Positions 1-64,000 of a DNA stretch of 64,000 nucleotides are shown in pieces. The translations under genes were made by a program, and so were the position numbers. The number at the start of each line of letters is the position of its first letter. Position 1 is the first letter of the stretch. The stretch is from a virus: IMG/VR virus record IMGVR_UViG_3300018432_000004, positions 1 through 64,000 of that record; one strand, given 5' to 3'. The notes below the pieces were generated by a model. The model worked only from the letters and a program-made list of their open reading frames with translations. It was not told the origin of the DNA and made no database searches.

Positions 1-216
1 GACGCCGCGGTCCGCGTCAGCGTCCAGGAGGCCGCGGTCCTGCAGAGCTTCCCCCCCGACTGGCCGTGGGTCGGCACGCAGACGAGCATGTTTCAGCAGA
101 TCGGCAACGCGATCCCGCCGGGCCTGGCCCGGCCGATCCTCGCCGCCGCGATCGCCCCGACGCAACGGGTACGCGATACTCGCCCCGCAACCCCGAACCC
201 GAGGAGGACCACATGA
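1..216 (+). CDS. C5-cytosine DNA methyltransferase, C-terminal fragment
   Basis: Only the last 71 codons are in the window; the start lies upstream. The visible part has the end of a 5-methylcytosine methyltransferase: a LQSFPPDW stretch (the LQGFP-type motif IX/X region) and QQIGNAIPPGLARPI, the QxGNAVPP-type motif X that helps bind S-adenosylmethionine. The catalytic PC motif would lie upstream and cannot be checked. The family transfers a methyl group to C5 of cytosine in duplex DNA. The gene overlaps the next start by 4 bases and heads a run of DNA-modification genes, which suggests a role in protecting phage DNA from host restriction. Family confidence is high; specificity is unknown. 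Confidence 0.85.
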   Translation, partial: DAAVRVSVQEAAVLQSFPPDWPWVGTQTSMFQQIGNAIPPGLARPILAAAIAPTQRVRDTRPATPNPRRTT

Positions 217-449
217 CCGCGCAGACGTTCGTCGTCGGCGTTCACCCCTACGGCGAGCGCTTCCGCGCCGTCGTCGTATCCGTCAACGCAAACCGGGCGC
301 CCGAGGTCGAGGCGCTCCTCGCCGCCGGCGAGGATCCGCGCGACGAGCTGCTGCTGGCCGCCTCCGTGAAGGACACCGCCCGCGCGGCCGTCGCGCACGT
401 CCTTGAGCTCGCGACGGGCGACATGGCCGACGAGCTGGGGATCCGGTGA
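213..449 (+). CDS. hypothetical protein, 78 aa
   Basis: This small protein of 78 residues is not recognised. The ATG at 213 overlaps the methyltransferase stop and has a good GAGGAGG ribosome site at 201-207, which decides the start over a longer upstream-open reading. It is acidic and probably helical at its C-terminal half (VKDTARAAVAHVLELATGD) and has no membrane segment. It overlaps the transporter gene by 4 bases, so it is translationally coupled to the modification cassette. Confidence 0.7.
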   Translation: MTAQTFVVGVHPYGERFRAVVVSVNANRAPEVEALLAAGEDPRDELLLAASVKDTARAAVAHVLELATGDMADELGIR

Positions 450-1015
450 GCCGCTACGTCCCGCCGGTGATCGCCCTGTACCTGTCGGCGATCGTCGCCG
501 CGAACCTCATCACGACCGCCGGCGTGCGCGCCGGCCATCCCGAGGTCAGCGTCTACACCGCGTTCGCGCTCGTCGCGTTCGACCTCGTCGCGCGCGACCT
601 GCTGCACGATTGGTTCACCGGCCGGCGGCGGCTGGCCGTGCTCGGAGCGCTCATCGCCGCAGGCTCGGCGCTCAGCTACATCGCGAACCCCGACAGCGCC
701 GAGATCGCGAAGTGGTCCGCGCTCGCGTTCGCCGCCGCGATGATCGCCGACGGCCTCGTCTACCACGCCGCGCGCCGCCTGCCGTGGATCGAGCGCTCCA
801 ACGCGTCGAACATCGCCGGCGCGATCGTCGACTCAGCCGTGTTCTGCGCCGCCCTCGGCTTCCCGTTCTACATCGCGTTCGGCCAGACCACGGCGAAGAT
901 CGCGGGCGGGCTCGTCTTCGCGCTGCTGCTCGAGCGCGTCGTGCCCGTCGGCGTCTACTGGCACAGCCGCGAGCACGTGGACGTCGAACCCCTCGCGCGC
1001 GATCGCCGCCGCTAG
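446..1015 (+). CDS. yhhQ: VUT/YhhQ-family queuosine-precursor transporter
   Basis: A 189-residue membrane protein with about five or six hydrophobic segments, starting with PPVIALYLSAIVAANLITTA and including VYTAFALVAFDLVARDLLHDW, which matches the VUT (Vut_1, YhhQ/QueT-like) family. Family members import 7-deazaguanine precursors such as preQ0 or preQ1 across the inner membrane. Other landmarks are IAGAIVDSAVFCAALG and a C-terminal VPVGVYWH. It is slightly shorter than typical bacterial YhhQ (roughly 220 residues). The GTG start overlaps the preceding stop. It is followed with no gap by a DpdA-type transglycosylase, so a job in supplying the modified base for phage DNA is the best inference. 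The substrate is not proven. Confidence 0.85.
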   Translation: MSRYVPPVIALYLSAIVAANLITTAGVRAGHPEVSVYTAFALVAFDLVARDLLHDWFTGRRRLAVLGALIAAGSALSYIANPDSAEIAKWSALAFAAAMIADGLVYHAARRLPWIERSNASNIAGAIVDSAVFCAALGFPFYIAFGQTTAKIAGGLVFALLLERVVPVGVYWHSREHVDVEPLARDRRR

Positions 1016-1639
1016 GTGCTGCTGCTCGTGACCACCAACCACGAGTTCGTGCTCGAGGTCGGCAGCCCGCACCTCGGGCGCCTCGTGCAGCCGCGATCGT
1101 TTCCGCGCATCGGCGACACGGCCGCGGCGGGCATCGCGTGGGCGGCGGACAACGACTGCTTCCAGGGGCTCGACCCCGAGGCGTTCGTCGCGATGCTCGA
1201 CCGCCTGCGCGGGCTGCCCGGCTGCCTGTTCGTGACCGTGCCGGACGTCGTCGGCGACGCGCTCGCGACCGCCCGACTCTTCGAGGTGTGGGAGCCCGCG
1301 CTCCGCCGTCGCGGGCTGCCCGTCGGCCTCGTGCTGCAGAACCGCGTCCACGAGATGCCCCGTTGGCTCGCGCGGACGTGGCCGCGCGTCGACGCCGTCT
1401 TCGTCGGCGGAGATGACCTCTGGAAGATGAGCGACGAGGCCGCCGCGCTCGTGCGCGAGGCGAAGGAGCGCGGTCTGTGGGCGCACATGGGCCGCGTGAA
1501 CACGCGCCGGCGCATCCTCTACGCGAAGTCGATCGGCTGCGACAGCGTGGACGGCACGGGCTGGGTCCGCTGGCGCAAGCGCAACCTGCCCGACGGCCTC
1601 GCGTGGGTCGCCGAGCCGACCCAGCCGCAGCTCGCATGA
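1016..1639 (+). CDS. dpdA: DpdA-type 7-deazaguanine DNA transglycosylase
   Basis: This 207-residue protein looks like the short phage DpdA group, relatives of tRNA-guanine transglycosylase (TGT). DpdA swaps guanine in DNA for a 7-deazaguanine base. Visible landmarks are ADNDCFQGLDPEAF (residues 44-57), VPDVVGDA (75-82), VFVGGDDLWKMS (128-139), HMGRVNTRRRILYAKSIGCD (157-176) and SVDGTGW (177-183), the last two being the most characteristic DpdA/TGT blocks. The GTG start immediately follows the transporter stop. It is much shorter than tRNA-acting TGT enzymes, consistent with a DNA substrate. No preQ0 biosynthesis gene (folE, queD, queE, queC) is visible nearby. Family assignment is strong; the exact base inserted is unknown. 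Confidence 0.9.
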   Translation: MLLLVTTNHEFVLEVGSPHLGRLVQPRSFPRIGDTAAAGIAWAADNDCFQGLDPEAFVAMLDRLRGLPGCLFVTVPDVVGDALATARLFEVWEPALRRRGLPVGLVLQNRVHEMPRWLARTWPRVDAVFVGGDDLWKMSDEAAALVREAKERGLWAHMGRVNTRRRILYAKSIGCDSVDGTGWVRWRKRNLPDGLAWVAEPTQPQLA

Positions 1640-1860
1640 CCGACGCCGTCGACCGCGTCCTCGCCGCCGGTGGGCAGTTCACCGTCTGCTTCTGCGGGCG
1701 CCGAATGCACGGCCGGGCGTGCGAGACGTGCGGCTACGAGATCCCCGCCGTCCGCGAGCAGCGCTCAAGCGACGAGGTGGCCGAGTGGCGGCGCAAGGGC
1801 CGCGCCGCGACGCTCAAGCGCCAGCGCCAACGCCGCTGGCGGAAGGTTCGGGCCAGGTGA
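1636..1860 (+). CDS. small zinc-finger-like basic protein, 74 aa
   Basis: This protein of 74 residues has a Cys-rich N-terminal half (CFCGRRMHGRACETCGYE), which could bind one zinc ion. It has a very basic C-terminal tail rich in Arg and Lys (RRKGRAATLKRQRQRRWRK) suited to nucleic-acid contact. The ATG overlaps the dpdA stop by 4 bases and its own end overlaps the methyltransferase GTG, so it is coupled to the modification genes. Function is not recognised; an accessory DNA-binding role is only inference. Confidence 0.7.
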   Translation: MTDAVDRVLAAGGQFTVCFCGRRMHGRACETCGYEIPAVREQRSSDEVAEWRRKGRAATLKRQRQRRWRKVRAR

Positions 1861-3353
1861 GGCCGACGAGCTACGAGGTCCGCGAGGGCGACGCCGCCGA
1901 GGTCCTGCGCGCCGTCCCGGCCGGGACGGCGCAGACGTGCATCACCTCGCCGCCGTACTTCGGGCTGCGCGACTACGGCGAGGACGGCCAGATCGGGCTG
2001 GAGGCCACGCTGCCCGAGTACGTCGCCCGCCTCGTCGAGGTGTTCGCCGAGGTCCACCGCGTCCTGCGCGACGACGGCACGCTGTGGCTCAACCTCGGCG
2101 ACAGCTACGCGACGCGCTGGGCGAGCACGCGCGACGTCGGCGGCAAAGGGCTCAACGGCGGCCAGCGGTCCCGGACCGGCCAGACGCGCGACGGCTTCCA
2201 GGAGAAGGATCAGATGGGCGTCCCGTGGCGCGTCGCGTTCGCGCTGCAAGACGCAGGCTGGATCCTGCGCAAGTCGATCGTCTGGCACAAGCCGAACCCC
2301 ACGCCCGAGGCGATGCACGACCGGCCGACCTGCTCGCACGAGCTCGTCTTCCTGTTCGCGAAGCGCCCGACCTACCACTACGACGAGCACGGCTACCGCG
2401 AGCCGACGACCTCGACGCGCCCGAGCGGCAACGGCTACGCAAACGTCGAGGTCGTCCACGCCGACGAGGGACGCAAGCGCCGCAACTACCCGTCGCGCAC
2501 GTGGGACGTCGCCGACGACCGCAACGCCCGCGACGTCTGGACGATCCCGACCGTCCCGTTCCCCGACTCGCACTTCGCCGTCTTCCCGCCCGAGCTGCCG
2601 CGCCGCTGCATCCTGCTCGGCAGCAGCCCGCGCGCCTGCCCCGACTGCACCGCCCCGTGGCACCGCATCGTTGAGCGCGACCGCCTGCTCGACGGCGAGC
2701 CCGTCCGAGGGTCATGGGACGGCGACGGCACCGGCCGGCGCCTCGGCGCGCAGGGCGTCGGGCACTGGCGCTTCACGACGCGCACCCGCACCCTCGGCTG
2801 GCGCCCAACGTGCGCGTGCGGCGCCCCGCCCGAGGTCCACGCCGACGACCTCGACGAGATCCTCTCGCCGACCGGCAGTACGGTAGAACCGGACCCGTCG
2901 CTCGCCGTCGGCAGAGCGGGGCTCGCACGCCCCCGGCCGGGAGAGAGCACCGCGCGCGCCATGACGCGCTGGGAGCAGCGCCACCTCGCCGAGCAGCTCG
3001 CCGCGAGCCCGATGCGCGCCGCCATGGCGGCCGAGGCCGGACCGGACGCGTTCGCGCACTACACCCGCACCGATCGAGGCGGCGCCCGTGCACCGCGCCC
3101 GGCGCTGCTGGACCGCTGGCGCGAGCGCGGCTGGATCGTGGCCGTCCCGCCGATCCCGCCGGCGTGGTGGCGCGACGACGACGCGGGCCGCTGCCTCGTG
3201 CTCGACCCGTTCGCCGGCGCCGGAACCGCGGGCATGGTCGCCGTGGACGAGGGCCGCGACTTCCTCGGCGTCGAGCTGTCGCCGACCTACGCGCGGATGG
3301 CGCGCCAGCGCATCGGCGAGCGCGCCGCCGCGCCGCGCTTCGAGATGCTCTGA
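1857..3353 (+). CDS. DNA N4/N6 methyltransferase with zinc-ribbon insert
   Basis: A 498-residue SAM-dependent DNA methyltransferase of the beta-type motif order. The catalytic SPPYFGLRDYG motif lies near residue 31 and the SAM-binding DPFAGAGTAG motif near residue 450, with LGVELSPTYARMA following. TSPPY suggests an N4-cytosine or N6-adenine amino methyltransferase. Between them, SSPRACPDC and CACGAPPE may form a zinc site, an insert common in phage methylases of this kind. The GTG at 1857 overlaps the previous stop, giving a start a few residues before the conserved block. It probably protects phage DNA together with the C5 enzyme and DpdA. Target sequence is unknown. Confidence 0.9.
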   Translation: MRPTSYEVREGDAAEVLRAVPAGTAQTCITSPPYFGLRDYGEDGQIGLEATLPEYVARLVEVFAEVHRVLRDDGTLWLNLGDSYATRWASTRDVGGKGLNGGQRSRTGQTRDGFQEKDQMGVPWRVAFALQDAGWILRKSIVWHKPNPTPEAMHDRPTCSHELVFLFAKRPTYHYDEHGYREPTTSTRPSGNGYANVEVVHADEGRKRRNYPSRTWDVADDRNARDVWTIPTVPFPDSHFAVFPPELPRRCILLGSSPRACPDCTAPWHRIVERDRLLDGEPVRGSWDGDGTGRRLGAQGVGHWRFTTRTRTLGWRPTCACGAPPEVHADDLDEILSPTGSTVEPDPSLAVGRAGLARPRPGESTARAMTRWEQRHLAEQLAASPMRAAMAAEAGPDAFAHYTRTDRGGARAPRPALLDRWRERGWIVAVPPIPPAWWRDDDAGRCLVLDPFAGAGTAGMVAVDEGRDFLGVELSPTYARMARQRIGERAAAPRFEML

Positions 3354-3359
3354 CCCCCC

Positions 3360-3599
3360 GTGGCCGGCGCGCGATACTGGGGGCACCGATTCTGCGGCGC
3401 CTACCTCGAGGAAGTCGTCCAGGGCCAATGGTTCTGGATCGGCTGGCACGACCTCGACCGCGCCGAAGGACAGAGCCCGAGCAGGGGCGACGCGCTGGCC
3501 GCGCTCGACCACTTCCTCGACGGGCGCCGCGGCGCTGGCCGATCGGTCGCTCGGCTCGCCGAGGACGTCGGAGAGCCTGCCCGCGCTTCCGTCCCGTGA
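3360..3599 (+). CDS. hypothetical protein, 79 aa
   Basis: This 79-residue protein starts with GTG six bases after the methyltransferase stop and is not recognised. Its N-terminal half is aromatic-rich (RYWGHRFCGAYLEEVVQGQW, then WIGW), which suggests a small folded beta-type domain. It is the last gene before a hairpin and the capsid operon, so it ends the modification cassette. Confidence 0.55.
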   Translation: MAGARYWGHRFCGAYLEEVVQGQWFWIGWHDLDRAEGQSPSRGDALAALDHFLDGRRGAGRSVARLAEDVGEPARASVP

Positions 3600-3609
3600 T
3601 CTTCGCAGG

Positions 3610-3626
3610 CGACGGACGCTCCGTCG
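3610..3626 (+). terminator. hairpin, probable terminator
   Basis: CGACGGA-CGC-TCCGTCG forms a perfect 7-bp stem with a 3-base loop directly after the modification cassette. There is no T-run, as is usual for hairpin terminators in high-GC genomes. Confidence 0.5.
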
Positions 3627-3633
3627 GCGGGTC

Positions 3634-3639
3634 TATGCT
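3634..3639 (+). promoter_or_regulatory. putative -10 box (TATGCT) for the capsid operon
   Basis: TATGCT lies just after the hairpin and 35 bases before the protease-scaffold start, with a GGAGGG ribosome site in between. No convincing -35 box is seen. It is the first -10-like box for the structural genes, but this is weak evidence by itself. Confidence 0.4.
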
Positions 3640-3674
3640 GCGCTCGGATCTCCCAACGACCGACGGAGGGCAGC

Positions 3675-5207
3675 ATGGGCCGAGCGCTGGCCGAACTTCT
3701 GGAGCAGACCGACGAGGCGAAGCGGACCGACGCGCACGCGGCGCTGCTCGACCACGACGCGACGGAGCTGCCGCCCGAGGCCGACGTCCGCGCGCTGCTG
3801 GAAGCGGCCGAGGTCGACGCCGACGCCGCGATCACAGCGGCGCGCGCCGACGGCGACGTCTTCGAGGGCGACGAGCTGGCAGCCGACACGCTGCAGGCCG
3901 CGACGCCGAAGCTGCTCGAGGCCGTCGGCGCCGGCGCCTCGACCGGCACCCGCCGCTACCGGGCGGTCGTCATCCGTCCAGGCCGCGCGAAGGGCACCGG
4001 CCGCCGCTTCTACGCGCCGAAGATGCTGGAGGCGAACGCCGGGAACTTCGGCGGCGTCACGTGCTACTTCAACCACGAGAACCTCAGCACGATCATGCAG
4101 CGCGGCCACGGCTCGCGCGACCCCCGCGACGTCTGCGGATGGCTGCAGGAGAGCACGTGGTGGGATCCGACGTACACCGAGCCCGACGACGCCGCGAAGG
4201 GGCGCCTGCCGGGCGCCGTGCTCGGCCACACGGACCTGCTCGTCGAGGCCGCAGACCGCGTCGACGCGCTGCCGCAGGCGTTCAGCCTGTCGATCTGCAT
4301 GGACCCCACCGCCGTCAAGGTCGGGCGCACGGAAACCGGCGAGCTCGCCCCGTGCGTCGAGGGCATCGTGCCGAAGTCCGGCAGCCTAGACCTCATCACC
4401 GGCGAGGCGGGCGCCGGCGGCAGGCTGCTGGAGCGTCTACGCGAGGCGGCAGAGACGCGCTACCGTTCCGCCAATGCGGACCTCGACGACATCAGCGACG
4501 TCGCGCTCGTCGAAGCGGCACGGGCCCGGCCCGACGTTCTCGCCGCGCTGCGCCAGCCCGACCCGCCCAAGCCATCCGATCTGGAGGACGACGAAGTGTC
4601 CGACCTGACCACCCTCATCGAGGCCGCCGAGAGCGACCCCGATGCCGCACAGCGGCTCGCCGAGGTGCTCGCGGGCACGCCGGCCATCACCAGCCTCGTC
4701 GAGGCGCAGGTCGCCGAGCGCGAGGACGACATCCGCGCCGACGCCCGCGCCGAGGGTCAGCGCGACCTCGCCGTCCGCGACATGCGCGACGAGGCGCACC
4801 GTCTGATCGAGGCGGCGTCGCACAACGGCGGCGGGATCCTGACGCCGGCCTACGTGGACGACCTCCGCGAGCGCTACACGCTGCGCGACGGGCAGCCGTC
4901 CGCGGCGCTCGACCTGTACGACCAGCTCGACGGCTCGGGCGCCGTCACAAAGTCGGCCATCGATCGCCTGCGCGAGTCGGTCGCCGCCGACATCGAGCGC
5001 GAGGAGAAGAAGCTCCGCGAGTCGCAGCCCACGTGGATCCGCGACGTCGCAGCGCCCGCCCCGTCCGTCGAGGCGGCGGCCGCCGGCGACGGCGATACCG
5101 GCGGCAACAACGGCGGCGGCGGCGATCCGCCCGCCGCACCGGCCGACCCGATGGCCGAGCGCCTCGGGATGGACACCGCGACCGTGCGCAAGCACCAGGG
5201 GGTCTGA
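3675..5207 (+). CDS. prohead protease fused to scaffold protein
   Basis: This 510-residue protein looks like a head maturation protease with a C-terminal scaffold. Residues ~93-215 carry the protease-like core: RRYRAVVIRPG, FYAPKMLEANAGNFGGVTCY, then FNHEN (H134 as a candidate catalytic His), CGWLQES, and AFSLSICMD (S204 or S206 as candidate nucleophile). From about residue 265 the chain becomes acidic and helical (LTTLIEAAESDPDAAQRLAE, REEKKLRESQ), ending in a Gly/Asp-rich tail, as expected for a scaffold removed on maturation. It starts at ATG 3675 with GGAGGG upstream and directly precedes the decoration and capsid genes. The protease would cleave scaffold and capsid during prohead maturation. 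Which catalytic residues are used is inference. Confidence 0.8.
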   Translation: MGRALAELLEQTDEAKRTDAHAALLDHDATELPPEADVRALLEAAEVDADAAITAARADGDVFEGDELAADTLQAATPKLLEAVGAGASTGTRRYRAVVIRPGRAKGTGRRFYAPKMLEANAGNFGGVTCYFNHENLSTIMQRGHGSRDPRDVCGWLQESTWWDPTYTEPDDAAKGRLPGAVLGHTDLLVEAADRVDALPQAFSLSICMDPTAVKVGRTETGELAPCVEGIVPKSGSLDLITGEAGAGGRLLERLREAAETRYRSANADLDDISDVALVEAARARPDVLAALRQPDPPKPSDLEDDEVSDLTTLIEAAESDPDAAQRLAEVLAGTPAITSLVEAQVAEREDDIRADARAEGQRDLAVRDMRDEAHRLIEAASHNGGGILTPAYVDDLRERYTLRDGQPSAALDLYDQLDGSGAVTKSAIDRLRESVAADIEREEKKLRESQPTWIRDVAAPAPSVEAAAAGDGDTGGNNGGGGDPPAAPADPMAERLGMDTATVRKHQGV

Positions 5208-5210
5208 GCC

Positions 5211-5627
5211 ATGTCGTCGATGAGCTCCACGCAGCACAGCCACCGCGACCACTCGCCGGGCGTCCACGTGACGGCGACGCTCGCCATGCGCGACGACACA
5301 CTCGCCGGAGATGACGGCTTCGCCGGCCTCGTCGTCAAGCAGATCATGCCCGGCGCCTACACGCCGCGCGACGACGTGAACCTCGTCGGCGTCGGGGAGA
5401 AGTACTACCTGATCGACTCCGGCGAGGCCGACGTCGCGATCCCGGCCGGCCTCGGGTTCGTCCCCGTCAAGGGCACGCGCCTCTGGATCGACCCGGCGAC
5501 GAACGTCCTGTCGAACGCAACCGGCGCCGGGCTGCTCAAGCTCGGGATCGTCCGCAACGTCGCGCCCGAGCGCGGCCTCACCGCGGGGCTGATGACCGTC
5601 AGCTTCGACGCCCGAAAGGACATGTAG
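5211..5627 (+). CDS. head decoration-like protein
   Basis: A 138-residue protein between the protease-scaffold and major capsid genes. The central part (MPGAYTPRDDVNLVGVGEKY followed by GEADVAIPAGLGFVPVKGTR and LWIDPATNVLSN) is beta-rich and resembles capsid decoration or DUF2190-type proteins that stabilise the shell. A second ATG at 5220 is an alternative start. Assignment rests on position, size and beta pattern rather than a diagnostic motif. Confidence 0.6.
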   Translation: MSSMSSTQHSHRDHSPGVHVTATLAMRDDTLAGDDGFAGLVVKQIMPGAYTPRDDVNLVGVGEKYYLIDSGEADVAIPAGLGFVPVKGTRLWIDPATNVLSNATGAGLLKLGIVRNVAPERGLTAGLMTVSFDARKDM

Positions 5628-5629
5628 CC

Positions 5630-6721
5630 GTGCCCCCGATCTACATCCCCGAGCCGACGGACTACCAGCACTGGGGCGGTCACAACGACCTGCTCGAGAG
5701 CTGGTGGCGAGCGGTCAGCATCGAGGCGTCGAAGTCCCCGCGCCTCGTCGAGTCGGAAGCGCTCGTCGAGGCCGCGACCAAGATCGACTTCGCCCACTGG
5801 ATGCACGGCTACGTCGCCTCCGCGTTCTACGCCGCGTACGAGCGCGTCGAGTCGCAGTGGCGCATGTACGCCAAGCTGAAGGAGGTCGACAACTTCAAGG
5901 AGTTCCGCATCAAGGGCCGCAACCGCCTGCGCGGGTTCGGCTACATCGGCGACCACGCGCACTTCCCCGGGATGCGCCGGACGTACCGCCCCGAGGCGTC
6001 GCTGTTCATCGACACCTACGGCGCGCAGCACGAGGCCACGCGCCACGCGATCATCAACGGGGACGCCGACGAGATCCTCCGCGACGACCCGAACGACATG
6101 GGCGAGGCCGCGGCCGAGTACCTCGCGAACGCGATCGTCGCGCTCATGGAGTCCAACCCGACCGCCCCGGACGGCGCCGCGTTCTTCTCGCTGGCCCGCG
6201 GCAACATGACCACGGCGGAGATCAGCGGCGCGTCGCTCATGGCGGCGTACACCGCCTTCCAGACGCGCCGGCGCGACGGCTCGCCGACGCGCATCGTCCC
6301 GCGCCGGCTGATCGTGCAGAACCGGACCATCGCGTCCATCGCTCTGCGCGACATCACCTCGACGCAGGCCGCCGGGCAGAGCCAGAACCCCGCGAACTCG
6401 GACTTCTCGCGGGGCACCGACAACCCCGTCGCGAAGCTGCCGTGGCCGACGGACTTCGTCGTCGAGGAGCCCTTCCTCAACGACTTCAACAACGGCATCA
6501 TGATCGCCGACCCCGAGCGGCACCCCGCCTGGATGGTCGGGATGCTGCGCGGCAACACGACGCCGCAGCTCTATCAGTCGGCGCCCGAGATGCGGGCGAT
6601 CGGCGGCGGCAGCCCGAGCCCCTATCAGCTCCGCGTCCGCAAGATCACGTGGGAGGTCGAGTGGGACATCGGCGTCTCTGCGGTCGACCCCGACAACGCC
6701 TACCTGTGGAGCCCCGCATGA
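5630..6721 (+). CDS. major capsid protein
   Basis: This 363-residue protein has the size and position of an HK97-fold capsid subunit: it follows the protease-scaffold and decoration genes and precedes connector genes. Features include an N-terminal helical part (LLESWWRAVSIEASKSPRLV), the conserved-looking FRIKGRNRLRGFGYIGDHAH block, RRLIVQNRTIASIALRDI, and an abundance of N, D and aromatic residues late in the chain (FLNDFNNGIMIADPERHPAW). It would assemble the icosahedral shell. The GTG start is two bases after the previous stop. No direct fold proof is possible here. Confidence 0.8.
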   Translation: MPPIYIPEPTDYQHWGGHNDLLESWWRAVSIEASKSPRLVESEALVEAATKIDFAHWMHGYVASAFYAAYERVESQWRMYAKLKEVDNFKEFRIKGRNRLRGFGYIGDHAHFPGMRRTYRPEASLFIDTYGAQHEATRHAIINGDADEILRDDPNDMGEAAAEYLANAIVALMESNPTAPDGAAFFSLARGNMTTAEISGASLMAAYTAFQTRRRDGSPTRIVPRRLIVQNRTIASIALRDITSTQAAGQSQNPANSDFSRGTDNPVAKLPWPTDFVVEEPFLNDFNNGIMIADPERHPAWMVGMLRGNTTPQLYQSAPEMRAIGGGSPSPYQLRVRKITWEVEWDIGVSAVDPDNAYLWSPA

Positions 6722-7353
6722 CCGCGATCGAGGACCTCATCGCCGAGAACCAGGCGACCTTCAACGCCGACCTCGTGGGCGCTCGCGCCCAGCCCCGCGA
6801 CGAGGCGGCGACGTCGGACCTCAAGGGCGACTCCGACAAGATGGCGAAGCTGGCCGAGCTCGCCGAGGTCAAGCCCGAGGACGTCGTCGACTGCGCCGTA
6901 CGCGGCACGAACGTGTCCTTCCAGGTCAAGGACGCGGACGGCGTCGTCAGCCCCGGCTTCTTCCCGCTCGCGTCGCTCGAGGGCCGCGCGACGAAGGCGA
7001 AGCGCGAGAGCGGCACCGTGCAGAAGCGCGGCAGCACCGACCCGGCGCCGAAGGGCGGCGCGGCGACCGTGCCGACCGTCGTCAGCACCGACGGCGATAC
7101 CGTCGAGCCCGGCGACGATCCGCCCGTCCCGCCGCCCGAGGGCGTCCCCGCCGACATCGATGGCCTCTCCGGCGACAAGGTCGCCGAGCTGCTGAAGGAC
7201 ACGCCGGAGGGCGTGGACGCCGACGCCGTGCTCGCGCACGAGTTCGCCCGCGAGGGCGGCCCGCGTACCGCAGTCACGCGCGCCGCGCAGAAGCTCGGCA
7301 AGCTCAACGAGGACGGCAGCCTCAAGACCGACGAGGGCGCACCGCCGGCCTGA
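6718..7353 (+). CDS. head-associated hypothetical protein, 211 aa
   Basis: The protein has 211 residues and starts at an ATG that overlaps the capsid stop. It has an N-terminal helical part (EDLIAENQATFNADLVGARA), a short beta-like middle, a low-complexity Pro/Asp linker (VEPGDDPPVPPPEGVPADID), and a C-terminal helical part ending near KLGKLNEDGSLKTDEGAPPA. Such acidic multi-part proteins downstream of capsid genes are often small head or neck accessories, but no family is recognised. Confidence 0.6.
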   Translation: MTAIEDLIAENQATFNADLVGARAQPRDEAATSDLKGDSDKMAKLAELAEVKPEDVVDCAVRGTNVSFQVKDADGVVSPGFFPLASLEGRATKAKRESGTVQKRGSTDPAPKGGAATVPTVVSTDGDTVEPGDDPPVPPPEGVPADIDGLSGDKVAELLKDTPEGVDADAVLAHEFAREGGPRTAVTRAAQKLGKLNEDGSLKTDEGAPPA

Positions 7354-7419
7354 TCCCGATGCCACGGCGCTTCACGCGCCGACTCGCCGCCGCCCGAGCA
7401 GGGCGACCGGCCATCCGGG

Positions 7420-7441
7420 CGCCCGGCCACGTTGCCGGGCG
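7420..7441 (+). terminator. hairpin, probable terminator
   Basis: CGCCCGGC and GCCGGGCG form a perfect 8-bp stem around a 6-base loop (CACGTT), between the head gene at 6718 and a possible new promoter at 7457. Confidence 0.55.
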
Positions 7442-7456
7442 TTCGCCGTCTCGCGA

Positions 7457-7462
7457 TACGGT
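7457..7462 (+). promoter_or_regulatory. -10 box (TACGGT) of a leaderless gene
   Basis: TACGGT ends 6 bases before the ATG at 7469 and there is no Shine-Dalgarno site, so transcription probably starts at or next to the start codon. Confidence 0.5.
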
Positions 7463-7468
7463 GGCGGT

Positions 7469-8002
7469 ATGGACGCACCGACCGCCGCGATGGTTCGTGA
7501 ATGGGCCGAGAACAACGACGACGGCGCGTTCGACTTCGCGCGCTACGGCTATCCGGTGCCCGCCGGCGCCGACCCCGACCGCCTCGACTTTCGCGTCCGG
7601 GCGGTCGTCGCCTGGATCGAGATCATGGTCGGCCGCAAGCTCGACGCGTCGCTCACCGATCCCGGCCTCGTCGCGCTCGCGCAGGACGCGACGCTCATGC
7701 GCCTGCAGCAGGTCCTCGTCACGCGCGGCACCACGAAGGCGGTCCGCGACGCCCTCGCCGACGCGTCGATCAAGTCGCTGCGCGCCGGCGACTACTCGCA
7801 GACCAACCGCGACGCCGCAGACTCCCGCAAGGCCGCGCAGGTCAACCCGTGGGGCGAGCTGTCGGACACCCTGCTCGCGCTCGCGACGCCCGAGCGCCGC
7901 GCCGAGCTGCTCGCCGAGCTCGGCGGCAAGGTCCGGCCGATCGCGCTGACCGTCGACCAGCCGCGCGGCGCCCTCGGCGGGTCGTACCCCGACCACTACT
8001 GA
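7469..8002 (+). CDS. head-tail connector-like protein
   Basis: A 177-residue, mostly helical protein (RVRAVVAWIEIMVGRKLDAS, VALAQDATLMRLQQVLVTRG) with a Tyr/Asp-rich C-terminal end. In this genome position, just after capsid genes and before the neck proteins, adaptor proteins of the gp6/gp15 type are usual; they bind the portal and prepare the tail joint. The start follows a -10 box by 6 bases and appears leaderless. Assignment is by position and helical character only. Confidence 0.5.
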   Translation: MDAPTAAMVREWAENNDDGAFDFARYGYPVPAGADPDRLDFRVRAVVAWIEIMVGRKLDASLTDPGLVALAQDATLMRLQQVLVTRGTTKAVRDALADASIKSLRAGDYSQTNRDAADSRKAAQVNPWGELSDTLLALATPERRAELLAELGGKVRPIALTVDQPRGALGGSYPDHY

Positions 8003-8009
8003 GCAGCTC

Positions 8010-8405
8010 GTGCCGTCGATCCCGTCCTACGCGCTGCCCCACCTGGCCCGAGTCGTGCAGACGCAGCGCAGCGGCCCGCGCGACGTCCAGGGCGAGCGAA
8101 CCGTCGAGCCGGGCGGCGAGGGCCCGTGGTTCCCAGCTCGACTCATGTCGCCGCGCTCGCAGGAGGGCAACCGCGACGACGGGGGCGCCCGGCGCTCCGA
8201 GGTCCGCTGGGCGCTGCTGTACGGCGACGAGTACGACGACGGCACGCCGCTCGCCCGCCCGCCCGTCGAGTCCGACGCGGTCGACGTCGAGCGCGACGGC
8301 CTGATCAAGCGCTACATCGTCGGGCCGCGCCCGAGCGAGTTCGACACCGGCAGCGACGTCTTCGGCGGGCAGGTCGTCCTCGTCGAGGTCGGCGACAGCG
8401 CATAA
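8010..8405 (+). CDS. head closure-like protein
   Basis: This 131-residue protein follows the connector-like gene with a GTG start. It is mostly beta-type with a conserved-looking end (IKRYIVGPRPSEFDTGSDVF then GGQVVLVEVGD). Stopper or head-closure proteins that plug the filled capsid typically occur here. No motif is diagnostic, so the role is inferred from gene order. Confidence 0.4.
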   Translation: MPSIPSYALPHLARVVQTQRSGPRDVQGERTVEPGGEGPWFPARLMSPRSQEGNRDDGGARRSEVRWALLYGDEYDDGTPLARPPVESDAVDVERDGLIKRYIVGPRPSEFDTGSDVFGGQVVLVEVGDSA

Positions 8406-8424
8406 CTTATGCCATAACTTATGC
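8401..8424 (+). repeat. tandem 12-bp AT-rich palindromic repeat
   Basis: Two exact back-to-back copies of CATAACTTATGC. Each contains the near-perfect inverted repeat CATAA-C-TTATG. The block holds the stop codon of the upstream gene and the ATG (8421) of the next gene; the first copy also has an ATG (8409) that reads only two codons. It stands out as an AT-rich island in very GC-rich DNA. Confidence 0.85.
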
Positions 8425-8972
8425 CTCTGACGGACCCCGACGCCCTGCTCGACATGATCGACGCCCACCAGGGCGCCACGCGCCGCGCCGCGCGCCGGAT
8501 CGCCGACGCCGGCGTCGATCACCTCGAGCGCAGCGTGCAACGCCGGACACCGATCGACACGAACCCCTACCGCGCGAAGCCCGAGCGCCCCCGCGGATCC
8601 CTGCGCCGCAGCATCCACCGACGCGCCGGCGTGGACTTCGTCGTGCGGGGCGGCCGCGAGTCCTACCGCGGCACCGTCGAGACGTTCGACCCGATCGCCC
8701 GCTACGTCGAGTTCGACACGCCGCCGCACATCATCCGCCCGCGCACGCCCGGCAGGCGCCTGCGCTTCCAGTCGCGCCACGGCTTCGTGGACCGCGACGG
8801 CGAGTTCCACCCGCCCGGCACCTGGATCACCGTCACGGAGGTCAAGCACCCCGGCACGAAGGGCTCCCACATGTTCACCCTCGGCGCGTGGGCCACCGAG
8901 CGCGAGTTCCGCGCCTACGCCCGCGACCCGCTCGCGCGCTGGAAGCATGAGGTCGAGTCCGTCCACACCTAG
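8421..8972 (+). CDS. tail completion / HK97 gp10-like protein
   Basis: A 183-residue protein with the pattern of gp10-like neck and tail-completion proteins: an N-terminal helix (TRRAARRIADAGVDHLERSV), then RRTPIDTNPYRAKPERPRGS with LRRSI, beta strands with ARYVEFDTPPHIIRPRTPG, and a C-terminal FTLGAWATEREF. PHxIxP-like segments with a preceding Tyr/Phe are typical of this family. It would join tail to head. The ATG lies in the second copy of the AT-rich tandem repeat, and there is no clear ribosome site, which is odd. Confidence 0.7.
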   Translation: MPLTDPDALLDMIDAHQGATRRAARRIADAGVDHLERSVQRRTPIDTNPYRAKPERPRGSLRRSIHRRAGVDFVVRGGRESYRGTVETFDPIARYVEFDTPPHIIRPRTPGRRLRFQSRHGFVDRDGEFHPPGTWITVTEVKHPGTKGSHMFTLGAWATEREFRAYARDPLARWKHEVESVHT

Positions 8973-9025
8973 TCTCCGCTTGACTCCGAGACTACCCCGG
9001 CGCTACAGTGTGCGGCACAAGGCAA
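8970..9025 (+). promoter_or_regulatory. sigma70-like promoter with overlapping operator
   Basis: TTGACT (8980-8985) and TACAGT (9004-9009) are spaced by 18 bases. TAGTCTC (8970-8976) and GAGACTA (8988-8994) form an inverted repeat around the -35 box, suiting an operator. Downstream, GTGCGGCACAAGGCAACCCCC matches the element repeated at other operons. It should drive the genes at 9054 and 9269. Confidence 0.75.
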
Positions 9026-9053
9026 CCCCCGCCCAGCACGAAGGAGCCGCAAG

Positions 9054-9272
9054 ATGACCGCAGACCCCCTCTTCACCGCCCCGCAGACGATCCCCGGCCA
9101 GCTCGCGATGGCGACCGACCCCGTCGAGGTCGACGCGCACATCGGCGACGCCCGCAACGGCGCCACCGCGATGGACCGGCTGGAGGACGCGCTCGCCGCA
9201 GGCGTCCCGATCGCCGCTCTGCTCGCGGCGCAGACCGACCGGCACGCCGCGATGGGGTACCGCTTCTCATGA
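9054..9272 (+). CDS. hypothetical protein, 72 aa
   Basis: This protein of 72 residues starts at ATG 9054 with AAGGAG upstream. It is helical with an Ala-rich middle (LEDALAAGVPIAALLAAQTD) and is not recognised. It is the first gene of a two-gene unit placed between the neck and tail modules and controlled by a promoter with a palindromic operator. Confidence 0.6.
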   Translation: MTADPLFTAPQTIPGQLAMATDPVEVDAHIGDARNGATAMDRLEDALAAGVPIAALLAAQTDRHAAMGYRFS

Positions 9273-9472
9273 GCGACTCCACGAACATCGCGCACGAGGT
9301 AGCCGAGGCGATGGCACGCGGCGAGGAGCATCTCGCCCGCGACCGCTTCGGCGACGCGGCTGTCGACGCGGCGATCCGCGCAACCCTTGAGGCCGAGGGC
9401 TACGACTTCGACGCGTGCGTCCAGCACGCCAACGGATTCGACGGGCTCGCGGCCGGGCAGCCGATCCCGTAG
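9269..9472 (+). CDS. hypothetical protein, 67 aa
   Basis: This 67-residue acidic, helical protein (IAHEVAEAMARGEEHLARDR, AAVDAAIRATLEAEGYDF) starts with an ATG that overlaps the previous stop. It is not recognised. A strong hairpin follows, so it and the 72-residue gene form a short separate transcription unit. Confidence 0.6.
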   Translation: MSDSTNIAHEVAEAMARGEEHLARDRFGDAAVDAAIRATLEAEGYDFDACVQHANGFDGLAAGQPIP

Positions 9473-9516
9473 CATCGCGAACGCGTTCCTTCCGACGCGT
9501 TGTTCCGCCGACTCGC

Positions 9517-9550
9517 CCGAAGCCGTCGCGCCTGCCCGCGACGGCTTCGG
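9517..9550 (+). terminator. strong hairpin terminator
   Basis: CCGAAGCCGTCGC and GCGACGGCTTCGG form a perfect 13-bp stem around an 8-base loop (GCCTGCCC). This is one of the strongest hairpins in the window and separates the operator-controlled small genes from the tail genes. Confidence 0.75.
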
Positions 9551-9562
9551 CGCTTCTCGACG

Positions 9563-9568
9563 TAGGCT
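9563..9568 (+). promoter_or_regulatory. -10 box (TAGGCT) of a leaderless gene
   Basis: TAGGCT ends 7 bases before the GTG at 9576, with no ribosome site. This decides the start of the downstream gene. Confidence 0.6.
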
Positions 9569-9575
9569 TGTGCTC

Positions 9576-10394
9576 GTGCGAACTGAGACCGACGCCCTGC
9601 TCTCGCTCCAGCGGTTCGTCGCGGCGGCGCTCCCCGACTTCACAGAGGTCCTGACGGAGGTCGAGAACGAGCGGCCCGTTCGCCCGTTCGCCGTCGTGTC
9701 CAGGGACGACGACCTCACGCCCGACGAGTTCCGGATCGCGCCCGAGGTGACGATGCCCGTCACGATCTACGCCTACGTCAAGGCGACCACGCGGACGCTC
9801 GCGCGCAAGGCCGCCGAGGACGCGAGCGAGCAGCTCTGGCAGGCGCTCCTCGTCGGCGGCGAGCGCAACCGCGAGCGCCTCGTGCCGCTGTTCGACTACG
9901 CCGGCCGACCCGCCGTGCAGCGCGTCCAGCTCGCCGGCGCCACGGCGGGCACCTGGACCCTCGCGCTCGACGGCGTCGAGTCCGACCCGCTCACCCCTCG
10001 AGCGCAGCCCCGCCTCGTGCGCCTCGCCGTCGAGCAGCTCGACCCCGCCTTCGTCGGCAACGTGTGGGTCTACGGCCGCCTCGGCGGACCGTACGACGTG
10101 CGCTTCGACCACGCGCTCCGCGGCGCGCCCGTCGACACGATGACCCTCGACGTCGGTGGCCTCACCGGGCCCGACCCCGCCGGGTCGATCGAGGTCCTGT
10201 CGGTCGGCGCCCCCGAGGCCTGGCGCGGCGAGCGCGACTGGATGCGCGTCGAGGCGCCCACCTTCGGTGGCCTCGTCGACCCGGACGATTCGCGCCGGCG
10301 AACCGTGACCGTCGGACTTCGGTTGACGTGGGGCCGATTCGGGCGTGTACGCTCCGGCGAGATGAAGCTCCGCACGATCGACCACAGGCTTTGA
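9576..10394 (+). CDS. tail terminator-like protein
   Basis: This 272-residue protein is placed just before the tail sheath and tube genes. The N-terminal half (RTETDALLSLQRFVAAALPD with FTEVLTEVENERPVRPFAVV) looks like a tail terminator or Gp37-type neck domain: a helix followed by beta strands and a helix (ARKAAEDASEQLWQALLVGG). The C-terminal half is beta-rich and of unknown role. The GTG start is chosen because it lies 7 bases after a TAGGCT box. The tail-terminator role is inferred from position and pattern. Confidence 0.5.
   Translation: MRTETDALLSLQRFVAAALPDFTEVLTEVENERPVRPFAVVSRDDDLTPDEFRIAPEVTMPVTIYAYVKATTRTLARKAAEDASEQLWQALLVGGERNRERLVPLFDYAGRPAVQRVQLAGATAGTWTLALDGVESDPLTPRAQPRLVRLAVEQLDPAFVGNVWVYGRLGGPYDVRFDHALRGAPVDTMTLDVGGLTGPDPAGSIEVLSVGAPEAWRGERDWMRVEAPTFGGLVDPDDSRRRTVTVGLRLTWGRFGRVRSGEMKLRTIDHRL
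10323..10353 (+). promoter_or_regulatory. promoter for the sheath-tube operon
   Basis: TTGACG (10323-10328) and TACGCT (10348-10353) are separated by 19 bases, inside the end of the previous gene. The next gene at 10406 has a GAGGAGG ribosome site, giving a leader of roughly 45 bases. Confidence 0.6.
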
Positions 10395-10405
10395 GGAGGG
10401 CGCAC

Positions 10406-10777
10406 GTGTCCGACCACGACGAGGCCACCGACGCCCCCAGCGTTGAGGACCTGCGCGAGCGCGCGAAGGAGCTTGACGTTCCCGGCCGCTCACGCATGAA
10501 CGGCGAGCAGCTCGCCGCAGCGATCGGGATCGCCGAGCGCAAGAAGGCCGAGGCCGACGCAGCGATCGCGCGCAGCACAAGCGACGGTCCCCGCGAGCAG
10601 AGCTTCCCCGTGTCCCGGCTGCGGTCTGACCCGGCCATCCTGGGCGGCGTCAGCCGCGCCACCCTCGCCGCCGCGCTCACCGACGCCGACGTCGGCGACG
10701 ACGACGAGCTCACGCGGCCCGAGGTCGACGAACTCATCGAGCGCTCCCAGCAGCGCCCGGTCAACGAGGAGGCGTAA
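10406..10777 (+). CDS. SAP/Rho-N-like domain protein, 123 aa
   Basis: This 123-residue protein has one or two small helix-extended-helix modules: SVEDLRERAKELDVPGRSRM followed by NGEQLAAAIGI resembles SAP/Rho-N-type motifs, which often bind nucleic acid or serve as small protein modules in phage structural proteins. The second half (PAILGGVSRATLAAALTDAD) may be a similar helical unit. GTG start with GAGGAGG 10 bases upstream. It lies directly before the sheath gene; its role is unknown. Confidence 0.6.
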   Translation: MSDHDEATDAPSVEDLRERAKELDVPGRSRMNGEQLAAAIGIAERKKAEADAAIARSTSDGPREQSFPVSRLRSDPAILGGVSRATLAAALTDADVGDDDELTRPEVDELIERSQQRPVNEEA

Positions 10778-10780
10778 CCC

Positions 10781-12280
10781 GTGGCGCAGCTACTCAACGC
10801 ACCCGACGAGGAGATGATCCTTCCCGGCTCGGGGTTCTACTTCGAGGTCGACCAGCCGGCCACCTTCCCGGTCTCGGCGGGCTCCCGCGTGCTCGTGCCG
10901 TTCACGGCCAACTGGGGCCCGGTCAACGTCCCGGTCGTCCTCGCGAACTACCGCGAGTACGTCAACGGCGGCGTGCGCAACGGGCAGCGCTTCAGCGGCT
11001 TCGGCCCGGCCGACACGTCCGGGCGCCGTCGCGTCCTGCACGCGTTCCTCGGCGAGGGACTGCCCGGCAAGGGCGGCGCCGGATCGGTCGCCGCCGTCCG
11101 CATGGCGACCGCGGCGGCAGCGAAGGCCGCGCACACCTTCAACAACTCCACGCCGGCGCCCGCGTTGACGATCACGGCGCGCTACGAGGGCACCCGCGGC
11201 AACGGCTTCGGCTTCACGCACCGCCCCGGCGCCGAGGCCGGAACCGACGAGTTCGTGCTGATCGAGGGCGGCCGCGAGAAGGAGGTCTACCCCTACCCCG
11301 AGACGAACGTCGCGCAGCTCGCGGCGGACATCAACGCGACGACGACCTCGCTCATCACGGCCGCGTCGGTCATCACGGGGGTCGCGCTCGCCGACGTGTC
11401 GAACGTGGCGCTCACCGGCGGCAACGACGGCTCCGGCCTGCTCGTCGGCGACTGGACCGCGTTGTTCGACGCGCTCGCCTACGAGCCGTTCGGCGTCTTC
11501 GCCGCCGCCGGCCTGACCGACGCCGGGATCCTCGCCGCGCTCTACGCGTGGCAGGAGGAATCCGAGGCGCTCGGCAAGCCGTTCATGGTCGTCGAGGGCG
11601 GACCGGCCGCCGAGGGGTTCAGCGCGCACAAGACGCGCGCGACCGCCCGCAACAACTCCAACGTCATCGTGTTCGGCACCGGCAGCATCGGCGACACCGT
11701 CCTCAGCGGCGACGGCACGGAGATCGTCATCTCCACGGCCGAGGCCGCCGCTCGAGTCGCGGGCGCGGTCGCGCGCCGCGGCGAGGCGCTCGACATGGTG
11801 AACGTCCGGTTCGCCGGCTGGCGCGCGATCGCCGGCGCCAACCGCTCGCAGGCCGAGATCGCCGCCTCGTCGGGGATGACGCTGCTCACCCGTGACGGCG
11901 ACCCCGACGCCCCGACAAAGATCGGGCTCGGCGTCACGTCCTACTCCGTCGGCACCCTCGAGCGTCCGCTGTGGCACTACTCCAACGTGAAGTTCGTCCG
12001 CACCGACCACGGGCTCGTGACCGACATCACGGCCGACCAGGAGTTCGGCGACCTCATCGGCGAGATGGGCGTCGGCGAGCGCGCCCGCGACATCGTGCTC
12101 GGCCGCGCCACGGAGATCGTCGCGGAGCGCATCCGGCGCGGCATCCTGCAGCCGCGCACGACGGTCATGCTCGACCCCGACGTCCCGATCGACGACAACT
12201 CCGACGAGATCGCGCTGGCCTACGACGTGTGGGACGTTCGCGGCCTGCGCAAGATCCGCAACCGCATCCGACTGCACTAG
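10781..12280 (+). CDS. contractile tail sheath protein
   Basis: At 499 residues this has the size and layout of phage tail sheath proteins (XkdK/gp18-like). It begins with PGSGFYFEVDQPATFPVSAG, contains an inserted domain (ITARYEGTRGNGFGFTHRPG), then the conserved core with AAGLTDAGILAALYAWQEES, and ends with the C-terminal domain ERARDIVLGRATEIVAERIR, VMLDPDVPIDDNSDEIALAY and DVRGLRKIRNRI. The sheath contracts around the tube to drive DNA injection. The tube protein follows, as usual. This is the main evidence for myovirus morphology. Confidence 0.9.
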   Translation: MAQLLNAPDEEMILPGSGFYFEVDQPATFPVSAGSRVLVPFTANWGPVNVPVVLANYREYVNGGVRNGQRFSGFGPADTSGRRRVLHAFLGEGLPGKGGAGSVAAVRMATAAAAKAAHTFNNSTPAPALTITARYEGTRGNGFGFTHRPGAEAGTDEFVLIEGGREKEVYPYPETNVAQLAADINATTTSLITAASVITGVALADVSNVALTGGNDGSGLLVGDWTALFDALAYEPFGVFAAAGLTDAGILAALYAWQEESEALGKPFMVVEGGPAAEGFSAHKTRATARNNSNVIVFGTGSIGDTVLSGDGTEIVISTAEAAARVAGAVARRGEALDMVNVRFAGWRAIAGANRSQAEIAASSGMTLLTRDGDPDAPTKIGLGVTSYSVGTLERPLWHYSNVKFVRTDHGLVTDITADQEFGDLIGEMGVGERARDIVLGRATEIVAERIRRGILQPRTTVMLDPDVPIDDNSDEIALAYDVWDVRGLRKIRNRIRLH

Positions 12281-12289
12281 GAGACCCCC

Positions 12290-12889
12290 GTGGCCGAGCC
12301 CGCAAACGACGGCAACATCCGCATCTCCGGCCGATTCGGCGAGGTGTTCATCGTCCAGCGCGCCCTCGTCTTCCCCGGCGGCGGCGAGCGCATCCCCGGC
12401 CCGCCGGTCGGCCTCAAGCTCATGGAGGTCGAGTCGATCGAGGCGACGCAGGAGCGGACGTTCGTGGACGTCAACCTGCCCGGCACGGGCGAGGTCGGCA
12501 GCAAGCGCAGCAGCATCTCGCGCAACGGCACGATGACCGTCCAGCACATCACGACGGAGTGGCAGCAGTACGTCAACGCCGTCCAGTTCACCGGCACGCT
12601 GCGCGAGCGCCGGCGCGCCCGCGACATCGGGCAGCGGCTCGACGGCAAGCTCGTCCTCCAGATCTGGAATGACGACGACGCCGCCCTCGGCGCCGAGGGC
12701 TGGCAGGCGTCCGGCGTCGACATCGGCCGCCTGACCGTCGGCTTCTCGCAGGACGACCTGCTCACCCGCGAGCTGCCCTACCGCTTCGACGACCTCAAGT
12801 GCATCCGCGGCTTCCAGCGCCTCGGCGGTCAGATCGACGCCGTGACCGGCCTGCCGTCGATCGAGTACACCGTCGGCGCTCCGGCCTGA
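12290..12889 (+). CDS. tail tube protein
   Basis: This 199-residue protein directly follows the sheath gene, the standard position of the XkdM/gp19-like tube subunit. It is beta-rich, with GRFGEVFIVQRALVFPGGGE near the N-terminus, KRSSISRNGTMTVQHITTEW (a tube-like loop and strand), and SQDDLLTRELPYRFDDLK before the C-terminal end. It would stack as hexamer rings to form the inner tube. The start is GTG with GGAGA upstream. Confidence 0.85.
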   Translation: MAEPANDGNIRISGRFGEVFIVQRALVFPGGGERIPGPPVGLKLMEVESIEATQERTFVDVNLPGTGEVGSKRSSISRNGTMTVQHITTEWQQYVNAVQFTGTLRERRRARDIGQRLDGKLVLQIWNDDDAALGAEGWQASGVDIGRLTVGFSQDDLLTRELPYRFDDLKCIRGFQRLGGQIDAVTGLPSIEYTVGAPA

Positions 12890-12913
12890 GCACGACCCGC
12901 TCGAGCACGTCCC

Positions 12914-12937
12914 CGCCGCCGCCTACGGGCGGCGGCG
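12914..12937 (+). terminator. hairpin terminator with UACG tetraloop
   Basis: CGCCGCCGCC and GGCGGCGGCG form a perfect 10-bp stem closed by a C(TACG)G loop, an especially stable UNCG-type tetraloop in RNA. It ends the sheath-tube unit. Confidence 0.75.
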
Positions 12938-12962
12938 ATCGTTGGAGGTCCTGCGCAGGGGC

Positions 12963-12968
12963 TAGGCT
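12963..12968 (+). promoter_or_regulatory. -10 box (TAGGCT) upstream of the tail chaperone genes
   Basis: GCTAGGCT followed by CGCCGGGCAAGCAGCCCCCC resembles the repeated phage promoter element in weakened form. A GAGGAGG ribosome site follows before the ATG at 13009. Confidence 0.55.
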
Positions 12969-13008
12969 ACGCCGGGCAAGCAGCCCCCCGTACCCCGAGG
13001 AGGACCCG

Positions 13009-13566
13009 ATGCCAGCCGATCCGTCGCCCGAGGGCGCCGACGCCGTGAAGGACGCCGCGACGAACCCGAGCCCGAGCCCGCAGGTCGCCGCGAGCGCCCT
13101 CGCCTTCTTCATGGGGGACGCGCCGCCGCCCGGCAGCACCCCCGACGACCACTTCCCGCTATCGATCGACTTCGGGACCGTCGCGCGCCCGAACTTCCAG
13201 ACCTGCACGTTCCGGCCGCTCGACAACGAGGAGCTCGTGAAGTGCGAGGAGCTCGCCACGGTCAAGGACGACGCCGGCCAGATCACGCGCATCGACCCGT
13301 TCACGCGGTGGTCCTACGTCTACGCCTACGCGTGCATCACCCCGGACCTCGACGGAGTACTCCGGGCGCGCATCGAGAAGGGCGACACCGTGAACCCGAA
13401 GACGGGCAGGCCGTGGGTCGATACCGCCGACCTCGTGCGGCACGTCTTCCGCAAGCAGCCCGGAGTACTCCAGCAGGCGTCGCACGCGATCGAGGAGCGC
13501 TCGCGCCTCGGGCAGGAGCGCGGGAGCGCGGTCCGCGAGGTCGAGGCGGGAAAAGGCTCGTCCTAG
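13009..13566 (+). CDS. tail assembly chaperone, short form
   Basis: A 185-residue protein between tube and tape measure, the position of the gpG/XkdN-type tail assembly chaperone. The folded part (HFPLSIDFGTVARPNFQTCT, FRPLDNEELVKCEELATVKD, RIDPFTRWSYVYAYACITPD, DTADLVRHVFRKQPG) and a C-terminal helix (LQQASHAIEERSRLGQ) are compatible with it. It ends five codons after a canonical slippery heptamer that would make a longer form. It would coat the tape measure during tail assembly. Confidence 0.75.
   Translation: MPADPSPEGADAVKDAATNPSPSPQVAASALAFFMGDAPPPGSTPDDHFPLSIDFGTVARPNFQTCTFRPLDNEELVKCEELATVKDDAGQITRIDPFTRWSYVYAYACITPDLDGVLRARIEKGDTVNPKTGRPWVDTADLVRHVFRKQPGVLQQASHAIEERSRLGQERGSAVREVEAGKGSS
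13548..13554 (+). other. -1 programmed ribosomal frameshift site (GGGAAAA)
   Basis: GGGAAAA sits as G-GGA-AAA in the frame of the chaperone gene, the canonical X-XXY-YYZ form for -1 slippage. The -1 frame is open for 108 further codons and continues a sensible protein, just before the tape measure gene. Confidence 0.85.
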
Positions 13567-13874
13567 CCGGCGGCGAGGCGTCGCTGCTGCATCGCGTCTG
13601 GCGGTACGGCGGCGGCGACTGGACGCTGCCGTGGCGGATCTACCACGGCCTCGGCGAGGACTTCCGCCCGCTCAACGACCCTGCGGCTGCGCCGCGCCTC
13701 ATCCAGCACGTCGCGCGCTACCGGCGGCTGATGTACGGCTTCGCGAAGGCGTCGGCCGTGCTCGAGGAGGGCGCGCCGGACAGGGCGCAGCCGCCGCGCC
13801 CGAGTCGCTCGCGCGACCAGCGCACGCCCGGCGGCGTCGTACTGCCGACGGGCAGCACCGCACCTCCGCGATGA
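13548..13874 (+). CDS. tail assembly chaperone, frameshift extension
   Basis: This is the -1 frame continuation of the chaperone, about 108 residues, read only after slippage at the GGGAAAA site. It lacks its own convincing start and ribosome site. It has the folded segment LVLAGGEASLLHRVWRYGGG, DWTLPWRIYHGLGEDFRPLN and LIQHVARYRRLMYGFAKASA, then a basic Pro-rich tail. Together with the upstream part it would give a ~288-residue GT-type fusion that recruits the tape measure. This two-product arrangement is common in long-tailed phages. Confidence 0.8.
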   Translation, partial: GKRLVLAGGEASLLHRVWRYGGGDWTLPWRIYHGLGEDFRPLNDPAAAPRLIQHVARYRRLMYGFAKASAVLEEGAPDRAQPPRPSRSRDQRTPGGVVLPTGSTAPPR

Positions 13875-13884
13875 TCTGACCGGG

Positions 13885-16800
13885 ATGCCAATCGCAACCG
13901 CCAGCTCGGCCTACGTCCTCGAGGACCGCGCGAGCCCCGCCCTGCGCGGCATCCGGCAGGAGGCGGTCCGTACGACGGCCGCGCTGCGGGGCACCGCCGA
14001 CGCCGGCGACAAGATCGGCGCGCCCGCGCAGCTCCAGCGCCTCGAGCGCTTCGAGAAGCGCCTCGGGTCCGTAGCGCGCACGGCGGAGAACATGAGCGGG
14101 CGCGTACAGCGCACCGTCGGACACATGGAGGGCGTGATCCGACGCGACACGCTCAAGGCCGAGGCGCGCATCACCGCTCTCGGCGGGCGCATGGACGAGC
14201 TCGCGCGCAAGCGCGCCGCACCGCGCGTCGACCTGGACGGCTACGCGGTCACGCTCGCGCAGATCGCGAGCCTGGACCGCGCAATCGCCGCGCTCGGGCG
14301 CCGCACGGCCACGATGGGGGTCGGAACCACCGGCGGCGGCGCGGCGGCGGCTGCCGCAGGCGGCGCGGGCCGCGCCGCTGGCCGCTCCGGCGCGTTCATC
14401 GGCTCGGGCGGCGTCGGCTTCGGCACGACCAGGCGCGGCCTCATCGCCGGTGCGGCCGTCACGGCGCTGCCGGTCGTCAGCGCCCTCACGGGCACGATCC
14501 TTCCCCTCGCGGGGTCGCTGAGCGGCGCAACGGTCGCGGGGGGCGCCACAAGCCTCGCAGCCGGCGGCGCGCTCGCCGCCGGCATCGGCGCCGTCGTGTC
14601 GGTCGCGAAGCCCGCGAACGCCGCGGTCAAGGAGCTGCGCAAGGAGCAGGAGCGCTACACCGAGGCCGTCCGCGCGTACGGCCCGGCGAGCGAGCAGGCG
14701 CTCGAGGCGCAGAAGGCGCTCGACGCGCAGGTCCGCAAGTCGCCGGCGGGCGCGCGGAACCTCATCCGCGAGCTGGACGCGCTCACCGGCCGCTGGCGCC
14801 GCGTGACGCAGGCCGGCCAGACGGACATCCTCGGCCTGCGCGCCGGCGCCGCGCAGCGCGTGCGCTCGGCCTCCCCGTTCCTAGGCGAGCAGTCCAACCG
14901 CGCCGCCGGCGCCGTGCGCCGCGAGGGCCTCAACTTCACCGACTGGGCGACGAGCCCGGCGGGGCTCATCATCGTCCGCGACCTCACCGACGCGTTCGTC
15001 GACAACCTCGACGAGGCCGAGGGCACCCTGGAGAACATCGCCGGCACGTTCGGCAACATCGCGCGGGCGTCGCGGCCGTTCTTCGACGAGGGCATGGACT
15101 TCCTCGAGCGCTGGACCGGCGGGTGGGAGCACTCAACCCGCGACATAGGTGAGACGCGCCGAACGATCGGCGGCTACCTCAACGACCTCAAGGCGTGGGG
15201 ACGACTCGGCGGCGCCGGCTTCGATCTGATCCGCGACCTCATCATGCCCGGCCGCCAGCAGGGCACGAGCGCCGTCGAGGACCTCACGATGCAGCTCCGC
15301 GAGTGGGACGACTGGGCGAAGCGCAACCCCGAGCGCATCCGCCGCTTCTACCGCGACAGCATCGACGGCACGAAGGAGCTGGCCGGCTTCATCGGCGTCA
15401 TCGCCCGCGACCTGCACGAGGTCGGGCAGCTCCTCCTGCCGATCCTCAGCCGCTTCGCGCAGCTCGGGCAGCTCGCCGGCGGCGCCGGCCTGCTGTTGCC
15501 GACGCTGCTGCGCCTCGGCCTCGGCCGCGCGATGGGCGGGCGCGGCGCCGGCGGCGGCGGAGCGGGAGGCGGAGCGGGAGCAGGCGGCTCCCCGATAATC
15601 GTGGGCGGTCCAGGACGGGCCGCAGGCGCCGCGCCGCGCACCGACTGGACCGGCTGGACCGGAGGCACCGCCGCGCGCCCGACGAGCAGGCTCGCAGGCG
15701 CCCGCCAGCGCGCCGTAGGCGGCGCGCGCTCGGCCGGACGGTTCGCAGCCCCGGTAGCGGGCATCTCGGGCGTGCTGGGCGCCGCGGGCACGCAGGGCGA
15801 CCTCAACCAGCGCGTGCAGGGCGGCGTGTCGGCGCTCACGTTCGGCGCGCTGCGCGGGCCGACGACATCGGCGCAGGCGCGCGAGCAGGGCGAGGCGCGC
15901 GCGATCGGCGACGTCGAGCGCCTCAACGTCCCGCGCTCGCCTGCGGACTACCGCCGGCAGATCGCTCGCCTCGAGCGCCAGCGCGCGGCCGCGCGTGCGA
16001 AGGCGGGCCCCCCCGATCGTGCCGGCAGCATCGTCGACAAGATCCCGGTCATCGGCGGCGCGTCGAAGGCGATCGGCGACACATTCTTCGGCGACGACGA
16101 GGCGGAGGCGAGGCGCAACGCCGCGGCCGTCAAGAAGTACACGGCGGCGATCCGCGAGCTGCGCGCCGAGCAGCGCTCCTACCGCAACGAGCAGGACCGC
16201 CGGAAGGGCGTCGCGTCGCAGGCGCACGGCGGCGCGCTCGCCTCCAGCCTGCAGGAGGGCTTCGGCACGCTGCGCCGCCACGAGGGGCCCGAGGCAGCGC
16301 TGCAGCAGACCGTCGACAAGACCGTCGCGAAGATGCGCCAGATGCGCCCCGAGGGCGCGAAGATCCTCGGCGAGTCGATGCTTGAGTGGGGGCGCACGAT
16401 CGCGCGCGGCAACCCCCGCATGCAGGCGATCGTGGCCGACATGACCAGCTCGATCGAGCGGCGCTTCGCGCGGATGGGCAAGCGCGTCGAGGTCGTCAAC
16501 GGGCGCATCCTGACGGGCTCGCGGTCGGAGTGGCGGCAGATCAGCAACGCGCTGTCGATGCCCGCAGAGGAGGCGCAGCAGCGCGTCACGAAGGCGTTCA
16601 CGGCGATTCAGCGCGAAGCGATCGGCTCGCTCAAGTCGATGGGGTTCAGCTCGTCGGAGGCGACGGCGATCGTCAAGGGCCGCGAGTCCGGCGGCGACAA
16701 GGGACGCGCCGCCGACTACGCCGTGAAGCAGGGCCCCGACAGCTACCAGGCCGGCGTGGTCGGCGGTCAAAAGGCGGGACCGCCGTCGGCGCCTAAGCGC

Positions 16801-18291
16801 GCGCGCGGCGGCCGGATTCCCGGTCAGGGCCTCGCCGACAAGGTCCCGTTCGGCGACAGCATCACGGCGCCCGGCGAGCTGTGGATCGCCAACCGCCATA
16901 CCGAGCGGCGCGTGGACCGGATGCTCGAGCCGTACGGCACGACGCTCGCCGGCGAGATCGAGGGCGAGACCGACCCGCACGGGTCGGTGCTGCGCGAGAG
17001 GCCGCGCCTCGGGCGAGGCGGCCGCGTGCGCCGCGACGCCTCGGGCGCCAACGTCCAGGGCGTAGACGTGAAGGGGTCGAAGCCCGGCTTCTCCGTGTTC
17101 ATGGATCACTTCCGGCGGCTGTTCGGGCACGATCTGTACGTCATGTCGGGCTTCCGCGGCGGCTCGCGCGTGGCGGGATCGGGACGCGTGTCAAACCACG
17201 CGTCCGGCGACGCCCTCGACATCTCCAACCCCCGCAGCGCCGGCGGCACGCCGCAGAGCCCGCCGCCGCGCACCGGCCTCGACGAGCTGCACGGCTACAT
17301 CCGGGCGAACATTCCGTCGCCACCGACCCGCGACCTGCTCTGGCGCACGACCACCGGCGGCAACCACTACAACCACGTGCACTGGGGCGCGGACCCGAGC
17401 GTCACCGCGAGCATCGGCGCGGCCCGCGCCTACGTGGCGGGCCTCCCCGAGGCCGGCGACGTGTCCGCCTACGGCGGCGTGGCGCTCGGCGGCGACTCGA
17501 CCGCTGCCGCGCGGTCGATCCGACTCAAGCGCCGGCGCTCGGGGATGCGCGGCGTGCCCGGCGCGATGGCAGACCGCGCGATGAGCGGCTACGCGACCGG
17601 CCTCGAGCGCCGCGTCAACCGCAAGCTGGGCAGCGGCGCGGCGGCGGGCATCAGCGGCGTGAGCACCGGCGGCGGCAGCGTCGCCGAGCTGATCCGCGAG
17701 GTTGGCCTGCCGTCGATCTTCAACGCGATCGTCCGCGCCGAGTCCAACAACAACCCGCGGGCGCGCAACCCCTCGGGCGCCAGCGGGCTCGCGCAGATCA
17801 TGATGCCGTTGCACGCCGGGCTCGTGGCGCGCTACGGCGGCGACGTCTTCGACCGCCGCACAAACCTGCGCGTCGCGAAGCACCTCTACGACGAGTCGGG
17901 GCTGTCGCCGTGGGCGGCGTCGCGGCACGCCTGGGGGTCGGCGCTCAACCGCCGCGAGCGCGGCGGGCGGGTCGGGTGGTACGGCCGGGGCGGCGAGGGC
18001 ACCGCGAAGCGTCCGACGCTCATCGGCGTCGGCGACGCGCCCGGCGGCCGCGGAGAGGACTTCAAGGTCACGCCCCGGCGCCTCGGTCCCCCGAGCAGCC
18101 GCGCCGGCGCGCGCGGCACCGGCGGCACCCGCGGCCTCGGCAACGTCACAATCCAGAGCATGACCGTGCACTGGCAGCGCGAGGGCGACCTCAAGAAGGC
18201 GATCAAGGCCGAGGTTCACCAGGCGTTCGCCGAGCTCGCCGACGAGCTCGACGACGGCGTCGACGCCGACGAGGACGCCCTGATCCGCTGA
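13885..18291 (+). CDS. tape measure protein with peptidase M15-like and lytic transglycosylase domains
   Basis: A 1468-residue protein, the longest in the window, which sets tail length. It has an N-terminal coiled-coil-prone region (QLQRLERFEKRLGSVARTAE), hydrophobic segments near residues 190-245 (GAAVTALPVVSALTGTILPL, AAGGALAAGIGAVVSVA), and long helical and Gly/Ala-rich stretches. Near residues 1065-1170 is an M15-like peptidase domain (DLYVMSGFRGGSRVAGSGRV, then SNHASGDALDIS and HYNHVHWG with the metal-binding His and Asp pattern). Near residues 1280-1355 is an SLT-type transglycosylase (NAIVRAESNNNPRARNPSGA, SGLAQIM), with the Glu of RAES as likely catalytic residue. These would open host peptidoglycan during DNA entry. 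Confidence 0.9.
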   Translation: MPIATASSAYVLEDRASPALRGIRQEAVRTTAALRGTADAGDKIGAPAQLQRLERFEKRLGSVARTAENMSGRVQRTVGHMEGVIRRDTLKAEARITALGGRMDELARKRAAPRVDLDGYAVTLAQIASLDRAIAALGRRTATMGVGTTGGGAAAAAAGGAGRAAGRSGAFIGSGGVGFGTTRRGLIAGAAVTALPVVSALTGTILPLAGSLSGATVAGGATSLAAGGALAAGIGAVVSVAKPANAAVKELRKEQERYTEAVRAYGPASEQALEAQKALDAQVRKSPAGARNLIRELDALTGRWRRVTQAGQTDILGLRAGAAQRVRSASPFLGEQSNRAAGAVRREGLNFTDWATSPAGLIIVRDLTDAFVDNLDEAEGTLENIAGTFGNIARASRPFFDEGMDFLERWTGGWEHSTRDIGETRRTIGGYLNDLKAWGRLGGAGFDLIRDLIMPGRQQGTSAVEDLTMQLREWDDWAKRNPERIRRFYRDSIDGTKELAGFIGVIARDLHEVGQLLLPILSRFAQLGQLAGGAGLLLPTLLRLGLGRAMGGRGAGGGGAGGGAGAGGSPIIVGGPGRAAGAAPRTDWTGWTGGTAARPTSRLAGARQRAVGGARSAGRFAAPVAGISGVLGAAGTQGDLNQRVQGGVSALTFGALRGPTTSAQAREQGEARAIGDVERLNVPRSPADYRRQIARLERQRAAARAKAGPPDRAGSIVDKIPVIGGASKAIGDTFFGDDEAEARRNAAAVKKYTAAIRELRAEQRSYRNEQDRRKGVASQAHGGALASSLQEGFGTLRRHEGPEAALQQTVDKTVAKMRQMRPEGAKILGESMLEWGRTIARGNPRMQAIVADMTSSIERRFARMGKRVEVVNGRILTGSRSEWRQISNALSMPAEEAQQRVTKAFTAIQREAIGSLKSMGFSSSEATAIVKGRESGGDKGRAADYAVKQGPDSYQAGVVGGQKAGPPSAPKRARGGRIPGQGLADKVPFGDSITAPGELWIANRHTERRVDRMLEPYGTTLAGEIEGETDPHGSVLRERPRLGRGGRVRRDASGANVQGVDVKGSKPGFSVFMDHFRRLFGHDLYVMSGFRGGSRVAGSGRVSNHASGDALDISNPRSAGGTPQSPPPRTGLDELHGYIRANIPSPPTRDLLWRTTTGGNHYNHVHWGADPSVTASIGAARAYVAGLPEAGDVSAYGGVALGGDSTAAARSIRLKRRRSGMRGVPGAMADRAMSGYATGLERRVNRKLGSGAAAGISGVSTGGGSVAELIREVGLPSIFNAIVRAESNNNPRARNPSGASGLAQIMMPLHAGLVARYGGDVFDRRTNLRVAKHLYDESGLSPWAASRHAWGSALNRRERGGRVGWYGRGGEGTAKRPTLIGVGDAPGGRGEDFKVTPRRLGPPSSRAGARGTGGTRGLGNVTIQSMTVHWQREGDLKKAIKAEVHQAFAELADELDDGVDADEDALIR

Positions 18292-19088
18292 TGGCCGTCA
18301 GCGAAACCGCGTCCGGCTCGTGGCGTCCCGATAAGCCGTTCGACGGCGACGACGGCGTGAAGATCACGCTTCGCCGCGAGCCCGGTATGACGCCCGCCGG
18401 GATGCTCAAGGTGCCGTTTCGCTTCCAGGCGCCGCCGCTCGACTCGATCCAGCGGCGCTGGGCGTTCGACTGGCAGACGGCGAACACCGTCGCCGCGGGC
18501 GAGCAGGGTCGCGAGGCCGGCCCGCTGCTGGACCGCCTCGCCTTCCAGACGATGTTCCTCGACGAGGACCTCCGCTGGCTCGTGTGGACGGGCAGCCTCG
18601 ACGTCCAGCGGCTCCTCGACGAGCTGCACGCGCTGCTCGACGCGCCCGCACCGTTCCGCCTGACGCTCGGGCAGCCCGCGCTGTGGGGACCGAAGCCGCT
18701 CGTGAACATGATCGCCGTGTTCACGTCGATCACGCCCGAGCAGCGCGGCGGCGAGATCGGCACGGAGTACACCGGCGTCGAGTTCATGGAGCTCAAGCGG
18801 CAGCGCCTCGAGCAGCGGTCCTCGCGCTCGCGCCCGGGCGCCTCGTCGGTCCCGCGGCGCGAGCCGATCCGCAAGGGCGACACGCTCTACAAGATGGCGC
18901 TCCGCGCCTACAAGCAGATGAGCAAGTGGCGCACGATCACCGCCGCGAACGGCATCACGGGCGTGTCGCCCGACGACGCCGACGAGCTGGCGCGTTGGGC
19001 GAAGCGCCACGACCGCACAACGCTGCGGATCCCCGCAGCGGACAACGCGACGCCGCAGAACACGCCGCTGCGCTTCCAGGGTCCGTAG
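18291..19088 (+). CDS. XkdP-like baseplate/tail protein with LysM-like end
   Basis: The protein has 265 residues and follows the tape measure with a 1-base overlap. The N-terminal two thirds are beta-rich (FRFQAPPLDSIQRRWAFDWQ, FRLTLGQPALWGPKPLVNMI). The C-terminal part (IRKGDTLYKMALRAYKQMSK then WRTITAANGI) is a LysM-like module, as in the XkdP/gp53-type protein that links tube to baseplate. In this family the module is structural rather than cell-wall binding. Position and the module support the call. Confidence 0.75.
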   Translation: MAVSETASGSWRPDKPFDGDDGVKITLRREPGMTPAGMLKVPFRFQAPPLDSIQRRWAFDWQTANTVAAGEQGREAGPLLDRLAFQTMFLDEDLRWLVWTGSLDVQRLLDELHALLDAPAPFRLTLGQPALWGPKPLVNMIAVFTSITPEQRGGEIGTEYTGVEFMELKRQRLEQRSSRSRPGASSVPRREPIRKGDTLYKMALRAYKQMSKWRTITAANGITGVSPDDADELARWAKRHDRTTLRIPAADNATPQNTPLRFQGP

Positions 19089-19089
19089 C

Positions 19090-20346
19090 GTGGCGACGAC
19101 CGGGCGACAGCGCTACGCGGCGTCGCCGAAGGGCCGCAAGCGCGGCAGCCGGCCGAAGGCGCGGAAGATCGCCCCCGTCGAGTACGGCCGCGAGTCGTTC
19201 CGCATCACATGCCGCCGCGTGCGCGGCCCGGTGAAGCTGTCGACGCTCAACCTCGACCCGCTCGTGACGTCGTTCGGGTGGGAGCGCTCGGGCGCGGTCA
19301 TGACCGGCTTCCTGTCCTTCGGCGATCCCGCGCTGCGCCGGCTGCCCGGCCTCGTCGCGAAGGGCGACGTGATCCGCTGCGAGGTTCGCCCGAGGCCTGG
19401 GGCGGCGTGGCGCCCGCTGTGGGAGATGTCCGTGGTGAAGCCGACACGCTCGATCTCGGGGCGCACGACGGAGCTGACGCTGCGGTCCCGGCTGCTGCCG
19501 GCGCAGCGCACCCGCCACAACTGGCGCTTCAAGAAGGGCAAGGCGAAGCCGCAGGGCTGGACCGCCGATCAGATCACCCGCAGCGCGTGCCGACGCTTCG
19601 GCGTCAAGATCGGCGAGCTGCCGCGCGGGCGCCATCGGATCACGAAGCTCGTCGACAAGTCCGCGTCGGTCGTCGAGATCGTCACGGCGGCGTGGCGCGA
19701 GGAGCGCGAGTCGACCGGCCGGCGCTTCGACGTGTCGATCGCTCGCGGCCGGATCGACGTCCGCGAGGTCCGGCGCCCGCGCTACATGCTGCTGATGGGC
19801 GCGTCGCTGCACGAGGCGGTGCTCTCGGAGGGCGTGTCGTCGAAGTTCGCGTCGGCGGTCGTCGTGACGTCCACCGCGAAGGGCAAGGGGTCCAAGAAGC
19901 GGCGGAAGGTCCGCGCCGTCGTCGTCGATCGCGCCCGCGTGCGCCGCTACGGCTACGTGCGGCGCCACGTGAACAAGTCCGGCCTCGCGACGATCGCCGC
20001 CGCGCGGCGCTGGGGCAAGCAGTGGCTCGCGCGGACGGCCCAGCCCTGGACGCAGATCACGCTCACGCACCCCGGTATCCCGTGGGTCGGTCGCGGCGAC
20101 GGCGTTCGCCTCAACCTGCCCGCCGAGCTGCTGACCGCCGACGTCTACATCCTCAGTGCCAGCCACCGCGTTGACTACGGTGCGTACACGATGGAACTCG
20201 TCGCCACGGTCACGGACCCCTACAAGAAGGACGAGCGCGCCGCCCGCGTGAAGCGCCGCAAGGCCGCCGCAGCGCGCGCCCGAGGCCGCAACGCGAAGCG
20301 CTCTCGCGAACGGGTGGCGCCGAAGAAGGCCGCGGTGCGCTCGTGA
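19090..20346 (+). CDS. baseplate hub protein (XkdQ/gp27-like)
   Basis: A 418-residue protein after the XkdP-like gene. It has the beta-barrel-rich N-terminal part (KLSTLNLDPLVTSFGWERSG, FLSFGDPALRRLPGLVAKGD) with TSFGWERS-like and later VDKSASVVEIVTAAW features of XkdQ hub proteins, and ends with TADVYILSASHRVDYGAYTM and ELVATVTDP, typical of the last hub domain. The C-terminal tail is strongly basic. It would form the central hub under the tube. Confidence 0.75.
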   Translation: MATTGRQRYAASPKGRKRGSRPKARKIAPVEYGRESFRITCRRVRGPVKLSTLNLDPLVTSFGWERSGAVMTGFLSFGDPALRRLPGLVAKGDVIRCEVRPRPGAAWRPLWEMSVVKPTRSISGRTTELTLRSRLLPAQRTRHNWRFKKGKAKPQGWTADQITRSACRRFGVKIGELPRGRHRITKLVDKSASVVEIVTAAWREERESTGRRFDVSIARGRIDVREVRRPRYMLLMGASLHEAVLSEGVSSKFASAVVVTSTAKGKGSKKRRKVRAVVVDRARVRRYGYVRRHVNKSGLATIAAARRWGKQWLARTAQPWTQITLTHPGIPWVGRGDGVRLNLPAELLTADVYILSASHRVDYGAYTMELVATVTDPYKKDERAARVKRRKAAAARARGRNAKRSRERVAPKKAAVRS

Positions 20347-21191
20347 GGTGGGGGAACACGACGATCGGTCCCGACGTCCTGTCGCTGCCCGGCGACCGGC
20401 TGCTGCTGCTCGACGTCGGCGGCGTGCTCGACGGGCCGCTCGTCGTCGGATCGCTCCTCGCGCACCTCGACGGCCTCGGCGCCGGCAGCGGCCAGCAGGT
20501 TCTCCGCCCCGTCGTCATGGAGAGCGGCCGACCGGAGACGCTCGCGATCGGCGACGAGGTCGTCATCGACGAGGGCCAGGCCGCAGGCTGGGTGCACCTC
20601 CTGTTCGACGCGCCGCCGCGCCTGAGCGCCGGCGCGGAGCCCCGCCTCGGTCTGCTGTCTGGAAGCGCGAGCAACCTCGCGCGCCTCGCCGTCGACAACG
20701 GCGCGCCGGCGGGCGCGACCGTCCGCTACGTGTCGCCGTACAGCGCGCCCGAGGTCGGCGCGATCGACGCCGACCTTCTCACGCTCGCGTCCGTCCTCGC
20801 CGTCGCCGTCGAGCCGTGGACGCCGCCCTCCGCGATCACCGAGGACGAGCTGGCCGACCTGCCGATCGACGTCGTCCAGGCGACGCTCACCGGCGGCGCG
20901 GTCGACGTCGTCGAGGCCGCCGCGTGCGGCTGGCACTACTCCAACGAGTCGCCGCCGCCCCCCGCGAGCGCGATCGTTCGCACCGGCGGACCCCTCGAGC
21001 AGCTCGTCGGCCAGCGCGTCCGGCTGACCGCGGCGACGCCGGCGGGGCCCGCAGCCGTCGGTGTCGTCGTGGTGGACGAGCAGCCCTTCGACGTCCTCGA
21101 CGAGGACCTCTCCATCGCCCGCGACGCGTTCATGCGCCTCGGCGGGCTGTGGGCGGACACCTTGACCGTCCGCGTAGAGGTGCTCGGCTGA
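20343..21191 (+). CDS. baseplate-region protein, 282 aa
   Basis: This 282-residue protein is inserted between the hub and the small OB-fold-like gene. It is beta-rich and acidic (DVLSLPGDRLLLLDVGGVLD, TLAIGDEVVIDEGQAAGWVH) and has an aromatic centre (CGWHYSNESPPP). It lies in the baseplate operon with 4-base and 1-base overlaps, so a baseplate role is probable, but the family is not recognised. Confidence 0.55.
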   Translation: MRWGNTTIGPDVLSLPGDRLLLLDVGGVLDGPLVVGSLLAHLDGLGAGSGQQVLRPVVMESGRPETLAIGDEVVIDEGQAAGWVHLLFDAPPRLSAGAEPRLGLLSGSASNLARLAVDNGAPAGATVRYVSPYSAPEVGAIDADLLTLASVLAVAVEPWTPPSAITEDELADLPIDVVQATLTGGAVDVVEAAACGWHYSNESPPPPASAIVRTGGPLEQLVGQRVRLTAATPAGPAAVGVVVVDEQPFDVLDEDLSIARDAFMRLGGLWADTLTVRVEVLG

Positions 21192-21475
21192 TGGCCGCCC
21201 CCGAGATCCGCAAGCTCGCCGGCGCGATGCGCCGCTCGGCGAAGCGCGAGGCCGACCGCCGCGGCTCCGGCCGCTACGAGGGCGTCGTCGAGCACGTCGA
21301 CCCCCTGCGCGTCGATGTGCTCGGGCTCGACGGGGATCTCGACGACGACGACATCACGATCGGCAACGCCCTCGCCGCGCACCTCGACGACGAGCCGCTC
21401 GAGGTCGACGACATCCTCGTGCTCGTCGAGGACGCCGACGGCGACTACACCGCCGTGGAGGTGATCCGCGACTGA
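21191..21475 (+). CDS. small OB-fold-like baseplate protein (XkdR/DUF2577-like)
   Basis: A 94-residue protein with YEGVVEHVDPLRVDVLGLDG, NALAAHLDDEPLEVDDILVL and DYTAVEVI, a strand pattern typical of the small OB-fold proteins before XkdS in contractile tails. Both ends overlap neighbours by 1 base. It probably sits in the hub or spike area. Confidence 0.6.
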   Translation: MAAPEIRKLAGAMRRSAKREADRRGSGRYEGVVEHVDPLRVDVLGLDGDLDDDDITIGNALAAHLDDEPLEVDDILVLVEDADGDYTAVEVIRD

Positions 21476-22014
21476 TGGCCGAGCTCGTCGAGAACGAGGG
21501 CTTCGACATCATCCCCGCCGAGGCCGAGCCGCCCGAGGGCGACGACGAGCTCGCGCTACAGGAGGAACTCGTCTCGACGGAGGCCGACGCACCGGCCGCA
21601 CCGGCGCCGCCCGTCGTCGGCCGCACGTACGCGCTCGACATCGACGCCGGCCGACTGCTGCCGGAGGGCCGCGCGCCCGCGTCGATCCAGGGACCTGCAG
21701 CGATGCGCCAGGCCGTCGAGAAGGCGCTGCGCACCTCGCGCGGGTCCGCGGCCGTCCAGGGCGACGACTACGGCCGCGAGGACGCCGACCGCGACGTTGA
21801 GGGCCAGCCGTTCGACGACGCAGCGTTCGCCGACAACGAGGAGCGCATCCGCGACGCCCTGCTCGCGCTGCCGTGGGTTCTCGCCGTCCAGGACTTCGAT
21901 GTCGTCGAGGAGCCCGAGGACACGGCTACCGGCGCGGTCGTAACCTTCCGCGTGGTGCCCGAGGGCGACGACGAGCCGCTCGACTTCGATCGCTTCCCGC
22001 TGCCCACCCCGTAG
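21475..22014 (+). CDS. baseplate wedge protein (XkdS/gp25/DUF2634-like)
   Basis: This 179-residue protein has the expected gp25-like end: GRTYALDIDAGRLLPEG, then AMRQAVEKALRTSRGSAAVQ with DDYG, IRDALLALPWVLAVQDFDVV and GAVVTFRVVP. XkdS/gp25 proteins start the wedge and contact the sheath. An acidic N-terminal extension of about 45 residues precedes the domain. It is followed by the BaseplateJ-like gene, as usual. Confidence 0.8.
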   Translation: MAELVENEGFDIIPAEAEPPEGDDELALQEELVSTEADAPAAPAPPVVGRTYALDIDAGRLLPEGRAPASIQGPAAMRQAVEKALRTSRGSAAVQGDDYGREDADRDVEGQPFDDAAFADNEERIRDALLALPWVLAVQDFDVVEEPEDTATGAVVTFRVVPEGDDEPLDFDRFPLPTP

Positions 22015-22022
22015 GAGGACGA

Positions 22023-23198
22023 ATGGCGACGCCCGACGATCCCGACCGGCCGACGCTCAGCGGCGAGGACCTCGACCGCATCCGCGCGAGGCTGGCGGCG
22101 CGCGTCAACCTCGGCCTCGACCCGGCCAGCCCGGCGTGGCTCGACGCGATCGCCGGCTCGATCTTCGGCGACCTTGAGGGCCCCGCCGCGCTCGAGGTCG
22201 ACCAGCTCTACGACTTCGCCGACGTGATCGCCCGAGCCGTCATCCCCTCGACGGCGTTCGGCGTCTACCTCGACGAGTGGGCCGAGTCGCTCGGGCTCGA
22301 GCGCAAGGACGAGGCGTACGCCGGCGGCGCGGTTACGTTCACCGGGGCGCCCGGCGCGATCATCGCGCCCGGCCAGCAGGTCACGACGACCGCCATCGGT
22401 CCCGACGGCGACCCGATCGCCTTCCAGGTCGTCGAGGGCGGCACGATCGGCGGCGGCGGCGCCCTCGACCTCGTCGTGCTCGCGGTCGCCGCCGGAGCGG
22501 CCGGGAACGTCTCCGCCGCGACGGTCACGATCCCGAGCCCGGCCGTCGAGGACGTCACGGCCGTCTCCAACCCGGCCGCCATGACCGGCGGCGCCGACGT
22601 CGAGGACGACGAGCAGCTCCACCGCCGCGTGGACGGCGCCCTCAGCGGCAGCGTCGGAGCGGGCAACATCTCCGATTACGAGCGGTGGGGCTTGGCCTAT
22701 CCCGGCGTCGGATTCGTGACGGTCCGCCCGGTCGCGCGTGGCCCGGGCACCGTGGATGTCTACGTCACCGACATCGACAACGCGCCTATGCCGAGCCCGG
22801 CCGTAGATGGCCTGCAGGCGCAGCTCGACCCCGTGGCCGGGCAGGGCCTCGGCCTCGCGCCGATCGGCCACGACGTGCTCGTGCTCACGCCCGACAGCTT
22901 CATCGCCGCCATCGTCGCGGAGATCCAGCACGACACCGGCTACACGCTCGACGGCGCCGGCGGTACGCGCGCGACGCAAGCAGCGATCGAGGCGGCGATC
23001 CGCCTCTACATCGACGGCCTCGCCGTTGGCGCCGACATCGTGCGCAACAAGGTCGTCGGAGTGATCGTCGGGGTGCGCGGCGTCGCGAACGTCACGACCT
23101 CGGGCGGAACCTCGCTCACGATCAACGCGTCGACCGCCGACACGATCGTCGTTCCCGCCGACGAGGTTGCCGTGTCCGGCGCGATCACGCTGACCTGA
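22023..23198 (+). CDS. baseplate J-like protein (XkdT)
   Basis: A 391-residue baseplate wedge protein. Hallmarks of BaseplateJ are GVYLDEWAESLGLERKDEAY, AVTFTGAPGAIIAPGQQVTT, the Gly/Ala strand region GAAGNVSAATVTIP, ADVEDDEQLHRRVDGALSGS, AGNISDYERWGLAYPGVGFV (a very typical block), VRPVARGPGTVDVYVTD, and the C-terminal YIDGLAVGADIVRNKVVGVI. The ATG at 22023 has GGAGGA upstream. It would connect wedges to fibres. Confidence 0.9.
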   Translation: MATPDDPDRPTLSGEDLDRIRARLAARVNLGLDPASPAWLDAIAGSIFGDLEGPAALEVDQLYDFADVIARAVIPSTAFGVYLDEWAESLGLERKDEAYAGGAVTFTGAPGAIIAPGQQVTTTAIGPDGDPIAFQVVEGGTIGGGGALDLVVLAVAAGAAGNVSAATVTIPSPAVEDVTAVSNPAAMTGGADVEDDEQLHRRVDGALSGSVGAGNISDYERWGLAYPGVGFVTVRPVARGPGTVDVYVTDIDNAPMPSPAVDGLQAQLDPVAGQGLGLAPIGHDVLVLTPDSFIAAIVAEIQHDTGYTLDGAGGTRATQAAIEAAIRLYIDGLAVGADIVRNKVVGVIVGVRGVANVTTSGGTSLTINASTADTIVVPADEVAVSGAITLT

Positions 23199-23740
23199 TG
23201 GCAACGCTCAGCGATACCGCGGCGGTCCTGTTTGACCACCTCCCCTCGACGTACGGCACGGACCGCGACGACGTCGACCCGATCGTCGCGCGGTGGCTCG
23301 AGGCGCTCGCCTTCGAGCTCGACCGCGTCCGCGCACTGGTGATGGCGCTGCGCGCCACCACCATCCCGTCCGCGGCCGACGACACCGTTGGCTCGCTGAG
23401 CCGCTGGGAGGGTCAGATGCGGCTTCCCGTCGCTCCGGCGGGCCAGACCGTCGCGCAGCGCCGCGCGCAGCTCGTCGGCGCGATCCTGAGCCGACGCGTC
23501 GCGCGGGGCTCGGACTGGACGGCCAGCATGACGAAGGTCGTGGGGTCAGCGGACTGGACGCCGATGGAGCACACGGGACCGAACGAGCTGACGATCGCGA
23601 TCCCCTACGACGCCGGGACGACGAAGGCGGGGCAGATCGCCGCGCACGCCCGCCGCATCACGCCGGCGAACCAGCAGATCATCTTCCAGCACACAGGCGG
23701 TTTCGTTGTCGGCGCGTCGCAGGTCGGCGACACCCTGTAG
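23198..23740 (+). CDS. DUF2313-like baseplate protein (XkdU)
   Basis: This 180-residue protein follows the J-like gene by a 3-base overlap. It fits XkdU/gp48-type proteins (DUF2313): LFDHLPSTYGTDRDDVDPIV, ARWLEALAFELDRVRALVMA, SLSRWEGQMRLPVAPAGQTV with AQRRAQLVGAILSR, and PNELTIAIPYDAGTTKAGQI. It is the last baseplate gene before a hairpin and the fibre gene. Confidence 0.8.
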   Translation: MATLSDTAAVLFDHLPSTYGTDRDDVDPIVARWLEALAFELDRVRALVMALRATTIPSAADDTVGSLSRWEGQMRLPVAPAGQTVAQRRAQLVGAILSRRVARGSDWTASMTKVVGSADWTPMEHTGPNELTIAIPYDAGTTKAGQIAAHARRITPANQQIIFQHTGGFVVGASQVGDTL

Positions 23741-23754
23741 CGAGGACGCCTCGC
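23740..23754 (+). terminator. hairpin terminator after the baseplate operon
   Basis: GCGAGG-ACG-CCTCGC is a perfect 6-bp stem that starts on the last base of the XkdU-like stop codon. Confidence 0.5.
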
Positions 23755-23767
23755 TATGAGGCGGCGT

Positions 23768-23773
23768 TAGGCT
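23768..23773 (+). promoter_or_regulatory. -10 box (TAGGCT) of leaderless fibre gene
   Basis: TAGGCT ends 7 bases before the GTG at 23781; there is no ribosome site. Confidence 0.6.
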
Positions 23774-23780
23774 ACGCGGC

Positions 23781-24746
23781 GTGACCCAGCACGTACCGCT
23801 CGCAGCCGGAGACATCGCCGTGGAGGCGTTTTTCGACGCCGTCCAAGAGATGCTCTCCGGGCTCGCCGTGAACTTCGAGGTCGTGCTGCTCAACAGCACG
23901 ACCGTCGCCGTGCCAGCCGGCGTCGCCGCGTCGCAGGTTTCCGTCGCGATCGAGGGGCAGTACCGCTGGATCACGGTGCAGATCACGCGGGCGCATCCCG
24001 GTGGCGCGGCCGGGGTGTACGACCTCTACGTCACGGCGGCGGCGAACGATCCCGTCAGCGGCGCGCCCGCCGGAAACGACTTCTCGTTCGCGCTCGCCAT
24101 CGTCCCGACGAACACCCTGCCCGCCGGCGTCGCCATCGCCCGGAAGATGCGCCGGCTGCAGTGGAGCGGGACGGAGATCACGCGGATCGACCGCCTCGAC
24201 ATCGAGCCCCCGCTGCGCCCCCCGCTCGTGACCGCTCTGCCCCTCCTGCAGCCCGTCGGCACCGAAATCGACCTTCAGACGGCCGCGATGGCGTCGGCGG
24301 GCGCCGGCCCGTGGCGCTACCGCCGCAACGCGGGCGGCTGGTCGGTCGTGAGCGCAGGCGCGGCCTGGGCGTCGCACCGCGACAGCCAAGACGTCCTCGT
24401 GGGTCCTGCCGCGGGCGCATGGACCGGGTTCGGTAGCGACCCGTCGGTAGTGGCGCCGATTGATGGTCACTACCGCGTCCATAGCGTCGCGCAGTTCCGC
24501 AACAACTTGGGCGCGCTCGGTGTTGAGATGGGGGTGCGCGTCGGCGCGGTCGATCCCTCGGGCCTGAACGGGACCGCGATGGGGCAGATACCCGCGGCAG
24601 ACCAGTGGTGCTCACTGAGCCATGTGCGCACGCTGCTATCGGTCCCGGCCGGCACGACGCTGAGCCAGCGCGTTCGATTCGCGGGCGCTACCGGCGTCGT
24701 CACGCGCATCGGCGCGGCCCTGATCGTCTCGCCGCTGCAGGCCTGA
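23781..24746 (+). CDS. probable tail fibre / receptor-binding protein
   Basis: A 321-residue protein placed after the last baseplate gene. It is rich in small residues and beta strands (LNSTTVAVPAGVAASQVSVA, YRWITVQITRAHPGGAAGVY). The C-terminal part (GHYRVHSVAQFRNNLGALGV, LSVPAGTTLSQRVRFAGATG, GAALIVSPLQA) looks like a C1q/TNF-like jelly-roll used by phage fibres to bind receptors. It has a leaderless start. It is the only clear fibre candidate in the window and no fibre chaperone follows. The role is inferred from position and fold pattern. Confidence 0.65.
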   Translation: MTQHVPLAAGDIAVEAFFDAVQEMLSGLAVNFEVVLLNSTTVAVPAGVAASQVSVAIEGQYRWITVQITRAHPGGAAGVYDLYVTAAANDPVSGAPAGNDFSFALAIVPTNTLPAGVAIARKMRRLQWSGTEITRIDRLDIEPPLRPPLVTALPLLQPVGTEIDLQTAAMASAGAGPWRYRRNAGGWSVVSAGAAWASHRDSQDVLVGPAAGAWTGFGSDPSVVAPIDGHYRVHSVAQFRNNLGALGVEMGVRVGAVDPSGLNGTAMGQIPAADQWCSLSHVRTLLSVPAGTTLSQRVRFAGATGVVTRIGAALIVSPLQA

Positions 24747-24757
24747 GTTGGCAACCA

Positions 24758-24773
24758 TGCCCGCCTTCGGGCA
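24758..24773 (+). terminator. short hairpin, possible terminator
   Basis: TGCCCG-CCTT-CGGGCA forms a perfect 6-bp stem between the fibre and the lysis genes. Confidence 0.5.
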
Positions 24774-24795
24774 CCTTGGCCGCCCCGAGTGGGAG

Positions 24796-24801
24796 TAGGC
24801 T
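24796..24801 (+). promoter_or_regulatory. -10 box (TAGGCT) for the lysis genes
   Basis: TAGGCT ends 9 bases before the ATG at 24811, with no ribosome site, so the first endolysin gene is probably leaderless or has a very short leader. Confidence 0.55.
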
Positions 24802-24810
24802 TCCCGGTCA

Positions 24811-25476
24811 ATGCCGACCATCGTGAACGGCCGACCCCTCGGCGTCGCACAGAACGGCGTCTTCACCGAGGCGAACACAGACCCGATCCCCGGCGGACGG
24901 CTCTGGCCCGAGGCGGCGCTGACGTGGCTCGCGATGCGCGCCGAGTTCATCGCAGACGGCGGCAACCCCGACCACTTCCGGCCCGGCGGCCCGGCCTCGA
25001 GCGCCCGGTCGATCGGCCAGCAGCAGCACTTCTGGAGGAGCCAGCCGCCGCCCGCCGCCCGCCCGGGCACGAGCAACCACGGGTGGGCGATCGCCGTCGA
25101 CATCCCGTTCGCGGACGCGCAGGCGTGGCTCATGCGCAACTGCCAGCGCTTCGGGTGGTCGCACGACGAGGGCGCCCGCGTCGGCGAGGCGTGGCACTAC
25201 CGCTACGTCGGCGCGTCGCCGGCGCTGCTGCGCAAGCTCAAGCGCGACCCGCTCGCCGGCTACACCGCGAGCGAGAAGCGCTGGGTCAAGGAGTACGACC
25301 GCCTCAAGCGCGCGGACCGCGACGCAGCTCGCCGGCGCGTGCTCGTGCACGTCATGCGCGAGCAGCGCAAGCGCATCTGGAAGGCCGCGCAGCCGAAGGC
25401 GCGCGGCGGGGACGGGAAGGGCTGGACGAAGACGCGCCGGCGGCGCTACACGTCGCTGCAGGCGCGCACCACATAG
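24811..25476 (+). CDS. endolysin, M15/VanY-type peptidase with shared C-terminal domain
   Basis: A 221-residue endolysin. SNHGWAIAVDIP places H90 and D97 and GEAWHYRY places E126 and H129, the zinc ligands and catalytic Glu of M15 D-Ala-D-Ala or L-Ala-D-Glu peptidases (SxHxxGxAxD and ExWH). It would cut peptide stems or cross-links of peptidoglycan. From residue 146 to the end (starting DPLAGYTASEKRWVKEYDRL) the chain matches the C-terminal end of the lysozyme at 25882, so this is probably a separate cell-wall-targeting module. No signal peptide is present, so release would need a holin. Confidence 0.9.
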   Translation: MPTIVNGRPLGVAQNGVFTEANTDPIPGGRLWPEAALTWLAMRAEFIADGGNPDHFRPGGPASSARSIGQQQHFWRSQPPPAARPGTSNHGWAIAVDIPFADAQAWLMRNCQRFGWSHDEGARVGEAWHYRYVGASPALLRKLKRDPLAGYTASEKRWVKEYDRLKRADRDAARRRVLVHVMREQRKRIWKAAQPKARGGDGKGWTKTRRRRYTSLQARTT

Positions 25477-25498
25477 GCACCACAACGGAGGGCACCAC

Positions 25499-25885
25499 AT
25501 GCTGAAGGCATTCGCAGGCGCGCGGCCGGACATCACGCCGGCCCAAACCACGGCGATCATCGCGGCCGTCGCGCAGTTCCTTCGCGCGTTCGGGATCTAC
25601 GACGTGTCGCCCGAGCAGCAGGACGCGCTCAACGTCGCGTGCGGGCTGCTGCTCGCCGTCGTCCTGGGCGACGTCGGGATCCGCGCCGCCCGCAACTCCG
25701 CCGACGCGAAGCGCGACGTCGCCGCGCTGACCGCCGCGCCGCACCCGCCGATGAGCGACCCGCCCGAGGACCCCGAGCACGACGAGCTCATGGCCGAGGG
25801 AGAGGACCTCCCCGGCGACGCCGAGGAGTTCGCCGCGCAGCCCGACCAGGCGTCGCGCGTCACCCCCGACGAGCCGCCCGCATGA
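25499..25885 (+). CDS. holin-like small membrane protein
   Basis: This 128-residue protein lies between the two endolysins. It has hydrophobic segments (TTAIIAAVAQFLRAFGIYDV and VACGLLLAVVLGDVGIRAA), only the second of which is a clear membrane helix. The C-terminal half is acidic and Pro-rich and probably cytoplasmic. Size, charge and position fit a holin or antiholin that times endolysin release. The ATG has GGAGGG upstream. No other holin is seen within the lysis region. Confidence 0.6.
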   Translation: MLKAFAGARPDITPAQTTAIIAAVAQFLRAFGIYDVSPEQQDALNVACGLLLAVVLGDVGIRAARNSADAKRDVAALTAAPHPPMSDPPEDPEHDELMAEGEDLPGDAEEFAAQPDQASRVTPDEPPA

Positions 25886-26544
25886 ACCGCAAGCTCTCCG
25901 ACGCGGGCGCGCACCTGATCGAGTCCTTCGAGGGGTTCAGCTCCAAGCCCTACTGGGACGACGATGGCGGCGTCTGGACGATCGGGTTCGGCAGCACCAA
26001 GGGCGTTCGCAAGGACTCGCCGCACATCACGCGCCAGCAGGCCCACGACCGCCTCATGCGCGAGGTCGACGCGACGTACGGCGCCGCGATCAACGCCCTC
26101 GGGCTGCCGCTCTCGCAGCCGCAGTTCGACGCGCTGACGAGCTTCGTCTACAACGTCGGGCCGGGCGGCGTCGCGACCTCGACGGGCGTCGGCCGGGCGC
26201 TGCGCGCCCGCGACTGGCGGACGGCCGCGGACCGCCTGCTCGACTGGGACAAGGCGGGCGGGCGCCGCCTGCTCGGGCTCACCCGTCGCCGCCGGGCCGA
26301 GCGGGCGCTGTTCCTGCGCACGCCGGCGGTCGATCCGCTCGCGGGATACCGGGCCGACGAGAAGCGCTGGATCCGCGAGTACGACGAGCTCAAGCGCGAG
26401 AACCGCAACGAGCGCCGCCGCGAGGTTCTGCGCTCGGTGATGACGACGCGCCGCAAGGCGATCTGGACCGCCGGCGAGAAGGCCGGCTGGGACGTCGCCA
26501 AGCGCCGCCAGCGCTACCGCAGCCTGCTCGCTCGCACGACCTGA
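25882..26544 (+). CDS. endolysin, GH24 lysozyme with shared C-terminal domain
   Basis: A 220-residue lysozyme of the T4 (GH24) type that cleaves the glycan MurNAc-GlcNAc bond. LIESFEGFSSKPYWDDDG gives the catalytic Glu (E17) and the Asp region (D26-D28); TIGFGSTKG is the following strand, and QFDALTSFVYNVGPGG a conserved helix. From residue 151 (DPLAGYRADEKRWIREYDEL) to the end it repeats the C-terminal domain of the M15 endolysin at 24811, including IWTAGEKAGW and the final LLARTT. The ATG overlaps the previous stop. Confidence 0.9.
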   Translation: MNRKLSDAGAHLIESFEGFSSKPYWDDDGGVWTIGFGSTKGVRKDSPHITRQQAHDRLMREVDATYGAAINALGLPLSQPQFDALTSFVYNVGPGGVATSTGVGRALRARDWRTAADRLLDWDKAGGRRLLGLTRRRRAERALFLRTPAVDPLAGYRADEKRWIREYDELKRENRNERRREVLRSVMTTRRKAIWTAGEKAGWDVAKRRQRYRSLLARTT

Positions 26545-26584
26545 CCGCTCGGCGAAGCGTCCAGGTATCGGCGGTCTGCTGCTG

Positions 26585-26696
26585 TACGCTGACACGACGA
26601 CGACGCACGGTTCCTCCGGTGCAAGGGGTTGCTTCGGCAAGGCCCGCGTCGTCGTCTCCGGTACGCGCCGGTCCCGTCGCCTTCGGGCGGCGGGAC
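26585..26696 (+). ncRNA. candidate structured RNA in the 26545-26756 gap
   Basis: After a TACGCT -10 box (26585-26590), GACGACGACGC (26596-26606) pairs perfectly with GCGTCGTCGTC (26646-26656). The closed region has a TTGC-TTCG-GCAA hairpin (26629-26640) and a weaker CACGG/CCGGTG one, so it can form a branched junction. A CCGG/CCGG hairpin and a UUCG-capped terminator (26671-26696) follow. No reading frame of note fits. The fold is by eye only. Confidence 0.45.
26671..26696 (+). terminator. hairpin terminator with UUCG tetraloop
   Basis: GTCCCGTCGCC and GGCGGCGGGAC pair over 11 bp (one G-T) and are closed by a C(TTCG)G tetraloop. It ends the lysis unit or the candidate RNA. Confidence 0.7.
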
Positions 26697-26719
26697 TAGC
26701 GCCCGCAGGTTCCCCGCGC

Positions 26720-26739
26720 TACGGTTGCCAGCGGCAACC
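26720..26739 (+). promoter_or_regulatory. promoter and overlapping inverted repeat before recT
   Basis: TACGGT (26720-26725) is a -10 candidate. GGTTGCC (26723-26729) and GGCAACC (26733-26739) form a perfect 7-bp inverted repeat overlapping the -10 box and the transcription start, in the place of an operator or a 5' hairpin. GGAGGA precedes the ATG at 26757. Confidence 0.5.
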
Positions 26740-26756
26740 CACCACCGGAGGACCGC

Positions 26757-27950
26757 ATGCCCCCGAAGAACGCCGCCAAGACGCCGCCCGCTCAACGCGC
26801 CGCCCGCCCGAAGGCGAAGCCGAAGCCGAGGCCGCAGAGCGCGGCCGTCCCGCGCCGGAGCGGCGGCGCCGCTCGCCGACCGCCGGGCCGTGCCCGGCAG
26901 CTCCCCCCGCTGACGGCCGACCTCGTCGAGCACTTCGGCGGGCAGGACCGCGTCGACCTGATCGTCTCGGAGTGCGTGCCGCCCGACGCGACCGCTGGCG
27001 ACGTGCTGCGGCTGCTGCTCGAGGCGCGCCGCCTTCGAGCCGACCCGCTGCGCCACGACGTCTACCTCGCGCGCGGCAGCTCCCGCGACGGCGCCGGCGT
27101 CGAGTACTCCGTCGCCGCTAGGCGCGACGCCCTGCTCGCGTTCGCCGAGCGCCAGGACGACTTCGAGGGCTTCGAGGCGGAGGCCGTCTACAAGGGCGAC
27201 ACGTTCGGCCGAGCCGAGCCGATCGCCGACGGCGACACGCTGCGCAAGCGCGCCGGCGTCACGCACACGACCGTCGGCGTGCCCGAGGACGCCGAGCGGC
27301 CCGTCGCCGCGTGGTGCATCGTCGCGCGCCGCAACCGGCCGCCCGTCGTCTTCGTCGCTCGAGCGGCCGAGTACATGGCCGCCGCCGACTTCGACGCGCT
27401 CGACCCCGACGACCCTCGCAAGCGCTACCCCGACCGCTGGCTCGTCAAGGTCGCGATGTGCTGGCCGCTGCGGATGGCCTTCGGCCTCAACGACGTCGTC
27501 GGCGCCGAGGAGCTGACGAAGCGCCCCGACCCGCTGCCCGACCTCGGCGAGCGCGCGGCACCCGCGATCTTCAAGGAGGGCCCGGTGGACGACCTCGACG
27601 CACGCATCCTCGACGCCTACACGCAGGCGCAGGCCCTCGACGCGCTGCTGTGGCCGCCCGCGAAGGTCAGCGCCCGCCTCGCTAGCGCCCGCGCGAAGGC
27701 CGCCGAGACGGGCGGCGATCCCGCGACGTTCGATGCTCTGCGCGACGAGCTCGCCGCAGAGATCGAGGTCGCCGTCGCCGCCGAGACCGCGCGCCGGCGC
27801 GACCCGCACGCGAACCGCCGGCGCCTCGCGGAGCTGCGCGCGTTCGACGCGTCGACGCTCGACGAGGACGACCTGCGCGGCTACCGCACGGAGCTGGCAG
27901 CGGTCGAGGCGATGGTCCAGGCTGACGAAGCCTCGGCGGCCACGGCGTAG
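26757..27950 (+). CDS. recT: RecT-family single-strand annealing protein
   Basis: A 397-residue RecT/Bet-type recombinase that anneals complementary single strands during phage recombination. After a basic Pro/Arg-rich N-terminal extension (~55 residues) comes the family core: LLLEARRLRADPLRHDVYLA, EYSVAARRDALLAFAERQDD, FEGFEAEAVYKGD, RPVAAWCIVARRNRPPVVFV, and KRYPDRWLVKVAMCWPLRMA with FGLNDVVGAEE. The C-terminal part is helical and acidic. A RecB/Cas4-like nuclease follows three genes later, giving the expected nuclease-annealase pair. The extended N-terminus is unusual. Confidence 0.85.
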   Translation: MPPKNAAKTPPAQRAARPKAKPKPRPQSAAVPRRSGGAARRPPGRARQLPPLTADLVEHFGGQDRVDLIVSECVPPDATAGDVLRLLLEARRLRADPLRHDVYLARGSSRDGAGVEYSVAARRDALLAFAERQDDFEGFEAEAVYKGDTFGRAEPIADGDTLRKRAGVTHTTVGVPEDAERPVAAWCIVARRNRPPVVFVARAAEYMAAADFDALDPDDPRKRYPDRWLVKVAMCWPLRMAFGLNDVVGAEELTKRPDPLPDLGERAAPAIFKEGPVDDLDARILDAYTQAQALDALLWPPAKVSARLASARAKAAETGGDPATFDALRDELAAEIEVAVAAETARRRDPHANRRRLAELRAFDASTLDEDDLRGYRTELAAVEAMVQADEASAATA

Positions 27951-27953
27951 AGT
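27948..27953 (+). promoter_or_regulatory. -10 box (TAGAGT) overlapping the recT stop
   Basis: TAGAGT includes the recT stop codon (TAG) and ends 7 bases before the ATG at 27961, the same spacing as in other leaderless starts of this genome. Confidence 0.45.
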
Positions 27954-27960
27954 CGCCGCC

Positions 27961-28038
27961 ATGCAACCCCTGCGCCGTGCGCTAGCGGCTCGTCGTGTGT
28001 GCTCGACCATCGCAGCGCGTCGAAAGCGCTCGTCGTGA
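27961..28038 (+). CDS. leaderless 25-aa leader peptide
   Basis: A 25-codon reading frame starts at ATG 27961 seven bases after a TAGAGT box and ends with a TGA that overlaps the GTG of the next gene (GTGA at 28035). It encodes a short, strongly basic peptide (MQPLRRALAARRVCSTIAAR...). Being short and leaderless, it may mainly serve to bring ribosomes to the next gene. Evidence is position and coupling only. Confidence 0.4.
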   Translation: MQPLRRALAARRVCSTIAARRKRSS

Positions 28039-28232
28039 GCAGGCGGCGTCCGGCGCGCTGTACGAAGGTCCGATATGGCAGCGTCGCGACGGCGAATGAG
28101 GCGCTTGACCGCATCGACGCCCAGCGACCTCGCACCGGCAAGCTTCCCGTGCGGGCGTACCAGTGCCCGGTCTGCAAGGGGTGGCATCTGACCTCATCCG
28201 TCACTGGTTACGAGCGGCGGCGGGCGTCATGA
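28035..28232 (+). CDS. small zinc-binding protein, 65 aa
   Basis: From GTG 28035 this is a 65-residue basic protein with VRYGSVATANEALDRIDAQR and YQCPVCKGWHLTS, a CPxC-x3-H type site likely to hold zinc. Similar short YxCPxCxGWHLTS proteins are common in phages and actinobacteria, without known function. An upstream GTG at 27999 is possible, but the overlap with the 25-codon frame favours 28035. The TGA overlaps the next ATG. Confidence 0.6.
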   Translation: MSRRRPARCTKVRYGSVATANEALDRIDAQRPRTGKLPVRAYQCPVCKGWHLTSSVTGYERRRAS

Positions 28233-28393
28233 CGTGCCTGCTCACGATCCTGCTCGTCGCGTTCTTCGTGGCCTTGTTCTTTCTCGGCGAGTGCATCCTC
28301 AGCGGTGGGGGCGGTCATCCACCCCCGCGCAACCCTCCGCCGCCAAGGGGCCACATTCCGCCGCCTCCGCCTCCGCCACGGAAGGACGACTAG
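28229..28393 (+). CDS. small membrane protein with poly-proline tail, 54 aa
   Basis: This protein of 54 residues has one membrane helix (TCLLTILLVAFFVALFFLGE) and a tail of almost only Pro, Gly, His and Arg (PPPRNPPPPRGHIPPPPPPP). The ATG overlaps the preceding stop by 4 bases. It is adjacent to the nuclease gene. Function unknown. Confidence 0.6.
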   Translation: MTCLLTILLVAFFVALFFLGECILSGGGGHPPPRNPPPPRGHIPPPPPPPRKDD

Positions 28394-29779
28394 ATGTCTG
28401 CTTTGCAACGGGACGAACGGCCGGCGGTTCCGTACCCGACGGCGCTGCTGCACTTCCCGGTGCTGCGCCAGTCGACGCTCGCCGGCTTCGCGGACTGCCA
28501 GCTCGCCGCAGGCTTCGGTCTGCGGATGGCGATCCCGAAGCCGGGGACGCAGGCGCTCCACACGAGCGGCTTCACGACGCACCGCCAGGCCGCGGGCCGG
28601 TTGATCCACGCGACGATCGCCGCGGCGCTCCGCCACATGGTCGAGCGGACCGAGGAGGCGATCGCGCCCGAGATCGTCCTCGACCTGTGGGACCGCGTCG
28701 TGCGCCAGGCCGACGCGCCCGTCGAGGACACGTTCGCGCTCCCCGCGCACGAGGACGCGCTCGCGCGCCGAACGCTGCGCAAGTGGGCGCGCGACAACTC
28801 GTTCACGATCGCCGAGATATACGGCGTCGAGGAGCGGCTGCAGGCCGTCATCACGTACCCCGACGGAGCGGGCGGCGTCGTCGAGCGGACGCTGACCGGC
28901 CAGCTCGACCTCCTGCTCGTCGACCCGAGCGGCGCGCACGCGACCGTGCCCGACTGGAAGGACACGTGGAAGCTCCCGACGAAGAAGGGCGCCGAAGCTG
29001 ACCTCGACGACTTCGACGACGAGGCGGAGGACGTCGGCGACGACACGCTCAGCCTCGAGGGCTACTTCCAGCAGCGCTTCTACGCGCTGCTGATCTTCCT
29101 CTGCCTGCCCGCCGTGCAGTCGGTCACGCTGCGCGAGTTCTACGTCCGGCGGTCCAAGCCGCGCGAGGCGACGATCTGGCGGCACGAGCTGCCGAACCTC
29201 GTCGCGTACTTCTCGGCGACGGCGGAGCGCTTCGACCGCTGCTACGAGACGGCGATCATCACGCGCCGCGGCCGCGTGCGCCGGCGCGTCCTCGCGACCG
29301 TCGCGCAGTGGGGCGAGCCGAGCCCCGGCGCGCACTGCTCCTACTGCCCCGGCGCGATGGACTGCCCCGTCCCGCCCGAGGCGCGCGAGGCCGGGATGAT
29401 CACCTCGCCGGCGGAGGCGCAAACCATCGCCGGGATCCTCATCCGCGCCAAGCGCGTCGTCAAGATGACCGAGGCGAGCCTGCGCACCTGGGCGGACCGC
29501 GAGGGCCCGGTCCGCGTGAAGGACGCGAAGCGCGACCGCTTCTTTGGCTACGTCGAGGCCGAGCGCGTCGAGCGGCCCTCGCTCAAGAAGCTCAACGAGG
29601 CGATGCTCGCCGGACGCGATCCCCGCACGCTCTACCGGGCGAAGACGCATACCCGGTTCGCCGACTTCAGCCCCGACGATCAGGTCAACCGCGAGATCAG
29701 CGACGAGGACACCGTCGCGATGTTTGAGGCCGCGGTCGAGCAGGCGAAGGCGAAGCGGCGTCGAAGGTCGGCGGCGTGA
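28394..29779 (+). CDS. PD-(D/E)XK nuclease, RecB/Cas4-like
   Basis: A 461-residue nuclease of the PD-(D/E)XK class. TGQLDLLLVD near residue 170 supplies the metal-binding Asp and VPDWKDTWK near 187 the D-x-K type motif (Asp then Lys); EGYFQQRFYALLIFLCLPAV is the usual helix that follows. HCSYCPGAMDC near residue 314 with an early CQL cysteine resembles the four-cysteine cluster (Fe-S) of Cas4/AddB-type nucleases. It would resect DNA ends for RecT. It begins at the ATG immediately after the previous stop. Confidence 0.85.
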   Translation: MSALQRDERPAVPYPTALLHFPVLRQSTLAGFADCQLAAGFGLRMAIPKPGTQALHTSGFTTHRQAAGRLIHATIAAALRHMVERTEEAIAPEIVLDLWDRVVRQADAPVEDTFALPAHEDALARRTLRKWARDNSFTIAEIYGVEERLQAVITYPDGAGGVVERTLTGQLDLLLVDPSGAHATVPDWKDTWKLPTKKGAEADLDDFDDEAEDVGDDTLSLEGYFQQRFYALLIFLCLPAVQSVTLREFYVRRSKPREATIWRHELPNLVAYFSATAERFDRCYETAIITRRGRVRRRVLATVAQWGEPSPGAHCSYCPGAMDCPVPPEAREAGMITSPAEAQTIAGILIRAKRVVKMTEASLRTWADREGPVRVKDAKRDRFFGYVEAERVERPSLKKLNEAMLAGRDPRTLYRAKTHTRFADFSPDDQVNREISDEDTVAMFEAAVEQAKAKRRRRSAA

Positions 29780-30285
29780 AGCGCGGGAAGGGCCTATCGC
29801 ACGATCCGGCGCGCGCCGCTGAGCGCCGCCAGCGCCGCGAGGCGCGCAGGGCAGCCGAACCCCCACGCCCAGAGGACGCAGCCCGAGAGGCGCGCCGCGC
29901 GGCACGCGAGGCGCCCCAATCCGCGACCGACCACGACCGCGACGGCGCCCGCGAGTGGAACCGGGCGGCTCGGCGCGCCGGCTGCGCCATGTGCCGCCAC
30001 CGCCCGCCGGCGGCGTGGGTCCGCCGCGAGCGCGCCGCCGACCTCGCCCGCATAGACGGCCACCACTGCATCCCGAAGCAGGACCTCAAGCGCTGGGGGC
30101 TGTTCTCGCGGCTGTGGGACCTCGCGAACATGCTGCCGCTCTGCCGCTACCACCACTTCCGCCACGAGGACGCGTACGAGCGCGTCCCGCGCGAGCTGCT
30201 GCCGCCCGAGGCGTTCGCGTTCGCCGACGAGATCGGCGCCCGGTACGTGCTCGAGGACGACCGCGTCTACCCCGTGGCGGCGTGA
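29776..30285 (+). CDS. HNH endonuclease-like protein
   Basis: A 169-residue protein with a highly charged N-terminal half (Arg, Ala, Glu) and a C-terminal HNH-type fold: CAMCRHRPP, then DGHHCIPKQDLKRWG, ANMLPLCRYHHFRHE. The two histidines, the Asn and the last HH fit a beta-beta-alpha metal finger with paired cysteines. Such proteins can act in phage packaging or recombination or as homing-type nucleases. GTG start overlapping the nuclease stop by 4 bases. Confidence 0.75.
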   Translation: MKRGKGLSHDPARAAERRQRREARRAAEPPRPEDAAREARRAAREAPQSATDHDRDGAREWNRAARRAGCAMCRHRPPAAWVRRERAADLARIDGHHCIPKQDLKRWGLFSRLWDLANMLPLCRYHHFRHEDAYERVPRELLPPEAFAFADEIGARYVLEDDRVYPVAA

Positions 30286-30316
30286 GCGGCGCCGGAACTT
30301 GCCGCAGGGTGCGGGG

Positions 30317-30343
30317 CGACGCTCGCAGCTTGAGCGCGCGTCG
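30317..30343 (+). terminator. hairpin in the 30286-30419 gap, possible terminator
   Basis: CGACGCTCGC and GCGCGCGTCG pair at 9 of 10 positions around a 7-base loop. The rest of the gap has no convincing promoter. Confidence 0.4.
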
Positions 30344-30419
30344 TGCTACGACCGGACTACCTGACCGCTCGGCGCCGGGGACGCCGACGGCCGAACACTG
30401 ACTCCCCGCTGGAGGTCGC

Positions 30420-30896
30420 ATGGCAGACGACGAAAGCAAGTCGATTCGAGAGATGGCCGAGGCCGACGCCGACGCCGCAGACGACGCCGAGCTGTTCCCC
30501 CTCGGCTCGCTCGAGGGCGACGAGACGACGCTCGCCCAGCTCATCAAGCCCGGCCATACCGTCGAGGTGACGGTCTCGATGGGCACCGCCGAGGTGCCGT
30601 CGCCTCGCGGCGGCCTGCTCGACCCCGCCAACGAGGGGATGGTGCTCGTCACGTTCGAGGTCGCCGGCTACACGCCGGTGCCGGTGCGCAGGGGCGATCG
30701 CGTCAGCGGCAAGGAGATCACCGGCTGGAAGCTCCGGCAGAACCTCCGCCCGATCCACGTCGAACGGGTGCAGGGCGAGGCCGGCGCGATCGAGGCGGCG
30801 TTCGCCGACCTGCTGCGCGCCGACGAGGCCGCGGCCTCGTCGCTGCTCGACCGGATGCGCGACCGCGCAGACAAGGCGCTCGGCGCCCCCGTCTGA
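30420..30896 (+). CDS. hypothetical protein, 158 aa
   Basis: This 158-residue acidic protein is not recognised. It has an Asp-rich start (EADADAADDAELFPLGSLEG), a beta-rich middle (VEVTVSMGTAEVPSPRG, VLVTFEVAGYTPVPVRRGDR, ITGWKLRQNLRPIHVERVQG) and a C-terminal helix. GGAGGT upstream of the ATG. It lies between the recombination and replication genes and may be a small accessory of either. Confidence 0.6.
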   Translation: MADDESKSIREMAEADADAADDAELFPLGSLEGDETTLAQLIKPGHTVEVTVSMGTAEVPSPRGGLLDPANEGMVLVTFEVAGYTPVPVRRGDRVSGKEITGWKLRQNLRPIHVERVQGEAGAIEAAFADLLRADEAAASSLLDRMRDRADKALGAPV

Positions 30897-30907
30897 TCGC
30901 AGAAGCA

Positions 30908-30939
30908 CGAACGGCGCCGGGGAGGGCGCCGCTCGTTCG
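30908..30939 (+). terminator. GC hairpin, probable terminator
   Basis: CGAAC pairs with GTTCG and GGCGCC with GGCGCC, with a short bulge. It follows the 158-residue gene and ends the recombination unit. Confidence 0.5.
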
Positions 30940-30949
30940 GAGAAGCCAC

Positions 30950-31018
30950 ATGACTATGGCCCGCCGGACTGTATTACGTCCGGCGGGCGGAAAAGGAGAG
31001 CCCGATGGATCCACCTAA
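30950..31018 (+). CDS. possible 22-aa leader ORF spanning a hairpin
   Basis: ATG 30950 with GGAGAAG upstream opens 22 codons (MTMARRTVLRPAGGKGEPDG...), ending inside the start of the next gene. It is read across the hairpin at 30959-30988. It could be a regulatory leader that opens the hairpin when translated. There is no support beyond the ribosome site and position. Confidence 0.3.
   Translation: MTMARRTVLRPAGGKGEPDGST
30959..30988 (+). promoter_or_regulatory. perfect inverted repeat before the replication genes
   Basis: GCCCGCCGGAC and GTCCGGCGGGC form a perfect 11-bp stem around TGTATTAC, directly before the AAAAGGAG ribosome site of the gene at 31005. It could be an operator, an attenuator or a leader hairpin. 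Confidence 0.5.
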
Positions 31019-31823
31019 GCCGCCCGACCCGTGGGCGTTTCAGCGCTGGGCGTTCGCGACGACCGTCGGCAATCCGGTCCGCAAGGCCGTGCTGTCGATG
31101 CTGGCGATGATGGCCGACAGCTCGAGCGGTAGATGCGAAGCCAAGCAGGCGACGCTCGCCGCGGGCGTCGAGGCCGGCGAGCGCGCCGTGCGCGGGCACC
31201 TTCGAGCGCTTGAGCAGGCCGAGGTCATCGCACGGAGGCCGCAGCGCCGGCTGGACGGCAGCCGCCGCGGGGATGAGTTTCTGCTGCTGGCGCCCTGGAT
31301 CACCGAGTGGCCCGACGGCGAGACGATCATGCGGCACGAGGTGCCGCATGATCCACCCGGCACGGATCGACCGGGCCACCCGGCACAGATCGACCCCGCA
31401 GTAACGACCTCTTCTCCGAACGGCCACGCTAAGGCGTCTGGAGGCGCGCGCCCGGACGCGTTTCCCGACGACCTGCCCGAGGCGCTGCACGAGCCCGCGG
31501 TCGCCGCCGGGCGGATCCTCAAGGGCGTCGCCGTCGAGCGCGGCCAGGCGAAGCCCGTCACCCGCCTCACCGTCGGCCACGCGGTGCTGACGTACCCCGA
31601 CCGCGACCACGTGCAGGTCGCCCGAGAGGTCGAGGCGTGGATGCTGCACGGCCGCGGGGCGCAGCGGTCCTGCCGCGACGTCGTCGCTCGCTTCCGCAAC
31701 TTCCTGAGCAACGCCGAGCCGCGGCCAGGCCCACCGATCGCCGGTTCCGCCGCGCCGCGCGGCGCACCGTCCACCGGATCGGGCAGACTTCGGGCTATGG
31801 CTGCCGAACTGCGAGACGAGTAG
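31005..31823 (+). CDS. winged-helix replication initiator-like protein
   Basis: A 272-residue protein with an N-terminal winged helix-turn-helix region (FATTVGNPVRKAVLSMLAMM, CEAKQATLAAGVEAGERAVR, GHLRALEQAEVIARRP), as in phage replisome organisers and DnaD-type proteins. The rest is helical with a Pro-rich linker and a C-terminal part (PDRDHVQVAREVEAWMLHGR, SCRDVVARFRNFLSNAEPRP) compatible with DnaD/DnaB_2-like domain ends. It would bind DNA at an origin and load helicase. The GGAG site and a palindrome precede it. Role inferred from domains and from the recombination neighbours. Confidence 0.6.
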   Translation: MDPPKPPDPWAFQRWAFATTVGNPVRKAVLSMLAMMADSSSGRCEAKQATLAAGVEAGERAVRGHLRALEQAEVIARRPQRRLDGSRRGDEFLLLAPWITEWPDGETIMRHEVPHDPPGTDRPGHPAQIDPAVTTSSPNGHAKASGGARPDAFPDDLPEALHEPAVAAGRILKGVAVERGQAKPVTRLTVGHAVLTYPDRDHVQVAREVEAWMLHGRGAQRSCRDVVARFRNFLSNAEPRPGPPIAGSAAPRGAPSTGSGRLRAMAAELRDE

Positions 31824-32573
31824 ATGCCCGCCGTGGCCGACCGCGAGCGGATGGCCCGCGCCCTTGAGCTCGTCGCGCTCGTCGAGGAGAGCTTCCCGGC
31901 CGCGCGCTTCAACGACGAGCACCGCAAGCGCTACGCCGCCGACGTCGTGCACCTGGACCCCGACGAGGCCGTGGCGGCCGTCGAGGTCCTCAAGCGCACG
32001 CCCGGCCGGGACGGCCGGGCGCCCGAGTTCCCGCCGCCCGCCGGCGACGTCTGCCGCGAGGTCGCGCGGCTGCAGGTCGACGCCCCGGACTGGGGCGAGG
32101 TCAAGCGCCAGCTCGTGAAGCGCTGGGAGGCGACGATCGAGGCGCGCGAGCGGCCCGACGGCTGGACGTGCCCGCACGACCGCTGCGACGGCTCGGGGAT
32201 CGTGCACCACGACGAGAAGAACGACTCGTGGCCGTGCGAGTGCCGCGCCGCGATGATCGCCGCGCGCCGGCTCGCCGATCCGCTGCACCCGCTGCTGCGC
32301 GAGTTCATCGACGAGGGCTACGTGACGTGGACCGAGGTCGAGGCGGTCGGCCGCGGCATGGCGACGACGCTTGAGTCGCAGATGCGCGCGAAGTGGGAGG
32401 CGTTCGCCCGGCAGGCCGTCGAGTCGCGCGCGATCGCCTCGCTCGACGGCCCGCCGACGCTCCGCCGCCTCGAGCGCGCCCGCGACGAGGACGGGCTGCG
32501 CAGCGGCCACGAGCCCCGACGGCTCGGCGCCGCGGTCGACGGCGTCGTCGCGGCGCTCACCAGCGGCTCGTGA
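31824..32573 (+). CDS. replication-associated protein with DnaJ-like zinc motif
   Basis: This 249-residue protein starts right after the initiator-like gene. The first 90 residues are helical; the middle has CPHDRCDGSGIVHHDEKNDS then WPCEC, a CxxxxCxGxG...CxC zinc site like those of DnaJ. The last part is helical and basic (SQMRAKWEAFARQAVESRAI). In phages, a protein in this position is often a helicase-loader type factor, but there is no ATPase motif here. Function is not established. Confidence 0.55.
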   Translation: MPAVADRERMARALELVALVEESFPAARFNDEHRKRYAADVVHLDPDEAVAAVEVLKRTPGRDGRAPEFPPPAGDVCREVARLQVDAPDWGEVKRQLVKRWEATIEARERPDGWTCPHDRCDGSGIVHHDEKNDSWPCECRAAMIAARRLADPLHPLLREFIDEGYVTWTEVEAVGRGMATTLESQMRAKWEAFARQAVESRAIASLDGPPTLRRLERARDEDGLRSGHEPRRLGAAVDGVVAALTSGS

Positions 32574-32779
32574 ACCCCGACCGCATCCGCCACTGGGAGG
32601 ACGACGCGCCGGCCGTCGCGATCTGTGTGTGCGGCGGGTCGCTCATGCTCGTCGAGGACGATCCGCCGCTACCGATCGAGGCGCAGTGCGCGAAGTGCGG
32701 CGAGCTGACCGGCGTATCGCGCGACGCGGCGCAGCTCGTCGGTCCGGCGGGGGGAACGCCCGAGGACCTCGGGTTCTGA
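32570..32779 (+). CDS. zinc-ribbon protein, 69 aa
   Basis: This 69-residue acidic protein has CVCGG and CAKCGELT pairs, a classic four-cysteine zinc ribbon. The GTG start overlaps the previous stop (GTGA) and the gene ends two bases before the RuvC-like gene, so it is coupled to replication or recombination genes. Function unknown. Confidence 0.65.
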   Translation: MNPDRIRHWEDDAPAVAICVCGGSLMLVEDDPPLPIEAQCAKCGELTGVSRDAAQLVGPAGGTPEDLGF

Positions 32780-32781
32780 TC

Positions 32782-33396
32782 GTGCCCGACACGCTGCCGG
32801 GCGTCGCGCTGCCCCCGCTGACCTGCCGCCTCCCCGACAACGTGTGGGGGCTCGACCTGTCGACGCGCCGGATCGCGCTCGGCGTCGTCCAGGGCGCCGG
32901 GCCGCACCGCCAACCCGAGGTCGGATGGTTCTCGCTTGAGATCGTGCAGCACGAGGGCGGAGCGTCGCGGCTCGCCGGCCTGCTCGACGCCCTCGTGCCG
33001 TTCGTGCAGCGGATCGCGACGGCCGCGCCGCCGGCGGCGATCCTCGCCGAGCAGCCCTACGGGCAGGGCAAGGCGCGCCCGCACCCGCAGAGCTACTACG
33101 TCGTCGGCGTCGCCCTCGCCGTGCTCGCCCGCGAGTTCCCGCTCGCCGACGTCCAGATGGTCGAGCCGACGAGCTGGAAGGCCGACGCGCTCGGCGCCGG
33201 CGCCGGCTTCGCGAAGAAGCCGCGGATCCTGCGCTGGGCGCAGACGACGCTCGACTACACCGGCGACTGCCCAAAGTGCCACGGCCTCGGCAACGCGAAG
33301 TGCGACCACGCGTGCCGCGCCCACGACGAGGCCGACTGCCTCGGCGTCGCGACGTGCGCCGCGATCAGATGGTGCAGGGACCGTCGCCTGCGCTAG
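32782..33396 (+). CDS. RuvC-like Holliday junction resolvase
   Basis: A 204-residue RNase H-fold protein. VWGLDLSTRRIALGVVQG gives the first catalytic Asp, AAILAEQPYGQ the second acidic residue (Glu), and HDEADCLGVATCA the third Asp near the C-terminus. Between them are SYYVVGVALAVLAREFPLAD and VEPTSWKADALG, as in phage RuvC-like endonucleases. A CPKCHGLGNAKCDHACRAHD stretch may bind zinc and is an odd insert. It would cut branched DNA before packaging. GTG start 2 bases after the previous stop. Confidence 0.8.
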   Translation: MPDTLPGVALPPLTCRLPDNVWGLDLSTRRIALGVVQGAGPHRQPEVGWFSLEIVQHEGGASRLAGLLDALVPFVQRIATAAPPAAILAEQPYGQGKARPHPQSYYVVGVALAVLAREFPLADVQMVEPTSWKADALGAGAGFAKKPRILRWAQTTLDYTGDCPKCHGLGNAKCDHACRAHDEADCLGVATCAAIRWCRDRRLR

Positions 33397-33415
33397 GCTG
33401 TGCGGCGCAACCCCT
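33394..33415 (+). promoter_or_regulatory. recurrent phage promoter element (TAGGCT copy)
   Basis: TAGGCT followed by GTGCGGCGCAACCCC matches the element seen at 9004, 35719, 40654, 45155 and 56459. The -10 box begins inside the RuvC-like stop codon. It would start the small-membrane-protein genes. Confidence 0.65.
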
Positions 33416-33433
33416 CGACCCCCCGGAGCCCTC

Positions 33434-33604
33434 ATGGACACACTGATCGCCTACGTCCTCGCCTACGGCGCCCCGCTCGCGTACTTCGCCGGCGGGCTGC
33501 TCGCCGTCGTCGCGACCCGCGCCCTGTACGAGCACGCCCTCGTCGTCCAGGCGCAGCGCCGCGCGCGCCGCCGCTCGCAGCGCCGCCGGGGGTTCGTGCT
33601 GTGA
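33434..33604 (+). CDS. small membrane protein, 56 aa
   Basis: This 56-residue protein has one clear membrane helix (LAYFAGGLLAVVATRALYEH) and a basic tail (QAQRRARRRSQRRRG), so the C-terminus is probably cytoplasmic. It is the first gene of a run of small membrane proteins. Not recognised. Confidence 0.65.
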   Translation: MDTLIAYVLAYGAPLAYFAGGLLAVVATRALYEHALVVQAQRRARRRSQRRRGFVL

Positions 33605-33903
33605 GCCTCACCGACGAGCAGATCGCCGACGCGCTGGGGGCGCTCGAGGACGGCGCCGTGCTCGTGCGCCCCGGCGATCTGCTCGGGCCGGGCGACGCCG
33701 CCGCGATCATCGGCGTCGACCGCTCAACGGTCAGCCGGTGGATCCGCGAGGGCTACATGCCCGAGCCGCTGCAGGTCCTCATGCTGCGCGGCGCGAAGGG
33801 CGTCCCGGTCTGGACGCGCCCGACGATCACGAAGTTCGCCGCCGAGCACCACGGGCGCTCCGACGCCGCCGGCCGCCGCCCCCTCGGAACCGCGCAGCGC
33901 TGA
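33601..33903 (+). CDS. MerR/excisionase-type HTH protein, 100 aa
   Basis: A 100-residue protein with a helix-turn-helix of the MerR/excisionase type: LLGPGDAAAIIGVDRSTVSR, WIREGYMPEPLQVLMLRGAK, VPVWTRPTITKFAAEH. This matches DNA-binding proteins that read a site through the first helix pair and a short wing. The GTG overlaps the previous stop. It could control the membrane-protein genes or another operon. No DNA site is known. Confidence 0.7.
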   Translation: MSLTDEQIADALGALEDGAVLVRPGDLLGPGDAAAIIGVDRSTVSRWIREGYMPEPLQVLMLRGAKGVPVWTRPTITKFAAEHHGRSDAAGRRPLGTAQR

Positions 33904-33924
33904 CGATCACCGCGGCATGCTGGA

Positions 33925-33930
33925 TAGGCT
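33925..33930 (+). promoter_or_regulatory. -10 box (TAGGCT) of a leaderless gene
   Basis: TAGGCT ends 8 bases before the ATG at 33939; CTGACG at 33900-33905 is a possible -35 with a 19-base spacer. Confidence 0.55.
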
Positions 33931-33938
33931 TATTGTCG

Positions 33939-34247
33939 ATGCCACGCGTACCGCGAGCGCCGGACCCGCCTCCGGCGATGAGCTACTTCGACGTGCTCGG
34001 CCACCGCTTCTACACGCAGCGCAAACCCAGCGAGCCGGCCGGACCCGTGAGCATCTCTCTGCTGCTGACGATCATCGGCCTGATGGTCACCGCGTTCCAC
34101 GAGCTGACGTACCGCCAGACCGGCGGCGGCGAGTTCCCGGTGCTGCACGTGCTCTCGCACGCAGGCGGCGACATGCTGATGCTGCTCGGGATCCTGATCG
34201 CGTCGGTTGCGATCGCGCAGCTTGTCAACGTGCGGGGAGTTCGATGA
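33939..34247 (+). CDS. two-helix membrane protein, 102 aa
   Basis: From ATG 33939 this is a 102-residue protein with two membrane helices (SISLLLTIIGLMVTAFHELT and MLMLLGILIASVAIAQLVNV) joined by a polar loop. Its start lies 8 bases after a -10 box. The stop overlaps the ATG at 34244 by 4 bases. Not recognised; part of the membrane-protein cluster. Confidence 0.65.
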   Translation: MPRVPRAPDPPPAMSYFDVLGHRFYTQRKPSEPAGPVSISLLLTIIGLMVTAFHELTYRQTGGGEFPVLHVLSHAGGDMLMLLGILIASVAIAQLVNVRGVR

Positions 34248-34642
34248 GGCCGGATAACACGATGCGCTCAGTGCTGCTGGCGCTGGGCATCACGTTCGTG
34301 ACGCTCGGCTCGGTGTTCACGATCTCGCCCGAGCTGCTCGAGCACTCGCCCGTCGGCTTCGAGCAGCGCGGCGCCGTCCATCACATCTGGCACTACATGA
34401 TCCTGATCGGCGGCCTGTCGCTGCTGATCGGCCTGCTGATGCCCGACCGCGCGTTTGAGAGGATCGGACTCGTCGGGTGCGGGCTTCCCGTGCTGCTGAA
34501 CCTCGCCGCCGCCATGCTCGCCGACGATGAGAGCTTCAACACAAGCCTGAGCCCGAGCGTGTCCGGGATCGGCATCGCCCTGCGCGTCGTCGTCCTAGCC
34601 CTGATCGTGGTTCGCTTACGCGAGATGCGGGAGGACCGATGA
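34244..34642 (+). CDS. multi-helix membrane protein, 132 aa
   Basis: This 132-residue protein has about four membrane helices (VLLALGITFVTLGSVFTISP, YMILIGGLSLLIGLLMPDRA, LPVLLNLAAAMLA, GIALRVVVLALIVVRL). It is not recognised. It overlaps both neighbours closely and so is co-translated with them. Confidence 0.65.
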   Translation: MRPDNTMRSVLLALGITFVTLGSVFTISPELLEHSPVGFEQRGAVHHIWHYMILIGGLSLLIGLLMPDRAFERIGLVGCGLPVLLNLAAAMLADDESFNTSLSPSVSGIGIALRVVVLALIVVRLREMREDR

Positions 34643-34840
34643 ATGGAAACGCTGTCCGCCGCCGAGAGGGCCTGGATCTGGCTGGCCCGGCTGCTCGGCG
34701 GGTCGATGTTCGTGTACTCGATGGTGGCGCTCGGGGGGGACGTGCCGACGCCGGCCTACGCTGTGATCGGGGGGCTGCTGGGCGGCGGGTTCGTCTACAA
34801 GGCGCAGAAGAAGGCACGAGCGGAGGAGGCCGCCTCGTGA
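34643..34840 (+). CDS. small membrane protein, 65 aa
   Basis: This 65-residue protein has two short hydrophobic segments (WLARLLGGSMFVYSMVAL and AVIGGLLGGGFVYKA) and a charged tail. ATG 34643 follows the previous stop directly and the end overlaps the next GTG. Holin-like in size, but far from the lysis genes. Confidence 0.6.
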   Translation: METLSAAERAWIWLARLLGGSMFVYSMVALGGDVPTPAYAVIGGLLGGGFVYKAQKKARAEEAAS

Positions 34841-34935
34841 CGCGGTTCGTCCGTCGCAACATGTTCGTGCTGTGGGTGGTCATGGTGACGGGCGCCACGC
34901 TGATCTTGGCGATCATTGAGGCGGTGTCCCGATGA
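34837..34935 (+). CDS. micro membrane protein, 32 aa
   Basis: A 32-codon gene with GTG overlapping the previous stop and a stop overlapping the next ATG. It encodes a single membrane helix (MFVLWVVMVTGATLILAIIE) with a basic start (VTRFVRRN). The tight overlaps on both sides argue that it is real. Confidence 0.55.
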   Translation: MTRFVRRNMFVLWVVMVTGATLILAIIEAVSR

Positions 34936-35579
34936 GCGAGGGCGAGGGCGAGGGCGAGCGCGGACGCGACGGAGCGACGGGCGCCGAGGGACGTGCCGGA
35001 ACCACGGGCCGCGAGGGGTCCACCGGATCCACGGGCGCGGAGGGGTCCACGGGCGGGGAGGGCCCGCGGGGCGCCGCGGGCGCAAGGGGCGAGCGAGGGC
35101 GCGAGGGCGTCACGGGCGCCGAGGGTCGCGCCGGCACGACGGGCGCGGAGGGCCACATCGGCGCCACGGGCGAGGCGGGAGCAGCCGGCGCGCAGGGTCC
35201 GCGCGGACGCTACGGCGCCGCCGGCTTCCTGATCCTGATGACGTTCTGCTTCGCCGGTTTCTTGGCGGTCGATAGGCAGGGCGCTCGCAGCGTCCAGGCC
35301 GACCGCGACGGCTGCGAAGACGTCAACGTGCTGCGCGTCAACCAGGCGAGGAACTACCTCGCCGATATCCGCCAGACCGAGCGGGCCCTGCGCGGCGAGC
35401 TCGGCCCGCTCAGGCAGTTTCGCGGGCAGGCGCAGCGCGGCGTGACGCGCCGCAAGGATTCCCTGCGCCGGCTGCGCGAATCGGTGCAGGAGCACCCGCT
35501 GCAGGGCAAGGCGGCGCTGCTCTACCCGAGGGACGAGCGCCGGTATCGCATCGATTGCGTCCGCGCCTACCCCGGATGA
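34932..35579 (+). CDS. collagen-like membrane protein, 215 aa
   Basis: Residues 8-97 are about 30 uninterrupted Gly-X-Y triplets (such as GATGAEGRAGTTGREGSTGS) rich in Thr, Ala, Glu and Arg, the collagen-like pattern that can trimerise. A short membrane segment (GFLILMTFCFAGFLAV, ~98-113) follows and then a ~100-residue helical, basic domain with two cysteines (GCEDVN and DCVRAYPG) that could form a disulfide outside the membrane. Collagen-like repeats are known in phage fibres, but here they are on a membrane protein far from tail genes. Role unknown. Confidence 0.75.
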   Translation: MSEGEGEGERGRDGATGAEGRAGTTGREGSTGSTGAEGSTGGEGPRGAAGARGERGREGVTGAEGRAGTTGAEGHIGATGEAGAAGAQGPRGRYGAAGFLILMTFCFAGFLAVDRQGARSVQADRDGCEDVNVLRVNQARNYLADIRQTERALRGELGPLRQFRGQAQRGVTRRKDSLRRLRESVQEHPLQGKAALLYPRDERRYRIDCVRAYPG

Positions 35580-35668
35580 TCGCCCACGCGGGGCACTGGC
35601 TCACCGAGGCGTTGTTCGTCGTGCCGCTCGTGCTGCTCGGCGTTGCGCTGTGGGCCACGCGGCGTTGA
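35576..35668 (+). CDS. micro membrane protein, 30 aa
   Basis: A 30-codon gene whose ATG overlaps the preceding TGA by 4 bases. It encodes one membrane helix (LFVVPLVLLGVALWATRR) after a polar start. It ends the run of small membrane proteins. Confidence 0.5.
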   Translation: MIAHAGHWLTEALFVVPLVLLGVALWATRR

Positions 35669-35669
35669 G

Positions 35670-35735
35670 TTGCCGATGACGACCCGCGCGCGCTAGGCTC
35701 GCCCTCCGCCCTGTCCGCTACAGTGTGCGGCGCAA
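35670..35735 (+). promoter_or_regulatory. tandem promoter boxes before ku
   Basis: TTGCCG (35670-35675) and TAGGCT (35692-35697, 16-base spacer) form one promoter. TACAGT (35719-35724) followed by GTGCGGCGCAACCCC is a second -10 of the recurrent element. A CGGAGG ribosome site then precedes the ATG at 35761. Confidence 0.65.
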
Positions 35736-35760
35736 CCCCTACGGCTTCGGAGGCCACCAC

Positions 35761-36747
35761 ATGCGCGCAGTGTCCAGGACCACCCTCGCCCTCGGCGACC
35801 TGCTCGAGATCCCGATCGGCGTCGTCGCCGCGACCGGCACGGACGACATCACGTTCGACACGGCCGCGCCCGACGGCGCCCCCCGCGTCCAGCAGTACGT
35901 CCACCCCGACCGCTCGCGCACGCTCTACGCGCCGCCGCCGGGCGTCAACCTCGACGAGCTCGACGACGACGCGTTCGAGGCGCTGCAGATCGGCGATCTC
36001 ACAGCGGTCGAGGTGCCCGAGGTCCTCGACGAGTCGATCAAGGGCAAGCGCGTCGGCGACACGTTCCGCGTCGTCCCGCCGTCGGAGATCGAGTACGCGA
36101 CCGCTGCGACGAAGCTCGACCGCGTCGAGCTGCTCGAGGTCATCGACTACCGCAAGGTCCCGACCGACCGGCTCGCCGGCGCGTTCTGGCTGCAGCCCGA
36201 TCCCGGCTTCGAGCGGCCGTTCCGCACGCTCATGGTCGCGATGCGACGCGACGGCAACGCCCTGCTCGTCAAGTGGGCCGCGAAGTCCAGGCAGCGCCTC
36301 GGCGTGATCCGCGTCCGGTCGACGCCCGAGGGCGACGCGCTCATGCTCAACGACGTCACGTTCGCCGCGAACCTTCGACCCGCCAGCGATCAGGTCCTCG
36401 CAGCCGCGAGCGTCGAGGCCCTCGACGAGCGCGCGGTGACCGCCGCGTGCGCGATCCTCGCCGACCTGCACGGCACCGGCGAGGCGCTCGCGACCGCCCG
36501 CGACGACCTGCCGGAGCTGCTGACTAAGATCGTCGAGCACGCCCACGAGGGCATCTACGACGACCCCGCGCGCGTGCTGGAGCTCGCCGCGACCTTCGGC
36601 GACGGGCTGGACGAGCGCCACGACCGGCTCGTGCTGTGGGCCGAGGCGCGCTGGCCCGAGCTGGCCGACAAGCGCGAGGAGGTCGAGCGCGTCATCGCGG
36701 ACGGCGGGGAGGACGTGGGCGAGAAGCTCGCTGCGATCGTCGGCTGA
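35761..36747 (+). CDS. ku: Ku-like DNA end-binding protein
   Basis: A 328-residue protein related to bacterial Ku, the DNA-end-binding ring of non-homologous end joining. The N-terminal block MRAVSRTTLALGDLLEIPIG matches the MRAIWxGxIxFGLVxVPV pattern. The core has VELLEVIDYRKVPTDRLAGA, FWLQPDPGFERPFRTLMVAM, VKWAAKSRQRLGVIRVRSTP and MLNDVTFAANLRP, then the typical helical end (ALDERAVTAACAILADLHGT). Phage Ku in mycobacteriophages works with the host ligase LigD, to circularise DNA in the known cases. No ligase is seen here. The C-terminal ~90 residues are an extra helical part. Confidence 0.8.
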   Translation: MRAVSRTTLALGDLLEIPIGVVAATGTDDITFDTAAPDGAPRVQQYVHPDRSRTLYAPPPGVNLDELDDDAFEALQIGDLTAVEVPEVLDESIKGKRVGDTFRVVPPSEIEYATAATKLDRVELLEVIDYRKVPTDRLAGAFWLQPDPGFERPFRTLMVAMRRDGNALLVKWAAKSRQRLGVIRVRSTPEGDALMLNDVTFAANLRPASDQVLAAASVEALDERAVTAACAILADLHGTGEALATARDDLPELLTKIVEHAHEGIYDDPARVLELAATFGDGLDERHDRLVLWAEARWPELADKREEVERVIADGGEDVGEKLAAIVG

Positions 36748-36752
36748 CGCCG

Positions 36753-36890
36753 ATGCTCGCGCTAGTCCTGCTGTCGGTCCGCTGCCTCGCGTGCCGCCTG
36801 CCGTGGGTCGACACCGCCGACGCACACGAGCACGCGTCCGGCTGCCCGTACTGCGGGCACGCGTGGACGGAGGCGCACGCTCATGCCTGA
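36753..36890 (+). CDS. small zinc-ribbon protein, 45 aa
   Basis: This 45-residue protein has CLAC and CPYC pairs plus several His residues, a likely zinc ribbon. It begins at ATG 36753 just after the Ku stop and overlaps the next ATG by 8 bases. Function unknown. Confidence 0.55.
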   Translation: MLALVLLSVRCLACRLPWVDTADAHEHASGCPYCGHAWTEAHAHA

Positions 36891-37230
36891 CCGCCTCCAA
36901 CTCGTCGGCGGCCCGCTCGACGGCCACGAGATCACGAAGCCCGCCGGAAAGTACGCGTGGGTGCGCGGCACCGTATCGGCGCTCCCGTCGCTGCGCGTCC
37001 ACGACAGCTACAGCCGGCTGCGGCTGCTGCCCGGCGCGAAGGCGCGGTTCCTGCGCGGCGCCGCCGCCTCAAGCAGACCACGCGACGGAGCGGCGCTCTA
37101 CGAGGACGTCGGCGGCGTCCTGCTGTACGCCGGCCATCGCGTCACGCTCTGCCGCGACTGCGGCGCGTACCACGGCAAGTGCGAAGGAGGCCGCGAGAAG
37201 CGTCGCTGCGCGTTCGGGGACAGCGGATGA
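36883..37230 (+). CDS. hypothetical protein with zinc-like motif, 115 aa
   Basis: The protein has 115 residues and begins with LQLVGGPLDGHEITKPAGKY, a start seen in many small phage proteins of unknown role. It carries CRDCGAYHGKC near the C-terminus, a probable zinc site, in a basic protein. The stop overlaps the next ATG by 4 bases. Confidence 0.6.
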   Translation: MPDRLQLVGGPLDGHEITKPAGKYAWVRGTVSALPSLRVHDSYSRLRLLPGAKARFLRGAAASSRPRDGAALYEDVGGVLLYAGHRVTLCRDCGAYHGKCEGGREKRRCAFGDSG

Positions 37231-37499
37231 CCGGCAAGGCGCACGGTGCCCGCGAGCGCGAGCAGGACGGGCTTTACATGGACGACGTTCTGCTGCTGCC
37301 GCGGGGCGACTGCGCAATATGGGTTGGTCGGGACTTCCCCAACCCCGAAAAGGTCCATGTGCGCGACTGCGTGATCCTCGTCGGGGCGTTCCACATCCGG
37401 CCGTTTCTGCGCCGGCGGCGCCTGCGGTGGCTTCGTGACCCCGTCGCCCGTCTCGACCGCTTGATCGCCGTCGACAAGGCGATGCGCTGGACGCTGTGA
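37227..37499 (+). CDS. hypothetical protein, 90 aa
   Basis: This 90-residue basic protein is not recognised. Its pattern is alternating strands (YMDDVLLLPRGDCAIWVGRD, VHVRDCVILVGAFHIRPFLR) and an amphipathic end. It overlaps the methyltransferase GTG by 4 bases. Confidence 0.55.
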   Translation: MTGKAHGAREREQDGLYMDDVLLLPRGDCAIWVGRDFPNPEKVHVRDCVILVGAFHIRPFLRRRRLRWLRDPVARLDRLIAVDKAMRWTL

Positions 37500-39364
37500 C
37501 TGAGCGCTGGCGGGTCGAGCTCGGCGACTGCATTGCGGTCCTCGAGCGGATGCCCGCGGACTCCGTCGACGCCGTCGTGACCGATCCGCCCTACGGCCTT
37601 GAGTTCATGGGGCAGGCGTGGGATCGACCGTGGGCGGTCAGCTCGGAGGTTCCCGTCGGCTTCGCGGGCCGCGAGGGGTCGACGCTGCCATCGCACCGCG
37701 ACGGGCGCAACGCGAACTGCCGGCGCTGCGGCGGCCGCGCCCGCGGCGAGAACCGCTGCGAGTGCCCGGAGCCCGCGTGGGACCGCGCGCCGGCGCAGGA
37801 CATGCGCGACTTCCAGGCGTGGTGCGAGGTATGGGCGCGCGCCTGCTGGCGCGTCCTCAAGCCCGGCGGAATGCTCCTAGCATTCGGCGGCACCCGCACC
37901 GCGCACCGCCTCGCGTGCGGCATCGAGGACGCGGGCTTCGAGATCCGCGACCGAGTACTCACGCTCAACGGGCACGTCCTCGGCGCCGAGGTCGATTGGA
38001 TCTACGGCTCGGGCTGGCCGAAGTCGCGGAACATCGGCAAGGCGATCGACGCGCGCGCCGGCGCCGAGCGCGAGGTCATCGGCACGAAGGTCGGGCAGCC
38101 CGGCTACAGCCTCGCCGAGTCGAAGGGCGGCGCCGTCTACGGCGACGGCATCGGCGGCACCGGCGATCCCGAGCGCGAGGCCGAGATAACCGCGCCCGCG
38201 ACCCCCGAGGCCGCGAAGTGGGAGGGCTGGGGCACCGCGCTCAAGCCCGCCCACGAGCCGATCATCGTCGCGCGCAAGCCGTGCCGCGGCACCGTCGAGG
38301 CGCAGGTCCTCGCGACCGGCACCGGCGCCCTCAACATCGACGCGTGCCGCATCGACTCGGGCCCCTCGCCGTCGGCCGAGCGTCGACAGGGCAGCGCCGC
38401 GCATCTCAACCGTCCCCACGGCGCCTCGGGCTGGACGGACCGGCAGAGCGCCGAGAACTACGCGACGACCAGGCCGGGCGAGCAGCTCGGGCGCTGGCCG
38501 GCGAACGTCTGCCTCGTGCACTCCCCCGACTGCGAGCGCGTCGGCGAGCGTCGCGTGCCCTCAAGCGTGACCGTGCGCCGTCACGTCGAGCCGGGCACCC
38601 CCGAGCCGGGCATCTTCCCGAAGCGCGCTATCGGCGGCGACGACGTGACCTTCGGCGACGGCGACGGCATGGAGACCGTCGAGGCGTGGGACTGCGCGCC
38701 CGGCTGCCCCGTCGCGCAGCTCAACCGCCTCTCCGGCGAGCTGTCAAGCGGCGACCCGACCGCCCACGGGGATCCCGCGCGGCGCAACGGCCAGAACACC
38801 TACATGGGCGAGTCCAGGCCGGAGGGCACGCCCCTCCTCGGCTACGGCGACCGCGGCGGCGCCTCCCGCTTCTACTACTCGGGCAAGGCGAGCCCCGTCG
38901 AGCGCGACGCCGGGCTGGAGGGCTTCGACGAGCGCGAGGCGGGTCAGTTTGAGGACGACGCCTACGCGTGGGCGACGGACGGCCGCGGCAACCCGCGCGC
39001 GGCGCCCGTCAGCAAGCGCAACATTCATCCCACCGTCAAGCCGATCGAGCTCATGCGCTGGCTCGTGCGCCTCGTCGCGCCGAAGGGCGCCGTCGTCCTG
39101 GACCCGTTCGCGGGCTCGGGCTCGACCGGCTGCGCCGCCGCGCTCGAGGGCGTCCGGTTCGTCGGGATCGAGCGCGACGAGGCGTTCGCGGCGATCGCGC
39201 GCGCCCGCGTCACGTTTTGGGCGGGGTTCCCCGTCGGCACGCCCGTCGCTCGCGTCCTCGCGGAGGAGAACGCGCGCCGGCGTGGAAGGGACGAAGCGCA
39301 CGAGCGCCAGCGGGATGCCCGCGCCGCCGGCCAGCTCGACCTACTCGCGGGCGCCGGGGAGTAA
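37496..39364 (+). CDS. DNA amino-methyltransferase, DPPY type
   Basis: A 622-residue DNA methyltransferase. AVVTDPPYGLEFMGQAW near residue 30 is the catalytic DPPY motif, typical of N6-adenine and some N4-cytosine enzymes; LDPFAGSGSTGCAAALEG near 537 is the SAM-binding motif. HPTVKPIELMRWLVRLVAP is the usual strand before it. A Cys-rich segment (CRRCGGRARGENRCECPEPA) suggests a zinc site. The middle ~250 residues are likely the target recognition region and are larger than in minimal enzymes. GTG start. Target unknown. Confidence 0.9.
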   Translation: MTERWRVELGDCIAVLERMPADSVDAVVTDPPYGLEFMGQAWDRPWAVSSEVPVGFAGREGSTLPSHRDGRNANCRRCGGRARGENRCECPEPAWDRAPAQDMRDFQAWCEVWARACWRVLKPGGMLLAFGGTRTAHRLACGIEDAGFEIRDRVLTLNGHVLGAEVDWIYGSGWPKSRNIGKAIDARAGAEREVIGTKVGQPGYSLAESKGGAVYGDGIGGTGDPEREAEITAPATPEAAKWEGWGTALKPAHEPIIVARKPCRGTVEAQVLATGTGALNIDACRIDSGPSPSAERRQGSAAHLNRPHGASGWTDRQSAENYATTRPGEQLGRWPANVCLVHSPDCERVGERRVPSSVTVRRHVEPGTPEPGIFPKRAIGGDDVTFGDGDGMETVEAWDCAPGCPVAQLNRLSGELSSGDPTAHGDPARRNGQNTYMGESRPEGTPLLGYGDRGGASRFYYSGKASPVERDAGLEGFDEREAGQFEDDAYAWATDGRGNPRAAPVSKRNIHPTVKPIELMRWLVRLVAPKGAVVLDPFAGSGSTGCAAALEGVRFVGIERDEAFAAIARARVTFWAGFPVGTPVARVLAEENARRRGRDEAHERQRDARAAGQLDLLAGAGE

Positions 39365-39369
39365 CCGCG

Positions 39370-39702
39370 ATGGAAGACGACACGCAGGGGTTCGACGGGG
39401 ACGGCGGCGGGTCGGAGCAGCGCAAGCGCTCCCCGATCGGCCGCGCGATCGCCGCGGCGCAGGCCGCGCTGGAGGAGGCGATCGAGGCGGAGGGCGGCAA
39501 GGTGCTGTGCGCCGTGATGATCGTCCACGCCGGCGGCGTGGCGCCCGACGGAGGGATCGACGCGTGCGCCGACGATGTCGACGGGCCGCAGAGCCCCGAC
39601 GACCTGCTCGCGTTCGCGCTCAACGGCGTCGCATCGCTCGCCGACCGCTACGGCCTGCCGTTCGCCGTCATGGACGTGCCGACCACCGGGGGGCAGGGAT
39701 GA
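39370..39702 (+). CDS. hypothetical protein, 110 aa
   Basis: This 110-residue protein has a helical start (RAIAAAQAALEEAIEAEGGK), a strand pair (KVLCAVMIVHAGGVAP) and a C-terminal helix (DDLLAFALNGVASLADRYGL). It is not recognised. It lies between a methyltransferase and the DUF5131 gene and overlaps the latter by 4 bases. Confidence 0.55.
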   Translation: MEDDTQGFDGDGGGSEQRKRSPIGRAIAAAQAALEEAIEAEGGKVLCAVMIVHAGGVAPDGGIDACADDVDGPQSPDDLLAFALNGVASLADRYGLPFAVMDVPTTGGQG

Positions 39703-40625
39703 GCAGCACAAAGATCGAGTGGGCGACCGACGTCTACAACGCGTTCACCGGCTGCGACCGCCTGTCGCCCGGCTGCGCGCACTGCTACGCCCTGGACTAC
39801 GCGCTGCGACTCAAGGCGCAGGAGATCGGGCGCGCCGCGAAGATGATCGCCGACGGCAAGCCCGAGCCCGTCATGCGCTACCAGCACGACGGCGACCCGC
39901 GCACGAGCGGGCCCGGCTTCGGATTCACGGTGCACTGGGACAAGCTCGAGCGCCCGCCGCGCTTCAAGGCGGGCGCCCGCGTCTTCGTCAACTCCATGAG
40001 CGACGTGTTCCACGAGAACGCGCCGTGGGCCGCGCACCTCGCGCTGTGGCGCGTCTTCGCCGCACGCCCAGACGTGCATTGGCTCGTGCTCACCAAGCGC
40101 GCCGAGCGGATGCGCGACGTTGTAGATCAGCTCGGCTTCGCCGGCGGCTGGCCGGAGTGGCCGCTGCGCAACGTGTGGCTCGGCGTGTCGATCGAGAACC
40201 GCCGGTTCGTGCACCGCGCCGACGAGCTGCGCGACACCGCAGCAGCCGTGCGCTTCATCTCCGCCGAGCCGCTGCTCGGACCGCTGATCTATGACACCGC
40301 GATCATGGAGCCGAGCACGGGCAGCTACAACCCGTGCTGGCACGACGATCGATTGTCGCCCGGCCAGGAGTACCCGACCTCGACGCCGGAGCTCGACCTG
40401 GCCAGCATGGACTGGCTCATCGCCGGCGGCGAGTCGGGCAAGGGGCATCGCCGCCTCGACCTCGGGTGGATGCGCGCGCTACGCGACGAGTGCGCCGCGC
40501 AGGGCACGGCGCTGTTCGTCAAGCAGCTCGGCGGCCACCGGCCCGGCGACAGGCTCGAGGATCTCCCCGAGGATCTGCGGATCCGCGACTTCCCGGCCGT
40601 GTACGCGCGCCAACCCGCCGCGTAA
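39699..40625 (+). CDS. DUF5131 / phage Gp37-Gp68 family protein
   Basis: A 308-residue protein with the family start KIEWATDVYNAFTGCDRLSP followed by GCAHCYALDYALRL, a CxxxxxxCxxC cysteine motif like a metal or Fe-S site. Further landmarks are FVNSMSDVFHENAPW, WLVLTKRAERM, NVWLGVSIENR, VRFISAEPLLGP and DWLIAGGESGKGHRRLDLGW. The family is common in actinobacteria and their phages and looks like a radical-SAM-type barrel, but its reaction is not known to me. The setting among methyltransferases suggests a role in nucleic-acid modification, which is inference. Confidence 0.85.
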   Translation: MSSTKIEWATDVYNAFTGCDRLSPGCAHCYALDYALRLKAQEIGRAAKMIADGKPEPVMRYQHDGDPRTSGPGFGFTVHWDKLERPPRFKAGARVFVNSMSDVFHENAPWAAHLALWRVFAARPDVHWLVLTKRAERMRDVVDQLGFAGGWPEWPLRNVWLGVSIENRRFVHRADELRDTAAAVRFISAEPLLGPLIYDTAIMEPSTGSYNPCWHDDRLSPGQEYPTSTPELDLASMDWLIAGGESGKGHRRLDLGWMRALRDECAAQGTALFVKQLGGHRPGDRLEDLPEDLRIRDFPAVYARQPAA

Positions 40626-40653
40626 GTCGAGTGGAGACCTCCAGCGGGTCTGC

Positions 40654-40674
40654 TACACTGTGCGGCGCAACCCC
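40654..40674 (+). promoter_or_regulatory. recurrent phage promoter element (TACACT copy)
   Basis: TACACT followed by GTGCGGCGCAACCCC. Upstream, AGACC (40635-40639) and GGTCT (40647-40651) form a short inverted repeat. CGGAGG precedes the GTG at 40700. Confidence 0.7.
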
Positions 40675-40699
40675 TTGTCGATCTAACGGAGGTCTCGCC

Positions 40700-41710
40700 G
40701 TGTCTGCCTCAACCACAGCCGTCCGCGTCCCCGGCTGGGAGCGCGTGCTCAACGCGTTCATGGCCGCGCCCGACCGCACCCTCACGAACGTGCAGCTCGG
40801 CGACGTCCCCGGCGTCCAAGCGTTCCACCAGCGCATCCAGGACATGCGGCGCTACGGCTACGTCGTGACCGAGGCCGTGCTCGTCAAGAAGGGCCGCTAC
40901 GCCTACACCCTCGTGGGCGTCCGCGGCGACGAGGGCGTCTCCGACCTGCGACACGCCGACGCGCTGCCGCACCTTCACGACGAGGCGATCGACGCCGCGA
41001 TCCGCGACGCCGAGGGCGCGATCGAGGCCAACCGCGAGGCGCTCGCCAAGCGCGAGCGGGCACCCATCCGCCCGCCCGCCCGCACCGTCGAGCAGTCGCG
41101 GATGGTCCGCGACGCCGTCGCGTCGCTGCAGGACGGCCTGCCCGAGGGCGTGCTCGCCGACCTCGGCGACGGCCGCGACGACCTGCTCTCGCTGGCGCAC
41201 GCCGCCCGCGACGCGATGACCGTCTACAGCAGCAGCGTGGCGGCAGAGGTCATCTCCGCGCACCGCACCGCGCTCGTCGCCGTCCTCAACGTCCTCGGCG
41301 ACCCGCCCCCGATCGAAAGCGCCGACATTCTCGTGGCGTGGGCGCAGGAGCGCCGCGACAGCATCGTCGCCGCTGAGATCGCGGCCGACCGCGCGGAGCG
41401 CCGCCCCGCCGCACGCGCGCCGCGCGCCGACCGCGCGCCGACCGGCCCGACGCTCATGCGCAAGGCGCTGGAGCACCACGAGCAGCCGATGCACTCCGCC
41501 AAGATCGCCGCATGGGTCATGGAGAACGGCGGCGCAGACGTCTACAAGGGCAAGACGCCGGCCGCGACGATGGCCGCTCAGCTCGCCACCAGCAACAAGG
41601 AGGAGGCGGAGTTCGTGAAGGTCGCGCCCGGCTGCTACGCCCTGCGCGAGTGGACCGGCAAGCACGACCAGTTCGGCGACCCCCTCCTCGACCTCGACCC
41701 GATCCGATGA
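40700..41710 (+). CDS. HARE-HTH domain protein
   Basis: This 336-residue protein has two DNA-binding regions. The N-terminal part (WERVLNAFMAAPDRTLTNVQ, FHQRIQDMRRYGYVVTEAVL) looks like a winged helix. The C-terminal part, about residues 262-326 (LMRKALEHHEQPMHSAKIAA, WVMENGG, GKTPAATMAAQLATSNKEEA, FVKVAPGCYALREW), is a clear HARE-HTH domain (HB1/ASXL type). HARE-HTH modules are proposed to link to modified DNA and are found next to restriction and methylase genes. It may read the phage's own modified bases, which is inference. GTG start. Confidence 0.8.
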   Translation: MSASTTAVRVPGWERVLNAFMAAPDRTLTNVQLGDVPGVQAFHQRIQDMRRYGYVVTEAVLVKKGRYAYTLVGVRGDEGVSDLRHADALPHLHDEAIDAAIRDAEGAIEANREALAKRERAPIRPPARTVEQSRMVRDAVASLQDGLPEGVLADLGDGRDDLLSLAHAARDAMTVYSSSVAAEVISAHRTALVAVLNVLGDPPPIESADILVAWAQERRDSIVAAEIAADRAERRPAARAPRADRAPTGPTLMRKALEHHEQPMHSAKIAAWVMENGGADVYKGKTPAATMAAQLATSNKEEAEFVKVAPGCYALREWTGKHDQFGDPLLDLDPIR

Positions 41711-41808
41711 CCCTTGCGCTGCTGCCGCTCGCGTGCGTGTCGCCGACGGTCGTCGTCGTGCTCTGCCTCATCATCGCGTTCCTCGTGTTCATCGGCGCGA
41801 CGGCATGA
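41707..41808 (+). CDS. micro membrane protein, 33 aa
   Basis: A 33-codon gene starting in the previous stop (ATGA) and ending in the ATG of the ATPase. It encodes one hydrophobic helix (PTVVVVLCLIIAFLVFIGAT). Tight overlaps support expression. Role unknown. Confidence 0.5.
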   Translation: MTLALLPLACVSPTVVVVLCLIIAFLVFIGATA

Positions 41809-43709
41809 CGCCCGCGAAGACGCTGAGGCTCGGCAAGGGGCTCGCGCTGCCCGTCGCGGCCGTGACCCGTACCGTCGCGGTCGTCGGGCAGAAGGGCACC
41901 GGCAAGACGTCGACCGCCGTCGTCCTCGTCGAGGAGGCGGCGGCCGCGGGCGCCCGGTTCGCGTGGATGGACCCGACCGGCGCGGCGTCGGGGCTGCGCG
42001 CGAACGCGAAGGGCGACGGTCCCGGCCTCGATTGCGTCGTCATGGGCGGCTACAACGGCGACGTCCCGCTGTCCTCGGGCGCCGGCGCGGTCGTCGCCCG
42101 CCTCGTCGTCGTCGAGGGCTACAGCATCGTCTGCGACCTCGAGCGGATGCCGCGCTCCGAGCAGATCACGTTCGTCGCCGACTTCGCCGAGGCCGCGCTT
42201 GAGCTGTGCCGCTCGGCCGTGCTCGTGGTCTTCGACGAGGCGCCCCGCTTCGCGCCGCAGGGCGGCGCCGGCATAGACGACGACGGCACCCGCTGCCGCG
42301 TCGCCGTGACCGAGGCCGTCATGCTCGGGCGCCGCAAGGGACTCGGAACGATCCTCATCTCCCAGCGGCCGTCGAAGCTGCACAAAGACGTGCTGGAGCA
42401 GGCCGACGTACTGATCGCGCACCGCCTCATGGGCAACAACGACCGCAAGGCGATCAAGGGCTGGCTCGAGGACCACGAGGAGGGCGACGACTGGCTCGCG
42501 CGCATCTCAAGCCTCGACACCGGCCAGGCCGTCGTGCTCGGCCCCGAGTACCGCGTGGGCGGCGTCTTCCAGGTCCGCGCGAAGCGGACGTTCGACTCGT
42601 CGGCGACGCCCGAGGTCGGCGCGGAGCTGCTCGACGCGCCGCAGCGAGCATCGATCGACCTCGCCGACCTTGAGGCGAAGATGGGCACCGCGCTGGAGGC
42701 CGCGCAGGAGAACGACCCGGCCGCGCTCAAGCGCAAGGTCGAGCGCCTCGAGCGCCAGCTTGAGGAGGGCGGCGGCGCCGACGTCGAGGAGCTGCGGGCC
42801 GCGTGCGCGAGGATCGCCGACCTTGAGGCCAACCAGCTCGGGGACGGCCAGCGCGCGGAACTGCGCGTACGCTTCCACAACGCCGACGAGAGCGCCGACG
42901 CCCTCGAGCGCGTTATGACACAGCTTCACGACGAACTGGACCGGCTCGCCACCGGCCTGCTCGACATCGGCGTCGATCTCGACTTCACGGCGGACGACGG
43001 CGCGGCGCGCAGCGCCCCGACCGGCGAGAAGGGGGTCCAAAGCGTCGCGGCCCCGACTGCCCCGGCTCAAGGCGACAGAGCGCCGGATCAGCAGTCAAAC
43101 GGCGACGGACGTGCGCCCTCGTCGTCCCCCGCGGGGGGTGGGAACGCAGTAGACGCCGGTGGCGCCCGCGCGCAGCCGGCGTCTTCGATTGAGCGGCGAC
43201 CGCCGCCCGCCGATCCGGCGCGGCGCGCCGACCAGCCCGAGCTCGTCGCGGGCGCCCGGCGGATGCTCGACGCGCTGCGGCGCTACCCGCCGCTGACGCG
43301 CGCGGAGCTGGCGACGCTCGCCAACTCGTTCGGCGGGTCGATGCGGACGAACCTCTCCGCGCTCAAGGGCCTCGGCTACGTGGACGAGCAGGACGGCCGC
43401 GTCGCGCTCACCGCCGAGGGCGACATGGCCGCCGGCGGACCGGCGAAGCCCTGGACGCCCGACGAGGTCATCGCGAAGCACTCCGGCAAGCTCGTCGCCG
43501 GCGCGCGCCGCGTCCTCGGCGTCGTCATGCGCGGCGGACTGGACGGCGGGTTCACCCGCGCCGAACTCGAGCGGCTCGCCGACAGCAAGGGCGGCTCGTT
43601 CCGCACGAACCTGTCGAAGCTCAAGACGCTCGGGCTCGTCGAGGAGCGCAACCGCCGCGTCTACCCCGGCCACGCGCTGTACGCGAGGCAGATCGCCCAC
43701 CGGCGATGA
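41805..43709 (+). CDS. HerA/FtsK-like ATPase with tandem winged helices
   Basis: A 634-residue P-loop ATPase. AVVGQKGTGKTSTAVVLVEE is Walker A (residues 26-45), and AVLVVFDEAPRFAPQ Walker B with the catalytic Glu; GTILISQRPSKLHKDVLEQA and ADVLIAHRLMGNNDRKAI fit the sensor region of HerA/FtsK-type DNA pumps. A coiled coil follows (LKRKVERLERQLEEGGGADV) and a long low-complexity linker. At the end two homologous winged-helix units repeat (LVAGARRMLDALRRYPPLTR and LVAGARRVLGVVMRGGLDGG). It probably moves or remodels DNA. Its partner nuclease is not obvious. Confidence 0.8.
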   Translation: MTPAKTLRLGKGLALPVAAVTRTVAVVGQKGTGKTSTAVVLVEEAAAAGARFAWMDPTGAASGLRANAKGDGPGLDCVVMGGYNGDVPLSSGAGAVVARLVVVEGYSIVCDLERMPRSEQITFVADFAEAALELCRSAVLVVFDEAPRFAPQGGAGIDDDGTRCRVAVTEAVMLGRRKGLGTILISQRPSKLHKDVLEQADVLIAHRLMGNNDRKAIKGWLEDHEEGDDWLARISSLDTGQAVVLGPEYRVGGVFQVRAKRTFDSSATPEVGAELLDAPQRASIDLADLEAKMGTALEAAQENDPAALKRKVERLERQLEEGGGADVEELRAACARIADLEANQLGDGQRAELRVRFHNADESADALERVMTQLHDELDRLATGLLDIGVDLDFTADDGAARSAPTGEKGVQSVAAPTAPAQGDRAPDQQSNGDGRAPSSSPAGGGNAVDAGGARAQPASSIERRPPPADPARRADQPELVAGARRMLDALRRYPPLTRAELATLANSFGGSMRTNLSALKGLGYVDEQDGRVALTAEGDMAAGGPAKPWTPDEVIAKHSGKLVAGARRVLGVVMRGGLDGGFTRAELERLADSKGGSFRTNLSKLKTLGLVEERNRRVYPGHALYARQIAHRR

Positions 43710-43906
43710 GCGAGCACGTCCACGACTACCAGCCCGTCGTTCGGCGGGTGCCGGGCACGTCGCTGGAGATGATCGACGGCTACCGCTGCGCGTGCGGTCA
43801 GCGCCGTCCGCTCGCGGCCAGCACCTTCGACCCGCTCGCGAACGCGCGCGCCGCCCTCGCCATCTACCGCCGCCGCTTCCGGCAGTGGCGCAAGGAGCCC
43901 GAATGA
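43706..43906 (+). CDS. small zinc-motif protein, 66 aa
   Basis: This 66-residue basic protein has HVHDYQP and YRCACGQRRP, a possible HxH...CxC metal site. It overlaps both neighbours by 4 bases. Function unknown. Confidence 0.6.
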   Translation: MSEHVHDYQPVVRRVPGTSLEMIDGYRCACGQRRPLAASTFDPLANARAALAIYRRRFRQWRKEPE

Positions 43907-45150
43907 CCGACGAACCCCGCCCGCTGCTGACCGTGCTGGAGGTCCCGCTCGGAGACCTGCACCCCGACGCGTCGAACCCCCGCAAGATCAACGGCCGCCG
44001 CATGGCGATCCTCAAGCAGCAGGTCGCCGACGACGACTTCATGCGCGCCCGCCCCGTCATCGCGCTGCCCGACGGCATGATCGTCGCCGGGGAGCAGCGG
44101 TGGCGCGCGCGAGCGCTGATCAAGCGCGACACGTGCTTCGCGCTGTTCGCCGACCTCGACGAGGACAAGCGCGTGGAGTGGGCGGCGCGCGACAACAACC
44201 ACGCCGGCGAGTGGGTCGGCGACGCGCTCGGCGAGCTGCTCGGCGACGAGCGCCGACCGGACCGCCTCGCGCTCATGGGCTTCACGACCGACGACGTCGA
44301 GAAGCTCGTCAAGCCCGCCAAGCGCGAGCGCGGATCCGCCGCAGGCTCCGACGACCTGCCCGACGTCGTGGACGACCCCGTCACCAGGCCCGGCGACCTG
44401 ATCGAGCTCGGGGCGCACCGCCTGCTCTGCGGCGACTCTACGACCGGCAGCGACCTCGACCGGCTGCTCGCCGGCCAGCGCGTCGACGCCGTCATCATGG
44501 ATCCGCCGTACGCGATCTACGGCAGCTCGACCGGCCTCGCGGCGGAGGTCGCCGACGACAAGATGGTCCGCCCGTTCTTCCGCGAGGCGCTGCGCGCCGC
44601 GAACCGCGCGCTCATCCCGTTCGGGCACTGCTACGTCTGCTGCGACTGGCGGAGCTGGGCGTCGTGGTGGGAGGTCGCGAAGGGCACCGGCATCTCGCCG
44701 AAGAACATGATCGTGTGGGACAAGCGCGGCAGCGGGCTCGGCAACAACTACGCGAACACGCACGAGCTGCTGTTCTTCGCGACGGCGATCCCGCGGCGCA
44801 CGCGGATGACCGTCGACAACCCCGGCCAGCGCCCCGTCCTGGACTCGAACGTCTGGCACATCGCGCGCGTCCCGTCGGGCGAGGACCGCATCCACAACGC
44901 GCAGAAGCCCGTCGAGCTCGTGACGCGCGCGCTGACGAACTCCACGGTCGCCGGCGAGCGCGTCCTGGACCTGTTCGCGGGCTCGGGCACGACGCTCATC
45001 GCCGCCGAGCAGGAGGGCCGGACCGCGTTCGCGATGGAGATCGACCCGGCCTGGTGCGACGCGATCGTCACCCGCTGGGAGCGCCTCACCGGGCAGCAGG
45101 CGAAGCGGCCCCGCCGACGCGCGAAGAAGCCGCCCGCAGGCAAGCCGTAG
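43903..45150 (+). CDS. ParB-like/DNA methyltransferase fusion
   Basis: A 415-residue fusion. The N-terminal ~150 residues are ParB-like (VPLGDLHPDASNPRKI, MIVAGEQRWRARALIKRDTC), a module that binds DNA and, in some phage proteins, nicks it. The C-terminal part is a beta-type amino-methyltransferase: VIMDPPYAIYGSS near 198, LFAGSGTTLIAAEQEGR near 356 and AMEIDPAWCDAIVTRW. Such fusions are common in actinobacteriophages and methylate adenine or cytosine. Basic C-terminal tail. Target unknown. Confidence 0.9.
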   Translation: MTDEPRPLLTVLEVPLGDLHPDASNPRKINGRRMAILKQQVADDDFMRARPVIALPDGMIVAGEQRWRARALIKRDTCFALFADLDEDKRVEWAARDNNHAGEWVGDALGELLGDERRPDRLALMGFTTDDVEKLVKPAKRERGSAAGSDDLPDVVDDPVTRPGDLIELGAHRLLCGDSTTGSDLDRLLAGQRVDAVIMDPPYAIYGSSTGLAAEVADDKMVRPFFREALRAANRALIPFGHCYVCCDWRSWASWWEVAKGTGISPKNMIVWDKRGSGLGNNYANTHELLFFATAIPRRTRMTVDNPGQRPVLDSNVWHIARVPSGEDRIHNAQKPVELVTRALTNSTVAGERVLDLFAGSGTTLIAAEQEGRTAFAMEIDPAWCDAIVTRWERLTGQQAKRPRRRAKKPPAGKP

Positions 45151-45154
45151 CCGC

Positions 45155-45177
45155 TACAGTGTGCGGCGCAAGCAACC
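45155..45177 (+). promoter_or_regulatory. recurrent phage promoter element (TACAGT copy)
   Basis: GCTACAGT followed by GTGCGGCGCAAGCAACCCC, four bases after the methyltransferase stop. GAGAGGA precedes the ATG at 45192. Confidence 0.7.
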
Positions 45178-45191
45178 CCGGAGAGGACCCG

Positions 45192-45578
45192 ATGCACCTG
45201 ACGCCCATCCAGCTCCGCGCGGCGCTCACGCAGGCGCTCGCCGCGCTCGAGGCCGCAGGCGTGCCGGCCGAGAACGTCGTGCTCGGCTTCACGAACACGC
45301 CGCGCGACGACGAGGACACCGCCTACGAAACGCACGTCGGCGCCGGCCACGAGCTAGACACGGCCTCGCTCGTGCACCTCGTCGCCGAGGACCTCGCGGA
45401 GGAGGCGGGCGCCGCAGCCGTCGCGCTCACCCGCCGCGAGCAGTGCACGCGCTGCGGCTCGCCGCGCTGGCGGTTCCGTCAGCGTCGGCGCCCGCCGCGC
45501 CGCGGCCAGCCGCCGGGCATCTACATTGAGACGTTCGACGAGTGCATGGACTGCGGCGAGCGCGGGCCCTCGCGATGA
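45192..45578 (+). CDS. zinc-ribbon protein, 128 aa
   Basis: The protein has 128 residues; the first half is helical and acidic (LRAALTQALAALEAAGVPAE). The C-terminal half has CTRCGSPRWRF and ECMDCGERG, a four-cysteine zinc ribbon with a basic hairpin. First gene of a long small-protein operon. Not recognised. Confidence 0.6.
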   Translation: MHLTPIQLRAALTQALAALEAAGVPAENVVLGFTNTPRDDEDTAYETHVGAGHELDTASLVHLVAEDLAEEAGAAAVALTRREQCTRCGSPRWRFRQRRRPPRRGQPPGIYIETFDECMDCGERGPSR

Positions 45579-46669
45579 GCACCGAAACCCTCGACGAGCG
45601 CATCGCGAAGATGTCGCGCACGATCCAGACGAAGAACGAGGAGATCGCGCAGCTCCAGGGCTCCCTCGACGGCGCCGTCGCTCGCGCCGGCGAGGCGGAC
45701 CGCCAGGCGCGCGAGGCGCGCGACGCGCTCGCCAGCGCCCGCCGGGACGCCGCGGCCGCGTCCACGCTGCGCGTCGACCTGCAGCGCGCCCGCGAGGACC
45801 TCACCGAGGCGCGCCACCAACTCAAGGTCGCGCGGGAGCTGGCGCCGCCCGACGAGTCGCAGATAGTCGCGGCGCTCCGCGAGGCGTACGACGCGAAGGA
45901 GGCCGAGCTGCGCGAGGAGCTGCGCGAGGTCCAGGCCGACCTCGCCGCCCTGCGCGACGAGCACGGAGAGCTTGAGTCGACCGCCGAGGAGCGCCGCGAC
46001 TGGGCGAACCTGACGCAGGGCGAGCTCGACGAGGTCGCCGAGGCGCTCGGTCTGCCGAAGGACGGGAAGCACGGCGCCGTGGCCGTGGCCGTGGCCGGGC
46101 TGCTGCGGCGCCTTGAGCTCGCCGAGCACCAGGGCGCGATCGCCCGCGAGGCTGCAGCCGCAGTGGACGGGCGGCTGGAGGAGGCCAGGCGCGCCGGCGG
46201 CGGCGATCCCGCCGAGGCGCCCACGGAGGGCGTCCGGGAGCGCCTCAACGCCCTCGCGACGATCGCGCTCAAGCTCGGGCTGCGCCGCAACGCGAAGCCC
46301 GACGTGATCCTTGAGGCGTTCATCCGCGCCGAGCTGACCGCGCACGAGGCCGGCATGCAGGCCAGCGTCGGGCCAGGTGAGGCCACCGCGGTCGAGCGCC
46401 TCGAGCGCCTGCTCGTCGCGCTGTGGCCCGACCGCAACGTCCACGACGCCGAAACGACGCCGACGCTCGAGTCGGTCCCCGACGCCGTCGAGCGCATCGA
46501 GGAGCTGCGCGACATGGCCGACGAGTGGGCGGACGGCGGACGCCCGGCCGGACCGGCGACGGACCTCATGCAGCGCCTGTTCGACGCGCTGCTCGCTCGC
46601 GTCGAGGCGGGCGAGGCGGATACTGACATGCTCGACCGGCTAGAACGCCTCGCGAAGGAGACGACATGA
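45575..46669 (+). CDS. coiled-coil protein, 364 aa
   Basis: This protein of 364 residues has a long coiled coil in its first ~150 residues (TIQTKNEEIAQLQGSLDGAV, DLQRAREDLTEARHQLKVAR, EELREVQADLAALRDEHGEL), very rich in Glu, Arg and Ala. The rest has helical regions (ERLNALATIALKLGLRRNAK, ERLERLLVALWPDRN). It is not recognised; a structural or scaffold role for a complex is a guess. Confidence 0.6.
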   Translation: MSTETLDERIAKMSRTIQTKNEEIAQLQGSLDGAVARAGEADRQAREARDALASARRDAAAASTLRVDLQRAREDLTEARHQLKVARELAPPDESQIVAALREAYDAKEAELREELREVQADLAALRDEHGELESTAEERRDWANLTQGELDEVAEALGLPKDGKHGAVAVAVAGLLRRLELAEHQGAIAREAAAAVDGRLEEARRAGGGDPAEAPTEGVRERLNALATIALKLGLRRNAKPDVILEAFIRAELTAHEAGMQASVGPGEATAVERLERLLVALWPDRNVHDAETTPTLESVPDAVERIEELRDMADEWADGGRPAGPATDLMQRLFDALLARVEAGEADTDMLDRLERLAKETT

Positions 46670-46953
46670 CCGACGACCGCACCGACGCCGAGCGCCTCAA
46701 CGACGCGCTCACAGACGGCGCGCTCGCCGTCGCGTCCGTCGTCGGCCTACCCTCCCACGATGCGCGCGAGGATCGCATCCGCCTGCACTGCGACCTCGTC
46801 GACCGCGACCGCGTACCCGAGCTCGCGTGGAAGGCGGCGTGCATGGCCGTCGACTATCTGACCGTCGCGATGGGTGTCCTCGCCGACGGCGCCGCCATCA
46901 GCGTCGAGGATGGCCTCGCCGCCATGACCCGAAAGGACCCGCCCCCATGCTGA
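46666..46953 (+). CDS. hypothetical protein, 95 aa
   Basis: This 95-residue protein is acidic and helical (DALTDGALAVASVVGLPSHD, VPELAWKAACMAVDYLTVAM), without a recognised family. It overlaps its neighbours on both sides. Confidence 0.55.
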   Translation: MTDDRTDAERLNDALTDGALAVASVVGLPSHDAREDRIRLHCDLVDRDRVPELAWKAACMAVDYLTVAMGVLADGAAISVEDGLAAMTRKDPPPC

Positions 46954-47312
46954 TCTTTCGCCCCGAGCTGGCCGCGAAGGTCATGGACGGCACGAAGACG
47001 CAGACGCGCCGCGCGCTGTCGGACAACCCGCGGTCCCCGTGGTGGCGCGGCAAGTGCGCGCACGAGCCCGGCAGCCGCCACGCCGTATGCCCCGGCCGCT
47101 CGCAGCACGGCATCGGCTTCGTCGTCGTCGAGGACGTCGCGCTCGTGCGCCTCGGGCACATCACGCACGACGGCGCGCTCGCCGAGGGCTGCGCCGACGT
47201 CCGCGACTTCATCACCACGTGGGAGCAGATCAACGGCGCGTGGAAGCCGCGCGAGCGCGTCTGGCTCATCCGCTTCCACGTCGAGATCTCTGCCGACCGC
47301 GTGACGCTATGA
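46947..47312 (+). CDS. ASCH domain protein
   Basis: A 121-residue protein with the ASCH pattern: LIFRPELAAKVMDGTKTQTR at the N-terminus (the K-TQTRR motif), GFVVVEDVALVRLGHITHDG, then CADVRDFITTWEQINGAWKP and VWLIRFHVE at the end. ASCH domains are RNA-binding folds related to PUA; some members hydrolyse N4-acetylcytidine, others act as RNA processing factors. A conserved cysteine/His set (CAHEPGSRHAVCPGRSQHG) may bind metal. Its role in a phage is unknown. Confidence 0.8.
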   Translation: MLIFRPELAAKVMDGTKTQTRRALSDNPRSPWWRGKCAHEPGSRHAVCPGRSQHGIGFVVVEDVALVRLGHITHDGALAEGCADVRDFITTWEQINGAWKPRERVWLIRFHVEISADRVTL

Positions 47313-47599
47313 GCGACGGCTACTTCACCCCCGACGAGGCGGCGACCGCAGCAATCACGCTGCACGCCGCTGGCCTCAACGTCTACGTCTCGCTTCGCCA
47401 CCCGTCGCGAAGCGGCGTCCTCTATCAGGGTGACAGCGAGCGCGCGCAGGGACGCTCGGCGACCGTCGGCGTCGAGGCCGCGCACGACCTCCCGATCGAC
47501 GAAATGGTCAAGCTGCGGACCCGCATCCGACGCCTCGGCTATGACGCCGAGGTCGAGGCCGGCAACATGGCCATCCTCGGAGATTGGACGAAACCGTGA
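47309..47599 (+). CDS. hypothetical protein, 96 aa
   Basis: This 96-residue protein has an alternating strand/helix pattern (TAAITLHAAGLNVYVSLRHP, EMVKLRTRIRRLGYDAEVEA). ATG overlaps the ASCH stop and its end overlaps the next GTG. Not recognised. Confidence 0.55.
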   Translation: MSDGYFTPDEAATAAITLHAAGLNVYVSLRHPSRSGVLYQGDSERAQGRSATVGVEAAHDLPIDEMVKLRTRIRRLGYDAEVEAGNMAILGDWTKP

Positions 47600-47853
47600 A
47601 CACGGCCACGATCAGCGTCCACCTCCGCTACGGCGACAGCGACGACGCCGCCGATGCCGTACGCAAGCTGCACGACGACCTCATCACCCCCGCCGCGCCC
47701 GCGCACTCCTGCGACGCCGAGCTGCGCGCATCCCCCGCCTTCCAGCCGAACCACTGCGAGGACGGCGCCCTCTGGACGTGCTCATGCGGCAAGGTCTACG
47801 AGCACGTCTGCGACGAGGCCGAGGGCTGCTTGTGGCACGAGGTGGACGCGTAG
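47596..47853 (+). CDS. small cysteine-rich protein, 85 aa
   Basis: The GTG at 47596 overlaps the previous stop (GTGA) and is preferred over the TTG four codons upstream. The protein has a strand start (ATISVHLRYGDSDDAADAVR) and a C-terminal half with CSCGKVYEHVCDEAEGCLWH, which could bind zinc. Role unknown. Confidence 0.55.
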   Translation: MNTATISVHLRYGDSDDAADAVRKLHDDLITPAAPAHSCDAELRASPAFQPNHCEDGALWTCSCGKVYEHVCDEAEGCLWHEVDA

Positions 47854-48030
47854 ATGGGACAGCCCGGCAAGGTCAAGGCGCCCCCCAAGCTCAAGCTCGC
47901 GAAGGCGCCGCAGCTACCGCACGGCGCCGTCATCGTCGGCGCCGTCCCCGTCACCCGCGACGGCCAGCACAGCCCCGAGACCGGACCCGACCGCGCCGCC
48001 CGACTCCGCGCCCTCACGCATGGCCGGTAG
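47854..48030 (+). CDS. hypothetical protein, 58 aa
   Basis: A 58-codon gene directly after the previous stop. The protein is basic and Pro-rich (KVKAPPKLKLAKAPQLPHGA). It overlaps the terminase-small-subunit candidate by 11 bases. Not recognised. Confidence 0.45.
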   Translation: MGQPGKVKAPPKLKLAKAPQLPHGAVIVGAVPVTRDGQHSPETGPDRAARLRALTHGR

Positions 48031-48865
48031 ACCACAAAAACGCGCCCGCGAAGCCGCTGCCGCAGCGTCGGGAGAGGACGGTTCGCACGCACGCGCTCCG
48101 CGGGCCAGGCCCGGCACCAAGCGCGACCGGGCGAAGACGTCGCCGAAGACCAAGCGCGGACCGGACCGCCCGCGCTTCGAGCCGGCCAGCGACGTCGACT
48201 TCGCGCGCGTCCAGGAGGGCGTGGCGCGCGCCGCGATGGCCGCCGACGTCGCGCGGCGGGCCGGGACGCCGGCGCAGCGCGCGCAGGCGCTCGCGGAGTT
48301 CGGGCTCGTCCCGACCGGCAAGGCCGCAGACGACAAGAAGCTGTTGGACGCTGCGGCCCGCGTGAAGCGCGACGAGGGGATCGTCGCCGCGTGGGCGCTC
48401 GGGCTGACGCCGCCGACGATCGCCGCGCAGTTCGACCTCAGCTCGGACCACGTCGCGAGGATCATCGACGCACACCGCCAGCGCCGCGCCCGCGTCCCGC
48501 TGCCGCTGTCGGGCGACCTGCTGCACGACGCGCTGGAGGCGCTCGAGGCGCAGATGGAGCGCTGCACCCTCATCGCGTCGCGGCCGGGCGCTGGCGACTC
48601 GGCGAAGGTCGGAGCGATCCGCACGTGGGAGAGCATGTTCGTCACGCGGCTGGAGCTGCTGCAGGCGATGGGCCACGTGTCGCAGGCGCCGAGCGCCGAG
48701 GCGCGACTCGCCCGGGCGCGCGACCTGCTGCGCGGCCTGCTCGACGGCCTGCGCGACGAGAACGTGCCGCAGGACGTCCTCGACCGCGTCGCCGCGCGCG
48801 TCCTGCACGCCGGCGGCGGCGAGGATCTGGAGAACGTGATCACCATCGAAGGGAGAGCCCGATAA
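48020..48865 (+). CDS. terminase small subunit candidate / HTH protein
   Basis: A 281-residue protein with a basic start (MAGRPQKRAREAAAAASGED), like GRPxK starts of small terminases, followed by a long basic linker. A helix-turn-helix lies near residues 121-150 (GIVAAWALGLTPPTIAAQFD, LSSDHVARIIDAHRQRRAR), and helical oligomerisation-type regions follow (RTWESMFVTRLELLQAMGHV). It sits 4 kb before the large terminase, further than usual. It may recognise the packaging site; alternatively it is a regulator. Confidence 0.45.
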   Translation: MAGRPQKRAREAAAAASGEDGSHARAPRARPGTKRDRAKTSPKTKRGPDRPRFEPASDVDFARVQEGVARAAMAADVARRAGTPAQRAQALAEFGLVPTGKAADDKKLLDAAARVKRDEGIVAAWALGLTPPTIAAQFDLSSDHVARIIDAHRQRRARVPLPLSGDLLHDALEALEAQMERCTLIASRPGAGDSAKVGAIRTWESMFVTRLELLQAMGHVSQAPSAEARLARARDLLRGLLDGLRDENVPQDVLDRVAARVLHAGGGEDLENVITIEGRAR

Positions 48866-49284
48866 TGCGCCAGACCGCACCCGAGCCCACCGTCCTGCTG
48901 TCGCTCGTCGAGCGGCTCGCCTACCGCCCCGAGTGGACGTTCGGCGTCGCCGACATAGACCGCGGGCAGGGAAGCGAGGGCCTGACGTTCACCGTCACGA
49001 CCGTCGGCTTCGACAGCTACCACCCCGAGCGCGGCCAGACGTACCGCGTCGCCCACTACTTCCCCGTCCCGCCGGCGGCGTACGACGAGCGCTCGTGGCG
49101 GCGCTGGCTGCTGGACCGCCTGCTCGAGGTTGAGCGCCACGAGGCGTGCGAGTTCTTCCAGATCGACGGCGAGCGTCCCTACGCCCCGCACCACGGGCCC
49201 GGCAACGACCCCTACCTCGTCTTCGAGCACGGCAGCGACGAGGACGCGCGGACGTCCTTTCGCGGGGAACTCAAGCCGGGGTGA
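48865..49284 (+). CDS. hypothetical protein, 139 aa
   Basis: This 139-residue protein has YRPEWTFGVADIDRGQGSEG, TYRVAHYFPVPPAAYDERSW, WLLDRLLEVERHEACEFFQI and RPYAPHHGPGNDPYLVFEHG, a pattern found in small phage proteins of unknown function. ATG overlaps the preceding stop. Confidence 0.6.
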   Translation: MRQTAPEPTVLLSLVERLAYRPEWTFGVADIDRGQGSEGLTFTVTTVGFDSYHPERGQTYRVAHYFPVPPAAYDERSWRRWLLDRLLEVERHEACEFFQIDGERPYAPHHGPGNDPYLVFEHGSDEDARTSFRGELKPG

Positions 49285-50090
49285 CCAGCGTCCGCGACCT
49301 CATGGAGCCCGAGCCCGCGCCGTTCACGGGCACGCCGTGGTGGGAGCAGCGGATGGTCGGCTTCGACCTAGAAACGACGGCCGCCGACCCCGAGGAGGCG
49401 CGGATCGTCGTCGCGGCCGTCGTTGAGGTCGGCGCCGGCCTGCCGCCCGTGTCGCGGTCGTGGCTCGTCGATCCGGGTATTCCAATACCCGCCGAGGCGA
49501 CGGCCGTGCACGGCATCACGACCGAGCAGGCGCGCGAGGCCGGCTACTTCGCCGGCGACGTGATCGCCGAGCTCGTCGAGCACCTCGCGCGACGCCCCGA
49601 GGGCGCCGCGCTCGTGGACTACAACGCCCCGTTCGACGTGACGATCCTCGACCGCGAGGCGCGCCGGTACGGCGTCGAGCCGCTCACCGACCGCGGGCCG
49701 CTGCTCGTCGTCGACCCGCTCGTGATCGACAAGCACCTCGACCGCTACCGCAGCGGCTCGCGCAAGCTCGCCGACGTCGCGGCGCGCTACGGCGCCGACC
49801 TCGACGGCGACGGCCACGACGCCGACTTCGACGCCCTGCTCGCGTGCCGCCTCGCGTGGGCGATCGCCACCCGCGGACGCGTCATCCGCAAGGGCGCGTG
49901 GGAGCAGGACCCGCTGCAGCACGACTGGGATCGCATCCGCCCCGACCTCGCCGCTCTGCACGAGGCGCAGCGCCAATGGGCGTACGTCCAGGCGCGCGGC
50001 CTCGCGCGCCACCTCCGCCAGGAGATCCGCACTGACTGGCCGCTCGTGCCCTGTTCTGTTCCGTTGATCGCCGACCAGGCGAACAAATAG
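49281..50090 (+). CDS. DnaQ-like 3'-5' exonuclease
   Basis: A 269-residue exonuclease of the DEDD superfamily. GFDLETTAADPEEARIVVAA supplies the first Asp and Glu; AVHGITTEQAREAGYFA is the typical following block; LVDYNAPFDVTILDREARRY has the second Asp; DGDGHDADFDALLACRLAWA gives the HxAxxD-type end (DEDDh). It would degrade or proofread DNA 3' ends. No polymerase is visible in the window, so it may support a host enzyme or act alone. GTG start. Confidence 0.85.
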   Translation: MTSVRDLMEPEPAPFTGTPWWEQRMVGFDLETTAADPEEARIVVAAVVEVGAGLPPVSRSWLVDPGIPIPAEATAVHGITTEQAREAGYFAGDVIAELVEHLARRPEGAALVDYNAPFDVTILDREARRYGVEPLTDRGPLLVVDPLVIDKHLDRYRSGSRKLADVAARYGADLDGDGHDADFDALLACRLAWAIATRGRVIRKGAWEQDPLQHDWDRIRPDLAALHEAQRQWAYVQARGLARHLRQEIRTDWPLVPCSVPLIADQANK

Positions 50091-50093
50091 CCC

Positions 50094-50801
50094 GTGGCGC
50101 TGCTCAGCGACGACGAGTGCTGGACCTGCGGCGCGCGCCGCGGCCTGCTCGTCGTGTGGTACTGGCGCCCCGCGCGCCCGTTCGGCAACGGCAGCCTGCC
50201 GCCGCACCTCTACGCCCGCCCGAGCTGCATGGATGCAGCAGCGTGCAACGCCCGCGTGCGCAAGCGCCGCGACCGCGCGCAGCAGCGCGCCGGCGCGATC
50301 TTCGTCCACGAGCGCCCGTGCGCGAACCCGCCCCTCGACGCGTGCCAATGGTGCGGCGAACCGATCGAGCTCGCCGACCCGACCGACTACCGCCGTCGGC
50401 AGCGCACGATGCATCAGGGCGACGAGCACGAGGTCGGCGACCGCAACTGCCGCCACGAGTCCGCCGGCGCCCGCGTGTGGAACGCCCGCGACGCGCTGCG
50501 CAGCGCCGCGCGCCACGCTGGCCAGACCGCGCTCGCCTGCGCCGACTGCGGCGAGGTCGTCGAGCAGCTCGGCGACGACGGACGCTGGCGCGGACTCCAG
50601 ACCGCCACCGTTGACGGGCGCACCGTCAGCACGCGCGTCCCGCATTGGGAGGCTGACCACGAGCAGGCGCTCGAGGACGGCGGCGAGCACACGATGGAGA
50701 ACCTGCGCTGCCGATGCGTCCCGTGCCACCAGGCGAAGACGGCGCGCGAAGCCCGCGAGCGCGCCGCCCGACGTTCCGCCTTTGCAAAGGCAGAGCCGTG
50801 A
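50094..50801 (+). CDS. HNH endonuclease with zinc sites
   Basis: This 235-residue protein has several CxxC pairs (CWTCGARRG, CQWCGEP, CADCGEV) and a C-terminal HNH motif: RVPHWEADHEQALEDGGEHT, MENLRCRCVPCHQAKTARE. The DH, Asn and H residues fit the beta-beta-alpha-metal active site. HNH proteins near terminases are often needed for packaging cleavage. GTG start. Confidence 0.85.
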   Translation: MALLSDDECWTCGARRGLLVVWYWRPARPFGNGSLPPHLYARPSCMDAAACNARVRKRRDRAQQRAGAIFVHERPCANPPLDACQWCGEPIELADPTDYRRRQRTMHQGDEHEVGDRNCRHESAGARVWNARDALRSAARHAGQTALACADCGEVVEQLGDDGRWRGLQTATVDGRTVSTRVPHWEADHEQALEDGGEHTMENLRCRCVPCHQAKTAREARERAARRSAFAKAEP

Positions 50802-51208
50802 CGACGAGCACCGCCGCACGGATCCCCGCGCTGCTGGCGCTCGACCAGCGCGTGCTCGACGCCCTCGCCGTCGACCGCGGGCGCCGAGGCGATCGCGTCG
50901 CGCAGCTCGTGCACGGCGCGCCCGGCTGGCGCTGCACGAGCTGCAACCGCGAGGTGCTCGTCGAAGATCGGCTGCGTCGCGCGTGGGGCAAGGGCGAGCC
51001 GATCCGCTGCCTTGTATGTCTCGACCGCGCCCAGCGGGACGCCCGCGCTGTCGGCGGCTGGCTGTCGTTCGTCGACATGCCGCGAACGCTGTACCCCGTA
51101 CTCAGTACAACGCCCGAGCAGCGCCGCGAGATCCGCGAGGTCCTCCGCGGCCTCGAGCGCGTCGACCAGGCGCAGCAGACGGGAGGATGGTGGCGCCGTG
51201 TCCGGTGA
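50798..51208 (+). CDS. hypothetical protein with zinc-like pairs, 136 aa
   Basis: This 136-residue basic protein starts with GTG overlapping the HNH stop. CTSCNREVLV and CLVCLDRAQRD could form a zinc ribbon. A C-terminal helix (REIREVLRGLERVDQAQQTG) follows. Not recognised. Confidence 0.55.
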   Translation: MTTSTAARIPALLALDQRVLDALAVDRGRRGDRVAQLVHGAPGWRCTSCNREVLVEDRLRRAWGKGEPIRCLVCLDRAQRDARAVGGWLSFVDMPRTLYPVLSTTPEQRREIREVLRGLERVDQAQQTGGWWRRVR

Positions 51209-51220
51209 GGGTCGGCGATG

Positions 51221-51247
51221 CCCGCCCCCGGCCATGCTCCGGGCGGG
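51221..51247 (+). terminator. GC hairpin, probable terminator
   Basis: CCCGCCC pairs with GGGCGGG and inner CCGG with CCGG, around a short loop. It ends the operon in the 51209-51365 gap; nothing else clear is seen in this gap. Confidence 0.6.
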
Positions 51248-51365
51248 ATGGGGCTGGGGGCAATCACCCGCCGCTCACATCGCCGCGCCGAACTCTAGCG
51301 CGTTGCGTGCTGCGGCAAACTTGCAGGTCAACGAGGCCGGAGAACCCGGCGGGAAGGTAGGCCAG

Positions 51366-51509
51366 ATGACGGAGGACGAGAAGAACACGCCGGACGTCGA
51401 GACCGGCGACGTCGCCGGCGACGTGAACGTCGGCGCGCCCGAGGAGGTCCTGCGCGGCGGCGAGGACCTTCGCCCCGACGAGGCCGACGACGAGCCCGAC
51501 GACGACTGA
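51366..51509 (+). CDS. small acidic protein, 47 aa
   Basis: The protein has 47 residues and is almost entirely acidic and Val/Pro/Gly (VETGDVAGDVNVGAPEEVLR, DEADDEPDDD). It stands alone between two hairpins. It could be a DNA-mimic-like or regulatory peptide, but this is speculation. Confidence 0.45.
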   Translation: MTEDEKNTPDVETGDVAGDVNVGAPEEVLRGGEDLRPDEADDEPDDD

Positions 51510-51515
51510 GCGCCC

Positions 51516-51548
51516 GAGGGGTCGGCGACGAAAACACGCCGACCCCTC
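51516..51548 (+). terminator. strong hairpin terminator
   Basis: GAGGGGTCGGCG and CGCCGACCCCTC pair perfectly over 12 bp around a 9-base A-rich loop (ACGAAAACA), right after the acidic 47-aa gene. Confidence 0.8.
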
Positions 51549-51563
51549 TCGCGCCCCTGCGCC

Positions 51564-51884
51564 ATGACCGACGAGCACCTCAACCGACGAGCCGCGACGA
51601 TGAACGCCTTGCCGTTCGTTCGATGGGACCGAGCGATTCCCGGCGGGGGGTTCATGGACGTGTACGGCTGGATAGATCGCGACGACGGGCGGTTTGACTT
51701 CGTCCTGCTGACGTTCTTCGACGAGCACCCGCCAGACGCGCCGCCGTGGTGGTCGACGTCCTCGGCGCGCTACTCGGCCGAGATCGCCACCATCCTCGGC
51801 GGGAGCACGGACACGCACAACGACTGCCAGCGGATCGATGACGTGTTCGGCGACCGCGTCCCGAATCGAGTCGGGAGCGCATGA
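51564..51884 (+). CDS. hypothetical protein, 106 aa
   Basis: This 106-residue protein has a beta-rich core (FMDVYGWIDRDDGRFDFVLL, STSSARYSAEIATILGG). It overlaps the terminase start by 4 bases. No ribosome site is obvious. Not recognised. Confidence 0.55.
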   Translation: MTDEHLNRRAATMNALPFVRWDRAIPGGGFMDVYGWIDRDDGRFDFVLLTFFDEHPPDAPPWWSTSSARYSAEIATILGGSTDTHNDCQRIDDVFGDRVPNRVGSA

Positions 51885-53806
51885 TCGGCCGCGGTCCGTC
51901 CACCGGCCTCGGGCGCATCTTCGACCCGCCAGCAGCCTCCGACGTCGAGGACGAGCTACGGCAGGCGTGGGCGGACGACTCGCGCGAGCAGGGCGTTCAG
52001 GTCGCGAGCGCCGACACGTTCCTCGACTTCTCGGCCGCGGTCCCCGAGCCGAAGCGCCCGCTGGACCTCGACCGCTTCCGCTTCCAGCGCGAGCTCTACT
52101 CCGACGCCGGCGAGGTCGCGGCGCTCATCAGCGTGATGAAGGCCGCGCAGATCGGCGTGTCGGCGTGGCTCATCCGCTGGGCGCTGCGGACCGCCGACCG
52201 GGGCGCCACGACGCTCTACGTCATGCCTCGCGAGCGGCAGGCGACGGAGTTCTCGACGCTGCGCCTCGGGACCGTCATCCAGTCGAGCGAGTACCTCCGC
52301 GGCAGGCAGGACCTCCGCCGCACCGCGAAGTCCGACACCAAGCGCCTCAAGTCGATCGGCGACGGCTTCCTCGCCGTCCGCGGGTCGAAGTCCGAGGACG
52401 AGCTCGTGTCGGTCGACGCCGACGCCCTCGCCCTCGACGAACTCGACCGGCTCGTGCAGAGCAACCTGCCGCGCGTCATGCAGCGCGTAACGGGCCCGCT
52501 CGCGTGGAACGTCGTGCGGCAGGTCAGCACGCCGACGATCCCGAACTACGGCATCGCGTCGGCGTTCGCCGACTCAGACCAGCGCCGCTGGACCGTGCGC
52601 TGCGGCGGGCTCGAGGGCTCGCGCAAGGCCGCGGGCGGCTGCGGGAAGTGGCACACCCTCGGCGGCATCGAGACGTTCGCGACGCTGCTCGACTACGAGG
52701 ACGCGATCCTCAACCGCGCCGGCCAGCAGGTCGGCGGCCCGCCGATCGTGCTGCGCTGCGACGACTGCCGCCGCGAGATGGACGTCCGCGAGGGCGAGTG
52801 GGTCGCCACGTTCACCGACGGGCAGCGCCCCCGCGGCTACCACGCCCCGAAGTTCGTGGTGCCCGGCGTCAACCTCGCCGGCGTCGTGCACCGCTCCCGC
52901 GCCACGAAGGACAAGGCCAGGCGCGCCTTCCACAACGAGGACCTCGGCGAGGCGTGGCAGGCGACGAACGCCGGCCTCACCGACGAGCAGATCGCCGCCG
53001 CCGTCCGAGACTACGACATGACCGGGCAGGGCTACATCGGATCCAACCCCGTCACGATGGGGGTCGACGTCGCCGATACCCGCGGCCTCAACGTCCGCAT
53101 CTCCGAGCACCTGAGCGAGCACGAGAAGCGCGCGATCTGGATCGGGATCGTGGACGACGGCCTCGCGCCCTGGGGCGCCACGACCGGCAGCGCGCACGAG
53201 ATCCTGTCGGAGATCATGCGCCGCTTCCGCGTCCGCATGGCCGTCATCGACCACGCGCCGGGCGGCCGCCTCACGCGCGGATGGTGCGAGCTGCACTACG
53301 GCCGCGCCTACCGCGTGCAGTGGTCCGACAACCAGCGCGCCGTCCTCACCCGCACCGACCCGAAGGGCGACCCGACGAAGCTCGTCGCCCGCTACTACGA
53401 GGGCATGGACGCGACGCTCGACCTCATCCGCCAGCAGGCCAACCTTCTGCCGAAGCACCGCCCCGAGAGCTACGACCGCGACCTCAAGGGCCGCGTCCTG
53501 CTGGAGGTCGAGATCGAGGAGGACGAGTCCGCCGCGCCGGAGCGGCAAGGCGGCGCGAAGGTCGGCGAGCTCGTGCAGCGCTGGATCAAGGTCGGACCCG
53601 ACGACTACCTGCAGGCCGAGGCGTACGATGTCATCGCCACACACATGATGTACGTCCACCAGGCCGGCGGGCAGATCGCGGCGCAGGACGGCACGATCGT
53701 CGCCGGGCGCTCGACGGACGTGCAGCGCACCGGCGACAGCTACCGCCAGCGCGACGACCTGGACTACACCGCAGGGCCACCCGACGAGCCCCTCGGCGGA
53801 TGGTAA
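51881..53806 (+). CDS. terL: terminase large subunit
   Basis: A 641-residue GpA-type terminase that packages DNA into the head. VMKAAQIGVSAW is the adenine/Walker A-like segment, YVMPRERQATEF follows, and LALDELDRLVQSN contains the Walker B Asp-Glu. CGKWHTLGG and RCDDCRREMDVREGEW form the zinc site of this family. VTMGVDVADTRGLNVRIS is the first nuclease Asp, RMAVIDHAPGGRLTRGW the second block and EAYDVIATHMMYVHQAGG the last. ATG overlaps the previous stop. Confidence 0.9.
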   Translation: MIGRGPSTGLGRIFDPPAASDVEDELRQAWADDSREQGVQVASADTFLDFSAAVPEPKRPLDLDRFRFQRELYSDAGEVAALISVMKAAQIGVSAWLIRWALRTADRGATTLYVMPRERQATEFSTLRLGTVIQSSEYLRGRQDLRRTAKSDTKRLKSIGDGFLAVRGSKSEDELVSVDADALALDELDRLVQSNLPRVMQRVTGPLAWNVVRQVSTPTIPNYGIASAFADSDQRRWTVRCGGLEGSRKAAGGCGKWHTLGGIETFATLLDYEDAILNRAGQQVGGPPIVLRCDDCRREMDVREGEWVATFTDGQRPRGYHAPKFVVPGVNLAGVVHRSRATKDKARRAFHNEDLGEAWQATNAGLTDEQIAAAVRDYDMTGQGYIGSNPVTMGVDVADTRGLNVRISEHLSEHEKRAIWIGIVDDGLAPWGATTGSAHEILSEIMRRFRVRMAVIDHAPGGRLTRGWCELHYGRAYRVQWSDNQRAVLTRTDPKGDPTKLVARYYEGMDATLDLIRQQANLLPKHRPESYDRDLKGRVLLEVEIEEDESAAPERQGGAKVGELVQRWIKVGPDDYLQAEAYDVIATHMMYVHQAGGQIAAQDGTIVAGRSTDVQRTGDSYRQRDDLDYTAGPPDEPLGGW

Positions 53807-53826
53807 GGTCGCGCCCAAGCAACCCC
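53804..53826 (+). promoter_or_regulatory. weak copy of recurrent promoter element
   Basis: TAAGGT overlaps the terL stop and is followed by CCCAAGCAACCCC, like the downstream half of the recurrent element. GGAAGGA precedes the ATG at 53841. Confidence 0.5.
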
Positions 53827-53840
53827 GACGGAAGGACCGC

Positions 53841-54020
53841 ATGAGCTACGACGAACCCTCCCACAAGCCCCCCGCGCTGCCCCGCGTGGACTACTTCGGG
53901 CCGATGTTCCCGATGTGGCCGAGCAAGATCGAGCGCCCGCCCGAGGATCCCGGCGCGCCCGAGCGCCGGCGCAAGCGCAAGGCGGCGAAGGCAGCCCGCC
54001 GACGCAACCGGCAGCGCTGA
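53841..54020 (+). CDS. small basic protein, 59 aa
   Basis: A 59-codon gene with a GGAAGGA ribosome site. The first half is Pro and aromatic-rich (PALPRVDYFGPMFPMWPSKI) and the second half is strongly basic (RRRKRKAAKAARRRNRQR), fit for nucleic-acid contact. Not recognised. Follows terL, so it may be packaging-related. Confidence 0.55.
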   Translation: MSYDEPSHKPPALPRVDYFGPMFPMWPSKIERPPEDPGAPERRRKRKAAKAARRRNRQR

Positions 54021-54023
54021 GCC

Positions 54024-54209
54024 GTGCCGCTCACCCCCCGCCGCGAGGACCGGCCGTGCGCCGCGCCCGACTGCGGCCTGCCAATCCAGAAGGGCCAGCT
54101 CTACGCGCTCGAGCACGGCCAGCCGTTCCACATCGCCTGGGCGCGCCGCGTGAAGTTCGCGGTCCCCCGCCAAGCCCCCACGACGACCCGCAAGGAGATC
54201 CATGCCTGA
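54024..54209 (+). CDS. small zinc-motif protein, 61 aa
   Basis: This 61-residue basic protein has CAAPDCGLPIQKGQLYALEH, a C-x4-C...H pattern that may bind zinc. GTG start; its end overlaps the AAA+ ATPase ATG by 8 bases. Function unknown. Confidence 0.55.
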   Translation: MPLTPRREDRPCAAPDCGLPIQKGQLYALEHGQPFHIAWARRVKFAVPRQAPTTTRKEIHA

Positions 54210-55377
54210 CGCCCCCGCCCGCGAGCTGGTGCACGTCCACGACGTCTGCGCGCCGCCCAACATCGCCCGGTCGAGGTTCATGGCCACGGCGCTCAACCGG
54301 CCGCACCTCCGCACGACGGCGTGGGCCACCGACCGCGCCGGGATCCCCGACCTCGCGGGCGTCGCGCTGCGCCACCGATCCGGCAGCAACGACGAGGTTC
54401 TCGTCGAGCGCGACGGCCTCGCAGCGCTCATCGACCTCGGCGACGGCCGCGCCGCTCTCAGCGTGTCCGGCCAGGACGCCGCCGACGTCGACCGCTTCGT
54501 CGTTGAGGTCCGCGACCTGCTGCCGCGCACCGCCCCGGACCCCGAGGCGCCGGAGGTCCCCGTGACGTTCTGGAGCTACCACCCCGCCGGCGTTCGCTCG
54601 CGGCGGCGCCGGATCACCGTCCCGCCGTGGGCCGACTGCATGGGCAACTACCCCGAGGCGACGTTCCGCGCCCTGAAGCCGCTCATGGACGGCTTCAAGC
54701 CGGGCGCCGCAGGCCAGCTCCTGCTCTGGCACGGCGAGCCGGGCACCGGCAAGACGTACGCGCTGCGCGCCCTCGCGTGGGAGTGGCGCGATTGGTGCGA
54801 CCTGCACTACATCACCGACCCCGAGGTCCTGTTCGGCGACAACGCGTCCTACATGCTCGACGTGCTGCTCGAGGACGACGGGCCGGAGATGCTGGAGGCG
54901 CGAGCCGTCGGCGACATCGCGCTCGACGAGCCCGAGCCGAAGATCGACGAGCGCGCCGCGGACGGCCGCTGGCGCCTGCTCGTGCTCGAGGACACCGGCG
55001 AGATGATGAGCGCCGACGCCCGCGAGCGCACGGGGCAGGGCCTCGGGCGGCTGCTCAACGTGGTCGACGGCCTGATCGGGCAGGGCTTGCGGATCCTCGT
55101 GCTCGTGACGACCAACGAGCGCATCGGCCGGCTGCACCCCGCCGTCGCGCGCGCGGGCCGCTGCGCCTCGTCGATCCCGTTCCACGCCCTGCCGTACGCC
55201 GAGGCCGTCGAGTGGCTCGCCGAGCGCGGCGTCGGTGGCCCCGGCGAGACCGCGCTGCCCGACGATTGGGAGCACGAGCCGCCGAAGGTCGTCACGGCCG
55301 CCGACCTGTTCGCGATCGTCGCCGGCGCCGAAACGTCCAGCGATCGCGAGCCCGCGCCCGTGGGGTTCACGTCGTGA
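54202..55377 (+). CDS. AAA+ ATPase (DUF5925-like)
   Basis: A 391-residue AAA+ ATPase. LLLWHGEPGTGKTYALRALA is Walker A, RLLVLEDTGEMM Walker B (Asp changed to an ED-type Glu-Asp pair), VLVTTNERIGRLHP sensor 1, and VARAGRCASSIPFHAL the sensor/arginine-finger region. The N-terminal ~150 residues (VHVHDVCAPPNIARSRFMAT, VLVERDGLAALIDLGDGRAA) look like the partner domain of DUF5925-type ATPases. It probably remodels a protein or DNA complex. Location near packaging genes is unusual. Substrate unknown. Confidence 0.8.
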   Translation: MPDAPARELVHVHDVCAPPNIARSRFMATALNRPHLRTTAWATDRAGIPDLAGVALRHRSGSNDEVLVERDGLAALIDLGDGRAALSVSGQDAADVDRFVVEVRDLLPRTAPDPEAPEVPVTFWSYHPAGVRSRRRRITVPPWADCMGNYPEATFRALKPLMDGFKPGAAGQLLLWHGEPGTGKTYALRALAWEWRDWCDLHYITDPEVLFGDNASYMLDVLLEDDGPEMLEARAVGDIALDEPEPKIDERAADGRWRLLVLEDTGEMMSADARERTGQGLGRLLNVVDGLIGQGLRILVLVTTNERIGRLHPAVARAGRCASSIPFHALPYAEAVEWLAERGVGGPGETALPDDWEHEPPKVVTAADLFAIVAGAETSSDREPAPVGFTS

Positions 55378-56150
55378 GCTTCTCGACCGACGACCTCGTG
55401 CGCGGCGCGCCGCCCGCGCTGCCGCTCTGCGCGCCGCTCTGGACCGACACGGCGCACGTCCACTCGACCGCCGCCTTCGACCTCGGCGGCGACGCCGAGC
55501 AGATGCGCCGCGCGTACGAGGCGGTCCGCAAGTCCTGGAAGTCCTACACCGAGGAGCCCGCCGTGCCCGAGCCGCCGCCCGCCCCCAGCAGAAACCCATA
55601 CGCCCGCCGCACCGATGCGCAATGCAGCAGCGGCCCTGATCCTTCCAGCTTCATCACCGCCGCCGACCTGCTCGCCATCGCGCAGCACCGCGAGAGCAAG
55701 GGCTATGCGACCGGCTATCGCGAGCGCCACGAGGTCGCCGCCGGCCAGATCGAGCGCGCCTACGACGAGGGCTGGCGCGCCGGTATGGCCGAGCAGCACG
55801 ACGCGATCGCCAGCACGTTCGGCGAGCGCCTCCACGCCCTGCACGAGCTGCTGCACCTCCTCCCCGACGCGTTCACCAGCTACGCCGACAAGGGCGCGCG
55901 GTTCGCCGAGTTCGTCCAGATCGCCGGCGCCGTCACCGGGTCGCTGATCGACGACCACGCCGAGGGGCCCTACGCCGAGCCGACGGACAAGCGGCGCGTT
56001 CCGAACCCGCGAGCGATCGACGCGTCCGGCGACGACGAGGGCGCCGCAGCCGCGCTGCTGGACCGCGTCGAGCAGCTCCGCGACTGGCTCAAGCCGTTCT
56101 TCGACCGCGAGCTCGCCGCCGTCGACCGCGTCGGCGAGTCCGCCGAATGA
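55374..56150 (+). CDS. hypothetical protein, 258 aa
   Basis: This 258-residue acidic protein follows the ATPase by a 4-base overlap. An N-terminal region of ~75 residues (VSFSTDDLVRGAPPALPLCA) precedes a helical middle (ASTFGERLHALHELLHLLPD) and a charged C-terminal half. Likely works with the ATPase; family not recognised. Confidence 0.55.
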   Translation: MSFSTDDLVRGAPPALPLCAPLWTDTAHVHSTAAFDLGGDAEQMRRAYEAVRKSWKSYTEEPAVPEPPPAPSRNPYARRTDAQCSSGPDPSSFITAADLLAIAQHRESKGYATGYRERHEVAAGQIERAYDEGWRAGMAEQHDAIASTFGERLHALHELLHLLPDAFTSYADKGARFAEFVQIAGAVTGSLIDDHAEGPYAEPTDKRRVPNPRAIDASGDDEGAAAALLDRVEQLRDWLKPFFDRELAAVDRVGESAE

Positions 56151-56428
56151 CGGCGTTCGCGCTCGCGGCGCTCGGGCTCGTCGCGGGCGCCGGCCTCGGG
56201 ATCTTCGTCACGCGGCGGCTGCACCGCCGCGTGGGCGGCTGGGGCGCCCGCCTGGGCCGCTCGCGGTTCCGCCGCGCGAACCTGCCCGTTGGGGGCTCGT
56301 GCACGCTCGTGCTGACGCTGACGCTGCCGACGCCGGGCGTTCTCGTGCCGGTGCTGCTCGGCGCCTCGGCCGCCATGGCGGCGACGGCGATCGGCTGGCG
56401 CTACGTCGACCCGCTCCCACCCGCTTAG
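56147..56428 (+). CDS. membrane protein, 93 aa
   Basis: This 93-residue protein has two membrane segments (FALAALGLVAGAGLGIFVTR and LVPVLLGASAAMAATAIGWR) separated by a basic loop (RRVGGWGARLGRSRFRRANL). It overlaps the preceding stop. Not recognised. Confidence 0.6.
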   Translation: MTAFALAALGLVAGAGLGIFVTRRLHRRVGGWGARLGRSRFRRANLPVGGSCTLVLTLTLPTPGVLVPVLLGASAAMAATAIGWRYVDPLPPA

Positions 56429-56480
56429 TCTCACGTTGCGTCGAGACTGGCGGAGCGCTACACTGTGCGGCACAAGCAAC
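56427..56480 (+). promoter_or_regulatory. sigma70-like promoter with the same operator as at 8970
   Basis: TTGCGT (56436-56441) and TACACT (56459-56464) are 17 bases apart. AGTCTC (56427-56432) and GAGACT (56443-56448) form an inverted repeat around the -35 box, as at 8970-8994. GTGCGGCACAAGCAACCCC follows. Confidence 0.75.
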
Positions 56481-56506
56481 CCCGCCGCACGAAGGAGCCC
56501 CCCCCA

Positions 56507-56971
56507 ATGATCGTTTCCGCCGTCATCCCCGACGCCCGCAAGCACAAGCGCTCGACCGAGTACGTCTGCTACGTCCGCGACGGTGCCCGCGTGGACGTCC
56601 TGCGCAGCAGCGACCCCGACAGGCTTGAGCGCGAGCGCGCGCACCTGCTGGCCGAGGGCGCGACGGTCGACGGCGCGACCTCGCCGAGCCGCGAGCTGAC
56701 GCCCGAGCAGGCGTCGTTCGCGCTCCGCCTCGCCGACGAGTTCGACACGGTGAGCGCCGAGCTTCTCCCCCTGCGCGGGCGGGCCATCGTCCACGGCACC
56801 AACGACGCTGGCGATCAGCGCGTCTGCCTCGTCTTCGCCGACGGCGACGCGGTCACGGCCGACGCCGACGCCGACGGGCGCGTCGTCAACTGCTCCGCAT
56901 GGGAGCGCAGCCACCTCCTCGCGGAGTGCGGCGCGGCGACGCGGCGCGACGGCTGGCTGTTCGTCGACTGA
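56507..56971 (+). CDS. hypothetical protein, 154 aa
   Basis: This 154-residue protein is the first gene behind the operator-bearing promoter. It has strands (RSTEYVCYVRDGARVDVLRS), a helix (PEQASFALRLADEFDTVSAE) and a strand end (GRAIVHGTNDAGDQRVCLVF). GAAGGAG precedes the ATG. Not recognised, but probably co-regulated with the 9054 pair. Confidence 0.55.
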   Translation: MIVSAVIPDARKHKRSTEYVCYVRDGARVDVLRSSDPDRLERERAHLLAEGATVDGATSPSRELTPEQASFALRLADEFDTVSAELLPLRGRAIVHGTNDAGDQRVCLVFADGDAVTADADADGRVVNCSAWERSHLLAECGAATRRDGWLFVD

Positions 56972-56972
56972 G

Positions 56973-57242
56973 ATGTACGCCGACCCCGAGAACTGGATGG
57001 ACCGCGAGCGCGAGGAGGCGCGCGACGCCGCCGCCGAGGACTTCCGCGACGACCGCCCCACGCGCGCGGAAGCCGAGCGCGACGAACGCGACGGCCCGAA
57101 GGCCGGGCGATGGACCGGAACCTGCGGCGGCTGCCTCGGCGCGATGTCCTCGGACGACAACGACTTCTGCCTGTGGAAGGGCGGCACGTGGCACCCCGCT
57201 TGCCGCACCGCCGACCAAGCGAAAGGAAACACCGATGGCTGA
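56973..57242 (+). CDS. small acidic protein with zinc-like motif, 89 aa
   Basis: This 89-residue protein is very rich in Asp, Glu and Arg in the first half (MDREREEARDAAAEDFRDDR) and has TCGGCLGAMSS, then CLWKGGTWHPACR in the second. The CxxC and H...C residues may bind zinc. Overlaps the next ATG by 8 bases. Unknown. Confidence 0.55.
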   Translation: MYADPENWMDREREEARDAAAEDFRDDRPTRAEAERDERDGPKAGRWTGTCGGCLGAMSSDDNDFCLWKGGTWHPACRTADQAKGNTDG

Positions 57243-57825
57243 GCAGGACGTCCAGGACGGCGCGGCAACGATCGCGCGCATCGGCGAGGCGTGCGACGCG
57301 CTCGCCGACCTCGGCTTCGACAGCGTCGCCGGCGCGCTCGCGCGCAGCACCCGCCAGCGCCGCGGGCTGCTGCGCCGCAAGGTCTACCCGGCAAGCATCG
57401 CCCGCGAGCTGATCGACCTCGCAGCCAACGCCGAGCGGCTCGTGCGCGACCTGAGCCCGCCGGGCGACGCGTGGTACTGCCGCGACTGCGGCGCCGAGTT
57501 CGAGGAGGCGGAGATCGAGCACGACACGTGCCCGCGCTGCGGCGGCAAGCCGCGCCGCGATCACTGCGACGACCTGCGCGTCCTGACGGGCGGCAGCGAC
57601 GCCGAGGACGCCGCCCGCGTCGCCACGCTCGGGCGCCTCGTCCGCAGGGTCGAGCACGAGGTCGCAGCCCGCGGCGAATCGCTGGTGCTCGAGTTCGACG
57701 AGCAGGACGGCGCCCCCATCGCCGTAGCGATCGAGGCGCCGCGCGACCGCCCCGGCGTCCTCGTGACGACCGCGCTGCACGGCGAGTCGCTCGACGTCGT
57801 GCGAGCGCTCCGCCGCAGCGCATGA
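57235..57825 (+). CDS. zinc-ribbon protein, 196 aa
   Basis: This 196-residue protein has a central zinc ribbon (WYCRDCGAEFEEAEIEHDTC then PRCGGKPRR), a helical N-terminus (YPASIARELIDLAANAERLV), and a helix-strand C-terminal part (LVRRVEHEVAARGESLVLEF). Not recognised. Confidence 0.6.
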   Translation: MAEQDVQDGAATIARIGEACDALADLGFDSVAGALARSTRQRRGLLRRKVYPASIARELIDLAANAERLVRDLSPPGDAWYCRDCGAEFEEAEIEHDTCPRCGGKPRRDHCDDLRVLTGGSDAEDAARVATLGRLVRRVEHEVAARGESLVLEFDEQDGAPIAVAIEAPRDRPGVLVTTALHGESLDVVRALRRSA

Positions 57826-58259
57826 GCGCCGCAGACTCCGACGAGCCCGAGCCCCTCCTCCCCGAGGTCCTGCTCGGCCTCGCGCGTCAGTCGGCGCAAA
57901 AGGCCGGCGAGGTCCTCGCGGAGCCGTGCGCGCCGGCGCACGCCGCATCATGGCTGCGCGCGACCCGCGAGGCGCTCGAGGCGCGCAGGATCGCCGAGGA
58001 GCCGCTGAGCGACGGCGAGCGCGCCGCGACCGCCGAGCACGTCAAGGCGCTGCGCGAGAAGAACGCGACGGCCGAGCAGGCGCTCGGCGACGTCGTCGGA
58101 CAGCGCGACGAGCTGGCCGTGTTTCTCGGCACGATGGCCGGCGAGTTTGAGTCCGCGCAGACCGACACCGCAGGCCGCGTCGCCGCGCGGATCCGCCGCC
58201 TGCTCGCCGAGGTGTTCCCCGCCGCCGACGAGCGCGACGACGGCGAGCCGCAGCGATGA
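57822..58259 (+). CDS. hypothetical helical protein, 145 aa
   Basis: This protein of 145 residues is almost entirely helical ([57 protein letters not shown]), with coiled-coil potential. It overlaps both neighbours by 4 bases. Not recognised. Confidence 0.55.
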
Positions 58260-58786
58260 CCACGATCGACGACGAGATTCAGGCGATCATGGCCGAGACG
58301 TTGGAGGCGATCAAGCGCGGCGAGATGCAGCCGGAGAAGGTCCCGTGGTGGTGGGAGCCGCGCCGCGAGGGCGAGATGACGCCCGAGTACCTCGGCCGCG
58401 TCCTCGCGGACATCGGGCTGCCAGCGCTCGCGGAGCGCGCGCGGCTCGGGCACTTCGACGACTTCCACGCGCCGGCGGAGGTCGCCGACGGCTTCGAGTT
58501 GGTTCGGCTCGTCGTGGAGCTGCGCCGCGAAGCTCAGAACGTCGCGGATCCGCTTGGACACCCGTTCCTCACAGACACGATCACGCTCCGCCGCGAGCGC
58601 ATCGCGGCCGTTGAGAACGCGGTGCGCCGCGGCGAGTTCGACGCGACGCGGGCGGAGTCCGACCGCTGGGCGGCGTCGAAGGACGGCCAGGACACGTTCG
58701 CGGAGCTGCTGCAGAAGAAGCCGGGCCGCAACGACCCGTGCCCGTGCGGGTCGGGACTCAAGTGGAAGCGCTGCTGCGGCGCATGA
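58256..58786 (+). CDS. SEC-C motif protein
   Basis: A 176-residue helical protein ending with the SEC-C zinc motif ([19 protein letters not shown]), as at the end of SecA. The motif binds zinc and mediates protein contact. The N-terminal part ([40 protein letters not shown]) is not recognised. Stop overlaps the next ATG. Confidence 0.8.
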
Positions 58787-59223
58787 CCGCGCGCCGATGG
58801 TTCGCAGCGATCACGCCCGTCGCGGTCGCGATCGCCGCCACCTCGAGCGGCCACGACCTCGTCGACGCCGTCAAGGTCGAGGCGTCCCGCGCGCAGCGCG
58901 ACGGCTGCCGAACGAAGGCGTGCCGCGTCCGCGTGCTGTGGCGCCACTACCGGGCGCACCCGATGCCGGCGTGCACCTGGAAGCCGGAATCCGGCTGGGA
59001 TCCGCGCACCGGCGAGTCGTTCCACGGGCGGCCGTGGGCGCTCGGGCGCTACCGCGTCGTCAACCCCTCGAGCGGAGCCGGCGGCAAGTTTCAGTTCCTC
59101 CCCTCGACGTGGCGCAGCGTCGGCGGGCTCGGCCTGCCGCAGCACGCGACGCGCGTGCGCCAGGAGGATCTCGCGCGCCGCCTCAAGCGTCGGGATGGGA
59201 CCGCGCCGTGGGTGAACTGCTAG
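58783..59223 (+). CDS. secreted transglycosylase-like (RPF-like) protein
   Basis: This 146-residue protein begins with a signal-peptide-like stretch ([20 protein letters not shown]). The folded part has [11 protein letters not shown] (E69 as likely catalytic Glu) and [16 protein letters not shown] then [15 protein letters not shown] and PWVNC, the layout of resuscitation-promoting-factor or lysozyme-like domains that cut glycan strands. Two cysteine pairs are plausible for secretion. It lies among head genes, not in the lysis region. Could be an extracellular phage enzyme or a virion-bound lysin. Confidence 0.7.
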
Positions 59224-59254
59224 CGCGCGAGCGCAGACCGTCCCGCCAGCGGGC

Positions 59255-59260
59255 TATTCT
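59255..59260 (+). promoter_or_regulatory. -10 box (TATTCT) of a leaderless gene
   Basis: TATTCT ends 7 bases before the GTG at 59268; no ribosome site. Confidence 0.55.
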
Positions 59261-59267
59261 GCGCTCC

Positions 59268-59660
59268 GTGCCCCCTTGCGATCTGTGCCCGGCAGCGTTT
59301 CTCATCGCCGGAGCCGATTCTCAGACGACCGCCTCGCTGTGCCGCATCGACTCGACGACGCGCGGGCAGCACGACGCCGGCGCCGGTCCGGTCGCGCTCG
59401 TGCGCCCGACGACGAGCCCCGCCGCGTTCTTCGGCTACTGCCTCAACGGGAAGCTGCAACGCGTCGTGGACCTCGAGCACGAGCTCGGCGCGCTCGCGAC
59501 GCCCGAGCAGCGCGACATCGCCGAGCGCGCGCGCAACTCCGGCGCGACGCTGAGCTACGACGAGTGCCCGAGCTGGCGCGCCGAGGCGCTCAACCGCCGG
59601 GCGGCCCGCCTCGCGGAGCAGCGCGGCGAACGGCGGGTTCATAGTGCCCCCGTCACGTAG
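59268..59660 (+). CDS. hypothetical protein, 130 aa
   Basis: From GTG 59268, seven bases after a -10 box, this 130-residue protein has CDLCPAAFLIAGADSQTTAS at its start and a helical, basic end (AERARNSGATLSYDECPSWR). CDLC and later cysteines may bind metal. It overlaps the portal gene by 17 bases. Not recognised. Confidence 0.55.
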   Translation: MPPCDLCPAAFLIAGADSQTTASLCRIDSTTRGQHDAGAGPVALVRPTTSPAAFFGYCLNGKLQRVVDLEHELGALATPEQRDIAERARNSGATLSYDECPSWRAEALNRRAARLAEQRGERRVHSAPVT

Positions 59661-62193
59661 CGGCGGCATGTTCGGCGCCGGCCTCGGGCGGCAGCTCGTC
59701 GAGGCCGCAGCGAAGCGCACGCTCGGCGTCGACATAGGCGAGGAGCAGACGCTCCGCAGCAAGCTCGTCGAGGCGGTCCAGGACCTACGCCTCGCCGATC
59801 GCGCGAACCGCCGCCTCGGGATGCTCATCCTCGGCGCCGCGTCGCGCTTCACCAGCGGGCAGGACGCCGACTCGATGGACCGCCTCTCCGTCGCCGACCG
59901 CGTCCGGTCGATCTCCCGCGTCGACAGCCACCTGTTCTACGCCGTGCGGCTGCGCATCGCGTTCTGCTTCGGCCGCGGCGTCACCCCGCCGAAGGCCAAC
60001 GACGACGAGGTGCAGGTCGTCCTCGACGACTTCTGGAAGGCGCCGGCGAACCGCGCCGAGATCACGAGCGCCGAGGCGCAGTGGCGCTTCGGCAAGGACC
60101 TTTTCGAGGTCTGCAACGTCTACACCGTCGTGTTCGCCGACGGCATGGACGGCCGCGTCCTGCTCGCCGGCCTGCAGCACGATCAGGTCGTCGATGTCGT
60201 CCGAGACCCGAAGGTATGGGGGCGCGTGCTGTGGTACGTCGTCAAGGAGTTCGTCTACGAGTGGGACTTCGAGCACCATCGCCCGAAGCCGAACCCGAAG
60301 CAGCGGACGGTCTACTACGAGGCGTTCGACGGCTTCGAGGCGCTCGAGGTCGAGCTGAAGCAGGGCCGCGCGATGCCCGCGAGCCCGTCGCCCACGCTCA
60401 TCCGCCCCGGCCGCATCCTGCACACGGCGATCAACCGCGGGCGCGAGCAGGCGTTCGGCGAGCCGGAGATGCGCACGAACCTGCGCTGGGCCGCGTCGTT
60501 CGCGGACCTGCTCGCCGGCCAGGTCGAGAAGGCGCGCGCCGCGCAGCAGTACCTCGTCAAGATCACCGCGCAGGGCGCCAGCACCGAGCAGGCGCTCACC
60601 GACGCCGCCATGCGCGCCGTCGGGCGCCGCTCCCCGCTGTCGGCGAGCTTCGAGGACCTCGTGCCCGACCCCGACCCCGACCTGCCGCGTCCCGCGCGGC
60701 CCGGCTCGCAGTGGTGGCAGAACGAAGCGATGAACGCCGAGCCGTTCACCCTCGACGCCGGCAGCTCCAACGCGAAGCAGGACATGGACGCCGCATCCGC
60801 CGCGTTCGCGACCGGCACGAACTTCCCCGCGCACTACTTCACCGGCGACCCGGGCAGCCTCGCCGGCGCGATGGCCGTCGAGCTGCCGGTCCTCAAGCTG
60901 ACCGACATCGACCAGGAGGTCGCGCTGTCGCCGCTGCGCAAGCTGTGCGACCTGCGCATAGCCCGAGCGATCAAGGTCGGGCTGCTCACAGAACGCCGCG
61001 AGCCGACCGAGGAGGAGATGCTCGCCGGCGCCGAGGTCGACGCCGACGGCCTCGTCGAGCGCGACCTGACCTACCAGCTCAACATGCCCGAGGCGCTACG
61101 GCGCAACCTCCCCGAGCTCATGGCCCTCGCGACCGACACGCAGAGCACGTGGGATCCGATGGGCCAGTCCGAGCCGCTCCAGCGCGCGCTGCTCGGATTC
61201 GTGTTCTCCGAGCTGCTCGACTTCCCCGACTCCCCCGCCCTCATCGAGCGCATCTTCGCCGAGCAGGAGCAGCCGATGGGCGGCGGCGAGGCCGAGGACG
61301 ACGGGACCGATCCGACGACGTCGACCGGGCCCGACGGCAAGCAGCACCCGCCCGACAACCCGATGGGCGCCAAGCGGCAGAGCGCCGCCGTCGAGTCCGC
61401 GCTCGCCGTCGTGTGGGCGCGCCTGCAGGATCCCGAGGACGTCCTCGCCGTCGAGCTGGGCGAGCGGCTGATCGAGGCCGCGACGATCACGCCGAAGCCG
61501 CACGACATCCCCAACGCGTTCGGGCAGGGCCAGGACTTCGGGCGCGGCGGCCGCTTCCTGGGCAAGTTTCACCCCGGCGGCATGAGCCCCGGCGCGGGGC
61601 GCCCCAAGAGCATCGTGCACCGCCTCGCAGACAAGGCCGTCGCCGCGGTCAAGGCCGGCGCGAACAAGGCGTTCCCGAACGCCGAGCCGCGCTACGACGA
61701 CTCCGCCCTCGCGCAGTACGAGGCGCAGGAGATCGCGTACGCCCTCGCCGATCCCGGCGCCGAGCCCGGCGCCGAGGAGTCGTGGCTCAAGGACGTCAAG
61801 GCCGACGCCCGCCGCGCGAACTCCGCGCTCAACGCCGCGCTCGGGCCGGACCTCGCGAAGTACATCGATCGCAAGTGGGGGCGCGAGGCCGGCGTCCGGC
61901 GCGACCTGCTCGACGGCAAGCTCACGATCGACGACGCGACCGACCTCGCCTACGAGCAGTACATGGAAGGCGAGAACCGGCGCGCGCAGCGCGAGAACCT
62001 GCGCGACCTCGACTACGGCCTCAACCGCAAGTCGATCCCCTGCTTCTCGTGCGGACGCTTCAAGAAGCGCCCCTCGGACGTCTGCGGCTACTGCGGCGAC
62101 GATCCTGTCCCTACGGCGAGCGGCTCATCATCGAACCGCTTCGCCAGTGAAACCGCGGCGTTCGACCGCGCGTACGGCTACGGAGGAAACTGA
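59644..62193 (+). CDS. portal protein with extended C-terminus
   Basis: An 849-residue portal. The N-terminal half has portal features: SVADRVRSISRVDSHLFYAV, LFEVCNVYTVVFADGMDGRV, LPVLKLTDIDQEVALSPLRK, GTNFPAHYFTGDPGSLAGAM (a hallmark block, with the preceding DMDAAS). It forms the dodecameric vertex through which DNA enters. Residues ~600-849 are an extra part: a Gly-rich linker, helical segments (KSIVHRLADKAVAAVKAGAN) and a C-terminal zinc ribbon (CFSCGRFKKRPSDVCGYCGD, ~800-820). GTG start. The C-terminal extension is unusual. Confidence 0.85.
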   Translation: MPPSRSGGMFGAGLGRQLVEAAAKRTLGVDIGEEQTLRSKLVEAVQDLRLADRANRRLGMLILGAASRFTSGQDADSMDRLSVADRVRSISRVDSHLFYAVRLRIAFCFGRGVTPPKANDDEVQVVLDDFWKAPANRAEITSAEAQWRFGKDLFEVCNVYTVVFADGMDGRVLLAGLQHDQVVDVVRDPKVWGRVLWYVVKEFVYEWDFEHHRPKPNPKQRTVYYEAFDGFEALEVELKQGRAMPASPSPTLIRPGRILHTAINRGREQAFGEPEMRTNLRWAASFADLLAGQVEKARAAQQYLVKITAQGASTEQALTDAAMRAVGRRSPLSASFEDLVPDPDPDLPRPARPGSQWWQNEAMNAEPFTLDAGSSNAKQDMDAASAAFATGTNFPAHYFTGDPGSLAGAMAVELPVLKLTDIDQEVALSPLRKLCDLRIARAIKVGLLTERREPTEEEMLAGAEVDADGLVERDLTYQLNMPEALRRNLPELMALATDTQSTWDPMGQSEPLQRALLGFVFSELLDFPDSPALIERIFAEQEQPMGGGEAEDDGTDPTTSTGPDGKQHPPDNPMGAKRQSAAVESALAVVWARLQDPEDVLAVELGERLIEAATITPKPHDIPNAFGQGQDFGRGGRFLGKFHPGGMSPGAGRPKSIVHRLADKAVAAVKAGANKAFPNAEPRYDDSALAQYEAQEIAYALADPGAEPGAEESWLKDVKADARRANSALNAALGPDLAKYIDRKWGREAGVRRDLLDGKLTIDDATDLAYEQYMEGENRRAQRENLRDLDYGLNRKSIPCFSCGRFKKRPSDVCGYCGDDPVPTASGSSSNRFASETAAFDRAYGYGGN

Positions 62194-62194
62194 C

Positions 62195-62425
62195 ATGGCA
62201 GGCATCGGCGCTCGCGTCGTACCCGAAGGACGACTGAAGCTCAGCCGCTCGCCGTCGGCGGACATCGCCGCGGCCGCGATGCAGGCGCAGGAGGCCGCGG
62301 GCCTCACCACGGCGGACTTCATCGTCGTCGCCGTCAAACCCGGCACCGCGACGGACGCGATGGCGCGCGAGCTTGAGCGCGTCGCCACGAAGGCGCCGCC
62401 CGTCAAGGCGCCCGCCGCGACGTAG
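62195..62425 (+). CDS. hypothetical protein, 76 aa
   Basis: This 76-residue protein has an Ala-rich helix (ADIAAAAMQAQEAAGLTTAD) and a strand (FIVVAVKPGTATDAMAREL). GGAGGAA precedes the ATG at 62195. It lies between portal and minor head genes, so it may be a small head protein. Confidence 0.55.
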   Translation: MAGIGARVVPEGRLKLSRSPSADIAAAAMQAQEAAGLTTADFIVVAVKPGTATDAMARELERVATKAPPVKAPAAT

Positions 62426-62439
62426 GAGCAGCGGGGCTC

Positions 62440-63231
62440 GTGCCGCCCCAGCGGACACCGCCGCCGCCGGCGACGCAGCCGCGCACGCCGGAGGCGATCG
62501 GCGCGCAGCTCGCCAGCGCGACAGCGGCGCCCGCCGGCCTGCTCGCCGCCGGCGCCGTCACGGGCGCGCTGACCGCCGCGGAGGTCCGAGCTATCACCCG
62601 CGGCGCGCTCGCGGCTCTGCGCAAGCTGTCGCGCGTGCGCCTCGTCGCGGTCCTGCCGATCGCGCAGCGCCACGCGTCGCCGGTGCGGCCGGGCATCACG
62701 CCCGGCCAGGCCTCCCCGTCGACCGGGCGGCGCGGCGCGCTCGAGCTGCTCGCCCTCGACGAGCGCAGGTACGAGGCGACGTTCCGGCGCAAGCAGCTCG
62801 CCCGCATCCAGCGGGACCTTCCGCGCGCGCTCGCGCAGCCGACGGACGCCGCGCGACGTCGGCGGCTTGAGGGCCTCATCGGCCGCGAGACGCACTACAC
62901 CCGGCTGCGCATGGACGCGATCGCTGTCCGCGCCGTCGGGATCGCCGAGTCGCTCAACGTCGAGGAGCGATCCCCCGAGGGCGCCGTCTGGCAGCTCGGG
63001 CGCACCATGAACCACACGCCCGGCTGCCTGCTGCTGCACGGCCGCGTGCTCGCGTGGTCCGCGCTGCGGTCCGCCCGCTACGTCCCGCCGGTGCACCTCC
63101 GCTGCGACTGCCGACTCGCCGGCCTCGACGAGGCCGTCGAGCGCGGGATCGTCCGCCGACGGATCGTGCCGACAGTCGGCGACTCGCTGCTGCTGATCGC
63201 CGCCGCGAAGCGGCTCGAGGGCGACGCGTGA
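62440..63231 (+). CDS. minor head / head morphogenesis protein (Mu gpF/SPP1 gp7-like)
   Basis: A 263-residue protein following the portal. The C-terminal part has the classic head morphogenesis pattern: NHTPGCLLLHGRVLAWSALR, SARYVPPVHLRCDCRLAG, in which DxxCxxLhG and PPxHxxCxC residues are conserved. The N-terminal part is helical and basic. It probably binds DNA or the portal inside the capsid and is needed for assembly. GTG start. Confidence 0.8.
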   Translation: MPPQRTPPPPATQPRTPEAIGAQLASATAAPAGLLAAGAVTGALTAAEVRAITRGALAALRKLSRVRLVAVLPIAQRHASPVRPGITPGQASPSTGRRGALELLALDERRYEATFRRKQLARIQRDLPRALAQPTDAARRRRLEGLIGRETHYTRLRMDAIAVRAVGIAESLNVEERSPEGAVWQLGRTMNHTPGCLLLHGRVLAWSALRSARYVPPVHLRCDCRLAGLDEAVERGIVRRRIVPTVGDSLLLIAAAKRLEGDA

Positions 63232-63722
63232 CCGGCGAGCGCCTGCCGTCCCCCGATTGGCAGGTCCGCATGGCGCTCGAGGTTCTCCGCGGCGAGGGCA
63301 TCCCGTTCCTCGTCGCCTGGGCGCTCGCCGTCCGCGGCGAGATATGCGACAGCTACCGATCGGCGCGCGGCACCGCCGAGAAGGACGCAACGTCCGACGC
63401 GCACCCCGTCCCGCCGAACCTGCGCACGAGCGAGGGCCAGAAGCGCTGCGCCGGCTGCCGCTTCGTCGCCGACGCCGCCAGCGGCGGCCGGGCGCGCTGC
63501 ACGCTGTACGGAGCCGACGTGTTCCCCGGCGTGCTGTGGCCGCACCGCACCGACGACCGCCAGCAGTGGCAGAAGGCGATCGCGACCGCCGTGCGCGAGT
63601 GGCGCCGCAGCTACGAGGGCGAGCCATCGTCCGTCGCCGCGGTCCTCGACGCGATCAAGCTGCGCGGCGCCGAGTCCGCGAGTGCTGGCGCCCGCGAGTC
63701 GCGCGGGCACGTCGCCGCCTGA
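63228..63722 (+). CDS. hypothetical protein, 164 aa
   Basis: This 164-residue protein has a helical start (DWQVRMALEVLRGEGIPFLV, AWALAVRGEICDSYRSARGT), CAGCRFV with a later C (ARCTLYGADVFPGVLWPHRT), and a helical C-terminal end. Overlaps the minor head gene by 4 bases. Not recognised; may be a head accessory. Confidence 0.55.
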   Translation: MTGERLPSPDWQVRMALEVLRGEGIPFLVAWALAVRGEICDSYRSARGTAEKDATSDAHPVPPNLRTSEGQKRCAGCRFVADAASGGRARCTLYGADVFPGVLWPHRTDDRQQWQKAIATAVREWRRSYEGEPSSVAAVLDAIKLRGAESASAGARESRGHVAA

Positions 63723-63749
63723 CGCGAACGACACGACGCCCAGCGGCGG

Positions 63750-63755
63750 TACGCT
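63750..63755 (+). promoter_or_regulatory. -10 box (TACGCT) of a leaderless gene
   Basis: TACGCT ends 7 bases before the ATG at 63763; no ribosome site. Confidence 0.55.
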
Positions 63756-63762
63756 GCCCGGC

Positions 63763-64000
63763 ATGGCTACCAGCTCCGCGAGGCGCGCCGACGCGACATG
63801 GCCCGCCGACTCCGCCCTCGTCGCGCTGGCCGCTCAGCACGGCAGCATGTCGGCCGTCGCCCGAGCCTGCGGGCGCAGCCGCGAATCGCTGCGCGACTTC
63901 CTCGCAATCCGCCCGGCGCTCGACTGCACCGTGCGCGCGCACCTTCGGCCACGGCTGACGCCCGAGCAGGCGAAGTCGAACGATCGCCGAGCCAAGCGCG
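63763..64000 (+). CDS. HTH protein, 5' part only
   Basis: The first 79 codons of a gene that runs off the window. It has a helix-turn-helix-like segment (ALVALAAQHGSMSAVARACG, RSRESLRDFLAIRP), typical of small DNA-binding regulators or the front of an HNH or phosphoesterase protein with an HTH. The start is leaderless. The rest cannot be judged. Confidence 0.55.
   Translation, partial: MATSSARRADATWPADSALVALAAQHGSMSAVARACGRSRESLRDFLAIRPALDCTVRAHLRPRLTPEQAKSNDRRAKR

What the first reader, a model, noticed from the sequence alone, without database searches (positions are those of the whole stretch)
24811..26544. Two endolysins of different catalytic type share one C-terminal domain
The M15 peptidase (from residue 146) and GH24 lysozyme (from residue 151) end with the same ~70-residue basic domain: DPLAGYxAxEKRWxxEYDxL near its start, then RRxVLxxxMxxxRKxIW, ending in RYxSLxARTT. 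No known binding module is recognised by eye. It looks like a new cell-wall-targeting domain, perhaps specific for this host group, duplicated together with or swapped between the enzymes.
Basis: partly seen in the sequence, partly recalled or inferred. Interest (0 to 1): 0.68.

Follow-up and report, generated by a model that had tools for sequence, protein, structure and literature searches.

The report
Shared tail on paired phage lysins
Two wall-cutting enzymes of one phage carry the same small, positively charged end-domain that matches no known family; the same arrangement recurs in related phages, nearly always beside a matching negatively charged partner, which suggests a shared and possibly regulated way of aiming both enzymes at the host wall.

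Summary
The VanY-type M15 peptidase (24811-25476) and the GH24 lysozyme (25882-26544) share a C-terminal domain of about 70 residues (44/84 identical, E=1e-16). Alone it matches nothing in Pfam, PHROGs, NCBIfam or 50,697 phage records. It is predicted as a confident three-helix bundle (pLDDT 91) with no Foldseek match in PDB or BFVD.

The pair recurs in Thermoleophilia (pro)phages, including one in Patulibacter minatonensis. A longer, probably related "domain B" replaces it in some lysins. Types A and B occur on M15 and GH24, and each also on a further hydrolase (CHAP-like, Amidase_2). They are rare: 7 of 232 genomes of the order for each profile, weak hits included. Copies within a genome are no more alike than copies between genomes, so this is old mosaicism, not fresh duplication.

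Partner sequences form two families that track domain type A or B. 77 GH24 loci without the domain have none as acidic.

Best reading: a new wall-targeting module with a cognate acidic partner that masks or anchors it. Neither wall binding nor partner binding is shown.

The parts
24811..25476 (+). M15 (VanY-type) peptidase endolysin, 221 aa; catalytic part is about residues 1-140
   Evidence: Pfam VanY E=2.1e-4, below cut-off; orthologues above cut-off; SNHGWAIAVD and EAWH motifs read directly
25246..25473 (+). Copy 1 of shared basic C-terminal domain A (residues 146-221; net charge about +17)
25499..25885 (+). Holin-like ORF, 128 aa, hydrophobic segments (peak hydropathy 2.11), between the two lysins
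   Evidence: weak PHROG holin match E=0.024
25757..25882 (+). Acidic C-terminal tail of the holin-like ORF (42 residues, net charge -14), type A acidic partner with EEFAxxPD
25882..25885 (+). ATGA overlap of the acidic-tail ORF stop and the GH24 start, suggesting coupled translation
25882..26544 (+). GH24 lysozyme (muramidase) endolysin, 220 aa; catalytic part residues 1-146
   Evidence: Pfam PF00959 E=1.5e-33; Foldseek to solved GH24 lysozymes
26332..26541 (+). Copy 2 of shared basic C-terminal domain A (residues 151-220; net charge about +10), predicted three-helix bundle

Best explanation
The shared domain (type A) is an accessory targeting module of phage lysins: a basic three-helix bundle that most likely holds both enzymes on an anionic component of the wall of Thermoleophilia hosts, so that a muramidase and a peptidase act at the same place. 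In the cytoplasm before lysis the basic module is most likely bound by the acidic partner encoded next to it. In this phage that partner is the tail of the holin-like protein, which would also tether the lysins to the membrane; in others it is a small free protein. Shown: the shared domain, its recurrence on several catalytic types, its lineage restriction in the sets searched, and the adjacency and type-matching of acidic partner sequences. Inferred: wall binding, partner binding, and the timing role.
For: Both lysins share the domain in the window, L003, L004 (Patulibacter minatonensis prophage), L010 and G330. Types A or B sit on M15, GH24, a CHAP-like endolysin (PHROG endolysin E=3e-7) and an Amidase_2 (E=2e-13), which is the combinatorial use expected of a targeting module. 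Of 80 GH24 loci nearest in the catalytic part, the only one with the domain was already in the set; nearly all the rest end at the catalytic core. Acidic neighbour: most acidic 40-residue window -11 to -23 in the scored domain cassettes, against -10 to +3 in 77 control loci; G335 and G159 carry one too. Several junctions are ATGA overlaps. Partner similarity beyond composition: type B 13 of 15 pairs z>=4, type A 8 of 28, A against B 0 of 45. A related phage (L069) whose lysins share a different, short tail has an adjacent upstream ORF reaching only -9.
Against: No binding evidence of any kind. Two domain-bearing genes have no acidic neighbour: the G016 M15 (split over two contigs) and the G271 amidase, which has a signal-like N-terminus. 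The type A partner family is weakly conserved (median z 2.85). The controls are mostly phages of other hosts; only L069 is well matched. A basic domain could bind nucleic acid or membrane instead of wall.
Confidence: 0.5

Rival explanations
1. The domain is an ordinary, lineage-specific cell-wall-binding domain, and the acidic ORF or tail is an unrelated feature of the lysis cassette, such as a charged holin tail that tunes timing.
For: Lysins of Gram-positive phages usually carry C-terminal binding domains, and mycobacteriophages have their own unassigned C1/C2 types (PMC3314691). Highly charged cytoplasmic tails are common in actinophage holin-like proteins (PMC9671378).
Against: The acidic element is found as a free ORF as well as a holin tail, and its sequence family follows the lysin domain type.
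Confidence: 0.35
2. The domain does not bind wall at all: it is a docking tag whose only partner is the acidic protein or holin tail, used to keep the lysins inactive or at the membrane until lysis.
For: Matched partner families; precedents for a dedicated LysA-binding protein, Ms6 Gp1 (PMC6116114), and a holin-endolysin interaction, HolAP-LysAP (PMC8879335).
Against: The G271 Amidase_2 and G016 M15 carry the domain without a partner, so it seems to have a use without one.
Confidence: 0.2
3. The basic helices act non-specifically on membranes or nucleic acid (antimicrobial-peptide-like).
For: High net charge (+6 to +17) and helical prediction.
Against: Conserved tryptophans, an invariant GW and SL, and a confident folded bundle point to a specific fold rather than a free amphipathic helix.
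Confidence: 0.1

Closest known systems
Mycobacteriophage LysA C-terminal domains C1 and C2 (Payne and Hatfull 2012, PMC3314691)
   Same: Unassigned C-terminal modules on modular actinophage endolysins, presumed to bind the wall, combined with several catalytic types
   Different: No match when the domain is searched against a phage collection; there the domain sits on one endolysin per phage, here on two separate enzymes
Split lysA genes of Gordonia phages (PMC9671378)
   Same: An M15 peptidase and a glycoside hydrolase as two separate endolysin genes in one phage
   Different: The passages read describe single-domain enzymes and mention no shared C-terminal domain; the hydrolase in the example named there (CaiB) is GH25, here GH24
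Mycobacteriophage Ms6 Gp1, chaperone-like partner of LysA (PMC6116114)
   Same: A dedicated LysA-binding protein encoded in the lysis cassette
   Different: Gp1 binds the first 60 residues of LysA; here the candidate site is the C-terminal domain, partners are strongly acidic, in two sequence families, and can be fused to a holin-like protein
GH24 phage lysozymes and VanY/M15 peptidases
   Same: Catalytic parts
   Different: Nearest GH24 relatives in IMG/VR mostly end right after the catalytic core

Membership tests
GH24 phage lysozyme (PF00959) | Match to the family profile above its curated cut-off | tested here: met
   116.3 bits against 22.3, E=1.5e-33
M15/VanY peptidase (PF02557) | Match above the curated cut-off | tested here: not met
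   Window protein 21.5 bits against 25; orthologues L003 28.0, L012 28.6, G159 35.3 pass
M15/VanY peptidase (PF02557) | Metal-ligand motifs SxHxxGxxxD and ExxWH | tested here: met
   SNHGWAIAVD and GEAWH read in the translation
Known cell-wall-binding domain families | Profile match of the isolated domain | tested here: not met
   No Pfam, PHROG or NCBIfam match at meaningful E for the domain alone
Known cell-wall-binding domain families | Fold match to a solved binding domain | tested here: not met
   Foldseek of the 71-residue model: best E 5.7 in PDB, 2.2 in BFVD
Cell-wall-binding domain (functional sense) | Binds host walls | not testable with these tools
   Needs a binding assay
RyR repeat | Significant profile match over the repeat | tested here: not met
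   Only a 29-residue stretch; single-stretch E 5.6 to 18; no fold match
Ms6 Gp1-type endolysin chaperone | Small partner encoded next to the endolysin gene | tested here: met
   Adjacent acidic ORF or tail in 11 of 11 cassettes, several with ATGA overlap
Ms6 Gp1-type endolysin chaperone | Binds the N-terminal region of LysA and aids export | not testable with these tools
   Interaction assay needed; the proposed site here is C-terminal
Holin | Profile match and transmembrane segments | tested here: inconclusive
   PHROG holin E=0.024; hydropathy peak 2.11

The most novel reading that the evidence does not exclude
A two-part lysin control system: every lysin of the phage carries the same basic docking and wall-targeting domain, and a cognate acidic protein or holin tail of matching type (A with A, B with B) holds the lysins masked or tethered until the holin fires. 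Several different hydrolases would then be released and aimed together through one interchangeable tag.
Probability: 0.4. Interest if true: 0.8.

Novelty: new variant of a known kind. Interest (0 to 1): 0.58.

Why it matters
Phages of Thermoleophilia, a soil lineage with few cultured members, are hardly studied. An interchangeable tail shared by all lysins of a phage, with a matched acidic partner, would show how separate endolysins are aimed and held in check together, and would give a simple marker for lysis genes of this host group in metagenomes. It also makes a clear, testable prediction about direct holin-endolysin contact.

Tried and rejected
RyR repeat: a PDB sequence match at E=8e-4 arises from summing weak stretches; single stretches are E 5.6 to 18 and Foldseek finds no such fold; rejected. 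Weak genome hits at profile positions 11-43 in several Thermoleophilia genomes: the two read in the right frame (L024, L027) are ferritin-like proteins; a G625 hit to domain B lies in a spurious-looking frame; rejected. Domain A and domain B as one family: hhalign aligns only the C-terminal half confidently (E=4.9e-5, probability 68) and not globally; treated as probable, not shown. Phylogeny of domain A: too short to resolve, no starred branch. M15 match to a tape-measure PHROG: read as the shared peptidase module, not a tail function. Scans for the acidic partners in IMG/VR gave only records already in hand; these queries are low in complexity, so this is weak evidence. The C-terminal module of L069 gave no convincing further case in the order. 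Three family searches failed on wrong coordinates and were repeated, and one was run in a wrong frame and repeated.

Full report
The window lies in an IMG/VR virus record of 73,616 bases, about 73% G+C. At 24811-26544 there are three ORFs on the + strand: an M15/VanY-type peptidase (24811-25476), a holin-like ORF (25499-25885) and a GH24 lysozyme (25882-26544). The two enzymes share 44 of 84 residues at their C-termini, E=1e-16, and no other copy of the domain is in the record.

Identity of the domain. Searched alone, it has no match in Pfam, PHROGs or NCBIfam beyond chance, none by tblastn in 50,697 phage records, and none that holds up in PDB sequences. AlphaFold2 from 13 natural sequences gives a three-helix bundle with mean pLDDT 91 and pTM 0.75. 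In the full GH24 protein the same three helices appear. Foldseek finds no similar fold: best E 5.7 in PDB and 2.2 in BFVD. The full GH24 model matches solved lysozymes in its catalytic part, as expected.

Distribution. The M15 plus GH24 pair with the domain on both recurs in three further IMG/VR records (L003, L004, L010) and one genome (G330). L004 is the prophage of Patulibacter minatonensis DSM 18081. The domain profile matched 7 of 232 genomes of the order, weak hits included, and 2 of 396 across the phylum, both from that order. These are lower bounds: the IMG/VR scans use short peptide patterns and the genome search scores only part of its first-look candidates. G237 and G408 share an identical 10,114-base stretch and count once.

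A second type. In L012, L053, L052, G237 and G159 the M15 carries a longer C-terminal domain (B, about 82 residues); in G335 both M15 and GH24 carry it. Profiles of A and B align confidently only over the C-terminal half (E=4.9e-5), so common origin is probable, not shown. Type A also appears as a diverged copy on a CHAP-like endolysin in G016 and type B on an Amidase_2 in G271. Across both types the modules are therefore found with four catalytic classes. A G016 M15 with type A was read across two contigs that share a short overlap, which is an inference.

Swap or duplication. Copies within one genome are 51-59% identical; the window's M15 copy is closest to the M15 copy of L010 (73%) and its GH24 copy to the GH24 copy of L010 (70%). 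The pairing is thus old, with exchange between types. The tree is unresolved. Of the 80 IMG/VR loci nearest in the GH24 catalytic part, only L070, a record already in the set, carries the domain, and nearly all others stop at the core. In one of them, L069 (72% identical core), the M15 and GH24 share a different C-terminal module, VGSDRATGMR. Its M15 is frameshifted in the record. One shared tail per lysin pair therefore occurs with at least three kinds of tail (A, B in G335, and the L069 module), although some cassettes mix A and B.

The acidic partner. Each of 11 independent cassettes (window, L003, L004, L010, L012, L053, L052, G237, G330, G159, G335) has an acidic ORF or tail directly next to a domain-bearing lysin. 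Its most acidic 40-residue window is -11 to -23 in the nine scored; the free partners of G159 and G335 have net charges of -18 and -37. The same measure for 77 GH24 loci without the domain ranges from -10 to +3. In the window, 1 of 54 crude gene calls reaches -13. Several junctions are ATGA overlaps. In the window, L003, L004, L010 and G330 the acidic stretch is the tail of a holin-like ORF; in the others it is a free small ORF. Local alignment against composition-preserving shuffles gives z>=4 for 13 of 15 type B pairs, 8 of 28 type A pairs and 0 of 45 cross-type pairs, so the partner families follow the lysin domain type. The segments compared were chosen by eye, which favours similarity within types. 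Two domain-bearing genes lack such a neighbour: the G016 M15 and the G271 amidase, which has a signal-like N-terminus. The G016 CHAP-like protein has an acidic tail of its own.

Mechanism. The most likely reading is a wall-targeting module shared by both enzymes, kept masked or tethered in the cytoplasm by the acidic partner. The repeated, mosaic use on different hydrolases and the lineage restriction support targeting; the matched partners support a regulated interaction. Precedents exist for each element separately: lineage-specific C-terminal domains in mycobacteriophages (PMC3314691), split endolysins in Gordonia phages (PMC9671378), a LysA-binding protein in Ms6 (PMC6116114) and a holin-endolysin interaction in phage AP1 (PMC8879335). 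In the few papers searched and read I found no report of the combination.

Limits. No binding was or could be tested. The neighbour controls are mostly phages of other hosts. The acidic sequences are low in complexity, and type A partners are only weakly conserved. No metagenome scan was available. That the window's own host is a Thermoleophilia bacterium is inferred from its relatives, not shown.

Noticed in passing
window 51198-51509 (+): A 103-residue ORF with a strongly acidic C-terminal end (most acidic 40-residue window -14), the only such crude gene call in the window outside the lysis region.
   Followed up: no
L069 2485-3825: A related cassette whose M15 (frameshifted in the record) and GH24 share a different short C-terminal module, VGSDRATGMR[YW][YF], followed by a 93-residue ORF that looks by eye like a repeat-type carbohydrate-binding protein.
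   Followed up: partly
L064 6989-9868 (-) (G016:C57): CHAP-like endolysin gene with two diverged N-terminal copies of the domain; the first is interrupted by a TGA stop next to the conserved glycine of the GW motif. LysR- and LexA-like ORFs lie nearby.
   Followed up: partly
L065 and L066: Two genomes of the order (G237, G408) share an identical 10,114-base stretch holding this cassette: the same prophage or a contaminating contig.
   Followed up: partly
L003 1318-2559; L009 3929-4498: Collagen-like glycine-rich (GPxG) protein encoded just upstream of the lysis cassette in two of the phages.
   Followed up: no
L012 4345-4572; L053 3354-3569: A small conserved ORF (about 71-75 aa) ends at the start of the first lysin gene in both type A/B mixed cassettes.
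   Followed up: no
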